From: Rhodococcus phenolicus
Lineage (GTDB): Bacteria > Actinomycetota > Actinomycetes > Mycobacteriales > Mycobacteriaceae
Direction of reading: 5' to 3'
DNA: 41,409 bases
Assembly: GCF_001646785.1 (NCBI RefSeq)
Contig: NZ_LRRH01000079.1
Coordinates: forward strand, 1 to 41,409
In this document: positions 1 through 41,409 of the stretch, piece after piece
Position numbering within the stretch: the first letter of the stretch is position 1
Layout: each line of letters begins with the position of its first letter
Translations under genes and position numbers: made by a program
The notes under the pieces: generated by a model
The model's input: only the letters and a program-made list of their open reading frames with translations
Database searches by the model: none
What the model was told of the DNA's origin: nothing

Positions 1-1030
<1,030 letters not shown>

Positions 1031-1038
1031 GGACGGTG

Positions 1039-1065
1039 CCGTGGCCCGGCTCGGCCGGGCCACGG
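1039..1065. terminator. Bidirectional hairpin between trmI and the lipoprotein gene
   Basis: A perfect 12-bp stem (1039-1050 pairing with 1054-1065, GC-rich) with a 3-nt loop lies in the 45-bp gap between two convergent stop codons. There is no T-tract, as is usual for high-GC actinobacterial terminators. The position suits termination of both genes. Confidence 0.7.
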
Positions 1066-1075
1066 TGTGCCGGGC

Positions 1076-1567
1076 TCAGGTGCAGGGCAGGTGGCCCATC
1101 TCGAAGATCGAGCAGACGCTGTCGTCGGCGATGACCCACTGGCCGTCGACCTGTTCGAACGTCAGCGGCATGGGGGCGCCGCCGTGCGGCCCGGCGACCT
1201 CGGTGGAAGCGGTGACGGTGTCGTCGTCGACGGCGGTGACCGCGCCGACGGTGCCGGTCAGCGGGTAGCCGGCGAGCACCCCGTTGAACTGTTCGAGCAC
1301 GGCGGTGCGCTCGGTGCCGTTCTCGACGACGGCGGCCTTGGCGTCGACGGTGGCGGCCGGGTCGAAGAAGATCGTCACCTGCTGCTGCAGGACGTCGGCG
1401 GTGACGGGGGCCGCGGCGGCCGCGCTCGTGGTCCCCGGGGCCGATGCGGTGGCCGATTCGGTGGTGGCGCCGTCGCCGGCGGAGTCGTCGGAGGAGCTGC
1501 CGCACGCGGTGAGGGCGGCGAGGGCCGCGGCGGTGGCGGCGACGGTGGCGAGCGTGCGGATGGTCAC
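1076..1567 (-). CDS. Putative lipoprotein, MTB12/LppK-position type
   Basis: A 163-residue secreted protein. The N-terminus is a lipoprotein signal peptide (MTIRTLATVAATAAALAALT) followed by the lipobox LTAC, so Cys-22 should be lipidated and anchor the protein outside the membrane. Residues 23-55 are a Ser/Ala/Thr-rich linker. The C-terminal part, about residues 56-163, has the look of the mycobacterial low-molecular-weight antigen MTB12-like domain, including the ending FEQVDGQWVIADDSVCSIF and two Cys residues able to form a disulphide. Its place between trmI and mpa on the opposite strand matches lppK (Rv2116) in M. tuberculosis as I recall it. A purine-rich AAAGGGG lies just upstream of the start. 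A possible iron box overlaps the promoter. Molecular function is unknown. Confidence 0.8.
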   Translation of the reverse strand: MTIRTLATVAATAAALAALTACGSSSDDSAGDGATTESATASAPGTTSAAAAAPVTADVLQQQVTIFFDPAATVDAKAAVVENGTERTAVLEQFNGVLAGYPLTGTVGAVTAVDDDTVTASTEVAGPHGGAPMPLTFEQVDGQWVIADDSVCSIFEMGHLPCT

Positions 1568-1605
1568 GAAGGACCCCTTTCGTGTGAACCGTCGGAACGG
1601 ACAAG

Positions 1606-1624
1606 ATAGGCAAGGCTAACATCG
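1606..1624 (-). promoter_or_regulatory. Possible IdeR/DtxR iron box upstream of the lipoprotein gene
   Basis: This 19-mer contains TAGGCAAGGCTAAC and matches 13 of 19 positions of the canonical actinobacterial iron box TTAGGTTAGGCTAACCTAA, with the central AGGCTAAC block intact. It sits about 38-56 bp upstream of the lipoprotein start. It also overlaps a possible -10 (TATCTT, minus strand), where repressor binding would block transcription. The regulon assignment is an inference from motif match alone. Confidence 0.4.
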
Positions 1625-1667
1625 TGGGCCGTCCGGTTCCGGTGCCGAGCGTGTGAGTACGCCGACA

Positions 1668-1682
1668 CGTGTTCGGAACACG
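1668..1682. promoter_or_regulatory. 15-bp palindrome in the lipoprotein/mpa divergent gap
   Basis: CGTGTTC-G-GAACACG is a perfect 7-bp inverted repeat around a single central base, about 75 bp upstream of mpa. A wider GACACG...CGTGTC pair (1664-1669 and 1690-1695) surrounds it off-centre. The spacing does not fit the GAAC-N4-GTTC LexA box. It is a candidate operator of unknown protein. A -10-like TAGCGT for mpa lies downstream at 1722-1727. Confidence 0.4.
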
Positions 1683-1756
1683 GCTGTTTCGTGTCCCCCC
1701 GCACTTTGGCCCGTCTGCCGGTAGCGTGGAAAGACCGACAGCGGAGGGAGTCGCAC

Positions 1757-3526
1757 ATGTCAGAGAACCCGGATTCGGTTGCCGCCCGTGAGATCGACGA
1801 ATTGCGTACCGAGGTCGCCGCGTTGCGACGTCGGCTCGCCGAACCGTCCGACCAGGTACGCGATCTCGAGGCCCGCCTCGACTCCCTCACCGTCCGCAAC
1901 GGCAAGCTGATGGAAACGCTCAAGGAGGCCCGCCAACAGCTGATCACCCTCCGGGAGGAGGTGGACCGGCTCGGGCAGCCACCGAGCGGTTACGGGGTGC
2001 TGCTGAGCACCTTCGAGGATCAGACCGTCGACGTGTTCACCTCGGGCCGGAAGATGCGGGTGGCGGTGTCGCCGAATCTCGACACCGGCGATTTCGAACC
2101 CGGCCAGTCCGTGCGGTTGAACGAGGCCCTCACCGTCGTCGAGACCGGCGGTTTCGAACGGGTCGGGGAGATCACGGCGCTGCGCGAACTGCTCGACGAC
2201 GGCACCCGCGCCCTGGTGGTCGGGCACGCCGACGAGGAACGTGTGGTGTGGCTGGCCGCGCCCCTGGCCGCCGCGGCCGCGCGCACCCTCGACCCGGTGA
2301 ACGCGGACATCGCCGACACCGAGGACAGTTTCAAGCTGCGTCCGGGTGATTCGCTGCTCGTCGACAGCAAGGCCGGTTACGCGTTCGAACGCATTCCCAA
2401 GGCGGAGGTCGAAGACCTCGTGCTCGAGGAGGTGCCGGACGTCGACTACGGCGACATCGGTGGTCTGGGCCGGCAGATCGAACAGATCCGCGACGCGGTG
2501 GAGTTGCCGTTCCTGCACAAGGACCTGTTCCGCGAGTACGCGCTGCGGCCGCCGAAGGGCGTGCTGCTGTACGGCCCGCCCGGGTGCGGCAAGACGCTGA
2601 TCGCGAAGGCGGTGGCGAATTCGCTGGCGAAGAAGATCGCCGAGGCCCGCGGCCAGGATTCGAAGGAAGCCAAGTCGTACTTCCTGAACATCAAGGGCCC
2701 GGAGCTGCTCAACAAGTTCGTCGGCGAGACCGAGCGGCACATCCGGATGATCTTCCAGCGGGCCCGGGAGAAGGCGTCCGAGGGCACCCCGGTGATCGTG
2801 TTCTTCGACGAGATGGACTCGATCTTCCGGACCCGCGGGTCGGGGGTGTCCTCCGACGTGGAGACGACGGTCGTGCCGCAGCTGCTGTCGGAGATCGACG
2901 GTGTCGAAGGGCTCGAGAACGTCATCGTCATCGGCGCCTCGAACCGTGAGGACATGATCGACCCGGCGATCCTGCGGCCCGGCCGGCTGGACGTGAAGAT
3001 CAAGATCGAACGGCCGGATGCGGAAGCGGCGCTCGACATCTTCTCGAAGTACCTGACCGACGCGTTGCCGGTGCACGCCGACGATCTCGCCGAGTTCGGC
3101 GGCGACCGCGGTGCCTGCGTGCGGGCGATGATCGAGCGGGTCGTCGACCGGATGTACGCCGAGTCGGAGGAGAACCGGTTCCTGGAGGTCACCTACGCCA
3201 ACGGCGACAAGGAGGTCCTGTTCTTCAAGGACTTCAACTCGGGGGCGATGATCCAGAACATCGTCGACCGCGGCAAGAAGTACGCGATCAAGTCGGTGCT
3301 CGACACCGGCGCACCGGGCCTGCGGGTGCAGCATCTGCTCGATTCGATCGTCGACGAGTTCGCCGAGAACGAGGACCTGCCCAACACCACCAACCCGGAC
3401 GACTGGGCGCGCATCTCCGGGAAGAAGGGGGAGCGGATCGTCTACATCCGCACCCTGGTCACCGGCAAGAACGCCAGCACGAGCCGGGCGATCGACACCG
3501 AGTCGAACACCGGTCAGTACCTGTAG
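1757..3526 (+). CDS. mpa: Proteasome-associated AAA+ ATPase Mpa/ARC
   Basis: Hexameric unfoldase that binds pupylated proteins and threads them into the 20S proteasome. This 589-residue protein has the full layout. An N-terminal coiled coil that binds Pup spans about residues 10-75. It is followed by the OB-fold region. The AAA domain has Walker A GPPGCGKT at 273-280 and Walker B VIVFFDE at 346-352. A second-region-of-homology stretch ([18 protein letters not shown]) follows. The C-terminus ends GQYL, the tail that docks into the proteasome alpha ring and carries the penultimate Tyr. I chose ATG 1757 because GGAGGGAG lies at 1743-1750; an upstream in-frame start at 1691 has no support. It is monocistronic, closed by a strong hairpin. 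Confidence 0.97.
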
Positions 3527-3537
3527 TCCGTTGCGGT

Positions 3538-3574
3538 GAGGTGGGGCCCGGGAGACGATCCCGGGCCCCACCTC
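3538..3574. terminator. Strong bidirectional terminator after mpa
   Basis: A perfect 15-bp GC-rich stem (3538-3552 with 3560-3574) and 7-nt loop begins 11 bases after the mpa stop. It overlaps the stop codon of the convergent NUDIX gene by two bases. It would fold in transcripts from both directions. Confidence 0.8.
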
Positions 3575-4121
3575 ATTGCTGCAGCAGGCCGGCGAGCAGC
3601 ATGCGGGTGTCCGGCGCGAACGGCCAGGCCGGGTCGCGCAGACGGGTGCGCAGCTCGTCGAGTGTCCACCACCAGCCGGCGGCGATCTCGCTGTCCTGAT
3701 GGGTGACCGGTCCGTCCCAGCAGGCTTCGAACGCCCACAGGTGGCACCGCAGGGGGTGCCCCAGCCAGCTGCCGTCCCACGCGGCCGCCGCGAGGGGGCG
3801 CAGCGGGACACCGGTGACGCCGAGTTCTTCGGTCAGTTCGCGCCGGGCCGCGTCGACGGGGGTTTCCCCGGGGTCGATCACCCCGCCGGCGAGGCAGTCG
3901 TGGTGCGCGGCGAACACCGCCTTGCCGGCGGCGCGGCGGTGCACGTAGATGCGGGTGCGGTCCGGCGAACGCAGCAGCACCCCGGCGCTGCCGTGCCACA
4001 GGCCCTGCGCGTACACCTGTGAGCGGGGCGCCTGCCCGGTACAGCGGCCGGCGGCGTCGTACACGGCGACGAGTTCGTCGGAGCCCCGCTCGTACCAGGG
4101 AGTCGCATCCATTGGGATCAT
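3573..4121 (-). CDS. NUDIX hydrolase
   Basis: A 182-residue NUDIX-fold enzyme expected to hydrolyse a nucleoside-diphosphate-linked substrate. The NUDIX box is intact (GGVIDPGETPVDAARREL followed by TEELGV, about residues 77-100), matching G-x5-E-x7-REU-x-EE-x-GU with its metal-binding glutamates. The N-terminal DELVAVYDAAGRCTGQAPR and the later HLWAFEACWDGP segment resemble the Idi/YfcD-like NUDIX subgroup, but the substrate cannot be told from sequence. ATG 4121 (MIPMDATPWYERG) has GGTGG about 6 nt upstream; ATG 4112 is an alternative start. It converges on mpa and diverges from the DUF385 gene. Confidence 0.88.
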   Translation of the reverse strand: MIPMDATPWYERGSDELVAVYDAAGRCTGQAPRSQVYAQGLWHGSAGVLLRSPDRTRIYVHRRAAGKAVFAAHHDCLAGGVIDPGETPVDAARRELTEELGVTGVPLRPLAAAAWDGSWLGHPLRCHLWAFEACWDGPVTHQDSEIAAGWWWTLDELRTRLRDPAWPFAPDTRMLLAGLLQQ

Positions 4122-4221
4122 GCTGCCACCCGGACCCGCGTCGCGGCCGGGCGGCGTAGCGTCGGGGCGGTGCGCCCGGCACACGCGCGCGCCCGGTCCA
4201 CCGCCCGGAGGGAGTGCCCCG

Positions 4222-4602
4222 ATGCCCCTGCCCGCCGCCCTGGCCCGGTTCAACCGGGTCGTCACCAATCGCGTGGTGCGGCCGCTGGCGGCGCACCTGC
4301 CGTACATGGCGGTCGTCGAGCATCGCGGGCGACGGTCGGGCCGGGTGTACCGGACGCCGGTCAACGTGTTCGCCGACGGCGACCGCTACCGGTTCGCGCT
4401 GACCTACGGCCCCGGGGTGGACTGGTTGCGCAACGTGCGTGCCGCCGGCGGCTGCGTCGTGATCACCCGGGGGCGCACGGTGACGTTGACCGCACCGCGG
4501 ACGGGCCACGATCCGGGCGCGGCGTGGGCGCCGCCGCCGGTGCGGTGGGTGCTCACCACGATCGGTGCGACCGACTATCTGGACTGCACCGCCGCACCCT
4601 GA
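4222..4602 (+). CDS. Deazaflavin-type nitroreductase-family protein (DUF385)
   Basis: A 126-residue single-domain protein of the actinobacterial DUF385/Ddn-like family, whose characterised members use coenzyme F420. Visible family features are the helix PLPAALARFNRVVTNRVVRP, the strand pair with HRGRRSGRVYRTPVNVF, and GPGVDWLRNVRAAGG, where the ring-binding loop lies in Ddn relatives. There is no signal peptide or membrane segment. Start ATG 4222 follows GGAGGGA at 4207-4213. A TAGCGT at 4157-4162 may be its -10 box. Substrate is unknown; F420 use is inferred from the family. Confidence 0.8.
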   Translation: MPLPAALARFNRVVTNRVVRPLAAHLPYMAVVEHRGRRSGRVYRTPVNVFADGDRYRFALTYGPGVDWLRNVRAAGGCVVITRGRTVTLTAPRTGHDPGAAWAPPPVRWVLTTIGATDYLDCTAAP

Positions 4603-4638
4603 TCGGCCCGCTGCCCGCCCGCGGACGCGGTGATCACC

Positions 4639-4644
4639 TAGGCT
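4639..4644 (+). promoter_or_regulatory. -10 box of dop (leaderless)
   Basis: TAGGCT lies exactly 7 nt before ATG 4652, with no Shine-Dalgarno in between. This predicts a transcript that starts at, or within a base of, the dop start codon. Confidence 0.55.
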
Positions 4645-4651
4645 CGGTGCC

Positions 4652-6145
4652 ATGCAGCGGATCATCGGTATCGAGGTCGAGTACGGGATCTCCTCACCCA
4701 ACGAACCCACGGCGAACCCGATCCTGACCTCCACCCAGGCGGTGCTGGCGTACGCGGCGGCCGAGGGGGTGCCGCGCGCCAAGCGGACCCGCTGGGACTA
4801 CGAGGTCGAGTCGCCGCTGCGCGACGCCCGCGGGTTCGACCTGGGCCGGTTCAACGGCCCGGCCCCGGTCATCGACGCCGACGAGGTCGGCGCCGCCAAC
4901 ATGATCCTCACCAACGGGGCGCGCCTGTACGTCGACCATGCCCATCCCGAGTATTCGGCGCCGGAGGTCGCGGACCCGTTGGACGCGGTGATCTGGGACA
5001 AGGCCGGTGAGCGGGTGATGGAGGCGGCGGCGCGGCACGCGTCGAGCGTGCCCGGTGCCCCGCGCCTGCAGCTGTACAAGAACAACGTCGACGGTAAGGG
5101 CGCCTCCTACGGCACCCACGAGAACTACCTGATGTCGCGGGACACCCCGTTCTCGGCGGTGGTGGCGGGCCTGACCCCGTTCTTCGCGTCCCGTCAGGTG
5201 ATCTGTGGCTCCGGGCGGGTCGGGATCGGCCAGTCCGGGGACGAGGCCGGCTTCCAGTTGTCGCAGCGCGCCGACTACATCGAGGTCGAGGTCGGGCTTG
5301 AGACGACCCTCAAACGCGGCATCATCAACACCCGCGACGAACCGCACGCCGACGCCGACAAGTACCGGCGGCTGCACGTGATCATCGGTGACGCGAACCT
5401 GGCGGAGACGGCGACGTACCTGAAGGTCGGTACCACCGCGCTGGTGTTGGATCTGATCGAGGCCGGCGTCGACCTGTCGGATCTGCAGTTGGCGCGGCCG
5501 GTGACCGCGGTGCATCACATCAGCCACGATCCGACGCTGCGCAAGACGGTCGCCCTGGTCGACGGCCGGGAGCTGACCGGTCTGGCGTTGCAGCGGATCT
5601 ACCACGAGCGGGCCGCGAAGTTCCACGACGGCACCGACGACGCCCGGGTGCTCGACGTGCTCGACCAGTGGGCGAAGGTGCTGGATCTGCTCGAACGCGA
5701 TCCGATGGAATGCGCGGACCTGCTGGACTGGCCGGCGAAGCTGCGGTTGCTCGAGGGGTTCCGGAACCGGGAGGGGCTGGCGTGGTCGGCTCCCAAACTG
5801 CACATGCTGGACCTGCAGTACTCGGACGTGCGCCTGGACAAGGGCCTGTACAACCGGCTGGTGGCCCGAGGGTCGATGAAACGCCTGGTCACCGAGCAGC
5901 AGGTCCTCGACGCGGTGCACACCCCGCCCGCGGACACCCGGGCGTTCTTCCGCGGCGAGTGCCTGCGCCGGTTCGGTGCGGACATCGCCGCGGCCAGCTG
6001 GGATTCGGTGATCTTCGATCTCGGTGGTGAGTCGCTGGTGCGGATCCCGACGCTCGAGCCGCTGCGCGGCAGCCGCGCCCACGTCGGTGCGTTGCTCGAG
6101 TCGGTGGATTCGGCGGCCGAGCTGGTGGACCAGCTCACCCACTGA
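4652..6145 (+). CDS. dop: Deamidase/depupylase Dop
   Basis: Dop converts the C-terminal Gln of Pup to Glu so that PafA can use it, and also removes Pup from tagged proteins. It is a glutamine-synthetase-like enzyme. The 497-residue sequence shows the N-terminal nucleotide-binding strand [16 protein letters not shown] and the Dop-specific loop near residues 55-82. It also has [15 protein letters not shown] with the catalytic Asp-95, and [20 protein letters not shown], shared with PafA. The C-terminal domain includes [14 protein letters not shown]. Length and start match the mycobacterial protein as I recall it. It heads the dop-pup-prcB-prcA block; pup follows after 157 bp with its own likely promoter. 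Confidence 0.97.
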
Positions 6146-6218
6146 GCCGGTGCGGGCGTGGCCGCCGACACACGGGCGCGCCGCACGCCAAGTCGCACTC
6201 GGTGCCGGGTCGGCTCGG

Positions 6219-6224
6219 TAGGGT
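6219..6224 (+). promoter_or_regulatory. Possible -10 box for pup-prcBA
   Basis: TAGGGT in the 157-bp dop-pup gap would place a transcription start near 6231, giving a leader of about 70 nt before pup. No confident -35 was seen. Confidence 0.35.
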
Positions 6225-6302
6225 GGAGTTCTGAGCAAGCTGGTGGCCCGTCCCGGTCGTCGACCGGAGCCGGACACCACAGTGATCGAGGAGGTCGCGG
6301 CT

Positions 6303-6494
6303 ATGGCGCAGGAGCAGACCACACGCGGTGGTGGCGGCGACGACGACGAGGTCGTCGGCGACGGTGGTGCCGGTCAGGAACGGCGCGAGAAGCTGGCGTC
6401 GGAAACCGACGATCTTCTCGACGAGATCGACGATGTGCTCGAGGAGAACGCCGAGGACTTCGTGCGGGCCTATGTGCAGAAGGGCGGCCAGTGA
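6303..6494 (+). CDS. pup: Prokaryotic ubiquitin-like protein Pup
   Basis: Pup is a 63-residue, mostly disordered modifier attached by an isopeptide bond to lysines of target proteins. The sequence is acidic ([24 protein letters not shown]). It has the Mpa-binding helical stretch at about residues 27-55 and ends KGGQ. The terminal Gln means Dop must deamidate it before conjugation, as in mycobacteria. ATG 6303 follows GAGGAGG at about 6288-6294; an upstream in-frame start at 6243 would add an atypical basic extension and is rejected. The stop overlaps the prcB start by a GTGA tetranucleotide. Confidence 0.97.
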
Positions 6495-7345
6495 CAGCGG
6501 ATCGATCCTCACTTCCGTATCGCGAGGTGCAGCCCCGGCTGCACCTCGCGTCTCCGATGTCCTCGTTCACCGATCATCTGCGGGTGCACGCCCCCGAGTT
6601 GCTGCCCGAGAACCGGTTCGCCGGTCAGCTCGGTGCGCTCGGGGACGTCGCGCCGCACGGGACGACCATCGTGGCGGTGACCTTCGACGGTGGTGTGCTG
6701 ATCGCCGGTGACCGGCGCGCCACGATGGGCAGTCTCATCGCGAGCCGCGACGTGGACAAGGTGCACATCACCGACGAGTACTCCGCGGCCGGTATCGCCG
6801 GGACCGCGGGCCTGGCCGTGGAGATGGTGCGGCTGTTCGCCGTCGAGCTCGAGCACTACGAGAAGATCGAGGGTGTGCCGTTGACGTTCGACGGCAAGGC
6901 CAACCGGCTGTCGTCGATGGTGCGCGGCAATCTCGGGGCGGCCATGCAGGGGCTGGCCGTGGTGCCGCTGCTGGTCGGGTTCGATCTCGACGCCACCGAT
7001 CCGCACCGGGCGGGCCGCATCGTCTCGTACGACGTGGTCGGCGGCCGGTACGAGGAACGCGCCGGCTATCACGCCGTCGGGTCGGGTTCGTTGTTCGCGA
7101 AGTCGTCGCTCAAGAAGCTGTACCGGGGGGACGCGGACGAGCAGTACGCGCTGCGCAGCGCGGTGGAGGCGCTGTACGACGCGGCCGACGACGACAGCGG
7201 CACCGGTGGTCCCGACACGACCCGCGGCATCTATCCGACGGCCGCGGTGATCACAGGGACCGGCGCGACGCTGGTGCCGGAGACGACCTTGTCCGAACTG
7301 GCCCGCGCGATCGTGGCCGACCGCACCGCAGGAGGTGGGCAATGA
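6491..7345 (+). CDS. prcB: 20S proteasome beta subunit PrcB
   Basis: Catalytic beta subunit of the 20S core. The 284-residue precursor has a 57-residue propeptide ending at Gly-57. Autocleavage exposes Thr-58 ([20 protein letters not shown]), the N-terminal nucleophile. Later strands such as [25 protein letters not shown] (two quoted pieces joined: [11 protein letters not shown] and YHAVGSG) fit the family. Start GTG 6491 overlaps the pup stop by four bases, implying translational coupling, and the gene overlaps prcA by ATGA. Propeptide length equals that recalled for M. tuberculosis. The protein works with PrcA in a four-ring barrel. Confidence 0.96.
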
Positions 7346-8136
7346 CGCTGCCGTACTATGCGTCCGCCGAGCAGATCATGCGGGACCGCTCGGAGCTGGC
7401 CCGCAAGGGCATCGGCCGCGGGCGCAGCGTCATCGCCCTGATCTACGCGGACGGGGTGGTGTTCGTCGCGGAGAACCCGTCGAAGGCGCTGCACAAGATC
7501 AGCGAACTGTACGACCGGGTGGGCTTCGCCGCGGTCGGTAAGTACAACGAGTTCGAGAGCCTGCGCCGCTCCGGGATCATGCACGCCGACATGCGCGGCT
7601 ACGCCTACGACCGGCGGGACGTGACGGGCCGGTCGCTGGCGAACGCGTTCGCCTCGACCCTCGGGTCGATCTTCACCGATCAGCCCAAGCCGTACGAGGT
7701 GGAGATCTGCGTCGCCGAGGTGGGACGCGCCGACACCGAGGATGCGCCGCAGCTGTATCGGATCACCTACGACGGTTCGATCGTCGACGAACCGCAGTTC
7801 GTGGTGATGGGTGGCACCACCGAACCGATCGCGACCGCGTTGCGTGAGGCATATCGGCCCGGCCTCGAACTGGGGGCCGCGGTGGCGGTGGCGGTGACCG
7901 CGTTGCAGCGCGGCACCGGGTCGGATGCGGCGCCGCGCACGCTGGGGATCGGCGAACTCGAGGTCGCGGTGCTCGAGAAGCCGCGGCCGCGCCGGGCGTT
8001 CCGGCGGATCACCGGTGCCGCGCTCGAGTCGCTGTTGCCGGCGACCGGGTCCGGCGAGACGGTCGCCGAGGATGCGGCGCCGTCGCCGGCGGAGCCGGAG
8101 GCCGACACCGGAACGACCGGTCAGGACGATTCCTGA
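7342..8136 (+). CDS. prcA: 20S proteasome alpha subunit PrcA
   Basis: Non-catalytic outer-ring subunit that gates the chamber and receives the Mpa C-terminal tail. The 264-residue protein begins [18 protein letters not shown], containing the N-terminal gate segment. It continues with the alpha-type helix and [20 protein letters not shown]. It lacks the catalytic Thr, as expected. The C-terminal 30 residues are a Pro/Glu/Thr-rich disordered tail. ATGA overlap with prcB couples the two, giving balanced subunit amounts. Its last 16 bases overlap the 3' end of the convergent PAP2/DAGK gene, so there is no room for an ordinary terminator between them. Confidence 0.96.
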
Positions 8137-9629
8137 TCGGGTAGCCGGTAGAGCGTCAAGATCGCAGGGGCACTGCGGAATTCGAATTCGGTGCTGTCGG
8201 CGACGACCTCGCCGTCGGTGGCCAGGGCCACCGACGGCCCCTCGATCCGCACCGACAGGCCGCTCAGGTTCTGCTGGGCGTAGGTCGGGGACCGGTCCAG
8301 GCTTCCGGTGGCCACGGCGGTGAGCAGCCGCAGCCGTGACCATCGGCGGTCCGCGCGCAGGTAGCGCACATCGAGGGTGCCGCCGGTGAGTGCGGGCCGT
8401 GACATCGGGACCCGGTCGGTCGGCGTGTATCGGCCGTTGCCGACGAACAACAGCCACACCGCCATCGGGGTGCCGTCGAGCCGCAACCGCAGCGGCGTCG
8501 CGGTCGCCAGGACCCGCGCCATCGCCGCGGCCGCGGCCGGCCATTTGCCGATGCGTGGTTCCCAGCGTTCCCGCAGCCGCACCGAATCCGGGTAGCCGCC
8601 CAGGCTGGCGGTGTTGACGAAGGTGTGCTCGGTGCCGGCGGTATCGTCCTGTCCGGCGGCGCTGTCCGGACCGGTGACGGTGACCTGCCCGAGGTCGATG
8701 CGGACGGCGTGACCCTCGGTGACGGCGCGGATCGTGTCACCGGGGTCGGCGGCGCCGGCGTCGCGCGCGAAGTGGTTGAGGGTGCCGCCGGGAAACACCG
8801 CCAGCGGCAGATTTGCGGCGACCGCGGCCGAGGCGACCGCGACGACGGTGCCGTCCCCGCCGTCGACGCCGATCGCGACCGGCGCGTGCTCGCCGATCAG
8901 CCGGTCCAGTTCGGCCGCGAGGTCGTCACCGGCGGGCAGGGTGACGATGCGGGCGTCCGGCAGCGCGGCGCGCAACTCGGCGTGGTCGCTGTCGCCGTCG
9001 CCCGAGCCCGGGTTGACGACGACCAGCAGTCCGCGTCCGGTGGGCAGTGCCGGTGCCTCCACCGAGGGTCCGGCGACCGCGGGTTCGTCGTCGCGCACCG
9101 CCCACCAGCGGCGGGTTCCGAGCGCGATCGCGGCGCCGACGGCCGCGCCGACGAGCACGTCGCTGGGCCAGTGCACGCCGGTGTGCACCCGCGAGTACGC
9201 CACGGCGGCGGCCAGCGGTGCCACGACCGCGGCCGAGGCGGGGGACTCGAGGGCCACACCGGTGGTGAACGCGGCGGCGGACGCGGCGTGCCCGGACGGG
9301 AACGACGACGACGTGGGCATGGGCACGGTGCGGCGCCGGAAGTGCGGTTCGACGCGGGCCGGGGGGCGGCGACGCGGCAGCAGCGGTTTGAGCACACCGT
9401 TGGCGACGGCGCTGGCGCCGGCGACCGACAGCAGGCCGCGGACCACGGCCCGGCGGGGGGTGCCGCCGATCGCGATCCCCACCGCCGCGCACCCCATCCA
9501 CAGCACGCTGTGGTCGGCGACGCGGCTGAGAACCCGCAGTGCCGGATCGGCGTGGGAGGGGCGCAGCGCACCGCTGCGTTCGAACAGGACTCGGTCTGCG
9601 CGGCTCCACCGGGCGGCATCGAACATCAC
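8121..9629 (-). CDS. PAP2 phosphatase / diacylglycerol-kinase-like fusion protein
   Basis: A 502-residue two-domain lipid enzyme. Residues about 30-175 are a membrane PAP2-type phosphatase with its three motifs: [10 protein letters not shown] (81-90), PSGH (111-114, catalytic His) and [13 protein letters not shown] (146-158). Residues about 200-495 are a diacylglycerol/sphingosine kinase-like catalytic domain with [12 protein letters not shown], the GVDGGDGT nucleotide loop (254-261) and [12 protein letters not shown]. One chain thus carries both a phosphatase and a kinase fold acting on lipid head groups; the true substrates are unknown. GTG 9629 lies 6 nt after a TACGGT -10 box and could be leaderless; ATG 9626 is the alternative. 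It diverges from pafA and converges on prcA. Confidence 0.85.
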
Positions 9630-9635
9630 AGGTTG

Positions 9636-9641
9636 ACCGTA
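9636..9641 (-). promoter_or_regulatory. -10 box of the PAP2/DAGK gene
   Basis: TACGGT on the minus strand ends 6 nt before GTG 9629. With the pafA -10 only about 40 bp away on the other strand, the two divergent promoters must share or overlap their -35 regions. Confidence 0.45.
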
Positions 9642-9678
9642 GATGCCGTTGCAGCCGATGGTCGCATCTTCGGAGCGG

Positions 9679-9684
9679 TACTGT
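9679..9684 (+). promoter_or_regulatory. -10 box of pafA (leaderless)
   Basis: TACTGT ends 6 nt before GTG 9691. CGAGGT lies between but is too close to act as a ribosome binding site, so leaderless initiation is likely. Confidence 0.45.
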
Positions 9685-9690
9685 CGAGGT

Positions 9691-11049
9691 GTGCAGCGAC
9701 GAATCATGGGTATCGAGACGGAATTCGGCGTCACGTGTACCTTTCACGGGCATCGCCGACTGAGCCCGGACGAGGTGGCGCGTTACCTGTTCCGCCGGGT
9801 CGTGTCGTGGGGCCGCAGCTCCAATGTGTTCCTGCGCAACGGGGCGCGGTTGTACCTCGACGTGGGATCGCACCCGGAGTACGCGACCGCCGAGTGCGAC
9901 GACCTGTTGCAGCTCGTCGAGCACGACCACGCCGGGGAGCGGGTCCTCGAGGATCTGCTCGTCGACGCCGAACAGCGTCTCGCCGAGGAAGGCATCGGCG
10001 GCGACATCTACCTGTTCAAGAACAACACCGACTCGGCCGGTAATTCGTACGGCTGCCACGAGAACTATCTGGTGGCGCGGGTGGGCGAGTTCTCCCGGAT
10101 CTCCGATGTGCTGCTGCCGTTCCTGGTGACCCGCCAGCTGATCTGCGGCGCCGGGAAGGTGCTGCAGACCCCGAAGGCCGCGACGTTCTGCCTGTCGCAG
10201 CGCGCCGAGCACATCTGGGAGGGGGTCTCGTCGGCGACCACCCGGTCCCGGCCGATCATCAACACCCGCGACGAACCGCACGCCGACGCCGAGAAGTACC
10301 GGCGGCTGCACGTGATCGTCGGCGATTCGAACATGTCCGAAACCACCACGATGCTGAAGGTGGGGTCGGCGTCGCTGGTGCTCGAGATGATCGAGGCGGG
10401 TGTCGCGTTCCGCGATTTCGCGTTGGACAATCCGATCCGCGCGATCCGGGAGGTCAGTCACGACCTGACCGGACGGCGTCCGGTGCGCCTGGCCGGGGGG
10501 CGGCAGGCCAGTGCCCTCGACATCCAGCGCGAGTACCACGCCCGCGCGGTCGACTACCTGCGCAGCCGCGAACCGGATCCGCACGTGGCGCAGGTGGTGG
10601 ATCTGTGGGGCCGGGTGCTCGACGCGGTCGAGTCGCAGGACTTCGCGAAGGTCGACACCGAGGTCGACTGGGTGATCAAACGCAAGCTGTTCCAGCGCTA
10701 TCAGGACCGCTACGGCATGGAACTGTCGGACCCGAAGATCGCGCAGCTGGACCTGGCATACCACGACATCAAACGCGGTCGCGGCGTGTTCGATCTGCTG
10801 CAGCGCAAGGGCCTGGCGGCCCGCGCCACCGACGACGAGGCCGTCGACAGGGCCGTGAACACGCCGCCGCAGACCACCCGCGCGAAGCTGCGCGGGGACT
10901 TCATCGCCGCGGCGCAGGCCGCCGGCCGCGACTTCACCGTCGACTGGGTGCATCTCAAGCTCAACGATCAGGCGCAGCGCACCGTGCTGTGCAAGGACCC
11001 GTTCCGGTCCGTCGACGAGCGGGTGGAGCGGCTGATCGCCTCCATGTAG
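9691..11049 (+). CDS. pafA: Pup-protein ligase PafA
   Basis: PafA phosphorylates the C-terminal Glu of Pup with ATP and transfers it to a lysine of the target. The 452-residue protein matches the family length. It starts [18 protein letters not shown], with the nucleotide-binding Glu in the first strand. It shows [17 protein letters not shown] with the catalytic Asp-57 and [20 protein letters not shown]. The C-terminal domain ends [11 protein letters not shown] 9691 is chosen because it gives the family N-terminus; the upstream in-frame ATG 9643 would add 16 foreign residues. Dop (4652-6145) is its structural relative. pafB follows after 73 bp with its own promoter. Confidence 0.97.
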
Positions 11050-11109
11050 ATCACCGCACTGCAGCGCGTGTCGCACGACCACGCCTGCGGACGGTCGCGG
11101 ACGTGGCAC

Positions 11110-11115
11110 TAGGCT
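11110..11115 (+). promoter_or_regulatory. -10 box of pafBC (leaderless)
   Basis: TAGGCT lies 7 nt before GTG 11123, the same sequence and spacing as at dop. No Shine-Dalgarno is present in the gap. Confidence 0.55.
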
Positions 11116-11122
11116 TGCCGGC

Positions 11123-12121
11123 GTGGCGATCTCGAAAGTCGAACGGCTGGTCAACCTGGTCATCGCGTTGCTGTCCACCCGCCAGTTCCTGACGGCGGAG
11201 AAGATCCGGGCGTCGGTGGCCGGATACGCGGACTCCGCGAGCGACGAGGCGTTCAGCCGCATGTTCGAGCGCGACAAGAACGAGCTCCGCGACCTCGGTG
11301 TCCCGTTGGAGACGGGCATGCCGTCCCGGTACTCGACGGTCGAGGGTTATCGCATCAACCGGGACGCCTACGAACTGCCCGACATCGAGCTGACCAGCTC
11401 GGAGACCGCCGCGGTCGCGGTGGCGGCGGCACTGTGGTCGTCCCCGGAGCTGACCTCGGCGGCGCAGAGCGCGTTGCTGAAGCTGCGGGCGGCGGGGGTG
11501 CAGGTCGACGCGGACCCGACCGGCACGGTGACCTCGCTGCCGGCGCGGGCCCGCGGGTCCGAACCGGCGCTGCACGCGCTGCTCGCGGCGATCGACGCGC
11601 GCCGCGCCGTGCAGTTCGAACACCGCGGGTCACCGACCGACCCGTGGACCCGGCGCACCGTCGAACCGTGGGGCATCGTCACCGTGCACGGCCGCTGGTA
11701 TCTGGTCGGGTACGACCGCGACCGCGACGCGACCCGCACCTTCCGGCTCTCCCGCATCGGGGACGAGGTCACCGCGCTCGGTCCGGCCGGGGCCGTCACC
11801 ATCCCGGAGGGGGTGGATCTGCGGGCGCGGGTCCTGGCCGCGACCAGCACCGGTGATGTGACCGGCGCGGCCCGGGTGTGGGTGCCGGACGGCCGGGCCG
11901 CCGAGCTGCGCCGGCTCGGCACCGAGACCGGACGGCGCCGGATCGGGGACCGCGACGGCACGGTGCTCGAGGTGCCGGTGCGCTCGTGGAGCTGGATCGC
12001 CCGGGTGATCGCCGGGCAGGGCGCCGACGCCCTGGTGCTGGCACCGGCCGAGTTGCGTGAACAGGTGCGGCGCATCCTGACCCGGGTGGTCGCCGGGACG
12101 ACCGTGGAGGGCGAACGTTGA
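11123..12121 (+). CDS. pafB: WYL-domain transcriptional regulator PafB
   Basis: PafB and PafC together form the LexA-independent activator of the DNA-damage response known from mycobacteria. The 332-residue protein has an N-terminal winged helix-turn-helix (about residues 1-75, VERLVNLVIALLSTRQFLTA then SRMFERDKNELRDLGVPL). A WYL ligand-sensing domain starts near residue 150, with VEPWGIVTVHGRWYLVGYDR carrying the WYL signature. A C-terminal WCX extension is present. Start GTG 11123 is likely leaderless. Its stop overlaps the pafC start (TTGA), so the two are translationally coupled in agreement with their joint function. Confidence 0.93.
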   Translation: MAISKVERLVNLVIALLSTRQFLTAEKIRASVAGYADSASDEAFSRMFERDKNELRDLGVPLETGMPSRYSTVEGYRINRDAYELPDIELTSSETAAVAVAAALWSSPELTSAAQSALLKLRAAGVQVDADPTGTVTSLPARARGSEPALHALLAAIDARRAVQFEHRGSPTDPWTRRTVEPWGIVTVHGRWYLVGYDRDRDATRTFRLSRIGDEVTALGPAGAVTIPEGVDLRARVLAATSTGDVTGAARVWVPDGRAAELRRLGTETGRRRIGDRDGTVLEVPVRSWSWIARVIAGQGADALVLAPAELREQVRRILTRVVAGTTVEGER

Positions 12122-13113
12122 GCACACGACTGTCGGGGCGGCTGACGCGGCTGCTCAACCTGGTGCCCTATTTCACGGCGAACCCGGGGATCAGCGCGGC
12201 CGAGGCGGCCCGCGATCTGGGGGTGACCCCGAAGCAGATCATGGACGACCTCAACCAGCTGTGGGTGTGCGGGCTCCCCGGCTACGGTCCCGGAGACCTC
12301 ATCGACCTGTCGCTGTCGGAGGACAGCATCGTGGTGACGTTCACCGCGGGTATCGACCGGCCGCTGCGGCTGACCTCGACGGAGGCGACGGCGCTGCTGG
12401 TGGCGTTGCGGTCGCTGCTCGAGATGCCCGGGGTGGTCGATCCGTCCGCGGCGCAGGGCGCGATCGCGAAGATCGAGGCGGCCGCGGGCAGCGCCGCCGC
12501 CGACCACGAGGCCCCGGCGACCGTGTCCGACGACCCGGTCGCCGCGACCGTGCGGGCCGCGGTGCATCACGGCCGCGTGCTGCACCTGACCTACTATTCC
12601 GCGTCGCGGGACACCGTCTCGGAGCGGGACGTCGACCCCATCCGGGTGGTTCTCATCGACGAGCACACCTATCTGCAGGCGTGGTGCCGCACCGCGGAAG
12701 GGGTGCGGTTGTTCCGGTTCGACCGGATCGACGCCGCCACGGAACTGCCCGAACCGGCCCGCCCCCCGGCCGCGGTCGACGACGAGGACAGTTTCGAACT
12801 GTTCGCCGGGGATCCGACGCTGCCGGCGGCCCGGTTGCGGATCGATCCCGGTTACAGCTGGCTGATCGACTACTACCCGCTCACCGACGTGCAGCTGGCG
12901 CCGGACGGGTCGTGCACCGCGGTACTGCGATTCGCGTCGCCGGAGTGGATGACGCGCCTGGTGGTCGGTCTCGGCGGAGGGGTGACGGTGCTGGGCCCGG
13001 CGGACCTGGTGGCGGCGGTGCGGGCCCGCGCCGCGGCCGCGCTCGACGCATACGACGCGTATGACGCTCTCGCGTCGGACGAACCGGGACCGGGTGAGGT
13101 GACAACTTCGTGA
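12118..13113 (+). CDS. pafC: WYL-domain transcriptional regulator PafC
   Basis: Partner of PafB, 331 residues. The N-terminal HTH (RLTRLLNLVPYFTANPGISA, AARDLGVTPKQIMDDLNQLW) is followed by a WYL domain around residues 135-215. There VDPIRVVLIDEHTYLQAWC is the family's variant of the signature, with TYLQAWC where PafB has RWYLVGY. A WCX-type C-terminus ends the fold before a short acidic tail. The start is the rare TTG at 12118, supported by GTGGAGGG about 8 nt upstream and by overlap with the pafB stop. A 95-bp gap with a new promoter separates it from tatA. Confidence 0.92.
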   Translation: MSTRLSGRLTRLLNLVPYFTANPGISAAEAARDLGVTPKQIMDDLNQLWVCGLPGYGPGDLIDLSLSEDSIVVTFTAGIDRPLRLTSTEATALLVALRSLLEMPGVVDPSAAQGAIAKIEAAAGSAAADHEAPATVSDDPVAATVRAAVHHGRVLHLTYYSASRDTVSERDVDPIRVVLIDEHTYLQAWCRTAEGVRLFRFDRIDAATELPEPARPPAAVDDEDSFELFAGDPTLPAARLRIDPGYSWLIDYYPLTDVQLAPDGSCTAVLRFASPEWMTRLVVGLGGGVTVLGPADLVAAVRARAAAALDAYDAYDALASDEPGPGEVTTS

Positions 13114-13173
13114 ACCTCCTGGGAACTCCCCGTCAATCCGCTGTCGTCCCGGATTCGGCATGGTGCGGTCCGG

Positions 13174-13179
13174 TAGCAT
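13174..13179 (+). promoter_or_regulatory. Possible -10 box of tatA
   Basis: TAGCAT lies 29 nt before ATG 13209. A transcript starting near 13186 would carry the GGAGGT ribosome binding site that sits just before the tatA start. Confidence 0.4.
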
Positions 13180-13208
13180 CGGCAGCACACCATCAGTGGA
13201 GGTAGATA

Positions 13209-13463
13209 ATGGGTGCAATGAGCCCGTGGCACTGGGCCATCGTCGCGATCGTCGTCGTGATCCTGTTCGGCTCGAAGAAGCTTCCCGACGCCGCCCGCGG
13301 GTTGGGCCGGTCGCTGCGCATCTTCAAGAGCGAGGTCAAGGAGATGCAGAACGACGACGCTCGGCCGGCAACGCCGCAGACGGCTCCGAACCCGCTGCCC
13401 GCCGGTCAGACCGTCGACAAGACCGTCTCCGAGGCGCAGCACACCGAACCACGGTCGGCCTGA
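13209..13463 (+). CDS. tatA: Sec-independent translocase protein TatA
   Basis: Pore-forming subunit of the twin-arginine translocase. The 84-residue protein has one N-terminal membrane helix (about residues 6-21, [15 protein letters not shown]) and the [20 protein letters not shown] amphipathic helix with the invariant Phe-Gly hinge. A disordered Pro/Thr tail follows. ATG 13209 follows GTGGAGGT with good spacing. tatC follows 87 bp downstream after a hairpin, which could set the usual excess of TatA over TatC by attenuation. No tatB is seen in this window. Confidence 0.95.
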
Positions 13464-13477
13464 CCATCGACCATCCC

Positions 13478-13506
13478 ACCGGGGCATCCACGACGGGTGC
13501 CCCGGT
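13478..13506. terminator. Hairpin between tatA and tatC (attenuator or terminator)
   Basis: A 9-bp perfect stem (ACCGGGGCA at 13478-13486 with its complement at 13498-13506) and an 11-nt loop lie 14 bases after the tatA stop. Both genes point the same way, so partial termination or 3'-end protection of tatA mRNA is more likely than a full stop. Confidence 0.5.
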
Positions 13507-13550
13507 CCTCCGCTGACCCCGGGGGCCTCGACAGGAGCAGAGAACCGCCC

Positions 13551-14480
13551 GTGCGCATCCCGTTCGATCCGCGCCGCAGCCGGCGCAAGACCAACCCCGA
13601 CGGCACCATGTCGCTGGTCGAGCATCTGTACGAACTGCGCACCCGGCTGCTGATCGCGCTCGCCGCGGTGGTCCTGACCACCGTCCTCGGGTTCGTCTGG
13701 TACAGCCGCAACATCTTCGGGCTGCCCAGCCTCGGTTCGATCCTGCTCGACCCGTACTGTTCGCTGCCGGCGTCCTCCCGCGCCGACATCAGCGCCGACG
13801 GGGGTTGCCATCTGCTCGCGACCGGCCCGTTCGAGCAGTTCATGCTGCGCCTGAAGGTCGCCGCGACCGCCGGTGTCGTGATGGCCTGCCCGGTGTGGCT
13901 GTACCAGCTGTGGGCGTTCATCACCCCCGGCCTGTACTCGAAGGAACGTCGCTATGCCGTCGGGTTCGTCGTCTCCGGCGCGGTGCTGTTCGTCACCGGC
14001 GCGGTCCTGGCGTACCTGGTCGTCACCCACGCCCTGTCGTTCCTGCTCACCGTCGGCAACGACGTCCAGGTCACCGCGCTGTCCGGGTCCGAGTACTTCG
14101 GTTTCATGATCAACCTGCTGATCATCTTCGGGGTGTCCTTCGAGATCCCGCTGGTGATCGTCGCGCTCAACGCCGTCGGCATCCTGTCGTACGCGAAACT
14201 CAGGTCGTGGCGGCGCGGCCTGATCATGGCGATGTTCGTGTTCGCGGCCATCGCCACCCCCGGTCAGGATCCGTTCTCGATGATCGCACTCGCCGCGGCC
14301 TTGACGCTGCTGCTCGAGATCGCCATCCAGATCACCCGGTTCAACGACAAGCGCCGGGCGCGCCGCGCCCGTGAGGACGGCTGGGGCGACCTCGACGACG
14401 ACGAGAGTTCCCCGATCGCCGCCCCCGCACCGGTCGAGCGCCCCGCCTCGACGCAGCCCGACTACTCCGACACCCTGTGA
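13551..14480 (+). CDS. tatC: Sec-independent translocase protein TatC
   Basis: Six-helix membrane receptor for twin-arginine signal peptides. The 309-residue protein contains the N-terminal cytoplasmic signature [14 protein letters not shown] near residue 23. The first membrane helix is [16 protein letters not shown], and the large periplasmic loop ([19 protein letters not shown]) is typical of actinobacteria, with the [11 protein letters not shown] segment after it. The charged C-terminal tail from about residue 265 is an actinobacterial extension. GTG 13551 has AGGAG about 13 nt upstream, a rather long spacing. The stop overlaps the helY start by GTGA. Confidence 0.95.
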
Positions 14481-17185
14481 CCGACCAGTCGTCCCCGGCC
14501 GCGGTCCCCGCTCGGCTCGCCGCCTTCGCCGCGCTGCTGCCGTTCCCCCTCGATCCGTTCCAGGTGCAGGCGTGCCGGGCCCTCGACGGCGGCCATTCGG
14601 TGCTGGTGTGCGCGCCGACCGGCGCCGGCAAGACCGTCGTCGGTGAGTTCGCGGTCCACCTGGCGTTGCACGCCGGCGGCAAGTGCTTCTACACGACCCC
14701 GATCAAGGCGCTGAGCAACCAGAAGTACGCGGACCTGTGCGCCCGCCACGGCAAGGACGCGGTCGGGCTGCTCACCGGCGACCAGTCGATCAACGCGGAC
14801 GCGCCGGTGGTGGTGATGACCACCGAGGTGCTGCGCAACATGATCTACGCGTCGTCGACCAGCCTGATCGGGCTGACCCACGTGGTGATGGACGAGGTGC
14901 ACTTCCTCGCCGACCGGTTCCGCGGCGCGGTGTGGGAAGAGGTCATCCTGCACCTGCCCGAGGACGTCCGGCTGGTCAGCCTGTCCGCGACCGTGTCCAA
15001 CGCCGAGGAATTCGGGGACTGGATCACCACCGTGCGCGGCGACACCACCGTCGTCGTCGACGAGGTGCGGCCGATTCCGCTGCACCAGCACATGATGGTC
15101 GGTTCCCGCATCCACGACCTGTTCGACACCCGCGCCCACCCCGAGGGCGGGCGACGCGGCATGGTGGTCGATCCCGAGCTGCTCTCGCAGGTCCGGCGCC
15201 GGCTCGCGCTCGATCGCGCCGACGCGTGGGACCGCGGCCGCGGCAACGGCGGGTTCCGGCCGCTGCCGCGCCCCGAGGTCATCACCCGCCTGGACCGCGA
15301 CGGACTGCTCCCGGCGATCACCTTCGTGTTCAGCCGCGCCGGGTGCGACGCCGCGGTCGCGCAGTGCCTGCGCGGCGGGATCCGGCTGACCTCCGACGAG
15401 GAGGCCGCACAGATCCGGGCGGTCGTCGACGAACACACCCGCGACCTGCCGCGCGCCGACCTCGAGGTCCTCGGGTTCACCCAGTGGCGCACCGCCCTCG
15501 AACGGGGCATCGCCGCGCATCACGCGGGCATGCTGCCGGCGTTCCGGCACACCGTCGAAGAGCTGTTCGTGCGCGGGCTGGTGCGCGCGGTGTTCGCCAC
15601 CGAAACCCTCGCGCTCGGCATCAACATGCCGGCCCGCACCGTCGTCCTCGAACGTCTGGTCAAGTACAACGGGGAGACCCACGCCGAACTGACACCGGGC
15701 GAATACACGCAGCTCACCGGTCGGGCCGGCCGTCGCGGCATCGACGTCGAGGGGCACGCGGTGGTGTTGTGGCAGCCCGGGGTGGAGCCGGCCGCGGTGG
15801 CCGGTCTCGCCTCCACCCGCACGTTTCCGCTGCGCAGTTCGTTCCGCCCGTCCTACAACATGGCCGTCAACCTCATCGACGCGGTCGGTGCGGACCGGTC
15901 GCGGGCGTTGCTGGAGATGTCGTTCGCGCAGTTCCAGGCCGACAAGTCGGTGGTGGGCCTGACCCGCGGCATCGAACGCAACGAGGCGGCGCTGGTGGAG
16001 CTGCGGGACCGGCTCGGCGGCGACGACAGCGACATCCTGGACTACCTGCGGTTGCGGGCGGAGCTGACCGACCTGGAGCGGGCCCGGGAACGGCAGGGCA
16101 GGCAGGACCGTCGCCGCGCGGCCGTCGAATCGCTGCTGGCGTTGCGCCGCGGCGACATCGTCGCGGTACCCGGTGGGCGCCGTGCGGGACTGGCGGTGGT
16201 GATCGAACCCGATTCCACCGTCGACGAGCCGCGACCGCTGGTGGTGACCGCCGACGCGTGGTCCGGCCGGTTGTCGGCGGCGGATTTCCCGGCACCGGCG
16301 CAGGTGGTCGGCCGGTTGCGGTTGCCGCGGCACACCGACCACCGCACCGGCCGGGGCCGGCGTGACATCGCTTCGTCGTTGCGCTCGACGGGCATTCCGG
16401 TGCCGCGCCGCCCGAAGCGCACCAAGACGGGCGGCGACACCCGGGAGATCGACGCCCTGCGGCGGCGGCTGCGGCAGCATCCGGCCCGCAAGGACCCGGA
16501 ACTCGAGAAGCTCGCCCGGGTCGGGGACCGCTACAACCGGCTGGCCCGGGAGGTCGCGCAGCAACGGCAGAAGGTCGCGGCGACGACGAACTCACTGGCT
16601 CGCACGTTCGAGCGGATCGTCGCCCTGCTCACCGAACGCGGATACCTGAGCGCGGGGCCCGATCCGTCGACGACCGAGGCTGGCGAGCGGCTGGCCCGCA
16701 TCTACGGCGAAACCGATCTGCTGGTCGCCGAATGCCTGCGGCAGCGGGTGTGGGCGGGGTTGTCCCCGGCCGAGCTGGCCGCGGTGGTGTCGGCGGTGGT
16801 GTACGAGTCGCGGGTCGAGGGTGCGGTCGCGTTGCGCGGCCCCACCGAACCGGTGCGCCGCGCGCTCGCCGAAACGGTGCGGTTGTGCGACCGGTTGCGG
16901 GCCGACGAGGTGCGGCACAAGCTGCCGCCGACGCGGGAACCGGATCTCGGGTTCGTGGCGGCGGTGCACACGTGGGTGACCACGCAGTCGCTGGCCGAGG
17001 CGCTGCTCGCGGCGGGGGGCGGCGGCCGGGACCTGTCGGCCGGTGATTTCGTGCGGTGGTGCCGCCAGGTGATCGACCTGCTCGACCAGATCCGCACGTG
17101 CGCGCAGGATCCGGAGATCGTGAAGACCGCCGGGCGTGCCGTTGCGGCGATCCGGCGCGGGGTCGTCGGCGTCGATGCGGTGTGA
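14477..17185 (+). CDS. helY: DEAD/DEAH-box superfamily II RNA helicase HelY
   Basis: A 902-residue Ski2/Mtr4-like helicase expected to act in RNA metabolism. Walker A is APTGAGKT (about residues 46-53), motif Ia [12 protein letters not shown], and motif II DEVH at 139-142. Motif III reads [15 protein letters not shown], and motif [15 protein letters not shown] is followed by the ratchet domain. The C-terminal DSHCT-type domain is present (about residues 730-895). GTG 14477 overlaps the tatC stop. Order tatA-tatC-helY is as in M. tuberculosis. Biochemical role in actinobacteria is only loosely defined. Confidence 0.93.
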
Positions 17186-17187
17186 TC

Positions 17188-17217
17188 GCCCGGCCCGCAA
17201 CGGGGTTGCCGCCGGGC
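17188..17217 (+). terminator. Compound hairpin after helY
   Basis: An outer 7-bp stem (17188-17194 with 17211-17217, GCCCGGC/GCCGGGC) encloses an inner 5-bp stem (GCAAC/GTTGC with a GGG loop). It begins two bases after the helY stop. Confidence 0.55.
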
Positions 17218-17332
17218 TCGGCGGACACGACCGGGGTCCGGTGTGGTTTGATTCGCGCTGCGGCACGGCTTCCACACGGGGGTGGGGCGCTACTACGGTT
17301 GATCAACAGAGTGAAGTGAGTGGGAGGCGACG

Positions 17333-18232
17333 ATGAGCGGGCCGAACGAACCGCAGGACCAGTCCGGCAACGCAGCGGGTCAGGAACCGACCCAGCAGTG
17401 GGCACCGCCGGGTAGCGCTGCGCAGGGCGCGACTCCGACGCAGGCGTTCGACGCGTCGGCCGCGGGACAGGCGCAGCAGTGGGGGCAGCAGCCCGGGCAG
17501 GGTACCGGCGCCGGTCCGCAGGGCGGCCAGGCTCAGCAGCAGTGGGGGCAGGCCGGCCAGCAGTGGGGGCAGCAGCCCCAGGGTGGTCAACAGCAGTGGG
17601 GGCAGCCGGGGACCGGCGCTGCAGGTCAGCAGCAGTGGGGGCAGCAGCCCGGGCAGGCTCAGCAGCCGTGGGGACAGCAACCGCAGGCGGGTCAGGCTCA
17701 GCCGGGTCAGGCTCAGCCGGGTCAGCAGTGGGGTCAGGGGGCCGCCGGTCAGCAGCAGTGGGGTCAGGCCGGGCAGCAGCAGCCCGGGCAGTGGGGACAG
17801 TCGCAGCCCGGGCAGGCGCAGCAGCAGTGGGGCCAGCAACCGCAGGGCGGGCAGCCGTGGGGTCAGGCCCAGCCGGGTCAGCAGTGGGGCCAGCCCGCCG
17901 CCGGTCCGCAGCAGCCGAAATCGAAGAAGCCGCTGTTCATCGGTCTCGGCGCTCTGGCCGTCGTGGTGATCCTCGGCATCATCGGGGTCGTCGTCGCGAC
18001 GTCCCTCGGTTCGAAGACGCTGGATTCCGCGGCTGCCGAGGCCGGGGTCGCGAAGGTACTGACCCAGTCCTACGGGGCCACCCAGGTCGACGACGTGGCG
18101 TGCCCGGACGGCCAGAAGGTCGAGTCCGGCACCAGCTTCGACTGCACCGTCACGGTCGACGGGCAGCACCGGTCGGTCACCCTGACCTTCACCGACGACA
18201 AGGGAACCTACGAGGTCAGTCGTCCGAATTGA
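17333..18232 (+). CDS. WGQ-repeat DUF4333 membrane protein
   Basis: A 299-residue protein in three parts. Residues 1-195 are a hydrophilic, Gln/Gly/Pro-rich region with 12 copies of a WGQ core (for example QQQWGQQPGQAQ, residues about 50-187) and short DNA-level tandem duplications. Residues 200-223 are one membrane helix (LFIGLGALAVVVILGIIGVV). Residues 230-299 are a DUF4333 domain outside the membrane with two Cys residues (VACPDGQ, FDCTVTV) that can pair. No cleavable signal is seen, so the repeat region should be cytoplasmic. GGGAGG precedes the ATG. Its position after helY matches Rv2091c. Function unknown; the low-complexity aromatic repeat could drive self-association. Confidence 0.85.
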   Translation: MSGPNEPQDQSGNAAGQEPTQQWAPPGSAAQGATPTQAFDASAAGQAQQWGQQPGQGTGAGPQGGQAQQQWGQAGQQWGQQPQGGQQQWGQPGTGAAGQQQWGQQPGQAQQPWGQQPQAGQAQPGQAQPGQQWGQGAAGQQQWGQAGQQQPGQWGQSQPGQAQQQWGQQPQGGQPWGQAQPGQQWGQPAAGPQQPKSKKPLFIGLGALAVVVILGIIGVVVATSLGSKTLDSAAAEAGVAKVLTQSYGATQVDDVACPDGQKVESGTSFDCTVTVDGQHRSVTLTFTDDKGTYEVSRPN

Positions 18233-18250
18233 CGGAGGCGGGCGGTCCGG

Positions 18251-19240
18251 TCAGCCGGCAGCCGCGGCCAGGGCCGTGGTCAGCGTCGTGACGGACCGCC
18301 CGATCCCGAGTGTCTCGGCCAAGGCCGCCAGCGCCGCCGCATCGGCGGGCCGGGCCGGCAGGGTGTCGGCGCCGGACAGCTGGACCGGCGCGTCGCGGGC
18401 GACCCGCACCACGGGAAGCGCCGCGTCCAGGTAGCCGGCGGCCGCGTCCAGTTTGGCGCGCATGCCCTTGGCCATGCCCGAATCCGGATCGGCGGCGGCC
18501 GCCCGCAGCCCGTCGAGCGAGCCGTACTGCAGCAGCAGACCGGACGCGGTCTTCTCCCCGACGCCCTTGATGCCGGGCAGGCCGTCGGACGGGTCCCCGC
18601 GCAGCAACGCCAGCTCGGCGTAGGCGGCCCCGGCCCGGTCGGCGGGCACCCCGTACCGCTCGGCGACGTCGGCGGGCCCGAACAGTTCGGCCTTCGCCAG
18701 GCCCCGCCCGGCGTAGAGCACCCGCACCGCCACCGGATCGTCCGCGACGACCTGCAGCAGGTCGCGGTCGCCGCTGACCACGACCACCGGGTCGGTGGTT
18801 TCGCGGGCGGCGAGGGTTCCGAGTACGTCGTCGGCCTCGAAGCCGTCGGCGCCGCCGGTGGCGATCCCCGCCGCGGCCAGCACCTCGAGGATGATCGGTA
18901 CCTGCGGGGACAGAGTGTCGGGGACCTCCTCGACGGTCCCGTCGGAGCCGACGGCGACCCGGTGCGCCTTGTAGCTGGGGACCGCGGCGACCCGGAACTC
19001 GGGTCGCCAGTCCAGGTCCAGGCACACCACGAGCCGGGCGGGCCGGTGCCGGGTGATCAGTGAGGCCACCATGTCGGTGAAGCCCCGCACCGCGTTGACG
19101 GGACGCCCGTCGGGTGCGGTGATCGAGTCGGGCAGCGCGTAGTAGGCGCGGAACCACAGGCTCGCCCCGTCGAGCAGCAGCAGCGGGCGCTGCGCGGTAT
19201 CCCCGGCGGGGGTGGTCACAGGAGTCGTCACGGTCCTCAT
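18251..19240 (-). CDS. 5'-3' exonuclease (PIN/FEN-like, Pol I N-terminal type)
   Basis: A 329-residue structure-specific nuclease homologous to the 5' nuclease domain of DNA polymerase I, free-standing as in mycobacteria (Rv2090). Metal-site carboxylates are visible in [44 protein letters not shown] and [13 protein letters not shown]. The helix-hairpin-helix [12 protein letters not shown] lies near residue 205. ATG 19240 is preceded by GGGGTGG. It diverges from the dipeptidase gene across 34 bp, so their promoters overlap. Likely role is in RNA primer or flap removal; this is a family-level inference. Confidence 0.9.
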
Positions 19241-19261
19241 CCTGCCACCCCTGCAGCGCAC

Positions 19262-19267
19262 TACGCT
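19262..19267 (+). promoter_or_regulatory. -10 box of the dipeptidase gene (leaderless)
   Basis: TACGCT lies 7 nt before ATG 19275, the same geometry as at dop and pafB. No Shine-Dalgarno sits in the gap. Confidence 0.5.
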
Positions 19268-19274
19268 TGTGCCC

Positions 19275-20405
19275 ATGAGTGCTGCCGCATCCCGATTTCC
19301 CGCCGCCCGCTATGCCGAACGGCTCACCCGCGCAGCCGAGCTCGGTGCCGCCGCCGGTCTCGACGCGCTGCTGATCACCCCCGGCCCGGATCTGCGGTAC
19401 CTGCTCGGTTCCCGCGCCGAGTCCTTCGAACGGCTCACCTGTCTGGTGATCCCCACCGGCGGGGGTGCGGCGACGGTGGTGGTTCCGCGGCTCGAACTGG
19501 CGTCGCTGAACGACTCGGCGGTCGCGGAGCTGGCCGTGCCGGTGCGGGACTGGGTGGACGGGCAGAACCCGTACGAACTGGTGGCGTCGCTGCTGCCGGC
19601 CGCCGCCCGCACCGCGGTGACCGACGCGATGCCGGCCCTGCATCTTGTGCCGTTGGCCGGGTTGTTCGGGTCGGTTCCGGTGCTGGCCACCGATGTGCTG
19701 CGGGAGCTGCGGATGGTCAAGGACGACGACGAGATCGACGCGCTGCGGCGTGCCGGGGCCGCGATCGACCGGGTGCACGCCCGGATGGGTGAATGGCTGC
19801 GGCCGGGCCGCACCGAAGCCGACGTGGCGGCGGACATCTCCGCGGCGATCCTCGAGGAGGGGCACACCGAGGCGGCCTTCGTCATCGTCGGGTCGGGTCC
19901 GCACGGCGCCGACCCGCACCACGAGGTGTCCGACCGGGTGCTCGAATCCGGGGACATCGTGGTGATCGACATCGGCGGTCCCGTCGAACCCGGCTACAAC
20001 TCCGATTCGACCCGCACGTACAGCCTCGGCGAACCCGATCCCGATGTGGCGGCGAAGATCGCGCTGCTCGAGGCGGCGCAGCAGGCCGCGGTCGACGCGG
20101 TGAAGCCCGGCGTGACGGCCGAATCGGTGGATGCGGCGGCCCGTGATCTGCTGGCCGCCCAGGGACTGGGGGAGGTGTTCGTGCACCGCACCGGGCACGG
20201 CATCGGTCTGTCGGTGCACGAGGAGCCGTACATCGTCGGCGGGAACACCGACGAACTGCGACCGGGCATGGCGTTCAGCATCGAGCCCGGCATCTACTTC
20301 CGCGGTGAGTGGGGTGCCCGCATCGAGGACATCGTGGTCGTCACCGCCGACGGGTGCGAAGCCGTGAACCGTCGGCCGCACGGGCTGACGGTGCTTCCGG
20401 GCTGA
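19275..20405 (+). CDS. pepE: M24 family Xaa-Pro dipeptidase/aminopeptidase
   Basis: A 376-residue pita-bread metallopeptidase that removes residues next to proline. The N-terminal creatinase-like domain (to about residue 150) contains [20 protein letters not shown]. The catalytic domain shows the dinuclear metal ligands in order: [10 protein letters not shown] (Asp), [10 protein letters not shown] (Asp), [13 protein letters not shown] (His), FSIEPGIY (Glu) and [10 protein letters not shown] (Glu). The symbol follows the M. tuberculosis neighbour Rv2089c (pepE), recalled at nearly the same length. ATG 19275 is probably leaderless. It ends facing the PPOX gene. Confidence 0.9.
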
Positions 20406-20425
20406 CCGCCGACCGAGACCGGCGG
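20406..20425 (+). terminator. Weak hairpin after the dipeptidase gene
   Basis: CCGCCG (20406-20411) can pair with CGGCGG (20420-20425); the same right arm can instead pair with a following CCGCC. A TTTTT run lies further on at 20451-20455. Termination here is plausible but not strong. Confidence 0.4.
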
Positions 20426-20456
20426 CTCCGCCGCTGCTCTTCCTGCGTCCTTTTTG

Positions 20457-20479
20457 CGAGCGAATGTATCGTTCGCTCG
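20457..20479. promoter_or_regulatory. TetR-operator-like palindrome in a convergent gap
   Basis: CGAGCGAA and TTCGCTCG form a perfect 8-bp inverted repeat around TGTATCG. The half-site pattern CGAAtgtatcgTTCG is typical of TetR-family operators in actinobacteria. It lies between two convergent genes (dipeptidase ends 20405, PPOX ends 20502), where no promoter is expected, and no TetR gene is present in the window. It may be the relic of a lost regulator gene or its promoter. Confidence 0.5.
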
Positions 20480-20501
20480 GACAAAGGCAGGGGTGGCGGG
20501 A

Positions 20502-20897
20502 TCAGTCCAGGACCGATCCCATCACCCGGTCCACGGTGATCTCGACGACCACCCGCGTCGGATTCACCCTTGGGGGCCGATAGCGCCGCGTGTAACGGGC
20601 GACCCCTTCGGCGACCGCGGCGGCGTCGGTGCGTACCCGCGCCGAACCTTCGAGGGTGACCCAGCGGCCACCGTCGACCTGGGAGACCGCGGCGTAGCCG
20701 CCGCGGTCGGCGTTGAGTGCCTTCTGCGATCGGGCGTTGGTGATCACCCGCACCAGCCGCGTCTGCGGGTCCCAGGTGAACCCGACCGCGACGACGTGCG
20801 GGGTGCCGTCCTTGCGCAGCGTCGTGAGCGTGCCGAGGTGATACTCGGACAGGAACTGCAGTGCGCGCTCACCGAGCGCGTCCGGGGTGCGGGCCAT
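20502..20897 (-). CDS. PPOX-class F420-dependent oxidoreductase
   Basis: A 131-residue split-barrel flavin/deazaflavin-binding protein. Family features are LGTLTTLRKDGTPHVVAVGF (first strands), VITNARSQKALNADRGGY and QVDGGRWVTLEGSARV, ending with a strand built on RVVVEITVDRV. Members of this group bind coenzyme F420 and reduce low-molecular-weight substrates; the substrate here is unknown. ATG 20897 lies 7 nt after TAGGCT, so translation is probably leaderless. That -10 box overlaps the stop codon of the STM4011-type gene upstream on the same strand, so this gene may also be read through from the operon. Confidence 0.85.
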   Translation of the reverse strand: MARTPDALGERALQFLSEYHLGTLTTLRKDGTPHVVAVGFTWDPQTRLVRVITNARSQKALNADRGGYAAVSQVDGGRWVTLEGSARVRTDAAAVAEGVARYTRRYRPPRVNPTRVVVEITVDRVMGSVLD

Positions 20898-20904
20898 GCC
20901 CGCG

Positions 20905-20910
20905 AGCCTA
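20905..20910 (-). promoter_or_regulatory. -10 box of the PPOX gene inside the end of the STM401x operon
   Basis: TAGGCT (minus strand) lies 7 nt before ATG 20897, and its first three bases are the TAG stop codon of the upstream radical SAM gene. The promoter and the operon's last codon are thus the same bases. Confidence 0.5.
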
Positions 20911-21801
20911 GAACGCCCGGCGCGACGAGGTGACCGGGGTCAGCGGCAGCAGCGCCGGGATCCGTTCGACGACACCCCCGGCGAACACCTCGTACAGCGG
21001 CAGTTCCGGCAGGTGCACGTATCCGATGTGGCAGTCGCACATCGTGTTCGGGCAGGGGCGGGGCCGCAGCGCCGGGAGGTAGCTGCCGTCGTACAGGTTG
21101 CCGAGCGGCTCGTCCACGAAATGACAGCGCCGGACCCGTCCGTCGCCGTCGACGCTGATCACGCTCTCGCCGGTGCGGCACGGCCGGCCGAGTGTGGGAT
21201 GCGGACGCACCGAATACCCGAACAGCGGATCCAGCGCGGTCCACGCGGCTTCCTCCGCCGCCTCGTAGGTCCGCCCCTCCTCGGCGTTGACCCACAGATA
21301 GGTCGACTCGGGCAGCGCCGCGCGCAGAGCCCGGGCCTCGTCGAGCCGGTCGGCGAGCCCGACGATGCCCACCGAGTGCCGGATGCCGAGCCCGTCGAGT
21401 TCGGAGCACCGTTGCACGAACCGTGCGCGGGTGACCTCGCCGGGATGGTAGGTGCACCACAGCGCCACGCGCTCCCGGGCGGTATCGGCGAGCCAGCCGG
21501 TGCGGCACGACAGGTTCGTCTGGACCGCGACGGTGTCGATATGGGACAGGTGCGACAACGCGACCAGCGCGTCGCGGTACCAGGAACGGGTCAACGCCTC
21601 GCCCCACGGGGTGAACAGCACCGACAGCTTCGCGTGCCCGTCGGGATTGCCGGTGGCCCACGCCACGAACCGGTCCAGCGCCGCCCGGTCGGCACGTAGC
21701 GTCCCGGGGCTGTCGCGGCGCTTGGCGAACGGGCAGTACGGGCAGTCGTAGTTGCAGCTGGCGAGCGGCCCCCGGTACAGCACGGTCAGGTGCTCGCTCA
21801 C
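20908..21801 (-). CDS. STM4011 family radical SAM protein
   Basis: A 297-residue radical SAM enzyme. The canonical CxxxCxxC motif is CNYDCPYC (Cys-16, -20, -23), which binds the SAM-cleaving 4Fe-4S cluster. The C-terminal third has a second Cys set (Cys-208, -226, -250, -255, -257) around GESVISVDGDGRVRRC and CPNTMCDC, resembling the SPASM/Twitch auxiliary-cluster region of peptide-modifying enzymes. GTG 21801 overlaps the stop of the STM4012-type gene (GTGA). It is the last of the five-gene set, whose members correspond to the family names taken from Salmonella loci STM4011-STM4015. Substrate unknown; action on a peptide or protein is an inference from the auxiliary-cluster region. Confidence 0.87.
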   Translation of the reverse strand: MSEHLTVLYRGPLASCNYDCPYCPFAKRRDSPGTLRADRAALDRFVAWATGNPDGHAKLSVLFTPWGEALTRSWYRDALVALSHLSHIDTVAVQTNLSCRTGWLADTARERVALWCTYHPGEVTRARFVQRCSELDGLGIRHSVGIVGLADRLDEARALRAALPESTYLWVNAEEGRTYEAAEEAAWTALDPLFGYSVRPHPTLGRPCRTGESVISVDGDGRVRRCHFVDEPLGNLYDGSYLPALRPRPCPNTMCDCHIGYVHLPELPLYEVFAGGVVERIPALLPLTPVTSSRRAF

Positions 21802-23150
21802 CGCAGGACCGCCGCGGTCATCGAGGCGCGGACCGACTCGGACACCAGCCACGGGCCGATCAGATCGGAGCGGGCCAGGCCCGCGTCGGTCAGGCGCAGC
21901 CCGGCCCCGGCGGCGTGTGCCCAGCCGCGGTCGGTCAGCGTGTCGAGTCCGGGGATGTCCCGGTGCAGGTCGCCGCCGAACCGGGCGGTGTAGGCGGCGA
22001 GGTCGACGCCGTCGGCACGCAGCAACGTCTTGATCAGCCAGCGCCGCCGCTGCTCGTGTTCGTCGAGCGCGGTCCCGACGGTGGCGCGGCCGAAATCGTC
22101 GGTGGCGGTGTACTCGTCGAGGATCGCCCGCACCGCGGGCACTCCCACCGCGTAGTCGAACGAATAGTGCAGGTCGGTGGTGTAGGAGCGGGCACCGCAG
22201 CCGAGCCCGACCATGCCGTCGTCCTGGCAGCAGTAGTCGGTGTCGACGTCGGTGACGTCGCCGCGGCGGAACTGACGCATCGAGTGCTGCCGATAACCGG
22301 CGGCGGTGAGCGCCTCGACGCCCTGCCGGTACAACGCGAGACGCTGTGCGTCCCACCCGGTGTCGCGGTCGGTTCCGGCGCGGCGTCCGAGTCCGGTCAG
22401 CGGCCGCACGTACAGCGGATACAGGTAGATCTCCTCGGGGCATCTTGCGAGCGCGGTGTCGAGGGAGTACTGCCAGGTCTCGGGGGTCTGGCCGTCGATG
22501 CCGTAGATCAGGTCGAGGTTGACGATGCCGAACCCGGCGGCCTGCAGCCGGTCCAGCGCGGCGTCGACCGCGGCGCGTTTCTGCGGGCGCCCGGCCGCGT
22601 GGGCTTCGTGATCGAGGAAGCTCTGCACCCCGATGCTGACGCGGTGCACCCCGCGGTCGGCGAGCACCGCGACCCGGTCCGCGGTCGCGGTCGCGGGGGA
22701 CGTCTCGACGCCGCTGGGGATGCGGGGCAGTTCCGGTGCGAACTCGGTGAGGATGTCGAACAGCGCGTCGAGTTCGCGGGCCTCGAGGTAGGTGGGGGTG
22801 CCGCCGCCGATCGCGGCCGCGGCGAAACGTGCCGTGTCCGGTCCGGCGGCGTCGAGTTCGGTGCGGACCTGCCGGGCCTGCCGGCGCAGCGCGGCAAGGT
22901 AGGCGCCGACGCGTTCCTCGGGCGGGTTGGCGGTGGTGAACAGATTGCAGAACCCGCAGCGCATCTCGCAGAACGGGATGTGCGCGTACAGGAACAGCGA
23001 CGACCGGTCCTGTCCGGCCCACACCTGCCGCAGCGGCGGCGCCGGCCGCAGCGGCCGGTACGCGGATTTGTGCGGGTAGGCGTACAGGTAACCCTGGTAG
23101 GGGGAACCGTCGAGATCGACCGCGGTGTCGGTGCCGTCGAGCCGGGTCAT
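21798..23150 (-). CDS. STM4012 family radical SAM protein (HemN-like)
   Basis: A 450-residue enzyme of the HemN/HemW-like branch of radical SAM proteins. FLYAHIPFCEMRCGFCNLF carries the cluster cysteines Cys-61, -65 and -68. GGGTPT at 115-120 is the SAM-binding glycine motif, and GVETSPATATADRV and GVQSFLDHEAHAAGR match later HemN motifs. YGIDGQTPETWQYSLD and YPLYVRPLTGLG also follow the HemW pattern, and a C-terminal winged-helix-like domain ends the chain. It is unlikely to be the housekeeping coproporphyrinogen enzyme because it lies in the STM401x operon with a second radical SAM gene. ATG 23150 overlaps the preceding stop (ATGA). Reaction unknown. Confidence 0.87.
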   Translation of the reverse strand: MTRLDGTDTAVDLDGSPYQGYLYAYPHKSAYRPLRPAPPLRQVWAGQDRSSLFLYAHIPFCEMRCGFCNLFTTANPPEERVGAYLAALRRQARQVRTELDAAGPDTARFAAAAIGGGTPTYLEARELDALFDILTEFAPELPRIPSGVETSPATATADRVAVLADRGVHRVSIGVQSFLDHEAHAAGRPQKRAAVDAALDRLQAAGFGIVNLDLIYGIDGQTPETWQYSLDTALARCPEEIYLYPLYVRPLTGLGRRAGTDRDTGWDAQRLALYRQGVEALTAAGYRQHSMRQFRRGDVTDVDTDYCCQDDGMVGLGCGARSYTTDLHYSFDYAVGVPAVRAILDEYTATDDFGRATVGTALDEHEQRRRWLIKTLLRADGVDLAAYTARFGGDLHRDIPGLDTLTDRGWAHAAGAGLRLTDAGLARSDLIGPWLVSESVRASMTAAVLR

Positions 23151-23998
23151 CGGACCCCCCCGACGGGCAGCACGAACTGGGCGTACGGCACGGTCCACAC
23201 GGCTTCGTGGGCGAGCCGGTGCCCGGACCAGCCGTCGTCGCCGTAGGCGGTGCCGTGATCCGAGCACACGATCGTGTACACCGGCCGCGGTCCGGTCCTG
23301 ACCAGGTCCACCAGTCGAGGAACCCGCGCGTCGACGTACCGCAGGGCCGCGGCGTGACTGTCCGGTCCGTCCGGGGGCCGCGTGCCGGGGGTGGAGTCGA
23401 TCCCGTCGAGATAGAAGTGGTTCGGCTGGTGCAGCGCCGCGACGTTCACGAAAACGAAGCGCGGTCGCGGATCGGTGCTCGCCAGGGTCGTGGCGAGCAC
23501 GTCGAGCTGGGCGTCGAAACTCGCCGGGCTGGTCACCCCGGTGTCGGTCGACCAGTGGCTCTCCTCGAACAACGAGGGCAGCACGCGGCCCAGTTCGGTG
23601 GTTCCGGAGAAGAATCCGACGCCGCCGATGCAGACGGTGCGATACCCCTCGGCGGCGAGCGCCTCGACCACGGTGGCCTGCGGGAACGTCCAGGTGTGCG
23701 GTCCGGTGGATTCGCTGCCGGGGAACGCGGCCGCGTACAGCCGCGGATGCGGGCCGGGCGCGGCGGGCGTCGGCAGGAACCCGGCGAAGAACGCCTGGTG
23801 GGCGGGGAAGGTGAAGGTGGCCGGGGTGTGCCGGCGTTCCCACCCGCCGGGTAGCATCGCCGCCAGGTTCGGGGTGCGGCCGGCCGCGAGTTCTGCGGCG
23901 GCGATGTCGAAGCGCAGCGTGTCCAGCGTGACGAACAGGATGTCGTGGTTGCCGACGATCTCCGGGAAGGGCGGGGCAGGCAGGGGCGTCGGGATCAC
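23147..23998 (-). CDS. STM4013/SEN3800 family hydrolase (alkaline-phosphatase fold)
   Basis: A 283-residue protein of the alkaline phosphatase/sulfatase superfamily. The first metal-binding strand is ILFVTLDTLRFD (Asp-26, Thr-27). HTPATFTFPAHQAFFAGF (about 57-74) occupies the nucleophile position, with Thr in place of the sulfatase Cys/Ser. The second metal site is SDHGTAYGDDGWSGH (246-260). It is shorter than true sulfatases and has no signal peptide, so it should be cytoplasmic. That is expected if it acts on the same intracellular substrate as the neighbouring ATP-grasp and radical SAM enzymes. GTG 23998 overlaps the preceding stop. Whether it removes phosphate, sulphate or another group cannot be told. 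Confidence 0.85.
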   Translation of the reverse strand: MIPTPLPAPPFPEIVGNHDILFVTLDTLRFDIAAAELAAGRTPNLAAMLPGGWERRHTPATFTFPAHQAFFAGFLPTPAAPGPHPRLYAAAFPGSESTGPHTWTFPQATVVEALAAEGYRTVCIGGVGFFSGTTELGRVLPSLFEESHWSTDTGVTSPASFDAQLDVLATTLASTDPRPRFVFVNVAALHQPNHFYLDGIDSTPGTRPPDGPDSHAAALRYVDARVPRLVDLVRTGPRPVYTIVCSDHGTAYGDDGWSGHRLAHEAVWTVPYAQFVLPVGGVR

Positions 23999-25143
23999 AG
24001 CAGCATTCTTTCGGCGAGGGCGGCGACTTGCGTGTCGTAGGGATCGTGGTCGGGGCGGTGCAGGCCGGGCAGGTTCGGTAGCAGGTCTCCGAACGCGTTG
24101 ACCTCGGCCACCGCGACGGGAATCGGGCGGGTGGCGGTGGCGCGGGCCCCGACAAGCACGTCCACCCCGACCGTGAGGGTGCGGGGGAAACAGGCGGCGG
24201 CGGCCTCGGCGACGTCGAGCACGCGCCGCCACCCGTCGTCGCCGAGCACGCTGCGCAGCGTGGTCAGGTCGCCGCGCGCATTGCCCAGGTGCAGGTTGGT
24301 GATCGATCCGGTGGCGGCGCGGACCACCGCGTGACCGGCAGTGCCGCCGACGGTGAGCACCCGCACGTCGACGGCCCGGCGCTCGTATACGAGCTTGGGG
24401 AACCAGCGTTCGACGTGCAGGTGCCGGTCGGCGAGCGCGTCGATCAGCGGCGCCACCTCCGTTTCGCCGCGGAACACCCCGGGCCGCAGCGTGTTGAACG
24501 GCTGCCCGCCGGCGAGTTCGACAGGGCCGCGCGCGATCACGTCGAGGTGGCGGCCGCGCCGGCGCAGCTGCACCGCCAGCACGCCGGACGCGGACGAGCC
24601 GTGGGCGGGTTTGACGAAGACCCGATGCCAGCCTCGGGAGGCGAGCCGGTCGCGGAGCTCGGCCCACCCGGAGACAGGGGGCGTGTCCGGGGCATCGAGC
24701 GCGGGGGGCACCGGCACCCGGGCGGCGGTGAGCCGGGCGTGGCAGGCAGGCTTGTCGAACAGCACCGCGATCTCGTCCGGGTCGGTGGTGGAGGGTATCC
24801 GCGCGGCGCGGGCGGCGGATGCCAGTGCCGCTGTCGCCGTGGTGAACCCGCGATACCAGTCCGGGCCGGCGGTGACGGCACCGTGCAGCGCGACACGATC
24901 CGCGCCGCGCAGCAACCGGTCGACCTGCGGGTCGTCGCCGGGGGAGTCGATGCGCATCACGGTCGGCGGCCTGTCGTCGAGCGCAGCCGTCAGATGCATC
25001 CCGGCGCGGTCGGGTCCGTCGGCGAGCACGGTCCGCCACGGCACTACCCGTGGCGCAGCGTGTCCGGCGCGGGCGAGTGCCGCGGTGAGCAGGGCGGTGC
25101 GCCGGGTGCCGGGATTACCGATCAGCAGCAGGGCGCCGCTCAC
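23995..25143 (-). CDS. STM4014 family ATP-grasp-like protein
   Basis: A 382-residue protein with an ATP-grasp-like core. FVKPAHGSSASG (176-187, Lys-178) is the ATP-binding Lys/loop, and RRAVDVRVLTVGGTAGHAV (255-273) supplies strands of the grasp domain. VAEVNAFGDLLPNL (345-358) carries the late E-x-N metal/ATP residues seen in RimK-like ligases. Such enzymes join a carboxylate to an amine through an acyl phosphate, so a peptide or amide ligation on a partner protein is a reasonable inference. The N-terminus, LLLIGNPGTRRTALLTAALA, looks like a nucleotide-loop fold but has no full Walker A. GTG 25143 overlaps the STM4015 stop. Confidence 0.83.
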   Translation of the reverse strand: MSGALLLIGNPGTRRTALLTAALARAGHAAPRVVPWRTVLADGPDRAGMHLTAALDDRPPTVMRIDSPGDDPQVDRLLRGADRVALHGAVTAGPDWYRGFTTATAALASAARAARIPSTTDPDEIAVLFDKPACHARLTAARVPVPPALDAPDTPPVSGWAELRDRLASRGWHRVFVKPAHGSSASGVLAVQLRRRGRHLDVIARGPVELAGGQPFNTLRPGVFRGETEVAPLIDALADRHLHVERWFPKLVYERRAVDVRVLTVGGTAGHAVVRAATGSITNLHLGNARGDLTTLRSVLGDDGWRRVLDVAEAAAACFPRTLTVGVDVLVGARATATRPIPVAVAEVNAFGDLLPNLPGLHRPDHDPYDTQVAALAERMLL

Positions 25144-26078
25144 TCCGAGACGGCGGTGTAGCGCCAGCCGTCGTCGCTGTCGGCTTCCTGCCGGTCCTCG
25201 GCGGAGATCGTGATGCCCGGGTGGGCGGCGCGCAGCCGGTCGAGGGCCGCGTCGGAGGCGTAGTGGTGGTCGAGGATCAGGGTGGTCACCGCGCCGAGGT
25301 CGCCGTCGCCGAGCGCGTCGACCCCGATGTCCGACAGTGTGCCCAGCGACAGATCCAGATCGGTGATGCGCTTCAGGACCGGGGCGCCGGCGAGCGCGAG
25401 CGCGATCTCGTCGGCGATCTCCGCGTTGCGCAGCCCCAGCGACGTCACGTTCGGGAACAGGTCGCCGGCGAGCAACGCAGCGAGCGGTTCGACGGTCTCG
25501 ACGCCGCCGTAGTTCTCGGTGCCGAGCCACAGTTCGAGGCGTTCGAGGCGCGGCAGGTCGGCGGCGAGCAGGGCGGTCAGATAGGAGGGCAGCAGCCCAC
25601 CCGATTCGACGGTCAGCGACCGCAGCCGCGGCAGCGACGGCGGGGTGAGATCGACGTCGTCGCCGGTCATCGGGGTGCAGCCGCCCCGCAACTGGAGGGT
25701 CTCGAGGTTCGGTGCCGCCGCGAGCACCGCCCCGAGATCGCCCCAGTCGATCCAGGAGATCTCGGATTCGTCGAAGGTCATGTCGCCGACGAACAGCGCG
25801 GTCAGCGCCGGCAGCGCGGTGAGCAGCGGCGCCACCTGGCCGGCGGGCAGCGGGTCGCTCGCCTCGCTCCACTGCCCGAGCAGCAGGGCGGTCACCCGCC
25901 CGGCCCAGGGCGTCTCGGTCAGCGCGGTCAGGTCCGCCACGAACCGGTCGGTGCCGCCGTCCCAGTCGGTGGCGATCTTCCAGGCGACCGACGCCGGATC
26001 GACCGGTGTGTCGGTGTCGGTCGTGAACTGCTGGACGGGCAGGCCCGCGAAACGGGTGGTCGCTGTGGAGATGGTCAC
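25140..26078 (-). CDS. STM4015 family leucine-rich-repeat protein
   Basis: First gene of the five-gene operon, 312 residues. Residues about 85-290 form irregular leucine-rich repeats (NLETLQLRGG, RLRSLTVESG, RLERLELWLG, NVTSLGLRNAEIADEIALAL, ITDLDLSLGTLSDIGVDAL, VTTLILDHHY), a binding scaffold rather than an enzyme. Residues 1-60 are a non-repeat cap. After the last repeat comes a polar tail ending DSDDGWRYTAVSE. No Cys clusters, signal peptide or membrane helix are present. In this context it could be the substrate or the carrier recognised by the four enzymes encoded downstream. GTG 26078 is the start; a TAGGGT -10 lies about 45 bp upstream. Confidence 0.83.
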   Translation of the reverse strand: MTISTATTRFAGLPVQQFTTDTDTPVDPASVAWKIATDWDGGTDRFVADLTALTETPWAGRVTALLLGQWSEASDPLPAGQVAPLLTALPALTALFVGDMTFDESEISWIDWGDLGAVLAAAPNLETLQLRGGCTPMTGDDVDLTPPSLPRLRSLTVESGGLLPSYLTALLAADLPRLERLELWLGTENYGGVETVEPLAALLAGDLFPNVTSLGLRNAEIADEIALALAGAPVLKRITDLDLSLGTLSDIGVDALGDGDLGAVTTLILDHHYASDAALDRLRAAHPGITISAEDRQEADSDDGWRYTAVSE

Positions 26079-26123
26079 CGCTGTTCGGCTCCGTTCGATG
26101 GACGTGTCGGACTGGCGGAGGCC

Positions 26124-26129
26124 ACCCTA
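26124..26129 (-). promoter_or_regulatory. Possible -10 box of the STM401x operon
   Basis: TAGGGT on the minus strand would start transcription near 26116, leaving a 5' leader of about 38 nt with a GGAG before GTG 26078. It lies in the 103-bp gap shared with the divergent SDR gene. No other candidate promoter was seen inside the operon until the PPOX -10 box. Confidence 0.4.
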
Positions 26130-26181
26130 TGCGAGGGTCCCGACAGCAACCGGACAGACCGGGCAGGGCACACTGGCGGAC

Positions 26182-26928
26182 ATGAGCAGCCCGCAGGGAA
26201 GCGTCGTGATCTTCGGTGGCCGCAGCGAGATCGGTGTCGAGGTGGCCCGCCGTCTCGCCCCCGGGCGCACCGTGATCCTCGCCGCGCGCCGCGCCGACGA
26301 CCTGCACGCACCCCGCGCGGCGGTGCAGGGTGCGGGTGCGGCCGCGGTGCACACCGTCGAGTTCGATGCCGACGCCCTCGACACCCATCCGGCGGTGCTC
26401 GAACAGATCACCGCCGCGCACGGGCCGATCGACGTGGCGGTGCTCGCGTTCGGGATCCTCGGCGACCAGACCCGCGCGGAAACCGACGCCGAGCACGCGG
26501 TGGCGGTGGTGCACACCGATTTCGTCGCGCAGGTCGCGTTGCTGACCCGCCTGGCGGCGCTGCTGCGCGCGCAGGGCTCGGGGCGGCTCGTGGTGTTCTC
26601 GTCGGTGGCCGGGGTGCGGGTGCGTCGCGCCAACTACGTGTACGGGTCGGCCAAGGCCGGCCTGGACGGGTTCGCGTCGGGGCTCGCGGACGCGCTACAC
26701 GGCAGCGGTGTGTCGTTGCTGCTGGTACGGCCGGGTTTCGTGATCGGCCGGATGACCCTGGGGATGAGCCCCGCGCCGCTGTCGAGCACCCCCGAGCAGG
26801 TCGCGGACGCGACGGCGCGCGCGCTGGGGCGCGGCCGCGGTGAGGTGTGGGTGCCGGGTGTGCTGCGGCCGGTGTTCTTCGGGATGCGGCTGCTGCCCCG
26901 CGCGATCTGGCGGCGCCTGCCCCGCTGA
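26182..26928 (+). CDS. DprE2-like short-chain dehydrogenase/reductase
   Basis: A 248-residue Rossmann-fold SDR. VVIFGGRSEIGVEVARRL (8-25) is the NAD(P)-binding loop in the GGxSEIG form used by DprE2. The active-site residues are Ser-140/141 (VVFSSVAGVRVRRANYVYGS) and Tyr-154/Lys-158 (YGSAK). The stretches VRRANYVYGSAKAGLDGF and the IWRRLP C-terminus closely follow mycobacterial DprE2, which makes decaprenylphosphoryl arabinose for the cell wall. No dprE1 is adjacent, so this may be a paralogue with another substrate. ATG 26182 lies 7 nt after a poor -10 match (CACACT). It diverges from the STM401x operon. Confidence 0.82.
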   Translation: MSSPQGSVVIFGGRSEIGVEVARRLAPGRTVILAARRADDLHAPRAAVQGAGAAAVHTVEFDADALDTHPAVLEQITAAHGPIDVAVLAFGILGDQTRAETDAEHAVAVVHTDFVAQVALLTRLAALLRAQGSGRLVVFSSVAGVRVRRANYVYGSAKAGLDGFASGLADALHGSGVSLLLVRPGFVIGRMTLGMSPAPLSSTPEQVADATARALGRGRGEVWVPGVLRPVFFGMRLLPRAIWRRLPR

Positions 26929-26965
26929 CCGCACGAGGGCAGGTCCGGGCGAACCGGCCCGGGCC

Positions 26966-26981
26966 CATGACATCCGTCATG
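26966..26981. promoter_or_regulatory. Inverted repeat CATGAC-N4-GTCATG
   Basis: A perfect 6-bp inverted repeat around ATCC, extended by GGCC on both sides apart from one extra C. It lies between the SDR stop and a small membrane-protein gene, and about 310 bp upstream of a LuxR-type regulator remnant. Such TGAC-N4-GTCA sites suit NarL/LuxR-type dimers, so this may be a leftover operator; it could also be a weak terminator for the SDR gene. Confidence 0.4.
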
Positions 26982-27060
26982 GCCGAACGCTGACGATGTC
27001 ACCGCAACCGATGATGCGGCGCACTGCTTCCCCCGCCCGGAACCGGACAGGCTCGAAGCC

Positions 27061-27285
27061 ATGCGAGAACCACACGAGGGAACCCTGCTGACCGACCTGC
27101 TCGAGTTCGGTCCCGCCCCGATGATGACCCGGGAACTGGTCGTCATCGATATCCCGCTGCTGGCGGCGGTGTTCGCGCCGGCGGGGCCGAGTCCGCTGTT
27201 CTGGGCTGGCGCCGGGGCCGCCGTGGTGTACCTGGCGGCGCGGTTCGCGATCGGGGTGCGCGCGTGGAATCGGGTGGAGCGGTGA
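27061..27285 (+). CDS. Hypothetical small membrane protein
   Basis: A possible 74-residue protein that I do not recognise. Residues 1-24 are polar (MREPHEGTLLTDLLEFGPAP). Two hydrophobic stretches follow, about 26-42 (LVVIDIPLLAAVFAP) and 47-66 (FWAGAGAAVVYLAARFAIGV), which could be membrane helices separated by a Pro-Ser turn. CAGGCT, a near match to the leaderless -10 box, lies exactly 7 nt before the ATG, which supports a real gene. Its stop is in the same frame as, and immediately before, a fragment of a LuxR-family regulator, so the locus is probably the scar of a deletion. Confidence 0.45.
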   Translation: MREPHEGTLLTDLLEFGPAPMMTRELVVIDIPLLAAVFAPAGPSPLFWAGAGAAVVYLAARFAIGVRAWNRVER

Positions 27286-27294
27286 CGGTGCGCG

Positions 27295-27363
27295 GTGACC
27301 AAGCTCGGCGCCGCCAACCGGCACGAGGCCGCGGTCATCGCCCGCAGGCAGGGCTGGATCTAG
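27295..27363 (+). pseudogene. Remnant of a LuxR/NarL-type response regulator C-terminus
   Basis: Twenty-two codons before a TAG stop read VTKLGAANRHEAAVIARRQG-W-I. This is the end of a LuxR-type helix-turn-helix domain: recognition-helix end, then KLGAANRxEAAxxARRxGW. The rest of the domain and the receiver are absent. The upstream sequence in this frame stops at the TGA of the small membrane-protein gene. It is a gene relic, not a functional regulator. Confidence 0.6.
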
Positions 27364-27382
27364 CCGTGGATGCGGCCCCGCA

Positions 27383-27865
27383 TCACAGTTTGTAGCCGAT
27401 GGTGCGCAGCAGCGCCTTGCGGTCGGCGACGTCGTCGTCGGTTTCCACGCCGAGCGGTGGGCTGCCGTCGATCACGCCGACGATGCCGCGTCCCAGGTCG
27501 GTTTCGGCGATCACGAGTTCGACCGGGTTGGCGGTCGCGCAATAGATGCCGCACACCTCCGGGACCTGCTTGATCGTGTTGAGCACGTTGACGGGGTAGC
27601 CGTTGTCGACGAACACGATGAAGCAGTGCCCCGCCCCGACCGTGAGCGCATTGCGGGTGGCCAGGTCCACGAGGGTGTCGTCGTTGCCGGATCGGCGCAC
27701 CAGGCGCACCCCGGACGCTTCGCAGAATGCGACACCGAACCGCAGGTGCGGGCTCGACCCGGCGAGCGCTTCGTGCAGGTCCTCGACGGTCTTGACGAAA
27801 TGGGACTGGCCGACGATCACGTTCGTGTCCTCGGGTTTGTCGATTGCGACGACACTCAGCTCCAC
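27383..27865 (-). CDS. Adenosine-specific kinase family protein (DUF355)
   Basis: A 160-residue protein of the small family annotated as adenosine-specific kinase (PF04008-type, first described from thermophiles). The chain opens MELSVVAIDKPEDTNVIVGQ. The family's central segments are the HLRFGVAFCEASGVRLVRRSGNDD stretch (quoted in part as FGVAFCEASGVRLVRRSGND) and GAGHCFIVFVDNGYPVNVLN. The terminus IVGVIDGSPPLGVETDDD is also typical. There is no signal peptide. Start GTG 27865 follows AAGGAGAG with good spacing. It lies 25 bp after the flavoprotein gene and is probably cotranscribed with it. The kinase activity is inferred from family naming; the in vivo role is unclear. Confidence 0.8.
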   Translation of the reverse strand: MELSVVAIDKPEDTNVIVGQSHFVKTVEDLHEALAGSSPHLRFGVAFCEASGVRLVRRSGNDDTLVDLATRNALTVGAGHCFIVFVDNGYPVNVLNTIKQVPEVCGIYCATANPVELVIAETDLGRGIVGVIDGSPPLGVETDDDVADRKALLRTIGYKL

Positions 27866-27890
27866 GGTGGTCTCTCCTTCGCGGCTCGGG

Positions 27891-29360
27891 TCACGACCGG
27901 CGGGTTTCGAGCAGCCGCAGCCACACCTCGCTGACCGTCGGATAGGACGGGACCGCGTGCCAGAGCGTGTCCAGCGGCACCTTCCCGACCAGTGCGATCG
28001 TCGCGGCGTGCACGAGTTCGGCGACCTCGGTACCGACGAACGTGGCGCCGGCGAGGGTGTCGGTGGCGCGGTCGACGACGAGCGCGGCGTGCCCGCCGAA
28101 GTCGTCGCGGGCCAGCGCCGAACCGGCGACCTCCAGGTCCACCTCGAGCACGTCGACGTCGAGTCCGGCCTCGCGGGCCGAACGGGCGGTGTGCCCGACG
28201 GACGCGATCTCCGGTTCGGTGAAGATCACCTGCGGCACCTGGTCGTGATCCGCGCTGGCGCGGTAGCGGGGATGGTCGAGGCCGCGGCCCTCGGCGCGGG
28301 CGGCGATCACGTCGCCGCACACCCGCGCCTGATATTTGCCCATGTGGGTCAGGGCGGCGCGGCCCGCGGCGTCCCCGACCGCGTACAGCCAGCCGCCGTC
28401 CACCTCGGTGACGTTCAGGTGATCGTCGACGGACAGGCGCGCGCCGGCGTCGAGTCCGACCGTCTCGAGCCCGAGGTCGTCGATGGTGGGTCGCCGGCCC
28501 GCGGCGACCACGATCTCGTCGACCTCGACGGTGGTTCCGTCGTCCAGGGCGACGGTGGCCGGCCCCCCGTGGATGCGCCCGATGCCGGTGTTGCGGGCAT
28601 CGTCGCGGGTGACCCGGCTGATCTCGGTGCCGAACCGCACGTCGATGCCGTGACGGCCGAACGTGCCGGTGACGGCGTCGGCCGCGAACGGTTCGACGCG
28701 GGGGAGCAGGCGCTGCCCGCGCACCACGACGGTAAGTTCCTCGACGCCGAGTTGTCGCAGCCACGTCGCGGTTTCGCACGCGACGACGCCGCCGCCGACC
28801 AGCAACATGCGCCGCGGAATCTCCACCAGATTCGTCGCGTCCCGCGATGTCCACGGCAGCGCCGCGCGCAGTCCGGGGGTGTCCGGCACGGTCGCGACGG
28901 TGCCCGTGGCGAGCACGACGGCGTGCCGTGCCCGCAGGGTGCGGGGCCGGGTGCCGTCGACGGCGACGGTGCGGTCCCCGGTGATCCGGGCGTGACCGCG
29001 CAGCACGTCGATTCCGGCCGAGTCTGCCCACAGCACCTGGGAGCTGTCGTCCCGGTGGTGGGTGAAGGAGTCGCGGCGGGCCAGCACGTCGGCGACGTCG
29101 ACGCCGTGCGCGGTGATCTTCTCCCCGACGCCGGGCATGTGGCGGGCTGCGGCGAGGATCTGCCCGGGTCGCAGCAGCGCTTTGCTCGGCATGCACGCCC
29201 AGTAGGAGCATTCGCCGCCGACGAGTTCGTGTTCGATGAGCGCGGCGGTGCGATCGCTGCCGGCGATCGCGTAGTTCGCGGCATTTTCCCCGGCCGGTCC
29301 GCCGCCGATCACGATCACATCGAAGGTGTCCCGGTCGGTGCCGGCGGTATCGGGACTCAT
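27891..29360 (-). CDS. FAD/NAD(P) pyridine-nucleotide-disulfide oxidoreductase family protein
   Basis: A 489-residue flavoenzyme of the lipoamide-dehydrogenase/mercuric-reductase fold. VIVIGGGPAGENAA (15-28) binds FAD, and GGECSYWACMPSK holds the redox Cys pair Cys-51 and Cys-56. RMLLVGGGVVACETATWLRQLG binds NAD(P) (quoted in part: LLVGGGVVACETATWL), and DGGWLYAVGDAAG is the second FAD motif. The dimer-interface helix, where true disulfide reductases have HPTxxE, reads SYPTVSE, so the catalytic His is a Tyr (about residue 473). Quinone- or dye-type reduction is therefore more likely than classic disulfide reduction. ATG 29360 lies 7 nt after TACCGT; GTG 29369 is the alternative start. Confidence 0.87.
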   Translation of the reverse strand: MSPDTAGTDRDTFDVIVIGGGPAGENAANYAIAGSDRTAALIEHELVGGECSYWACMPSKALLRPGQILAAARHMPGVGEKITAHGVDVADVLARRDSFTHHRDDSSQVLWADSAGIDVLRGHARITGDRTVAVDGTRPRTLRARHAVVLATGTVATVPDTPGLRAALPWTSRDATNLVEIPRRMLLVGGGVVACETATWLRQLGVEELTVVVRGQRLLPRVEPFAADAVTGTFGRHGIDVRFGTEISRVTRDDARNTGIGRIHGGPATVALDDGTTVEVDEIVVAAGRRPTIDDLGLETVGLDAGARLSVDDHLNVTEVDGGWLYAVGDAAGRAALTHMGKYQARVCGDVIAARAEGRGLDHPRYRASADHDQVPQVIFTEPEIASVGHTARSAREAGLDVDVLEVDLEVAGSALARDDFGGHAALVVDRATDTLAGATFVGTEVAELVHAATIALVGKVPLDTLWHAVPSYPTVSEVWLRLLETRRS

Positions 29361-29367
29361 CGGTCCC

Positions 29368-29373
29368 ACGGTA
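29368..29373 (-). promoter_or_regulatory. -10 box of the flavoprotein gene (leaderless)
   Basis: TACCGT on the minus strand ends 7 nt before ATG 29360. It lies in the 49-bp gap after the CobG-like gene, so this gene has its own promoter although the upstream gene points the same way. Confidence 0.45.
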
Positions 29374-29409
29374 GGCGGGTGCGGCGCCGTCCGGGCCGGT
29401 TCGGGCGGT

Positions 29410-30186
29410 TCAGTCCACGTGCGGGGAGTTCGCGTCGAAGATCAGGCCCATCGGCGCGAGCACCCGCACGACCTGTTCGGCGACCCCTTCGTCGAGGTCA
29501 CACAGCAGCACCGACCGCCACGGGGTGATCACCAGCGGGTGGTCGACGGCGGCGAGGAACTCGGCGGTGCGGGCGGGCAGCACCCCGCCGGCGAGGGCAC
29601 CGGCGAGCACGACCGTGCCGTCCGGGCGGTCCAGCCAGCCGATCGGGTGCGGCGGCGGCGCCGGGACCGGCGCCGGGTCGGTGTCCGGTGCGGCGGCGGC
29701 CGCGGGATCGAGCAGCACCTCGACGATGTCGTCGGGGGCGACCCGTACCCCGGTGTCGCGGCCGTCGCGGGCCAGCATCCACGACCCGCCGGGCAGCGCG
29801 CACACCGCGAGGTCGGGGGACAGCGCCACGATGTCCCCGCTGCCGTCGTCGAGACCGAGCACCGTGTCCGCCGTCGCCGCCGTGTCCAGCCGCCAGTGCA
29901 GGTCGACGGCGATCTCCCGCACGTCGGCGAGCCCGCCGATCCGGCCCGACAGCGGGGAGGCGACGACGCTGCGCCGGTAGGTGCCGTGCACGGTGAGCCC
30001 GGCCGCGGTGATCGGGCCGGCCAGGGCGTCCCGGTCGCCGTGCAGCCGCAGCCCGGCATGCTCGGTGAGGTGCAGTGCCGCATCGGCGTGCACGTGGGCG
30101 AGTTCGGCGAGAGCCTGCAGTTGCGCCGCGCTGACGGCACCGCCCGGCAGGTGCACGTCGACGGCGGCGGATCGGGATTGCGACAT
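29410..30186 (-). CDS. CobG-like (precorrin-3B synthase-like) protein, C-terminally truncated
   Basis: A 258-residue protein similar to the first two thirds of CobG, the oxygen-dependent precorrin-3B synthase of aerobic cobalamin biosynthesis. The nitrite/sulfite-reductase half domains are recognisable in VDVHLPGGAVSAAQLQALAE, ALHLTEHAGLRLHGD, VVASPLSGRIGGLADVREI and PLVITPWRSVLLCDLDEG. The chain ends LAPMGLIFDANSPHVD. In full CobG the next residues contain the cysteine cluster (CxGxPGC type) that binds the 4Fe-4S/siroheme centre. Only two Cys residues remain and no such motif is found after the stop. It may be a decayed gene or a re-purposed one. Start ATG 30186 is probably leaderless. Confidence 0.75.
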   Translation of the reverse strand: MSQSRSAAVDVHLPGGAVSAAQLQALAELAHVHADAALHLTEHAGLRLHGDRDALAGPITAAGLTVHGTYRRSVVASPLSGRIGGLADVREIAVDLHWRLDTAATADTVLGLDDGSGDIVALSPDLAVCALPGGSWMLARDGRDTGVRVAPDDIVEVLLDPAAAAAPDTDPAPVPAPPPHPIGWLDRPDGTVVLAGALAGGVLPARTAEFLAAVDHPLVITPWRSVLLCDLDEGVAEQVVRVLAPMGLIFDANSPHVD

Positions 30187-30192
30187 GAGGTC

Positions 30193-30198
30193 AGGCTA
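30193..30198 (-). promoter_or_regulatory. -10 box of the CobG-like gene (leaderless)
   Basis: TAGCCT on the minus strand ends 6 nt before ATG 30186. A -10 box for the opposite PPOX gene lies 44 bp away, so the two promoters are back to back. Confidence 0.5.
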
Positions 30199-30241
30199 GA
30201 ACGACGGCACGTCGCGGCGGCGCCCGGGCCGTGCGGCTGCG

Positions 30242-30247
30242 TAGGGT
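30242..30247 (+). promoter_or_regulatory. -10 box of the second PPOX gene (leaderless)
   Basis: TAGGGT ends 6 nt before ATG 30254. The in-frame GTG at 30248 touches the -10 box and cannot be the start of a transcript from this promoter, which decides the start in favour of ATG. Confidence 0.5.
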
Positions 30248-30253
30248 GTGATC

Positions 30254-30658
30254 ATGTCCGATGGGGATCTCACGCGGCCGTCGTTCGCCGACCTCGCCGC
30301 CGCCAAGTACGTGCTGCTGAGCACCTTCCGCAAGAACGGCACCGCCGTGCCCACGGCCGTGTGGGCCGCCGCCGACGGCGACCGGTTGCTGGTGTGGACC
30401 GCGACCGCCTCGCACAAGGTCACCCGGCTGCGCCGCGACCCACGTATCACCCTGGCGGTGTGTGACGCCCGCGGAAAGCCGCGCAGCGCCGCGGTGCCGG
30501 GCACCGCCGTCGTCCTCGACGACGCCGGCACCGAGCACACCCGCGCCGTGATCGCCCGCAAATACGGGATTCTCGGCTGGCTCGGAGTGAAGGGCAGCCT
30601 GCTGCGCCGCGGCCGGTCCGGCACGATCGGTCTCGCCTGCAGCATCGACGAACCGTAG
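30254..30658 (+). CDS. PPOX-class F420-dependent oxidoreductase
   Basis: A 134-residue split-barrel protein. PSFADLAAAKYVLLSTFRKN opens the barrel, and GTAVPTAVWAAADGDRLLVW and HKVTRLRRDPRITLAVCDAR follow the F420-binding PPOX pattern. The last part contains KYGILGWLGVKGSLLRRGRS. Its divergent position beside a CobG-like gene recalls M. tuberculosis, where Rv2061c of this family lies near cobN and cobG. That suggests the pair is a leftover of the same ancestral neighbourhood. Cofactor is inferred from the family, and the substrate is unknown. Confidence 0.83.
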   Translation: MSDGDLTRPSFADLAAAKYVLLSTFRKNGTAVPTAVWAAADGDRLLVWTATASHKVTRLRRDPRITLAVCDARGKPRSAAVPGTAVVLDDAGTEHTRAVIARKYGILGWLGVKGSLLRRGRSGTIGLACSIDEP

Positions 30659-30670
30659 TCTCGCCGAGGG

Positions 30671-30687
30671 CGGCGATCCGATCGCCG
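30671..30687. terminator. Short hairpin between the PPOX and glutathione peroxidase genes
   Basis: CGGCGAT (30671-30677) pairs perfectly with ATCGCCG (30681-30687) around a CCG loop, 13 bases after the PPOX stop. It may be a weak terminator or an operator for the next gene. Confidence 0.35.
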
Positions 30688-30730
30688 TGTCCGGCAGCTT
30701 CATCCGATCCGAGAACGAGGAAACGACTTC

Positions 30731-31261
30731 ATGAGCGTCCACAGCTTCACCGTCGACACCGCCGACGGAACCACCGAGGACCTGAGCCGCTACGCCGGCA
30801 AGTACCTGCTGATCGTCAACGTCGCCAGCAAGTGCGGCCTGACCCCGCAGTACGAGGGTCTCGAGGCGCTGCACCGGCAGTCCGGCGACACGCTGCAGAT
30901 CATCGGATTCCCGTGCAACCAGTTCGCCGGTCAGGAACCGGGCACCGACGCCGAGATCCAGGAGTTCTGCCGGCTCAGCTACGACGTGACGTTCCCCGTG
31001 TACGGGAAGATCGATGTCAACGGGGACGACGCGCACGCCCTGTACCGGCACCTGCGCGCCGAGGCTCCCGGAGATTTCGGTCCCGACCACGGGTTCCTGT
31101 ACGAACACGTCAGCAAGACGATGCCCGAGTCGATCGGCACCGACGCGGTGAAGTGGAACTTCACCAAGTTCCTCGTGGACCCCGACGGCGCGGTCGTGCG
31201 CCGGTTCGAGCCGACCGTCACCCCCGACGAGATCGGCCGGCAGGTCGCCGACCTGGCCTGA
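30731..31261 (+). CDS. Glutathione peroxidase family protein (thiol peroxidase)
   Basis: A 176-residue thioredoxin-fold peroxidase that reduces hydroperoxides. The peroxidatic residue is Cys-35 (NVASKCGLTPQYEGLE), in place of selenocysteine. The tetrad partners Gln-64 (FPCNQFAGQEPG) and Trp-142/Asn-143 (VKWNFTKFLVDPDG) are present. Cys-80 (IQEFCRLSY) lies on the helix where the resolving Cys of thioredoxin-dependent GPx sits. An insertion of about 17 residues before KWNF (DFGPDHGFLYEHVSKTMPES) explains the length above the usual 160. Mycolata use mycothiol and thioredoxin rather than glutathione, so thioredoxin is the likely reductant. GAGGA lies about 11 nt before the ATG. Confidence 0.9.
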   Translation: MSVHSFTVDTADGTTEDLSRYAGKYLLIVNVASKCGLTPQYEGLEALHRQSGDTLQIIGFPCNQFAGQEPGTDAEIQEFCRLSYDVTFPVYGKIDVNGDDAHALYRHLRAEAPGDFGPDHGFLYEHVSKTMPESIGTDAVKWNFTKFLVDPDGAVVRRFEPTVTPDEIGRQVADLA

Positions 31262-31272
31262 CCCTCCGGGCT

Positions 31273-31298
31273 GCCCGGGCACCGTTCGGTTCCCGGGC
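31273..31298. terminator. Bidirectional terminator between glutathione peroxidase and tldE
   Basis: GCCCGGG (31273-31279) pairs with CCCGGGC (31292-31298), and inside it ACCG pairs with CGGT around TT. It lies in the 47-bp gap between convergent genes. Confidence 0.65.
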
Positions 31299-31308
31299 GC
31301 ACCCGCGG

Positions 31309-32676
31309 TCAGCGGGCGGCGCTGACCGACGACATGTGGAAGTCCGGGATCCGCATCGGCGGCATCGCGGTGCGGGTGAACCAGTCCTTCCATTCCCGCG
31401 GCAGCGTCCGTTCCGTCGCGCCGACCTCCGTGGCGCGACGCAGCAGGTCCAGCGGTGATTCGTTGAACCGGAAGTTGTTCACGGCGGCGACCACCTCGCC
31501 GTCCTCCACCAGGTACACCCCGTCCCGGGTGAGGCCGGTCAGCAACAGCGTCGCCGGGTCGACCTCCCGCAGATACCACAGGGTGGTCAGCAGCAGGCCC
31601 CGTTCGGTGCAGGCGACCAGGTCGTCGATGCTCGCCGACGATCCGCCCGTGAGCAGCAGATTCTCACCCGGCGCGGTGACGCTGGCGCCGAACTCGGCGG
31701 CCGCGGCCCGCGGGTACGCCAGCGCGTGTACGGTCCCGTCCCGGATCCAGTCCACGCGGCCGGTGTCGAGGCCGTTGTCGAACACCGACACCGCGTCCGT
31801 CGATGCGGTCGCCGTCACGAACGGCGCGTACTCGAGTCCGGGCGCGAACGGATCCGAGAACAACGTCAGCGACAGCGGGGTCAGGAGCTCGCCGATCCGG
31901 GTACCGCCGGGCCGGGACAGCGCGGTGTGGCCCTCCTCCGCGCCGCGCCCCTCCATCGACCACATCAGGTAGATCATCAGGTCCGCCACCGCCGAGGACG
32001 GCAGCAGCGTCTCGTATCGTCCGGCGGGCAGTTCGACGGCCCGGCCCGCCCAGTCCAGCCGCCGATCCAGCTCGACGAGCAGGGCGGTGGTGTCGACGTC
32101 GCGGAAGTCGCGGGTTCCGGCGCCGGCCCACGCTCCCGGACCGTTCAGCCCGCCCCGTTTGCCGTGCACCTCGATCGACCCTTCCGGCTGGGTGTACCGG
32201 CGCCGCACCCCGGTGGAGGTGCCGAGCCATGTGGTGCGCACCTGATGGTGCGCGAACCCGTAGAGCCGGTCGGTGCCGTCGAAGCCTTCGGCCAGCGCAT
32301 CGACGACCTCGTCGAACACCGCGATGCCCGTACCGGTGAATCCGTCGGTCCAGTCACCGGTGGCGCCGGTGCCGTCGAGCAGCGGCATCGCATCGGTGGC
32401 CGGTGCCGCCTCGTCGGCGGCGGCACGCGCCGCCGCGACCACCGCGTCGATGTCGTCGGGATCGACGCTGCTGGAGGTGACGACCCCGACGCGGGTCGTG
32501 GGCTCACGCCGGATCGCGAGCACCGTCCAGGTCCGCGACCGCGACACCCCGTTGGTGGTCATCGAGTTGCCCGCCCACCGCAGCGCCGCCTCCGACACCT
32601 CGGTGACGAGCACGATCGTCTCGTCGGCCGTCGAGACGCGCAGCGCCCGCTCCACCAGCTCCTGCGCCTCGATCAT
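31309..32676 (-). CDS. tldE: TldD/PmbA family protein, TldE-like subunit
   Basis: A 455-residue member of the TldD/TldE (PmbA) family. In E. coli TldD and TldE form a heterodimeric metalloprotease that trims unfolded peptides and matures microcin B17; TldE carries no metal site. Consistent with this, no HExxxH motif is seen here. Family stretches include MTTNGVSRSRTWTVLAIRRE, ELPAGRYETLLPSSAVADLM, YLMWSMEGRGAEEGHTAL and the C-terminal LLLTGLTRDGVYLVEDGEVV. ATG 32676 overlaps the tldD stop (ATGA), so the pair is translationally coupled. It ends facing glutathione peroxidase across a strong hairpin. Confidence 0.88.
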   Translation of the reverse strand: MIEAQELVERALRVSTADETIVLVTEVSEAALRWAGNSMTTNGVSRSRTWTVLAIRREPTTRVGVVTSSSVDPDDIDAVVAAARAAADEAAPATDAMPLLDGTGATGDWTDGFTGTGIAVFDEVVDALAEGFDGTDRLYGFAHHQVRTTWLGTSTGVRRRYTQPEGSIEVHGKRGGLNGPGAWAGAGTRDFRDVDTTALLVELDRRLDWAGRAVELPAGRYETLLPSSAVADLMIYLMWSMEGRGAEEGHTALSRPGGTRIGELLTPLSLTLFSDPFAPGLEYAPFVTATASTDAVSVFDNGLDTGRVDWIRDGTVHALAYPRAAAAEFGASVTAPGENLLLTGGSSASIDDLVACTERGLLLTTLWYLREVDPATLLLTGLTRDGVYLVEDGEVVAAVNNFRFNESPLDLLRRATEVGATERTLPREWKDWFTRTAMPPMRIPDFHMSSVSAAR

Positions 32677-34184
32677 CGTCCACCCTCCGAACGCGTGTTG
32701 AGCACGTTGATGCCGCGCAGCAGCGCCGACGGACAGCCGTGCGAGACCGCCGCGACCTGTCCGGGTTGCGCCTTGCCGCAGTTCAGCGCACCCCCGAGCC
32801 GCCACGTCGACGGGCCGCCCACCGCCTCGAGCGCGCCCCAGAAGTCGGTGGTCGTGCCCTGGTAGGCGACATCGCGCACCTGACCGGCCAGTTCACCGCC
32901 GCGGATCCGGTGGAACCGCTGGCCGGTGAACTGGAAGTTGTAGCGCTGCATGTCGATCGACCAGGACTTGTCGCCGACGACGTACAGCCCGTCCTCGACG
33001 TCGGCGATCAGGTCCGCGGTGGACCGATCCACCAGGGGATCCGGTTGCAGTGACACGTTCGGCATCCGCTGGATCGGCACGTGATGCGCCGAATCCGCGT
33101 AGGCGCAGCCGTTCGAGCGTGGCAACCCGAGCCGCGGCGCGAACGCCCGGTCCACCTGGAAGCCCACCAGCACGCCGTCGCGTACCAGATCCCAGGACTG
33201 GGCGGCGACGCCGTCGTCGTCGAACCCGACGGTCGCGAGGCCGTGCGGGTCGGTGCGGTCCGCGGTCACGTGCATGACCTCGCTGCCGTAACGCAGCGAA
33301 CCCAGCAGGTCCGGGGTCGCGAAGGAGGTGCCCGCGTACGCGGCCTCGTAGCCGACCGCCCGGTCGAACTCGGTGGCGTGCCCGACCGACTCGTGGATGG
33401 TCAGCCACAGGTTCGTCGGATCGATGACCAGGTCCGTCGGTCCCGCGACCACCGACGGCGCCGCGGCCTTCTCCGCCAGCCACTGCGGTAGCGCCGCCAG
33501 CTCTCCGGTCCAGTCCCAGTGATCGTCGGACGCGAGATACTCCCAGCCGCGCCCGGTCGGGGGAGCGAGGGTCCGCATCGTCTCGAACACCCCCGCCGCC
33601 TGGTCGACGGTGGTCGCCTCGAGTTGCGGATGGATCCGCATCCGCTGCTGGGTGATCGCCGATCCGGCCAGGTCCGCGTAGAAGGTCTGCTCCTTGACCT
33701 GCACACAGTTCGCCGTCACGTGATCGACGCCGTCGGCGGCGAGCAACCGCTGCGACAGATCGGTGAGGATCGCGACCTTGTCGCCGACCGGCACCACGAA
33801 CGGATCCAGGTCGTACTGCGACACCCACACCGCATCCGGGTGAACCGGCTCGTCGGCCCACTGCACCGGATCCCGGTTGAGGGGCCGCAACGCCCGCGCG
33901 ACCTCGATCGCCCGGCCGGCCGTCGCTGCCGCCGCATCGACGGTCAGCTCGGCGTGCGAGGCGAACCCCCAGGTGCCGTCGACGAGGACCCGCACCGCCA
34001 GGCCGGCATCGACACCGTCCACGGAGGACTGCACCCCGCCATCACGCAGGGCCAGCGACTGGGTGCGCACCCGGTGCACCCGCAGATCCGCGTGGGTGGC
34101 CCCGGCCGTGCGGGCCACCGACAGCGCCGCATCGGCGAGTGCACGCAACGGCAGGGCGAGGAAATCGGCGTCGACGGTGTTCAC
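32673..34184 (-). CDS. tldD: TldD family metallopeptidase
   Basis: Catalytic partner of TldE, 503 residues. The N-terminal domain (HADLRVHRVRTQSLALRDGG) is followed by the zinc-binding motif HESVGH (His-264, Glu-265, His-269) in LWLTIHESVGHATEFDRAVG. The C-terminal beta-sandwich contains DKSWSIDMQRYNFQFTGQRF and the NCGKAQPGQ / SHGCPSALLRGINVL signatures. GTG 34184 gives the usual family N-terminus; GTG 34208, which overlaps the TSUP stop by GTGA, is an alternative adding eight residues. TSUP, tldD and tldE point the same way with almost no gaps and probably form one transcript. Confidence 0.9.
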   Translation of the reverse strand: MNTVDADFLALPLRALADAALSVARTAGATHADLRVHRVRTQSLALRDGGVQSSVDGVDAGLAVRVLVDGTWGFASHAELTVDAAAATAGRAIEVARALRPLNRDPVQWADEPVHPDAVWVSQYDLDPFVVPVGDKVAILTDLSQRLLAADGVDHVTANCVQVKEQTFYADLAGSAITQQRMRIHPQLEATTVDQAAGVFETMRTLAPPTGRGWEYLASDDHWDWTGELAALPQWLAEKAAAPSVVAGPTDLVIDPTNLWLTIHESVGHATEFDRAVGYEAAYAGTSFATPDLLGSLRYGSEVMHVTADRTDPHGLATVGFDDDGVAAQSWDLVRDGVLVGFQVDRAFAPRLGLPRSNGCAYADSAHHVPIQRMPNVSLQPDPLVDRSTADLIADVEDGLYVVGDKSWSIDMQRYNFQFTGQRFHRIRGGELAGQVRDVAYQGTTTDFWGALEAVGGPSTWRLGGALNCGKAQPGQVAAVSHGCPSALLRGINVLNTRSEGGR

Positions 34185-34204
34185 CCGCTCACCGTAGGAG
34201 ACGA

Positions 34205-34972
34205 TCACGCGAATTGCTGCCAACCGAGCCGCACCACCATCACCAGCACCACGATCAACAGCACCGCCCGCACGAACCCGGCGCCGCGCGCCAGCGCCGT
34301 CCGCGAGCCCAGCACCGCCCCGGCGACGTTGCACACCGCCATCGTCAGTCCCAGCGACCACCACACGTGCCCGGTCGCGGCGAAGAACACCAGGGCACCC
34401 AGATTGGACCCGAGGTTGATCACCTTCGCCATCGCCGCGGAGCGGACGAACTCGGTGCCCAGCAGCGTCGCGAAGGAGATGATCAGGAACGTGCCGGTCC
34501 CCGGACCGAGGATGCCGTCGTAGAACCCGATCACCGCGGCCGAGCCGAGCACGACGATCACCGTGCGCCGCCGGCTCGGCCGGTCCCGGACCAGGCCGGT
34601 GCCGATCTGTGGCCGTAACGTCACCATCACCGCGACCGCGACCAGCGCGACCATCACGATCGGAATGAACAGCGACCGGTCGATCAGCGATACCGCCGCC
34701 GCCCCGCACGCCGCGAGCACCGCGGCCAGCACCGCCGCCGGGACCAGCACCGTCCACTGCATCCGGATGCGCCGCGCGAACGTCACCACCGCGGCGCTGG
34801 TGCCGCAGATCGCGGTGAGCTTGTTGGTCGCCAACGCGGCCTGCGGGGTCAGTTGCGGTGCCACCAGCAGCAGCGCGGGCAGCAGGATCAAGCCGCCGCC
34901 CCCGACCACCGCGTCGACCCATCCGGCCGCGGCCGCCGCCGCCAGCAGCACCGCCCAGTCACCCGCATCCAT
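34205..34972 (-). CDS. TSUP family transporter (TauE/SafE/YfcA type)
   Basis: A 255-residue inner-membrane protein of the sulfite-exporter TauE/SafE family, expected to move sulphur-containing anions or organic acids. About seven to eight hydrophobic helices are visible. The two family signatures occur at the starts of the two halves: GWVDAVVGGGGLILLPALLL near residue 17 and GFYDGILGPGTGTFLIISFA near residue 150, followed by AKVINLGSNLGALVFF. ATG 34972 lies right next to a 17-bp palindrome that may be its operator. It is the first gene of the TSUP-tldD-tldE block. Substrate is unknown. Confidence 0.86.
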   Translation of the reverse strand: MDAGDWAVLLAAAAAAGWVDAVVGGGGLILLPALLLVAPQLTPQAALATNKLTAICGTSAAVVTFARRIRMQWTVLVPAAVLAAVLAACGAAAVSLIDRSLFIPIVMVALVAVAVMVTLRPQIGTGLVRDRPSRRRTVIVVLGSAAVIGFYDGILGPGTGTFLIISFATLLGTEFVRSAAMAKVINLGSNLGALVFFAATGHVWWSLGLTMAVCNVAGAVLGSRTALARGAGFVRAVLLIVVLVMVVRLGWQQFA

Positions 34973-34974
34973 GA

Positions 34975-34991
34975 TCGTGATTCGATCACGA
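34975..34991. promoter_or_regulatory. Palindrome at the TSUP start, TCGTGAT-N3-ATCACGA
   Basis: A perfect 7-bp inverted repeat around TCG begins two bases upstream of the TSUP start codon, between that gene and divergent fxsA. A bound protein would cover the transcription or translation start of TSUP. No regulator gene is adjacent, so the binder is unknown. Confidence 0.45.
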
Positions 34992-35070
34992 GACCGCGGT
35001 CACGGCCGACCGGGAGCAAAATCTCCGGCCCGTTCGTTGCACCGGTGTGGCCACCCGGAAGGAGCCCCTG

Positions 35071-35580
35071 ATGTTGCCCCTGCTGTTCCTCGTCTACGTC
35101 GTCGCCGAGATCGCGGTACTCGCCGCGCTCGGTTCCGCGATCGGCGCCGGCTACACCGTGCTGCTGTTCCTCGGTGTCAGCGTCCTCGGCTACCTGATCC
35201 TCGGGGCGCAGGGCCGCCGTGCGCTGCAGAATCTCGGCAAGGTCCGGGCGGGGGCCTCCCCGGACCGGGCGCTGACCGACGGTGCTCTCGTCGGGCTCGG
35301 TGCCGGGCTGGTCCTGGTGCCCGGTCTGCTCACCAGCGTCCTGGGGATCCTGCTGCTGTTGCCGCCGACCCGGGCGCTGCTGCGCCCGGTCGTCAAGGTC
35401 GTCGCCGCCCGCAAGGTCGCGGACCTCGCGGCCCGCGGCAGCTGGCACGGTGAGCGCATCACCGTCGTCGACGGACAGGTCGTCGAGCACACCGTCGTCG
35501 ATGCGAACCCGCGCCTGACGTCCGCCCCGATCCTCGAAGGCGAGATCGTCGACACCCCGCAGCGGCCGCAGCGGCCCTGA
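35071..35580 (+). CDS. fxsA: FxsA family membrane protein
   Basis: A 169-residue membrane protein of the FxsA family; in E. coli, excess FxsA relieves F-plasmid exclusion of phage T7, but its normal job is unknown. Hydrophobic helices are LPLLFLVYVVAEIAVLAALG (2-21), TVLLFLGVSVLGYLILG (28-44) and GAGLVLVPGLLTSVLGILLL (about 76-95). The family's GxxxLRAQGRRAL-like segment appears as LILGAQGRRALQNLGK. The C-terminus is hydrophilic. ATG 35071 has GGAAGGAG just upstream. An amidohydrolase gene follows after 19 bp. In M. tuberculosis fxsA (Rv2053c) is likewise just upstream of ppm1. Confidence 0.85.
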   Translation: MLPLLFLVYVVAEIAVLAALGSAIGAGYTVLLFLGVSVLGYLILGAQGRRALQNLGKVRAGASPDRALTDGALVGLGAGLVLVPGLLTSVLGILLLLPPTRALLRPVVKVVAARKVADLAARGSWHGERITVVDGQVVEHTVVDANPRLTSAPILEGEIVDTPQRPQRP

Positions 35581-35599
35581 CGGGGCAGACTGGACGCTC

Positions 35600-37207
35600 G
35601 TGAGTCCAGCACCGCACACCCAGCTTCTCGTCGGCGGCCGTATCTACAGCGCCACCGCCCCCGACGCCACCGCCATGGCCGTCACCGACGGCCGGATCGT
35701 GTGGGTGGGGGCCGAACGGCCCGGCCGCACGCTGCACCCCGACGCCGAGATCATCGATCTGCACGGCGCGTTCGTCGCCCCCGCATTCGTCGACACCCAC
35801 GTGCACGTCACCGCGCACGGCCTGGCCCTGACCGGCCTGGACCTGACCGGTGCCGCCAGCCGGGAGGAGGCGCTGCAGCGGCTGCGCGCGCACGCCGCCG
35901 GATGCGACGACGCGGTGCTGTGGGGGCACGGGTGGGACGAAACCGGCTGGCCCGAGGCCACCGCGCCGACCACTGCCGACCTCGATGCCGCGGCTCCGGG
36001 CCGGGCCGTGTACCTGACCCGCATCGATGCGCATTCCGCGGCCGCGTCCACCATGCTGCGCGCCGCCGCCGACTCGGCCGGACTTCCCGGCCACCACCCG
36101 CAACGGCCCCTGACCGCCGCCGCCCATCACGCGGTGCGGGGTGCCGCGCGCGCCCTGCTCACCCCGGCGCAGCGGGCCCGCGCCCGTCTCGCCGCTCTCG
36201 ACGACTACGCCGCGCACGGCATCGTCGCCGTCCACGAGTGCGGCGGGCCCGACATCTCCGGCCGCGACGACTTCGCCGAACTGCTCGGCACCGAACACGC
36301 GGTGCAGGTGCGCGGGTACTGGGGTGAGGCGGTCACCACCGCCGAGCAGGCCACCGAGCTGCTCGCGGCGACCGGTGCGCACGGGCTCGGCGGTGATCTG
36401 TTCGTCGACGGCGCATTCGGCTCGCACACCGCGTGGCTGACCACCCCCTACGCCGATCGACCCGACTGCTGTGGCACCTCGTACCTGACCGTCGAGCAGA
36501 TCACCGCACACATCCGGGCGTGTACCACGGCCGGTATCCAGGCCGGGTTCCATGTCATCGGGGATGCCGCCGCGGCGGCGGCGACCGCCGCGTTCGCCGC
36601 CGTCGCCGACGATCTGGGTGGTCCTGCCGTCGCCGCGCGCGGGCACCGCCTCGAACACGCCGAAACCCTGACCGCCGAGCAGGCGGCACTGCTGGGCCGG
36701 TGGGGGGTGATCGCCAGCATGCAACCGATGTTCGACGCCCTGTGGGGTGGGCCGGCCGGGATGTACGCGACGCGGCTCGGCGCCGACCGGGCGGCCGCAT
36801 CGAACAATTTCGCCGGCATCGCCGCGACCGGGATGTCCCTGGCGTTCGGTTCGGATGCTCCGGTGACCGCGGCCCGGCCGTGGCCGATGCTGCGGGCCGC
36901 CGTGCATCACCGGACGCCGGGCAGTGGCATCTCGCCGCGCGCCGCGTTCGCCGCGGCGACCCGCGGGGCGTGGCGGGCCGGCGGAGTCCGCGACGGTCTC
37001 GCCGGCACCCTCGATCCGGGGGCGCCCGCGTCGTACGCGGTGTGGGAGGCGGGGGAGTTGGTGATCAGCGCTCCGAAGGACAGTGTGCAGAGGTGGTCGA
37101 CGGACCCGCGGTCGCGGGTGGCGCCGCTGCCCGATCTCGAGCCGGGCTCGGACGATCCGGTGCTGGTGCGCAGCGTGCACCGCGGCCGGATCGTGTACCA
37201 GCGGTGA
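35600..37207 (+). CDS. Amidohydrolase family protein (YtcJ-like)
   Basis: A 535-residue metal-dependent hydrolase of the amidohydrolase superfamily. The HxH motif is HVHVTAHG near residue 71 (in FVDTHVHV). Other ligand regions are VAVHECGGPDISG, FVDGAFGSHTAWL, GFHVIGDAA and GHRLEHAETL, and FGSDAPV holds the late catalytic Asp. The C-terminal strands (YAVWEAGELVI, VHRGRIVYQ) close the beta-sandwich typical of this group. No signal peptide is seen, so it is cytoplasmic. The YtcJ subgroup acts on exocyclic amides or formamide-like bonds; the substrate here is unknown. GTG 35600 is the start. It overlaps lnt by GTGA. Confidence 0.87.
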   Translation: MSPAPHTQLLVGGRIYSATAPDATAMAVTDGRIVWVGAERPGRTLHPDAEIIDLHGAFVAPAFVDTHVHVTAHGLALTGLDLTGAASREEALQRLRAHAAGCDDAVLWGHGWDETGWPEATAPTTADLDAAAPGRAVYLTRIDAHSAAASTMLRAAADSAGLPGHHPQRPLTAAAHHAVRGAARALLTPAQRARARLAALDDYAAHGIVAVHECGGPDISGRDDFAELLGTEHAVQVRGYWGEAVTTAEQATELLAATGAHGLGGDLFVDGAFGSHTAWLTTPYADRPDCCGTSYLTVEQITAHIRACTTAGIQAGFHVIGDAAAAAATAAFAAVADDLGGPAVAARGHRLEHAETLTAEQAALLGRWGVIASMQPMFDALWGGPAGMYATRLGADRAAASNNFAGIAATGMSLAFGSDAPVTAARPWPMLRAAVHHRTPGSGISPRAAFAAATRGAWRAGGVRDGLAGTLDPGAPASYAVWEAGELVISAPKDSVQRWSTDPRSRVAPLPDLEPGSDDPVLVRSVHRGRIVYQR

Positions 37208-38844
37208 CCGCGCCGGCCGCTCGGGCGGTGGCAGTGCGGGCCGTGGGGGTCCGGGCCCTGTTGTCGGTGGTCGCCGGGCTGTTGCTGTTCGCGAGTTTCC
37301 CGCCGCGACCGCTGTGGTTCCTCGCACCGATCGGCATCGGTTTACTGGTCGCTGTATTGATTGCACGACCACTGCATCGACGTGCGGGGTTCTGCTATGG
37401 ATACCTCGCCGGCCTGGGCTTTCTGGTGCCGCTCCTGCCGTGGGTCGGCGTATACGTCGGGCCGCTGCCGTGGCTGGCGCTGGCCGCGATCGAGGCCCTG
37501 TTCGTCGGCTTGTTCGGGGCGCTGACCGTGCACGTGCGGTCTCTGCCCGCCGCCCCTGTGTGGATCGCCGCGTGCTGGTCGCTGACCGAGTACCTGCGCG
37601 CCACCGTGCCATTCGGCGGATTCCCGTGGGGACGCCTGGCGTTCGGGCAACCCGACGGTCTGCTGGTCGCGCTCGCCGCGGTCGGCGGAGCTCCCCTGGT
37701 GTCCTTCGCGGTCGCGCTGACCGGCACCGGGCTGGCCGCGCTCGTCCTCCGTGCCGGTCGCGAGCCGCGGCGCGGACCGCTGCTGCGGGCCGCGGCCGTC
37801 ACCGCGCTGGCACCGCTGTGCGCGGCGGTGGTGTGGCCGTTGCTGCCCGCGCCCGGCGAGGGCGACCGCACGATCACGGTCGCGGCGATCCAGGGGAGCG
37901 TGCCGCGCCTGGGACTCGACTTCAACGCACAGCGCAAGGCGGTGCTCGACAACCACGTCGCCCGGACCCTCGAACTCGCCGCCGACGTCGCGGCCGGAAC
38001 GGTACCGCGCCCGGACGTGGTGATCTGGCCGGAGAACGCCTCGGACATCGACCCGCTGCGCAACCCCGACGCGGCTGCCGACATCAGCGCCGCGGCCGCC
38101 GCGATCGGCGCCCCCATCACCGTCGGCGCCGTGCTCGTCAACGGTGACGGCACCACCACCAACTCGGTGATCGTCTGGGACGGCGCGGCCGGACCCGGCG
38201 AGCGGCACGACAAGAAGATCATCCAGCCGTTCGGCGAATACCTGCCGTACCGGTCGTTCTTCCGGCTGTTCTCCGAATACGCCGACCGCGCCGGCCACTT
38301 CGTGCCCGGCCACGGCGACGGCGTGGTGCACGCCGCCGCCATCCCCGTCGGTGTCGCCACCTGCTACGAGGTCGCGTTCGACCGGGCACTGCGCGAAGCC
38401 GTCGACGCCGGAGCGCAACTGCTGGCGGTACCCACCAACAACGCCACCTTCGGCGACACGGAGATGACCTACCAGCAGCTGGCGATGTCGCGGCTGCGGG
38501 CCGTCGAACACGGCCGCACCGTGGTCGTGGCCGCCACCAGCGGTGTCAGCGCGATCGTCGCCGCCGACGGATCGGTGCTGCAGCAGAGCCCGCTGTTCGA
38601 GCCGGCAGCGCTGGTGGCGCAAGTGCCGTTGCGTACGACGACTACGCTGGCTAGTCGGCTCGGCCCGATCCCGGAACTCGTTCTGTGTGTCGGAGCCGTC
38701 GCCGCCGCCGGTGCCGCCCTCGTGCGGGCCCGGCGACACCACACCGCGGAGTCGCGTCCACAGCCCGGACACGGCACCGAGCCGGCCGAGGCCGGCACCG
38801 CAGGATCACCGGCCCAGGCCGGTTTCGACAGGGAGGACCATTGA
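37204..38844 (+). CDS. lnt: Apolipoprotein N-acyltransferase Lnt
   Basis: Adds the third acyl chain to the N-terminal Cys of lipoproteins at the outer face of the membrane. The 546-residue protein has about seven membrane helices (residues about 10-215, then one near the C-terminus). They flank a nitrilase-type domain whose triad is visible: Glu in [11 protein letters not shown], Lys in [19 protein letters not shown], and Cys in [27 protein letters not shown] also follows the family. A Pro/Gly/Glu-rich tail of about 35 residues ends the chain. GTG 37204 overlaps the amidohydrolase stop, and its stop shares one base with the ppm1 start. In M. tuberculosis Lnt and Ppm1 are one fused protein. 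Confidence 0.93.
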
Positions 38845-39626
38845 TGGCAGCGGCGACGCCGGCCGGGAACCACAGCGCGCCGAGCGCACGGACCCTGGTC
38901 ATCATTCCGACGTACAACGAGCGGGAGAACATCCGCCTGATCGTCGGCCGGCTGCATGCGGCGCTGCCGGACGTGCACGTGCTCATCGCCGACGACGGCA
39001 GCCCGGACGGCACCGGCGCGGTCGCCGACGAACTGGCCGCGGCGAGCGGTGGACGCATCCACGTCATGCACCGCACCGAGAAGAACGGCCTCGGTGCCGC
39101 CTACATCGCCGGATTCCGATGGGGTCTCGAACGGGACTACACGGTGCTGGTGGAGATGGATGCCGACGGTAGCCACGCCCCGGAACAGCTGCATCTGCTG
39201 CTCGAGAAGGTCGACGCCGGTGCCGATCTGGTCCTGGGCTCCCGGTACGTGCCCGGCGGCACCGTCGTGAACTGGCCGTGGCACCGCGAGGTGCTCTCCC
39301 GCGGCGGCAACGTCTACTCACGGCTCGCTCTGGGCGTGAAGATCCGCGACATCACCGGCGGCTACCGGGCATACCGGCGCGAGGTGCTCGAAAAGCTCGA
39401 CCTCGACGCGATCGAATCGCACGGCTACTGCTTCCAGGTCGACCTGGCCTGGCGCACCCTGCAGGCCGGATTCACGGTCGCCGAGGTGCCGATCACCTTC
39501 ACCGAACGCGTCATCGGCGACTCGAAGATGAGTGGCAACATCGTGCAGGAAGCTCTGCTCAAGGTCACCGTGTGGGGTCTGCGCAACCGGTGGGCCACGC
39601 TGCGGGGGCTCGTCGGCCGCGGCTGA
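38844..39626 (+). CDS. ppm1: Polyprenol monophosphomannose synthase Ppm1
   Basis: A GT2 glycosyltransferase that transfers mannose from GDP-mannose to polyprenol phosphate, supplying mannose for lipomannan and glycoproteins. The 260-residue sequence has [20 protein letters not shown] (nucleotide-sugar binding), [28 protein letters not shown], and the DxD motif in [11 protein letters not shown]. Acceptor-side [11 protein letters not shown] and [14 protein letters not shown] are also present. No membrane helix is present, so membrane contact probably comes from Lnt, the product of the upstream gene, as shown for the two-gene arrangement in M. smegmatis. ATG 38844 overlaps the lnt stop by one base. 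Confidence 0.94.
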
Positions 39627-39629
39627 CCG

Positions 39630-40598
39630 TCACGGACGGCCCAGCCAGTCGAGGGACTGGCCGTGCGCGCCGGCCAGTGCCAGAGGCTGCCCGTCCAGAG
39701 CCACGACGAATCGGCCACCGACCTGCTCTGATGGGATCGGCAACCGGCCGGTGATGCCGGGTAAGACGCGCGGTCCCTCGTTGGAGATCCAGTGGCAGGG
39801 CAGCTCCCGGACGGTCTGCTCGAATGCCGCGCGGGCCGCGTCGTCGACGTAGTTCAGGACCGCGCTGTGGAACACGACGACGGTCGTGTCCGGCGGCGCC
39901 TGCCGCACCACGTCGGGGAGGGCTGCAGTGAGATCGCCGTGCACCAGCTGCGGCCGGTCGCGCCGGGCGATCGCCGCGGCGGCCCGCAGGCGTTCACGCC
40001 GCTCGTGGTGTTCGGGCCAGACGAGACTGTCCAGCCAGGCCAGGTCGTCGTCGCTGTCCACGTCGAGCGGGGCGAGATCGATTCCGACGCGATGGACCAC
40101 CGTCGGGAGCGCCGTGGGCAGCGGCGGCGTCCCGGTGGTGGTGCAGGTCAGCAGCACCGGCGACGGACCGTCCACCGGATCCAGGTCGGGTCGCCCGGCG
40201 TAGCGGTAGCTGAAGCGGTCCGGATACAGGCACAACCCGGCCGACGCCCCGACCTCGACGAGCGTCAGCGGCCCGTGCAGCATCGCCAGGACGGGCAGCA
40301 GCACCGCGGCGCGGCCGGCCTCGTTCGTCTGGGTCGACCGCACCCGCGCGGTGCGTTCGACGGCGGCCCAGTGATCGAGGATCCACCCGCGGAACGACCG
40401 GTAGGACCCGGTCGGGGCGCCGAGGTGCCGAGCCACACCGAGGACCAGGTTCGGTTGACGTTTCGGTTCGGGCAGACGCTCCACGAGGGCCAGCACCTCG
40501 GGATCCCCGGCGATTCCCAGGCCCAACCGTTCGTAGGCCGGGGATCGTCCGAGCGCTTCCACCTGCGCGAATCGTCGGTATCTCTCACTCGTGGACAC
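39630..40598 (-). CDS. DUF2332 domain-containing protein
   Basis: A 322-residue protein of the DUF2332 family, common in actinobacteria and without known function. It begins MSTSERYRRFAQVEALGRSP and contains LTLVEVGASAGLCLYPDRFS (about residues 111-130), a glycine/alanine loop that resembles a SAM-methyltransferase motif I. DDLAWLDSLVWPEHHERRER and VVVFHSAVLNYVDDAAR follow, and SNEGPRVLPG comes near the end. A methyltransferase-like fold is an inference from the motif only. GTG 40598 gives the family start; a poor -10 (TAGACA) ends 6 nt before it. It converges on ppm1 with only three bases between the stops, in the place where rbpA is found in M. tuberculosis. Confidence 0.8.
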   Translation of the reverse strand: MSTSERYRRFAQVEALGRSPAYERLGLGIAGDPEVLALVERLPEPKRQPNLVLGVARHLGAPTGSYRSFRGWILDHWAAVERTARVRSTQTNEAGRAAVLLPVLAMLHGPLTLVEVGASAGLCLYPDRFSYRYAGRPDLDPVDGPSPVLLTCTTTGTPPLPTALPTVVHRVGIDLAPLDVDSDDDLAWLDSLVWPEHHERRERLRAAAAIARRDRPQLVHGDLTAALPDVVRQAPPDTTVVVFHSAVLNYVDDAARAAFEQTVRELPCHWISNEGPRVLPGITGRLPIPSEQVGGRFVVALDGQPLALAGAHGQSLDWLGRP

Positions 40599-40723
40599 GG
40601 CCGATGTCTACCCGGAGTTCGATGTCGGGGGAAGGGTTGCGCTCGCCGCGGTATCGGATCGTTGCTCTGGCCCTGCTCGGAGTGCTGGCCTCTGCGACTC
40701 GATTGCGCCCGAGGAGGAGTGTC

Positions 40724-41325
40724 GTGCGATATCCACCGGAGGTCACCCGACGTCTGGAGAGCACGCCGGGGGAGATGGAAGCGGCCTGGATCGGAGAGCA
40801 GGTCGTGACCGGACCTGTGGTGATCGAACCCTACGACCCCGCATGGCCCCGGTTGTTCGAGGGCGAGGCAAGAAAGATCGAGGCGGCACTCGCGGAACGG
40901 TGCTCGGCATCGAACATGTCGGCTCGACCGCGGTTCCTGGACTCGCGGCCAAGCCGATTCTCGACATCGACCTGATCGTCCCGGACTCCGCCGATGAATC
41001 CGCATATGTCGCGCCGCTCGAACAAACGGGATATCGCCTGGTGATGCGTGAGCCGAGCTGGCACGAGCACCGCATGTTCCGCGGCGTAAATCCCGACGTC
41101 AACCTGCACGTGTTCTCGCAGGAGGCGCCCGAACACATCCGTCACGTGGTGTTCCGGGACTGGCTCCGCACCCACGACAACGATCGCGAACGCTACGAGA
41201 AGGCGAAGCGGCGGCTCGCCGCCGAGACGGTCGATGCGCCCGACCGTTACAACCTGGCCAAGAACGCCGTCATCGACGACATCTACGCCCGCGCGTTCGG
41301 CACCTGCCTGCCGGACGCCGGCTGA
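40724..41325 (+). pseudogene. GrpB/UPF0157 family protein gene with a frameshift
   Basis: The GrpB (nucleotidyltransferase-like, UPF0157) signature is split over two frames. From GTG 40724 (GAGGAGG at 40711-40717) the reading frame gives VVIEPYDPAWPRLFEGEARK and EAALAER, ending the match at about 40900. The other frame then resumes with VLGIEHVGSTAVPGLAAKPI and DIDLIVPDSADESAYVAPL, continuing to PDRYNLAKNAVIDDIYARAF and the stop at 41325. Adding one G in the GG at 40899-40900 would restore a single frame of about 200 residues. This is either a true 1-nt deletion or a sequencing or assembly error near the window end. Confidence 0.75.
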
Positions 41326-41328
41326 CAC

Positions 41329-41409
41329 TCACCGGCAGCCCTGATCAGGGAAGTGCGTGGCCAACCGTGCGCACAGCGCGTCGAGATTCTGCGGTCAAGC
41401 CCCTGGTAG
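41329..41409 (-). other. Possible 3' end of a reverse gene, broken at the window edge
   Basis: On the minus strand, 21 codons before the TGA at 41329-41331 read PQNLDALCARLATHFPDQGC-R, which looks like coding sequence, but an in-frame stop lies just upstream within the last 15 bases. The window ends here, so a frameshift or bad edge sequence cannot be excluded. A perfect 12-bp palindrome (CCCTGATCAGGG, 41339-41350) lies inside. No function is assigned. Confidence 0.25.

Follow-up and report, generated by a model that had tools for sequence, protein, structure and literature searches.

What do five families that bear only the locus numbers of Salmonella genes do together, when they lie side by side in an actinobacterium? 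The window, i.e. the whole 41,409-nucleotide stretch of Rhodococcus phenolicus DNA that was analysed, carries on its minus strand, at positions 20908–26078, five ORFs in the order STM4015-STM4014-STM4013-STM4012-STM4011, and neighbouring ORFs overlap by 4 bases at each junction (Table 1).

Table 1. Genes and tail codons of the STM4015–STM4011 operon (positions in the window)
Feature	Position	Strand	Start codon	Family model	Proposed role
STM4015-family leucine-rich-repeat (LRR) protein, 312 aa	25140–26078	-	GTG	NCBIfam NF038076	proposed carrier or substrate
Codons of the STM4015 C-terminal heptapeptide R-Y-T-A-V-S-E	25143–25163	-			terminal Glu, proposed ligation site
STM4014-family ATP-grasp enzyme, 382 aa	23995–25143	-	GTG	NCBIfam NF038074	proposed ligase
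STM4013/SEN3800-family alkaline phosphatase superfamily hydrolase, 283 aa	23147–23998	-	GTG	NCBIfam NF038075, PF00884	proposed phosphoesterase
STM4012-family HemN-like radical SAM enzyme, 450 aa	21798–23150	-	ATG	NCBIfam NF006067
STM4011-family radical SAM enzyme, 297 aa	20908–21801	-	GTG	NCBIfam NF038073

Identity of the gene set

The first-pass annotation had read these ORFs, from the letters alone, as a complete five-family operon, and the family models agreed. STM4011, STM4012, STM4013 and STM4014 fall in their NCBIfam families by cut-off (394, 583, 374 and 356 bits against cut-offs of 200, 380, 250 and 175, respectively), whereas STM4015 stays just under its own (257 bits against 275) while covering the whole model (positions 1–290) and occupying the expected place in the operon; it can be regarded as a divergent relative. 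The overlaps suggest that the five genes are carried on a single transcript; a scan of the operon for promoters and terminators gave no signal above shuffles. A PPOX/F420-type gene on the same strand (20502–20897) starts 10 bases downstream of the operon. A comparison with 80 named loci and the window gave, apart from the gene itself, five weak matches and one strong match, the latter in locus L134 at a distance of about 7 kb from STM4011. This gene was rejected as a sixth member and left out of the set because no copy was seen next to the operon in three further Rhodococcus genomes (L186–L188).

The NCBIfam models for STM4011–STM4015 give no function, those of STM4013, STM4014 and STM4015 being typed hypoth_equivalog. 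The literature searched, at the level of listings rather than full texts, returned no account of their function and no published pathway explaining the set, whereas the first-pass annotation had named the existence of such a pathway as something that would overturn its reading; two papers in it mention any of the five tags, each time within a table.

Occurrence and mobility of the operon

Among 246 genomes of the class, taken as one sample, the same 31 contain STM4011, STM4012 and STM4015 (STM4012 being counted at E ≤ 1e-60 only), and STM4013 and STM4014 occur in 30 of those 31, the missing one being a fragmented assembly. All five genes stand in order in 71 of 86 sources and no source has a different order; the remaining 15 are without some genes through contig ends, gene-caller misses (for instance STM4011 in L082 and L083) or loss. 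The expectation that the families occur as a set and in this order was thus borne out, and families apart from the set were found only to a small extent, as offshoots of STM4013 and STM4012 elsewhere.

The gene set is spread over at least five bacterial phyla, with Streptomyces, Salmonella and Bacteroides among its hosts. Within the genus it is present in 4 of 18 genomes, plasmid copies exist, and a tree, from which L082 and L083 are absent because the gene caller missed their STM4011, splits the Rhodococcus lineages. This patchy distribution in class and genus, together with the plasmid copies and the tree, agrees with the earlier proposal of a unit that moves. No match to the Salmonella operon was obtained in 5,426 E. 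coli genomes (near mode only), and among viral contigs (viral_contigs) eight stretches fitted an STM4013 pattern, none of them a relative. A defence system was also considered and rejected, as PADLOC gave no match for 7 of 8 proteins and one weak match for STM4012 (1.6e-5, 77 residues).

The unit had further been called self-contained, but in some lineages it has company and is joined by a DUF6745 protein with a 108-aa protein, or, in Salmonella and Bacteroides, by HAD phosphatases. A Cof-type HAD gene overlaps STM4011 in Salmonella, and in Bacteroides a HAD domain is fused to STM4011; sequence similarity between the two HADs is confined to the surroundings of the DxDGT motif (E 0.01), so that the link between them is support at the level of the fold. 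A conserved last residue is not peculiar to STM4015, which counts against the carrier reading set out below: in narrower sets one was also read in DUF6745 (T, 54/57), in the 108-aa protein (D, 55/55) and in STM4012 (K/R, 83/86).

The LRR protein and its terminal Glu

The AlphaFold2 model of STM4015 has a mean pLDDT of 95.4, and its nearest solved fold is 2ra8, a Bacteroides fragilis family member named uncharacterised. Its most constant feature lies directly before the stop codon: a C-terminal Glu was found in 120/120 close relatives, 114/115 wider relatives and 107/109 locus copies, both exceptions among the latter having an internal stop or a frame change in the gene. The same residue ends 17 of the 17 copies read, of 55 strong places in the class genomes (a broken copy at G334:C1:313436-314200 lies outside the copies read), and six stand-alone paralogues keep it. 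In actinobacteria the tail is mostly R-Y-x-A-V-x-E. STM4015 is often present in several copies per genome, STM4011 in a single one. Because the C-terminal Glu is kept throughout, and because of the multiple copies and the free-standing paralogues, STM4015 is likely the substrate or scaffold of the system. The earlier suggestion of a multi-step modification of one protein can be sharpened, with the terminal Glu of STM4015 as the probable site and STM4014 as the probable ligase.

Predicted activities of the four enzymes

Among solved structures, the model of STM4014 (mean pLDDT 90.8) comes closest in fold to ArgX in complex with LysW, with RimK and LysX level with it; the fold is also common to the graspetide ligase PsnB, DcsG, glutathione synthetase and others. 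In sequence, the similarity to LysX is weak, as two STM4014 profiles match at 6e-5 and 1.8e-5, individual stretches failing by themselves in the second of these comparisons, and a third profile (A7) gave no match at 0.01. RimK acts on a C-terminal Glu. LysX, according to the passages available, joins its substrate to the C-terminal Glu of LysW.

STM4013 matches PF00884 (8e-11), in agreement with its alkaline-phosphatase-type fold, and D26, T63, D247, H248 and H264 are invariant in seven members; its presumed nucleophile is the conserved Thr (T63) and not a Cys, as read by eye from the same alignment. The nearest solved sequences to STM4012 are HemN (1olt, 1.5e-25) and the radical SAM methyltransferase NocN (9p2u, 2.8e-19). 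Against the HemN coproporphyrinogen III oxidase model STM4012 stays under the curated cut-off, at 116 of 325 bits. In STM4011, CX3CX2C and five further Cys residues (208, 226, 250, 255 and 257) are invariant in six members from five phyla, which confirms the extra C-terminal Cys residues noticed at first reading; as a SPASM-like set they match PF13186 weakly and under the cut-off (E 0.055).

A proposed pathway and its alternatives

Directly established are the gene set, its order, the co-occurrence of the families, the terminal Glu, the paralogy and the predicted folds. The reading that we prefer, to which we give a probability of roughly 55%, is that STM4015 is the carrier or substrate, that STM4014 attaches a unit to the Glu at the end of this protein, and that the radical SAM pair and STM4013 process this unit. 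STM4015 would be a dedicated protein for this purpose, whose C-terminal Glu would be activated by STM4014, as a LysX/ArgX/RimK-type ligase, either at the side chain (as in LysW) or at the alpha-carboxylate (as with RimK), and an amine-bearing unit would then be coupled to it. STM4011 and STM4012 would rebuild the tethered unit by radical chemistry, with the order of steps, the unit and the product being conjectural, and a phosphate-ester step would be carried out by STM4013, plus the HAD phosphatase in some lineages. The product would be freed by an enzyme encoded elsewhere or retained as a modified C-terminus; no release peptidase or other release enzyme was recognised among the five genes.

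The terminal Glu could, however, be merely a recognition handle. The tail of STM4015 would then serve for docking only, and the enzymes would act elsewhere on STM4015, for instance at its conserved E-x-S-W-I loop, in which S-W-I is invariant and the preceding Glu nearly so (71 aligned members), or on another protein. Binding of short recognition motifs is common among RiPP enzymes, and the tail may be ordered rather than a free arm, since its last 12 residues are predicted at pLDDT 91–95. A docking handle, on the other hand, need not stop at an identical pre-stop residue across paralogues and phyla, and LysX and RimK, both among the nearest folds of STM4014, use a C-terminal Glu; we consider this alternative unlikely.

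Still less probable is that the four enzymes produce a free small molecule of which STM4015 is the sensor or adaptor. LRR proteins are usually binding proteins, Bacteroides-type relatives of STM4015 carry an N-terminal PF05406 domain (which we take to be WGR), and STM4013 offshoots adjoin a NUDIX gene and, in L185, MoaA-like radical SAM and kinase-like genes, all of which would suit such a role; by itself, it leaves the several Glu-ending paralogues per genome unexplained.

PsnB among the top folds of STM4014 brings up a graspetide-like RiPP precursor, in which STM4014 would join the Glu side chain of STM4015 to a tail residue (Ser, Thr or Lys) to form a ring. We rejected such a ring as highly improbable, since in 45 non-redundant tails no conserved Ser, Thr or Lys leads at any of the last 12 positions (at position −2, for instance, G 24, S 10, T 6, A 4 and L 1). 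Finally, a pair of an anaerobic sulfatase-maturing enzyme (STM4011) and its sulfatase (STM4013), to which the weak SPASM-like Cys set and the PF00884 match might point, can be dismissed, because the invariant Thr63 occupies the Cys/Ser position of sulfatases and no C/S-x-P-x-R motif is present there in the seven members compared by eye.

Comparison with known systems

The preferred pathway, loading of a unit on the C-terminal Glu of STM4015, resembles the LysW-LysX/ArgX system in that STM4014 is predicted to share the ATP-grasp ligase fold and STM4015, as LysW, has a fixed C-terminal Glu that is preceded by an acidic stretch. The LysW system proceeds by kinase, reductase and aminotransferase steps, whereas here two radical SAM enzymes and an alkaline-phosphatase-fold hydrolase take their place. 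LysW is described, in the passages available, as a small Zn-binding protein ending in EDWGE; STM4015 is instead an LRR protein with another tail, having neither a small Zn-binding Cys domain nor EDWGE. The RimK-S6 pair differs likewise, as in the present set an LRR protein is the partner and two radical SAM enzymes are included.

In the pearlins (3-thiaglutamate, 3-thiahomoleucine and ammosamide), a carrier peptide receives a unit at its C-terminus and this unit is then rebuilt, and the 3-thiahomoleucine pathway uses radical SAM chemistry, as stated in the passages seen of PMC9303977. C-terminal loading on a carrier followed by rebuilding is what we propose here, but a tRNA-dependent PEARL performs the loading there and an ATP-grasp enzyme would do so here, on an LRR carrier rather than a short peptide; no NCBIfam or Pfam match to a PEARL-type tRNA-dependent ligase was found among the five genes. 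The literature drawn on in this account comprises passages of PMC9303977, PMC10433800, PMC3844500, PMC4632510 and PMC2784778.

More tentatively, and with somewhat less than even confidence, the operon may represent a new class of carrier-protein biosynthesis in at least five phyla including Salmonella, in which an LRR protein whose arm ends in Glu would be loaded by a LysX/RimK-type ligase, and a radical SAM pair and a phosphoesterase would build an amino-acid-like metabolite or cofactor on it, with several carriers working in parallel within one genome. The fixed terminal Glu and a putative LysX/RimK-type ligase offer a first testable chemical step for families known by Salmonella locus numbers. 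If the proposal is true, carrier-protein biosynthesis would extend to LRR carriers and to radical SAM tailoring, and a metabolite or cofactor would be expected.

The five genes occur as a set in one order

Of the 246 class genomes sampled, 31 had a match above the cut-off for STM4011 and as many for STM4012 (among matches at E <= 1e-60); for STM4013 and STM4014 the number was 30 each, and STM4015 gave a strong match in 31 (30 above the cut-off and the window). The genome lists of the five families coincided, naming the same 31 genomes, except that G361, which is assembled in about 1310 contigs, was missing from those of STM4013 and STM4014. STM4013 (above the cut-off) and STM4015 were found in the same 3/149 genomes of the phylum sample, and STM4011 in 4/18 of the genus sample. 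Gene order was compared in 86 sources, comprising the window, five plasmid records with annotation and 80 of the 581 confirmed loci found with an STM4011 profile. All five genes were in order in 71, the remaining 15 missed genes through contig ends, gene-caller misses or, in a Bacteroides locus (L163), loss, and an order other than STM4015-4014-4013-4012-4011 was observed in none of the 86. The five families occur as a set in this order, a point that the first-pass annotation had put forward for testing.

Among the class-sample STM4012 matches at E <= 1e-60, three HemN relatives stayed below the cut-off at about 265 bits; two of these genomes had no operon, and in the third (G362) the relative was a second copy. 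STM4013 had a second copy above the cut-off in G211 and a 133-bit match in G317, and many further matches fell below about 50 bits in the class sample, as expected because the folds of these families are broad.

Four of the five window proteins passed their NCBIfam cut-offs; STM4015, whose closest named relatives are from Rhodococcus, scored 257 bits against 275 with the whole model covered. An oxidoreductase gene lies next to STM4011 in the window (TIGR03618, 96 bits against 79); none was found adjoining the operon in three further genomes from the genus.

Coordinates of the operon, its relatives and neighbouring genes
Feature	Source	Position	Strand	Remark
STM4015-STM4014-STM4013-STM4012-STM4011	window	26078 down to 20908	minus	all four junctions overlap by 4 bases
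PPOX-class F420-dependent oxidoreductase	window	20502-20897		10 bases downstream of STM4011
STM4012-like	G362:C55	49548-50828
STM4012-like	G270:C1	5835960-5837243
STM4012-like	G128:C1	8765174-8766460
STM4013-family hydrolase outside the set	L167	7738-9901		adjoins NUDIX gene and 80-aa protein
STM4013-family hydrolase outside the set	L185	447-3838		adjoins NUDIX gene and 80-aa protein
DUF6745 + 108-aa protein	L133	3685-5118	minus	recurrent operon partner, also in many Streptomyces loci
Weak DUF6745 paralogue	G000:C161 (the window's own genome, other contig)	98064-98633		108-aa-like fragment nearby
STM4013/STM4012 remnants	L163, Bacteroides finegoldii	7600-7965		between intact STM4014 and STM4011

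Enzymes and partner genes

The solved sequences closest to STM4012 were HemN and the methyltransferase NocN, and STM4012 scored far below the HemN cut-off. In the alignments, STM4011 kept CX3CX2C and five further Cys, and STM4013 kept D26, T63, D247, H248 and H264 with no sulfatase signature seen by eye, which suggests a phosphoesterase-like role for STM4013. Its offshoots in L167 and L185 possibly belong to a separate product cluster, nucleotide- or peptide-derived. The L185 offshoot has a MoaA-like radical SAM gene and a kinase-like P-loop gene nearby, both recognised by eye, and the L167 offshoot a lasso-B2-like gene.

With at most 12 candidates scored per genome, 16 of the 31 class genomes carrying the operon had strong DUF6745 matches (> 300 bits), versus none of the 215 others; each match was on the operon contig, no more than about 1.5 kb from the closest operon match. 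A DUF6745-like gene was present in 56/86 sources and the gene for the 108-aa protein, which bears T-G-H-A-H and H-E-E-H motifs, in 55/86, placed upstream and divergent, downstream or co-directionally; neither was near the operon in the window. The literature search returned no paper naming DUF6745. A HAD gene overlaps STM4011 in Salmonella and a HAD domain is fused to it in Bacteroides, the two sharing only distant likeness.

Spread and transfer

Named records with the set came from Actinomycetota, Pseudomonadota (Methylobacterium, Salmonella), Bacillota (Paenibacillus) and Deinococcota. The B. finegoldii record kept STM4015, STM4014 and STM4011, with STM4013 and STM4012 as remnants only; a contig from a viral collection (L181) carried all five genes in the same order, with 72–87% identity to those three. 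STM4011 matched 13 of 72,556 plasmid records; the Salmonella record examined there looks chromosomal, since glnA, typA and hemN adjoin STM4011, and the Nonomuraea record of 11.9 Mb is presumably a chromosome. In a tree of the four concatenated enzymes (17 taxa), the window joined Plantactinospora and Hamadaea (support 69), outside a clade of R. triatomae, Prescottella, Nocardia and Streptomyces (support 99), and the alphaproteobacterium grouped with Deinococcus (support 79), next to actinobacteria and away from Salmonella. The first-pass annotation had proposed a unit that moves between phyla: its presence in several phyla stands, and the tree groupings, from a single root and model, fit horizontal transfer.

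STM4015 as the likely target of ligation

At least two strong STM4015 matches were present in 16 of the 31 class genomes (maximum five, one copy broken), whereas STM4011 was single in all 31. The 72 loci with all four enzymes held one STM4015 in 43, two in 27, three in one and a missed copy in one; the only enzyme present twice in any of them was hemN itself, in L162.

STM4015 ended in Glu in 120/120 best relatives, in 107/109 copies that the gene caller predicted across the 86 sources, in 114/115 proteins newly listed by a wider search, and in all 17 copies read out of 55 strong places in class genomes, of which six lie away from the operon. The two non-Glu copies had an internal stop (L091) or a frame change (L096), with homology continuing to ...VSE-stop in both, and the wider-search exception, on a contig of 1112 bases, stopped one residue early. 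Glu was the last residue in 27/997 other called ORFs. Among 29 paralogue pairs, identity was 100% at -1 and -7, 90% at -6, 86% at -3, 31–62% at -2, -4 and -5, and 3–21% at -8 to -14 versus 53% in the body. Across phyla only the terminal Glu was invariant in the tail (Salmonella ...MYTE, Bacteroides ...MITE, Paenibacillus ...SLTE). It should not be over-read, because, in narrower sets than that of STM4015, STM4012 (K or R in 83/86, Salmonella hemN itself among the three exceptions), DUF6745 (T in 54/57) and the 108-aa protein (D in 55/55) also keep their last residue.

We put the probability that the terminal Glu is the ligation site at about 55%; a true carrier pathway is a more tentative proposal. 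Since the tail is ordered in the predicted model and no release enzyme was recognised, we leave room for the tail being permanently modified or a mere handle. STM4015 resembles a carrier, or a substrate that is modified at its C-terminus, in being often multi-copy and in combining a variable spacer and a fixed terminal Glu with a dedicated ligase whose closest matches are Glu-acceptor enzymes.
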